The notes below the pieces were generated by a model, which was not told where the DNA came from, made no database searches, and was given only the letters and a program-made list of their open reading frames with translations. This document shows positions 1-6,459 of a stretch of 6,459 nt of DNA, piece after piece (the first letter of the stretch is position 1; every line of letters begins with the position of its first letter). Location: assembly GCA_003694235.1 (NCBI GenBank), contig RFKO01000184.1, positions 1-6,459 of the forward strand, given 5' to 3'. Source of the stretch: Anaerolineae bacterium (GTDB taxonomy: Bacteria > Chloroflexota > Anaerolineae > Anaerolineales > UBA11858). Both the position numbers and the translations under genes were made by a program.

Positions 1-85
1 GAGAGACTTCGGAAGTCTGAGCGGGCCGGCAGGCGGCCAGCAGCAGAAGGATGAGCGAGAGCGTGAGCAGCAGGTTGCGGTTCAT
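1..85 (-). CDS. lipoprotein, N-terminal fragment
   Basis: Only the first 28 codons lie in the window; the gene runs off the left edge. On the minus strand the ATG at 85-83 is preceded by AAAGGGG about six bases upstream, a good ribosome binding site. The peptide starts MNRN, then has a hydrophobic stretch of mostly leucines (residues 5-18) ending in a lipobox L-A-A-C with Cys19, followed by RPAQTSEVS. This is a classical type II (lipoprotein) signal peptide, so the mature protein should be lipid-anchored on the outer face of the cytoplasmic membrane. The function cannot be read from this fragment. An 11-base core, ACTTCGGAAGT, lies inside the coding region and recurs in the promoter region of the same gene (see 119-135). 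Confidence 0.8.
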   Translation of the reverse strand, partial: MNRNLLLTLSLILLLLAACRPAQTSEVS

Positions 86-118
86 CGGATGCCCCTTTCG
101 TCGCGTCGTCAGGTGACA

Positions 119-135
119 GTCACTTCGGAAGTGAC
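119..135. promoter_or_regulatory. near-perfect palindrome just downstream of the lipoprotein -10
   Basis: GTCACTTCGGAAGTGAC is a 7-bp inverted repeat around CGG. It sits about ten bases downstream of the minus-strand TATAAT, so it would overlap the first transcribed bases. That position suits a repressor operator or a 5' leader hairpin. A second copy of the core (AGACTTCGGAAGTCT) is at 4-18 inside the lipoprotein gene. No regulator is identifiable. Confidence 0.4.
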
Positions 136-144
136 GTCAGCGGA

Positions 145-150
145 ATTATA
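145..150 (-). promoter_or_regulatory. -10 box (TATAAT) for the left-edge lipoprotein gene
   Basis: Read on the minus strand, 150-145 is a perfect TATAAT, about 60 bases upstream of the lipoprotein ATG at 85. No convincing TTGACA lies 16-18 bases upstream; that space is occupied by the 151-180 hairpin. Transcription would start near 138, immediately before the 119-135 palindrome. Confidence 0.55.
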
Positions 151-180
151 CCCTCCCGCGGGTTTGGAACCGGGGGAGGG
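151..180. repeat. intergenic hairpin, CCTCCCGC/GGTT repeat family, copy 1
   Basis: Outer arms CCCTCCC and GGGAGGG enclose inner arms GGTT and AACC around TGG. The same architecture (CTCCCGC-x-GGTT ... AACC-x-GCGGGAG) appears at 230-258 and in an expanded form at 5901-5992, so this is one copy of a dispersed palindromic repeat. No run of T follows it on either strand, which argues against a simple intrinsic terminator. Confidence 0.6.
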
Positions 181-202
181 TTGGGCACGCTGCTTTCGAA
201 AA

Positions 203-220
203 GCGACGCCCAGGCGTCGC
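203..220. repeat. perfect 8-bp inverted repeat
   Basis: GCGACGCC at 203-210 pairs with GGCGTCGC at 213-220 across two bases. It lies between the two CCTCCCGC hairpins and is one of at least six hairpins packed into 119-349. Function unknown. Confidence 0.5.
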
Positions 221-229
221 AATCCAAAA

Positions 230-258
230 CCTCCCGCTGGTTCGCAACCTGCGGGAGG
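230..258. repeat. intergenic hairpin, CCTCCCGC/GGTT repeat family, copy 2
   Basis: CCTCCCGC (230-237) pairs with GCGGGAGG (251-258), and inside this GGTT (239-242) pairs with AACC (246-249) around CGC; only one T-T mismatch interrupts the stem. It is the cleanest compact copy of the family shared with 151-180 and 5901-5992. Confidence 0.65.
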
Positions 259-262
259 GTCG

Positions 263-295
263 AGACGTTCAACTGCTGGGAGAAGTTGAACGTCT
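263..295. repeat. perfect 12-bp inverted repeat, 9-base loop
   Basis: AGACGTTCAACT (263-274) pairs perfectly with AGTTGAACGTCT (284-295). GTTCAACTGC from its left arm is repeated directly at 356-365. The stem has mixed base composition and no flanking T run, so it is more like a palindromic repeat or operator than a terminator. Confidence 0.6.
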
Positions 296-310
296 GCACT
301 TCTGCGAAAA

Positions 311-349
311 GTTGACCATCTTGCCACGGTGTAGCACAAATGGCTCAAC
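311..349. repeat. imperfect inverted repeat, last of the left hairpin cluster
   Basis: GTTGACCAT (311-319) pairs with ATGGcTCAAC (340-349), nine base pairs with one bulged C. No gene is supported between 86 and 420: apart from the hairpins listed here I see nothing with coding character. Confidence 0.4.
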
Positions 350-420
350 GCAGGAGTTCAACTGCCGTGAGAACTCGATGTGTTGTCTGCCCCGATCCCT
401 TCTCGAGTTTTCGGATAAGC

Positions 421-510
421 GCACAGAAGAAGCATTCTCCCTCGCCGCTCTGCGTCAGGGCGGTGCACCGGAGGGGGTTCGGAAGTCGGTCGGTGATCCT
501 GCATCCAGGT
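421..510 (+). pseudogene. remnant of a second ECF sigma factor gene (5' part)
   Basis: In frame, this stretch reads TEEAFSLAALRQGGAPEGV, against SEETFSLAALRQGDAAEFA in the intact sigma factor at 932. At the DNA level 424-466 is nearly identical to 984-1026, with only a few differences. Homology seems to continue after a run of extra G near 471-476 that breaks the frame, then fades by about 510. There is no start codon with a ribosome binding site, no promoter element and nothing beyond the first part of region 2. It is best read as the relic of a duplicated or paralogous sigma gene whose 3' part was deleted. The deletion joint lies next to the broken end of the transporter fragment at 521-781. 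Confidence 0.6.
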
Positions 511-520
511 CGCTTCTCTA

Positions 521-781
521 TTATTCGCCCACGATCACCAGAATCAGCCCCAGGGAGAACACCAGGCCAACAAGCAGTTTGACAACGCCATAGGGCATCG
601 CATCAGAAGTGCCGGCGGCGACCGTGGTGGCGAACACCGCCCCCAGCGCGATGAATGCTCCGGCCAGCAAAGCCAGAGCGAACATGTTGCTCGCTGGAAG
701 TTCGGTTTTGCGCACGCCAATGCACTCGGCGCGCCGCGCCATTTCGGTGGGTAGAAGAGCATCAATGCGTAATTCACTCAT
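521..781 (-). pseudogene. formate/nitrite transporter family, truncated after 86 residues
   Basis: The ATG at 781-779 has GGAG about eight bases upstream. The 86-residue product resembles the N-terminus of FNT-family channels (FocA/NirC): a short cytoplasmic helix (DALLPTEMARRAE), a first membrane segment around residues 33-55 (FALALLAGAFIALGAVFAT), then a second around 64-85 (VVKLLVGLVFSLGLILVIVG). In the family this continues into a VGGAELFTGN-type loop and four more helices, about 270 residues in all. Here it stops at VGE followed by TAA TAG, and no FNT sequence continues in any frame downstream. An FNT pore needs six helices per protomer, so this fragment is very unlikely to transport anything. 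Its promoter region appears intact (see 828-833 and 855-890). Confidence 0.75.
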
Positions 782-827
782 AAGCGTCTCCAAAATTGGG
801 TGGGTAGTGTGAAATAGCTTGATGCAA

Positions 828-833
828 TCATAA
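828..833 (-). promoter_or_regulatory. -10 box of the truncated FNT gene
   Basis: On the minus strand 833-828 reads TATGAT, with no good -35 hexamer upstream. A start site near 820-821 would place the palindrome centred at 861.5 at about -41, the standard position of a class II CRP/FNR-activated promoter. A weak -35 with an activator site at that distance is the usual arrangement. Confidence 0.45.
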
Positions 834-854
834 CAGACGCCATCGGCTCGCTAA

Positions 855-868
855 GTGATAATATTCAC
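855..868. promoter_or_regulatory. CRP/FNR- or Rex-type operator, site 1
   Basis: GTGA-taatat-TCAC is a perfect 4+4 palindrome with a 6-base spacer, the geometry of CRP (TGTGA-N6-TCACA). Rex sites (TTGTGA-N6-TCACAA) share this geometry, and the right half here extends to TTCACAA. It sits between the divergent FNT fragment and the sigma factor gene. Confidence 0.6.
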
Positions 869-876
869 AAATTATT

Positions 877-890
877 GTGACAAATTTCAC
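877..890. promoter_or_regulatory. CRP/FNR- or Rex-type operator, site 2
   Basis: GTGA-caaatt-TCAC repeats the geometry of site 1 with its centre at 883.5, exactly 22 bp (about two helical turns) away. The left half extends to TTGTGA. TCACAA (865-870) and TTGTGA (875-880) form a further inverted repeat between the two sites. Tandem same-face sites favour cooperative binding of one regulator able to control both divergent genes. Confidence 0.6.
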
Positions 891-896
891 CCAGCG

Positions 897-931
897 TTAT
901 TGGCCCACCCCTTCATGTTACAATTACGCCC
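897..931 (+). promoter_or_regulatory. sigma-gene promoter: TACAAT -10, weak -35
   Basis: TACAAT at 919-924 is a good -10 box; the matching -35 region (TTATTG at 897-902, 16-base spacer) is poor. The predicted start lies at about 931-932, on or next to the ATG of the sigma factor, and no Shine-Dalgarno sequence lies between. The operators at 855-890 are 48 and 70 bases upstream. Confidence 0.45.
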
Positions 932-1573
932 ATGAATCCGGTAACCAAACGCCCTCTCGACGCATCTAAAGGGGCAGAACAATCGGAAGAGACATTCTCG
1001 CTCGCCGCGCTGCGTCAGGGCGATGCGGCCGAGTTCGCCCGTCTGGTGGACGCCTATTCCGGCATGATTTACCGGCTGGCGAGTCGCATGTTACAGAACC
1101 CTCAGGACGCAGAGGATGTCCTCCAGGAGACCTTCATCAAGGCTTACAAGGCACTGCCCGCTTTCGATGGCCGTTCGAAGCTTTCCACCTGGCTGTATCG
1201 CATCGCCACCAACGAAGCGCTGATGCTGTTGCGCAAAAAGACCTTGCCCACGGTGTCGGTCAACGCGCCGCTCGAAGACGCCGATCCTGAAGGCTTTGAA
1301 CTGGAGATTGTGGACTGGTGTTGCCTGCCGGAGAGCGAGCTGATGTCGGAGGAAGCGCGCCGTTATCTGGATGAAAGCATCGAGGCGTTGCCGGAAACGC
1401 TTAAATCGGTGTTCGTGCTGCGAGACCTGGAGGGACTTTCGGTGCGCCAGACGGCCGAAGTGTTGGGCATCAGCGAGGGAGCAGTAAAAACCCGCCTGCA
1501 CCGCGCTCGCCTTGCCTTGCGCGAGATGCTGACGGCATACTTCAAAGAACGATTACCCGCGAGTGGACTGTGA
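932..1573 (+). CDS. ECF-type RNA polymerase sigma factor
   Basis: This 213-residue sigma-70 family protein has only regions 2 and 4. Region 2 spans about 31-103 (DAAEFARLVDAYSGMIYRLA, then NPQDAEDVLQETFIKAY and the -10-binding segment FDGRSKLSTWLYRIATNEAL). Region 4 spans about 145-200 (LPETLKSVFVLRDLEGLSVR, then the helix-turn-helix ISEGAVKTRLHRARLALREM). The linker contains a vicinal cysteine pair (C130, C131). The roughly 20-residue N-terminal extension follows from the ATG at 932; no better start lies inside it. There is no ribosome binding site and the -10 box ends eight bases upstream, so translation may be leaderless. Its stop overlaps the start of an anti-sigma gene, the usual ECF pairing. 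The partner resembles RsrA, and thiol-redox genes follow, so a SigR-like role in disulfide stress is inferred. Confidence 0.93.
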   Translation: MNPVTKRPLDASKGAEQSEETFSLAALRQGDAAEFARLVDAYSGMIYRLASRMLQNPQDAEDVLQETFIKAYKALPAFDGRSKLSTWLYRIATNEALMLLRKKTLPTVSVNAPLEDADPEGFELEIVDWCCLPESELMSEEARRYLDESIEALPETLKSVFVLRDLEGLSVRQTAEVLGISEGAVKTRLHRARLALREMLTAYFKERLPASGL

Positions 1574-1833
1574 GCAAAAAAACGATTTCCCCCCCGCCTT
1601 CCTGTCGCCACCTGTTGGATACGCTGTCGGATTACCTGGATGGTGAATTGAGCGCAGAACTCTGCCGGGAACTGGAGCGGCATCTCTCCGATTGTGAGGA
1701 TTGCCGCGTGGTGGTGGATACGCTTCGCAAGACGATTGAACTGTACCGCGAGACGGTTGCCGAACCGCAACTGCCGCCGGATGTGCGCCTGCGCCTGTTT
1801 CATCGGCTGGATCTGGAAGAGTATCTGGAATGA
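1570..1833 (+). CDS. RsrA-like zinc-binding anti-sigma factor
   Basis: The GTG at 1570 overlaps the sigma stop (GTGA), which implies translational coupling. The 87-residue protein has no membrane segment and consists of a zf-HC2/ZAS fold: C12, C32, H38, C42 and C45, with the H-x3-C-x2-C signature H-LSD-C-ED-C. Recalled Streptomyces RsrA aligns over almost the whole length (DCSEILDHLYEFLD versus SCRHLLDTLSDYLD; both end with an R-L-D helix), and its C11, H37, C41 and C44 correspond to C12, H38, C42 and C45. RsrA's C61/C62 pair is absent. In RsrA, oxidation of the zinc cysteines releases SigR. The same redox switch here is an inference from the aligned residues and from the neighbouring disulfide-reducing genes. 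A terminator follows directly. Confidence 0.85.
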   Translation: MSKKTISPPPSCRHLLDTLSDYLDGELSAELCRELERHLSDCEDCRVVVDTLRKTIELYRETVAEPQLPPDVRLRLFHRLDLEEYLE

Positions 1834-1835
1834 AT

Positions 1836-1864
1836 GCGGCGGAGACAACCCCGCCGCTTTGTTT
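1836..1864 (+). terminator. intrinsic terminator after the sigma/anti-sigma pair
   Basis: GCGGCGG (1836-1842) pairs with CCGCCGC (1851-1857) across an 8-base loop, followed by TTTGTTT. It starts three bases after the anti-sigma stop and separates this unit from the redox genes. Confidence 0.75.
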
Positions 1865-1867
1865 AAG

Positions 1868-1896
1868 TGTAACCTTTTGCCTGTTTGTGCATCCTA
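1868..1896 (+). promoter_or_regulatory. candidate ECF-sigma promoter of the redox operon
   Basis: TGTAACC at 1868-1874 contains the AAC core common in ECF -35 elements, and TCCTA at 1892-1896 follows after a 17-base spacer. The pair lies just after the terminator and about 58 bases upstream of the PDO start. No good TTGACA/TATAAT pair is visible in 1865-1953. Recognition by the sigma factor at 932 is a guess; the sequence does not match the Streptomyces SigR consensus (GGAAT-N18-GTT). Confidence 0.35.
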
Positions 1897-1953
1897 CCAC
1901 TGGACGAGAAAAAACGTGCTCTCAGTGAGCGCATACTTTACAAGGAGGCTTGT

Positions 1954-2616
1954 ATGCCCGAATTGTTGAATCAAGAGATCCGTGACCAGGTCAAACAGGC
2001 GTTTGCCGACCTGCGCGAACCGGTGGAAGTGTTGTTCTTTGGCAGCGCGCAGGACTGCCCGTACTGCGAAGATACCCGCCAGATGGCAGAAGAGGTCGTC
2101 TCCCTGAGCGACAAACTCTCCATCCAGGTTTTTGACCTGGAAGCGGATGCCGAGACCGCGACGCAGTATCATGTGGATAAAGCGCCCACGCTGGTGCTGA
2201 CTGCCCGTAATGATGATGGGTTGAAGGATTACGGTATCCGTTATGTGGGCATCCCGGCGGGGCATGAATTCAGCTCGCTGATCCATGACCTGTTGCGCGT
2301 TTCCAGCCGCGATTCGGGGTTGTCGCAGCAGACGCGCGCGTTCCTCGCTACCCTGGATAAACCTGTGCACCTGCAGGTCTTCGTCACCCCTACCTGACCG
2401 TATTGCCCCCGAGCCGTGTTGCTCGCACACCAAATGGCAATGGAAAGCGATATGGTCGAGGCGGAGATGGTCGAGACCTCGGAGTTTATGGAACTGGTGC
2501 ATCAGTTCGGCGTCAGCGGCGTGCCGGACACTTCGATCAATCACGGCGCCGGCCGGGTGGTGGGCGCTGTGCCGGAGGAACACCTTTTGGCCGAAATTCA
2601 ACGCGTGGTTGCGTGA
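1954..2616 (+). CDS. selenocysteine-containing protein disulfide oxidoreductase (two thioredoxin folds)
   Basis: Starts at ATG 1954, with AGGAGG seven bases upstream. The 220-residue product has the length and layout of thermophile PDO (glutaredoxin-like) proteins: two thioredoxin folds in tandem, catalysing thiol-disulfide exchange in the cytoplasm. Fold 1 has C35-P-Y-C38 and a cis-proline at P78 (DKAPTLV). Fold 2 begins near residue 136 (PVHLQVFVTPT); its first active-site residue, 148, is encoded by TGA at 2395-2397, followed by P-Y-C151, a long helix, cis-proline P191 (GVSGVPDT) and the terminal GAVPEEHLLAEIQ segment. The frame is unchanged across the TGA and no residue is missing, so I read it as selenocysteine (U148-P-Y-C151). 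A stem-loop at 2402-2441 could be the SECIS. Alternatives are a fresh nonsense mutation or a base-call error at a TGC/TGT codon. The second part has no credible independent start (GTG 2416 lacks a ribosome binding site). A glutaredoxin follows 24 bases later, and a reductase lies at 4568. Confidence 0.8.
2402..2441 (+). promoter_or_regulatory. candidate bacterial SECIS element
   Basis: Downstream of the in-frame TGA, CGAGC (2410-2414) pairs with GCTCG (2421-2425) around a six-base loop CGUGUU, and ATTGCC (2402-2407) pairs with GGCAAT (2436-2441) as a lower stem. Seventeen bases separate the TGA from the apical loop, and a G is present among the first two loop bases. Both fit the general bacterial SECIS model (loop about 16-37 bases from UGA, short apical stem). 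Short stems also arise by chance, so the evidence is supportive and not decisive. Confidence 0.5.
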
Positions 2617-2640
2617 GGATTTAGGAGGTCGTCAGGAAAC

Positions 2641-2904
2641 ATGGTTGCCAAAAAGGAAAAAAACAAGTACCCGCGTGTTATCCTTTTCACCACACCGACC
2701 TGTACATTTTGCAAGAAAGCCAAACGGTATTTGCGTGAGCGCGGTGTGCCTTTCAAGGACGTGGATGTCTCGCGTGACCCGGCTGCGGCGCGCGACATGG
2801 TGCGACGCAGCGGTCAGCAGGGCGTGCCGGTGATTGACATCGGCGGCAAGATCGTGGTCGGTTTCGACCGCCCGAAGATCGATCGTCTGCTGGGGTTGAA
2901 CTGA
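2641..2904 (+). CDS. glutaredoxin family protein
   Basis: This 87-residue single glutaredoxin/NrdH-type fold starts VILFTTPTC, with the dithiol active site C21-T-F-C24, a positively charged helix after it (KKAKRYLRERG), the cis-proline segment GQQGVPVI (P63), and a C-terminal GFDRPKIDRLL where glutaredoxins bind glutathione or partner proteins. The ATG at 2641 has AGGAGG at 2623-2628 and a nearer AGGAA at 2634-2638. Known family roles are reduction of protein disulfides or of ribonucleotide reductase; the C-TF-C motif does not identify the partner. It lies between the seleno-PDO and the NifX-type gene, with gaps of 24 and 1 bases, so it is almost certainly cotranscribed with them. Confidence 0.88.
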   Translation: MVAKKEKNKYPRVILFTTPTCTFCKKAKRYLRERGVPFKDVDVSRDPAAARDMVRRSGQQGVPVIDIGGKIVVGFDRPKIDRLLGLN

Positions 2905-2905
2905 C

Positions 2906-3295
2906 ATGAACGGCAAAATCGCTGTCGTCACCCAGGAAGATGGCGAGCGCATCAGCAGCCACTTTGGCATGGCGCCCTACTTCCGCGTGTTCCAGGTCGA
3001 AGATGGTGCGGTGGTGCGGGACGAGCTGCGTCCCAAACCGCATCATGCCCGCCATCCGCACCATCACGAAGACCATGCCCATCATGGGAAGGGGCGCGGG
3101 CATCTGGGCGCGCAAATGGTCGCCGCGATTGACGATTGTCAGGTGTTGATTTGCGGCGGGATGGGAACGCCAGCCTATCAGCGCGCGCAGGCTGCCGGAC
3201 TGGAAGTGGTACTGGCCGGAGGAAAGGCTGTAGATGCGGTGACCGCTTACCTGAACGGCGAGTTGGAGAGCGATCTGCGACGGGTGCATCGGTGA
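2906..3295 (+). CDS. NifX/NifB-C-terminal-like (dinitrogenase iron-molybdenum cofactor family) protein, His-rich
   Basis: This 129-residue protein has the Nif11-unrelated NifX/MTH1175-type fold: KIAVVTQEDGERISSHFGMA at the start, YFRVFQVEDG, then GAQMVAAIDDCQVLICGGMG, and the final VDAVTAYLNGEL. In nitrogen fixers this domain carries iron-molybdenum cofactor intermediates. Stand-alone copies are common in non-fixers and most have no assigned role. A linker at residues 46-66 holds about ten histidines (HHARHPHHHEDHAHH), and C78 and C83 lie in the conserved loop, so binding of a metal or a metal-sulfur cluster is plausible. The start is one base after the glutaredoxin stop, and its own stop overlaps the next start (TGATG), indicating a tight operon. 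No nif gene is nearby. Confidence 0.82.
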   Translation: MNGKIAVVTQEDGERISSHFGMAPYFRVFQVEDGAVVRDELRPKPHHARHPHHHEDHAHHGKGRGHLGAQMVAAIDDCQVLICGGMGTPAYQRAQAAGLEVVLAGGKAVDAVTAYLNGELESDLRRVHR

Positions 3296-3873
3296 TGGCG
3301 AGACGAAGAAAACCGCGCTCACCTTTTGTGTTGATTTTCGCCGGCCTGGCGCTGATCCTGGTGGCGCTGGGCTGGCTGCTGGCGAATGGCAACGCCGCTG
3401 CCAATGACAGCGCCACAACGTCTTCGGCCGATTTCGTATCCGCCATCCCCGCAGCGGTGGACTTCCCCGCTCCGGATTTGCAGCTCTCCGATTTGCAGGG
3501 CAACCCTGTGGCGCTGACCGACCTGCGCGGTCAGTATGTGTTGGTAAATAACTGGGCGACGTGGTGCCCTCCCTGCCGCGCCGAGATGCCGGAGCTCGAA
3601 GCGTTCTACCAGGCGCACAAGGGCGAGAATTTCGTCATCATCGGCATCAGCGCCGGCGACACGCAGGCTCAGGTGGTGGACTTCGTGAACCGCATGGGCA
3701 TCAGCTTCCCCATGTGGCTGGACCCCGGCGAAAAGGCACTGCGCGCTTTCCGTACCAACAGCCTGCCCAGTTCGTTTGTGATCGACCCCCAGGGGCAGGT
3801 GCGTCTGGCGTGGACGGGCGCGATCAGTAAGGAAATGCTGGAAAAGCACGTCGCTCCGCTGTTTCAGCAGTGA
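3295..3873 (+). CDS. TlpA/ResA-family membrane-anchored thioredoxin
   Basis: The start is the ATG at 3295, sharing its A with the preceding TGA; the open frame extends further upstream but only inside the NifX-type gene. The 192-residue protein has a basic N-terminus (MARRRKPRSP), one membrane anchor at about 11-31, a short linker, then a TlpA-like thioredoxin domain: FPAPDLQLSDLQGNPVALTD, LVNNWATW-C91-P-P-C94, then IIGISAGD and the cis-proline L-P158-SSFVIDPQG. The anchor-in, domain-out topology puts the active site outside the cytoplasm. Family members reduce cytochrome c apoproteins or other exported disulfides. Here it would extend the cytoplasmic dithiol system across the membrane, with electrons probably passed by a CcdA/DsbD-type carrier that is not in this window. 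Confidence 0.9.
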   Translation: MARRRKPRSPFVLIFAGLALILVALGWLLANGNAAANDSATTSSADFVSAIPAAVDFPAPDLQLSDLQGNPVALTDLRGQYVLVNNWATWCPPCRAEMPELEAFYQAHKGENFVIIGISAGDTQAQVVDFVNRMGISFPMWLDPGEKALRAFRTNSLPSSFVIDPQGQVRLAWTGAISKEMLEKHVAPLFQQ

Positions 3874-3883
3874 AATCTGAAGA

Positions 3884-3986
3884 CAGGACTTACGCCGTCG
3901 GGGACAATCGAGCCACGGGGAGATAGCGATTGCTGAGTTTCTCCGTGGTTCTGTGGTGAATTCCCCGGCGGAGCAGGTAAGTCCTG
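3884..3986. mobile_element. MITE-like palindromic element
   Basis: Terminal inverted repeats CAGGACTTAC (3884-3893) and GTAAGTCCTG (3977-3986) enclose 83 bases that also fold. GCCG (3894-3897) pairs with CGGC (3966-3969) or, alternatively, CGGGGA (3899-3904) with TCCCCG (3962-3967); CCACGG (3913-3918) pairs with CCGTGG (3943-3948). The element has no coding capacity and fills the gap between tlpA-like and osmC-like genes. No clear target-site duplication is visible, so a structured non-mobile repeat or attenuator remains possible. Confidence 0.5.
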
Positions 3987-3998
3987 CTGGAGAGGGTT

Positions 3999-4472
3999 AT
4001 GGATGCGAAAGTAACCTGGCATGGACGGATGACGTTCACCGGTACGGCGGATAGCGGCTTCGAGGTGCCGCTGGGGACTTCGCCGGCCGTGGGTGGAGAT
4101 AACGATGGTTTCCGCCCGATGGAGTTGATGGCTATCAGCCTGGCAGGCTGCACGGCGATGGATGTGATTTCCATCCTGCGAAAAAAGCGGCAGGAAGTGA
4201 CCGCTTACGAGGTGCGCGTGCACGCCGAGCAGGCCGAGGAGCACCCGCGGGTGTTCACCCGCGCTGTGATCGAGTATCACGTCACCGGCCGCGCGGTGGA
4301 TGAGGCCGCGGTGGTGCGCTCGATTGAGCTCTCCGCGGTGCGCTATTGCCCTGCCCAGGGGATGCTGGCAAAGGTGATGCCGATTGCCCTGCACTACTTC
4401 ATCTACGAAGCGCAGGAAGAGGGCGAACCCCGCCTTTTGCGTCAGGGAGAATATATCCCGCCGCAGGGTTGA
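3999..4472 (+). CDS. OsmC family protein
   Basis: This 157-residue protein is full length for the OsmC/Ohr superfamily. The conserved helix motif is RPMELMAISLAGCTAMDVIS with E42 and C51; the second conserved cysteine is C117 in VRYCPAQGM, spaced as in YhfA-type OsmC proteins. OsmC/Ohr enzymes are thiol peroxidases for organic hydroperoxides that use this cysteine pair and are re-reduced by a dithiol protein. A YhfA-like copy may have another substrate. The ATG at 3999 follows GGAGAGGG, just outside the right end of the MITE-like palindrome. Its place among dithiol reductases suggests it is one of their clients (inference). A terminator follows. Confidence 0.87.
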   Translation: MDAKVTWHGRMTFTGTADSGFEVPLGTSPAVGGDNDGFRPMELMAISLAGCTAMDVISILRKKRQEVTAYEVRVHAEQAEEHPRVFTRAVIEYHVTGRAVDEAAVVRSIELSAVRYCPAQGMLAKVMPIALHYFIYEAQEEGEPRLLRQGEYIPPQG

Positions 4473-4499
4473 GGGCGCTTTTTCGGGAATATTGCGCGG

Positions 4500-4535
4500 C
4501 ACCGCAAGCAAAACGGCTTGCGGTGTCTGTTTGTA
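4500..4535 (+). terminator. hairpin terminator after the OsmC-family gene
   Basis: CACCGCAAGC (4500-4509) pairs perfectly with GCTTGCGGTG (4516-4525) around a six-base loop, followed by the T-rich TCTGTTTGT. It lies 28 bases after the OsmC stop. The T tract is interrupted, so termination may be partial and allow readthrough into the reductase gene. Confidence 0.6.
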
Positions 4536-4567
4536 GTCATTCTTTTGCGTTGGCAGGAGGTAGATCG

Positions 4568-5548
4568 ATGTTCAACTTAAGCCTGGGAAGCGAAGGGCAG
4601 GTTGATGCCCAACAATTGTTCGATGTCGTCATCGTGGGGGCAGGGGCGGCTGGTTTTACCGCCGGCATTTACACTGCCCGCGATGGCTGGAAAACGCTGA
4701 TCCTGGAAAAAGAGGCCAGCGGTGGTCTGGCGGCTTCCACGCACAAGATTGAAAACTACCCTGGCTTCCCGCAGGGAATTGACGGCTCTGAGCTGATGGA
4801 ACGTTTCCAGCAGCAGGCCGAGCGCTTCGGCGCGCAACTGGCGGAGTTCGACGCCGTGACGCGCATCGAGAAGAACGCCGCCGGCCTGTTCGAGATACAT
4901 ACCGAGAGCGGCAAAATGTACCGCGGCCGCGCCGTCTTGCTGGCCACCGGCAGCCAACCTAAGAAACTGGGCATCCCCGGCGAGGCCGAGCTTTACCCGC
5001 GAGGCGTTTCTTACTGCGCCACCTGCGACGGGCCGCTCTACGCAGATCAAGAGGTCGCCGTGGTGGGGTGCGGTAACTCCGGTTTGCAGGAGGCCGAAAT
5101 CTTGCTCCAATATGCCCGCAAAGTGACTTTCGTGGAGTACCTGGATCACTCGATTGCTGAGAAGGTTTTGCAGGAGCGCGTGCAGAGCAACCCCAAAGCG
5201 GTGTGCAAACTCTCTCATCAGGTGGTGGAAATCAAAGGCGAGCAGTCGGTTTCCGCGCTGGTGATCAAAGACCGTCAGAGCGGGCAGGTAGAGGAGATAC
5301 CTGTCGCGGCCGTGTTCATCTACGTGGGCTATCAACCGGATACGGACTTCGTGCGCGGCCTGGTGGATCTGGACGAGCATGGCTACATTCTCACCGATGA
5401 GCACATGCGCACATCGGTGGAGGGCATCTTCGCGGCCGGTGATGTGCGCGCCAACAATCTGGCGCAGGTGGCGGTCGCGGTGGGCGACGGCGCCAAAGCC
5501 GCGGTAGCCATGCGTGAGTATTTGCAGCGCCGCGCCCCTCAGGGGTGA
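4568..5548 (+). CDS. thioredoxin reductase-like flavoprotein (TrxB/AhpF C-terminal type)
   Basis: The ATG at 4568 follows AGGAGG by seven bases; the open frame runs further upstream but only through the OsmC gene and terminator. The 326 residues carry the FAD dinucleotide motif VIVGAGAAG (21-29), GGL and NYPGF segments, redox pair C150-A-T-C153 after RGVSY, a second nucleotide motif VVGCGNSG (165-172), and the closing FAD motif GIFAAGDVR. In NADPH-specific TrxB the second half has GGGDSA and HRRxxxR. Here these are GCGNSG and VEYLDHS, with Glu190 where NADH-specific AhpF has Glu. AhpF also shares the VLQ-x-(K/R) and GLEYRDR-like strands. NADH use is therefore inferred. The likely partners are the seleno-PDO and glutaredoxin upstream. 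The 3' end overlaps the convergent peptidase gene by ten bases. Confidence 0.92.
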   Translation: MFNLSLGSEGQVDAQQLFDVVIVGAGAAGFTAGIYTARDGWKTLILEKEASGGLAASTHKIENYPGFPQGIDGSELMERFQQQAERFGAQLAEFDAVTRIEKNAAGLFEIHTESGKMYRGRAVLLATGSQPKKLGIPGEAELYPRGVSYCATCDGPLYADQEVAVVGCGNSGLQEAEILLQYARKVTFVEYLDHSIAEKVLQERVQSNPKAVCKLSHQVVEIKGEQSVSALVIKDRQSGQVEEIPVAAVFIYVGYQPDTDFVRGLVDLDEHGYILTDEHMRTSVEGIFAAGDVRANNLAQVAVAVGDGAKAAVAMREYLQRRAPQG

Positions 5549-5564
5549 GGCGACTTTGGGCGCG
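5531..5564. terminator. hairpin at the convergent gene ends
   Basis: CGCGCCC (5531-5537) pairs with GGGCGCG (5558-5564), and a smaller stem, CCTCA (5537-5541) with TGAGG (5546-5550), can form inside. It spans both stop codons of the convergent genes and might act in both directions, but there is no T tract, so the call is weak. Confidence 0.3.
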
Positions 5565-5850
5565 GGCGGCGGATGTGCCAGATCACTTTGCCGATCACAT
5601 CCTGCGGCGGGATGGCTCCAAAGCGGGCGCTGTCCACGCTGTGAGGGTGACTGCCGGTGACGTACAGCCAGCCGTCCGCGTCCACGCGCTGCACGCGCTT
5701 GATCATCACGCCGTAGGCCGGGTGACGAAAGACGACCACCGCGCCGGGATGTGGTCTGCGGCTACGATTGCCGGTGTATATCACCACATAGTCGCCCGGG
5801 AGGTATTCGGGAGAGAGGCTTTCGCCCTCCACACGGATCACTTTCAGCAT
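5539..5850 (-). CDS. small S26-type signal-peptidase-like protease (nickel SOD maturation protease-like)
   Basis: The 103-residue reading from the ATG at 5850 has the S26 serine/lysine dyad: VEGE-S11-LSPEYLPGDYVV and, after the strand PGAVVVFRHP, VMI-K51-RV. Then come YVTGSHPHSVDSARFG (family form GDNxxxSxDSR) and a final IGKV strand. It lacks the N-terminal membrane anchor of ordinary type I signal peptidases. The compact, anchorless form and the RHP...IKRV pattern resemble the protease that trims nickel superoxide dismutase; no SOD gene is in view, so the substrate is unknown. An upstream TTG (5886) would add 12 residues with little conservation; the ATG has only a weak AGAAAG binding site. 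The 3' end overlaps the reductase gene tail to tail. Confidence 0.8.
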   Translation of the reverse strand: MLKVIRVEGESLSPEYLPGDYVVIYTGNRSRRPHPGAVVVFRHPAYGVMIKRVQRVDADGWLYVTGSHPHSVDSARFGAIPPQDVIGKVIWHIRRPRPKSPHP

Positions 5851-5900
5851 GTTTTTCGCTTTCTGAACGATCAAAGGGGCATGCAAAATATGAAGGCACC

Positions 5901-5992
5901 CTCCCGCAGGTTGTTGATGGCGCGCCAGAGGGGATATGGCTGCCTGTCCTGCACATTTGCGGCGAAAATTCGCATCGTCGAACCTGCGGGAG
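5901..5992. repeat. CCTCCCGC/GGTT repeat family, expanded copy 3
   Basis: CTCCCGCAGGTT (5901-5912) pairs perfectly over 12 bp with AACCTGCGGGAG (5981-5992), enclosing 68 bases. The arms match the two compact hairpins at 151-180 and 230-258 nearly base for base. The loop includes a smaller inverted repeat, GCGAA/TTCGC, near 5963-5974. It fills the gap between the GH114-like gene and the peptidase gene; I see no other feature in 5851-6026. Confidence 0.6.
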
Positions 5993-6026
5993 TGTTCTCA
6001 ATCTACGACATTTGCGTGCACCACGA

Positions 6027-6459
6027 TCAGGGACAGGTTCGCCGCCAGGCATCCAGTTCGCGGCGCTTGTAAATCACGCTGAGTCCCCAGGCCTGCGCCA
6101 GGGGGCAGATTTCATCCAGCGTGACGCCTGTGTCGGTGTACTCGGCGGCGAAAACCGCCTTGCCCGCCTGGATAAAGGGCAGCACTTCCTCGCACCAGCC
6201 CTCGGCGAAGCAGTCCTCGGTCAGGGCCCAGTCGAAGTAAGGCAGCAGTTCCGCGGCTTGCTCCGAATCGTTCTTCAACCCGATGGACAGGCCGCGTTTG
6301 TGCGCCTCCTCGGCCAGCCAGATGTTGAAGGCGCGCTGGTCGGCGGCGGTCAACGGGAAGCCGGTGTCGTTGGCGTAGCCGTCGATGTTATCCGGCTCCA
6401 CGCCGTCGAAGCCTTTGGCGGCGCACTCGTCCAGGCGGGCGCGCAGAATCGGGGCCAGC
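6027..6459 (-). CDS. GH114-like (endo alpha-1,4-polygalactosaminidase family) protein, C-terminal part
   Basis: The gene enters from the right edge; 143 codons and the TGA stop at 6029-6027 are visible. The sequence reads LAPILRARLDECAAKGFDGV, then EPDNIDGY, with later IWLAEEAHKRGLSIGLKND, LLPYFDWALTEDCF, and VFAAEYTDTG. This is the C-terminal half of the TM1410/GH114 TIM-barrel family, in which the acidic D-G-V-E-P-D segment at a strand end and the later E (FAAEY) belong to the presumed active site. Members cleave galactosaminogalactan-type polymers, but most bacterial copies are untested. They are commonly exported or lipid-anchored; the N-terminus is outside the window. The GTG within GVEPD is not a real start, because homology runs upstream through it. 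Confidence 0.82.
   Translation of the reverse strand, partial: LAPILRARLDECAAKGFDGVEPDNIDGYANDTGFPLTAADQRAFNIWLAEEAHKRGLSIGLKNDSEQAAELLPYFDWALTEDCFAEGWCEEVLPFIQAGKAVFAAEYTDTGVTLDEICPLAQAWGLSVIYKRRELDAWRRTCP

Follow-up and report, generated by a model that had tools for sequence, protein, structure and literature searches.

The window, that is, the whole stretch of 6,459 nucleotides that was analysed, contains a gene cluster on the plus strand in which a gene for a protein disulfide oxidoreductase (PDO) carries an in-frame TGA. The features of the cluster are listed below, each with the evidence for its assignment.

932-1573, plus strand: ECF sigma factor, whose gene opens the conserved cluster (TIGR02937, 122 bits, cut-off 42.9; PF04542, PF08281)
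1570-1833, plus strand: zf-HC2 protein, likely the anti-sigma partner of the ECF factor (PF13490, 40.5 bits, cut-off 22.2)
1954-2616, plus strand: PDO with two predicted thioredoxin folds, 220 residues when the TGA at 2395-2397 is read through (TIGR02187, solved relatives)
2056-2067, plus strand: first CPYC motif, intact, residues 35-38 (translation)
2395-2397, plus strand: in-frame TGA, predicted to encode selenocysteine (Sec) at the start of the second motif, U-P-Y-C (codon comparison across 150 listed relatives)
2410-2425, plus strand: hairpin predicted to be a bacterial SECIS, with its stem at 2410-2414/2421-2425 and the loop CGTGTT at 2415-2420, 17 nt past the TGA (published model, alignment)
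2641-2904, plus strand: glutaredoxin-like (Grx) protein with Cys, CTFC (TIGR02196, 93.9 bits, cut-off 88.55)
2906-3295, plus strand: NifX/FeMo-co-binding-type protein with a His-rich stretch (PF02579, 68.7 bits, cut-off 26.3)
3298-3873, plus strand: TlpA/ResA-type thioredoxin-fold protein (PF00578, 104 bits, cut-off 26)
3999-4472, plus strand: OsmC-family protein (PF02566, 65.1 bits, cut-off 27.5)
4568-5548, plus strand: thioredoxin reductase, the putative electron donor (TIGR01292, 353.6 bits, cut-off 343.45)

The PDO frame opens with the ATG at 1954, just 3' of an AAGGAGG, and closes with the TGA at 2614-2616. A previous sequence-only reading had described a TGA where the second CPYC should have its first Cys, and an intact frame beyond it. 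Both observations are borne out by the translation, in which the TGA at 2395-2397 (ACC CCT ACC TGA CCG TAT TGC CCC) becomes U148 within TPT-U-PYC-PR, followed by 72 residues that include GVP and GAVPEE. The readthrough product scores 280 bits against the NCBIfam model TIGR02187 (cut-off 185), named PDO_seleno_TRX, with residues 7-217 aligned to model positions 2-208/209. It also matches the solved two-fold chains 1j08, 2ywm, 1a8l, and 2ayt (E about 1e-41 to 1e-42), and these chains together with the translation point to two thioredoxin-fold units, each harboring a CxxC-type motif. The nearest named relative is an Anaerolineales bacterium MAG with 77% identity, followed by Anaerolineae or Chloroflexi MAGs. 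The host is probably a member of the Chloroflexota of Anaerolineales type. Judged from sequence comparison, the product of the gene at 1954-2616 is a PDO with two thioredoxin folds, and the TGA at the first Cys of its C-terminal CPYC is very likely read as Sec.

The TGA codon and its counterparts in relatives

In a sample of 400 genomes of the order, 177 contain a PDO match. The 150 matches listed, which come from 149 genomes, were all examined, and one further partial copy, which stops short of the site, lies outside the codon count. The pairing of in-frame TGA with Cys in homologues, proposed earlier as a check on the Sec assignment, is found among these 150 listed matches, with TGA in 52, Cys in 98 (71 TGC and 27 TGT), and no other codon at the site. 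TAA and TAG, named earlier as evidence that would speak against Sec, occur at the site in 0 of the 150. No internal stop is present elsewhere in the PDO of these matches. Such a restriction of TGA to exactly one codon, with Cys as its only counterpart, is beyond chance.

Under a nonsense mutation or sequencing error, the gene would be a copy in decay, or the TGA would be a Cys codon altered in the assembly. TGA is indeed one base from TGC and TGT, and the host genome is a draft of 1.78 Mb in 344 contigs that is 81% complete. Nevertheless, this explanation is highly improbable, as the same TGA recurs in 52 of the 150 listed relatives (48-77% identity among the matches listed) with neither TAA/TAG nor another internal stop, and as the TGA genes possess a SECIS stem that is wanting in the Cys genes. 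Comparably improbable is a true stop, which would yield a one-fold protein of 147 residues and perhaps a second piece of 66 residues starting from the GTG at 2416. Mechanical gene calling does produce both pieces, and the protein database carries the 147-residue product of the window (P0051). However, the second piece would be devoid of the U/C-P-Y-C motif, the signs of coding continue without a break as far as GAVPEE, and the Cys-form relatives make a single protein. Entry P0051 exemplifies how routine gene calling truncates such genes.

Closer to the host, a PDO match is present in 8 of 21 genomes of the same family, and the seven matches that cover the site comprise six with one TGA and one with Cys (genome G011). 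In a sample of 400 genomes of the phylum, 52 of the 105 matches listed (101 genomes) contain one TGA, counted wherever it falls, and 53 contain none. Genome G342 of the order sample carries both PDO forms (L114 and L186), one with the TGA and the other without an internal stop, and two genomes of the phylum sample (G592 and G494) likewise have two copies each, of which one contains a TGA and the other is free of internal stops. In genus g223 of the phylum sample, the copies of G513, G559, and G574 have a TGA and that of G566 has none, which makes this genus a candidate for a recent Sec/Cys change.

SECIS hairpin and Sec machinery

The published model of the bacterial SECIS, as given in the available text of a 2026 review (PMC13188914), comprises a loop of 3-9 nt, a stem of 4-16 bp, a G within the first two loop positions, a distance of 16-37 nt from the UGA, and an MFE of at most -7.5 kcal/mol. 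The hairpin predicted in the window fits this geometry, with a loop of 6 nt, a stem of 5 bp, the G at loop position 2, and a spacing of 17 nt. Its MFE is -9.3 kcal/mol for 2398-2439, inside the limit, and -6.4 kcal/mol for the hairpin alone; all 52 TGA genes pass the limit when the better of two lengths is taken. The TGA genes share a six-pair stem, five pairs of which form in the window, the outer sixth (2409-2426) being an unformed C-C. With identical rows counted once, 96.4% of the cells in this stem are paired in the TGA genes versus 60.8% in the Cys genes. The full set of six pairs forms in 43 of 52 TGA genes versus 5 of 98 Cys genes.

The telling SECIS signal is synonymous covariation, in which a Leu codon tracks its pairing partner. 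When Arg CGA or CGG stands five codons past the TGA, the ninth codon is Leu CTC in 39 of 41 TGA genes; when Gln CAA stands there, the Leu codon is CTT (8 of 8), and when Pro CCA does, CTG (2 of 2). The remaining TGA row, Gln CAG with CTG, is unpaired. Watson-Crick pairing at the Leu-codon pair is observed in 49 of 52 TGA genes, a value reached in 0 of 20,000 shuffles, and in 25 of 98 Cys genes, a value reached in 5,125 of 20,000; the shuffles leave kinship among the rows in place. Of the six stem pairs, this is the only one that varies on both sides. The loop G is shared by 98 of 98 Cys genes and hence cannot tell Sec and Cys forms apart. Folding of a single 51-nt sequence gives no better result than shuffles (z -0.60) and is uninformative, and Rfam at gathering scores returns nothing in the window, which is no argument against a SECIS.

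The host draft encodes both tRNA-Sec (74.8 bits, cut-off 47; anticodon tca by ARAGORN) and SelB (640 residues; its pieces together score 349 bits, cut-off 242). Of the four genes that the sequence-only reading had named for inspection in the host, selB and selC (tRNA-Sec) were found, whereas the 81%-complete draft of 344 contigs yielded neither selA nor selD: selA has no match there, and the best selD match (L017) reaches 55 bits, under the cut-off of 125. By eye, the sequence of L017 resembles HypE, and it was therefore not accepted as host selD. Among the 21 genomes of the same family, selA and selD exceed their cut-offs in 18 and 14, respectively. Where selD exceeds its cut-off, in 14 genomes of the same family, the gene itself (L036-L045) carries a single in-frame TGA; Sec-containing SelD is a known form.

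The presence of tRNA-Sec with anticodon tca and of SelB, together with a site that is only Cys or TGA in the listed relatives and neighbouring genes that terminate with TGA, makes a reassigned code, in which the organism would read every TGA as an amino acid, the least credible explanation of all. TGA closes the ECF (1571-1573), zf-HC2 (1831-1833), PDO (2614-2616), and Grx (2902-2904) genes, and is therefore an ordinary stop here. Pseudogene or error, a split into two proteins, and code reassignment are thus all rejected on the evidence given for each, and the selenoprotein assignment is strongly supported by the TGA/Cys pairs in the 150 listed relatives, the SECIS with its synonymous covariation, and the host tRNA-Sec and SelB.

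Across the order, selA is present in 48 of 52 TGA-form genomes versus 81 of 98 Cys-form genomes. This difference is not significant (p = 0.14), and selA presence fails to separate the two groups. The four TGA-form genomes without selA (G000, G279, G355, and G392) all have tRNA-Sec. For one TGA-form genome with selA (G020), no tRNA-Sec was found at E 1e-9 among the 150 of 553 candidates scored. There is little support for Cys forms as a sign of lost Sec machinery, given selA in 81 of 98 Cys genomes; G011 (Cys form, 82% complete) was the only genome seen with no match for selA or tRNA-Sec and no selD above the cut-off.

In family f13, at least 14 genomes, with rows matched by eye, have selA in the same orientation as the PDO and about 3.5 to 5 kb 5' of it; regions L218-L224 (for example L218:2238-8356) belong to this group. 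The gene order in L218 is selA, a peptidase-like gene, TsaD, ECF, zf-HC2, PDO, and OsmC. Six of the seven selA-linked f13 regions compared have the Cys form and one (L219) has the TGA form.

Family relationships and Sec/Cys switching

The window protein had been regarded as a probable new selenoprotein, with Sec not known to have been described in two-domain PDOs. This claim is wrong, as UxxC in TIGR02187 was published in 2006, 2022, 2024, and 2026, and a new selenoprotein family is ruled out by this literature. In the available text of these sources, the 2006 paper gives Carboxydothermus hydrogenoformans and Symbiobacterium thermophilum as carriers of the family, the 2022 and 2026 reviews (PMC9312934, PMC13188914) catalogue TIGR02187 with UxxC and one Sec under ABB15282.1, and four sequences of the Sec-type family were added from Asgard archaea in 2024 (PMC11227280). 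Novelty is right only for the members in the Anaerolineales-type lineage. No statement on a Sec-PDO in Chloroflexota was met in the freely available text and in the titles and abstracts examined, and PMC5029168 makes no mention of Chloroflexi, AhpF, glutaredoxin or Anaerolinea. The PDOs of this lineage add a strongly supported clade to a catalogued, little studied selenoprotein family.

The catalogued Sec-PDOs (ABB15282.1 and the Asgard sequences) share with the window PDO the NCBIfam model, UxxC, and one Sec per protein, but belong to other lineages than the Anaerolineales/Chloroflexi PDO, the comparison covering model, motif, and number of Sec residues. The Cys-type thermophile PDOs 1j08/1a8l, presumably from Pyrococcus, and 2ywm/2ayt, presumably Aquifex-type, have two thioredoxin folds and two CxxC motifs as the window PDO does (E about 1e-41), but possess Cys at the C-terminal site where the window has TGA. 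Selenoprotein thioredoxins and glutaredoxins also contain UxxC in a thioredoxin fold; they are single-fold proteins, whereas the window PDO has its predicted Sec in the second of two folds only. Sec in these thioredoxin and glutaredoxin selenoproteins is said to raise efficiency, according to the available text of PMC13188914.

A quick maximum-likelihood tree of the 150 listed PDO proteins, with the Sec/Cys site masked, needs 29 Sec/Cys changes. With weak branches collapsed, at least 22 (SH-aLRT <80), at least 14 (<90) or at least 10 (<95) are still needed. Labels shuffled 200 times require 30 to 45 changes at the SH-aLRT 80 level, compared with 22, which indicates that Sec clusters by descent. 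The closest Sec/Cys pair (L079/L100) is 89% identical. From these data we consider it reasonably probable that the PDO, which usually belongs to a single conserved redox operon, is a hot spot for exchange between Sec and Cys, with at least 22 switches and with the SECIS won or lost mainly by synonymous substitution (Arg to CGA, Leu to CTC). Such dense Sec/Cys alternation in this order within a conserved ECF-sigma redox operon was not met in print. If true, paired Sec and Cys forms with identities of up to 89%, in related hosts most of which can make Sec, would represent a natural experiment on the retention and loss of selenium. Moreover, close Sec and Cys forms in mostly selA-bearing genomes would allow the benefit of selenium to the enzyme to be tested in one system.

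The redox gene cluster

In the proposed mechanism, the host tRNA-Sec and SelB would decode the UGA, assisted by the predicted SECIS hairpin that follows it at 17 nt. The resulting active site would be U-P-Y-C, in which Sec would make the attack; in many relatives, Cys would serve the same function. The thioredoxin reductase of the same cluster is the putative donor of electrons to the Sec-PDO, so the path may run from NADPH through thioredoxin reductase and Sec-PDO to protein disulfides or peroxidases as presumed substrates. In Sulfolobus, according to the available text of PMC7465337, thioredoxin reductase feeds PDO, and the C-terminal site of PDO is fundamental for thiol-transferase activity. 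The latter report agrees with the earlier suggestion that the C-terminal CxxC is the main PDO site.

The cluster was compared across 31 regions, some of which may represent the same genome and seven of which were picked for a nearby selA. ECF, zf-HC2, and PDO genes are arranged on the same strand in 27 of these regions, and an OsmC gene is located past the PDO in 25, often with Grx, NifX-type, and TlpA genes in between. As exceptions, the sigma pair is divergent in L237, and no such pair is present in L193, L195, and L198. A thioredoxin reductase gene was seen in the cluster only in the window and in L233 and L189, which represent its closest relative. The ECF sigma factor with its zf-HC2 protein suggests a redox- or stress-controlled operon.

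Several minor features were observed around these genes. The glutaredoxin-like protein (2641-2904) reaches 64.6 bits against the Uxx-star selenoprotein families, for which the cut-off is 66, and has an ordinary Cys here. On the minus strand at 5539-5886, a nickel-type superoxide dismutase maturation protease is encoded (TIGR02754, 68.6 bits, cut-off 63.25); the window genes scanned include no recognised superoxide dismutase gene. A 48-base stretch at 426-473 matches the beginning of the ECF sigma gene (986-1033) with 83% identity and is perhaps the remnant of a duplicated sigma gene. In addition, inverted GC-rich repeats (ACCCTCCCGC...) at 150-182, 228-260, and 5898-5913 flank the cluster, with 16 bases fully complementary across 5.6 kb.
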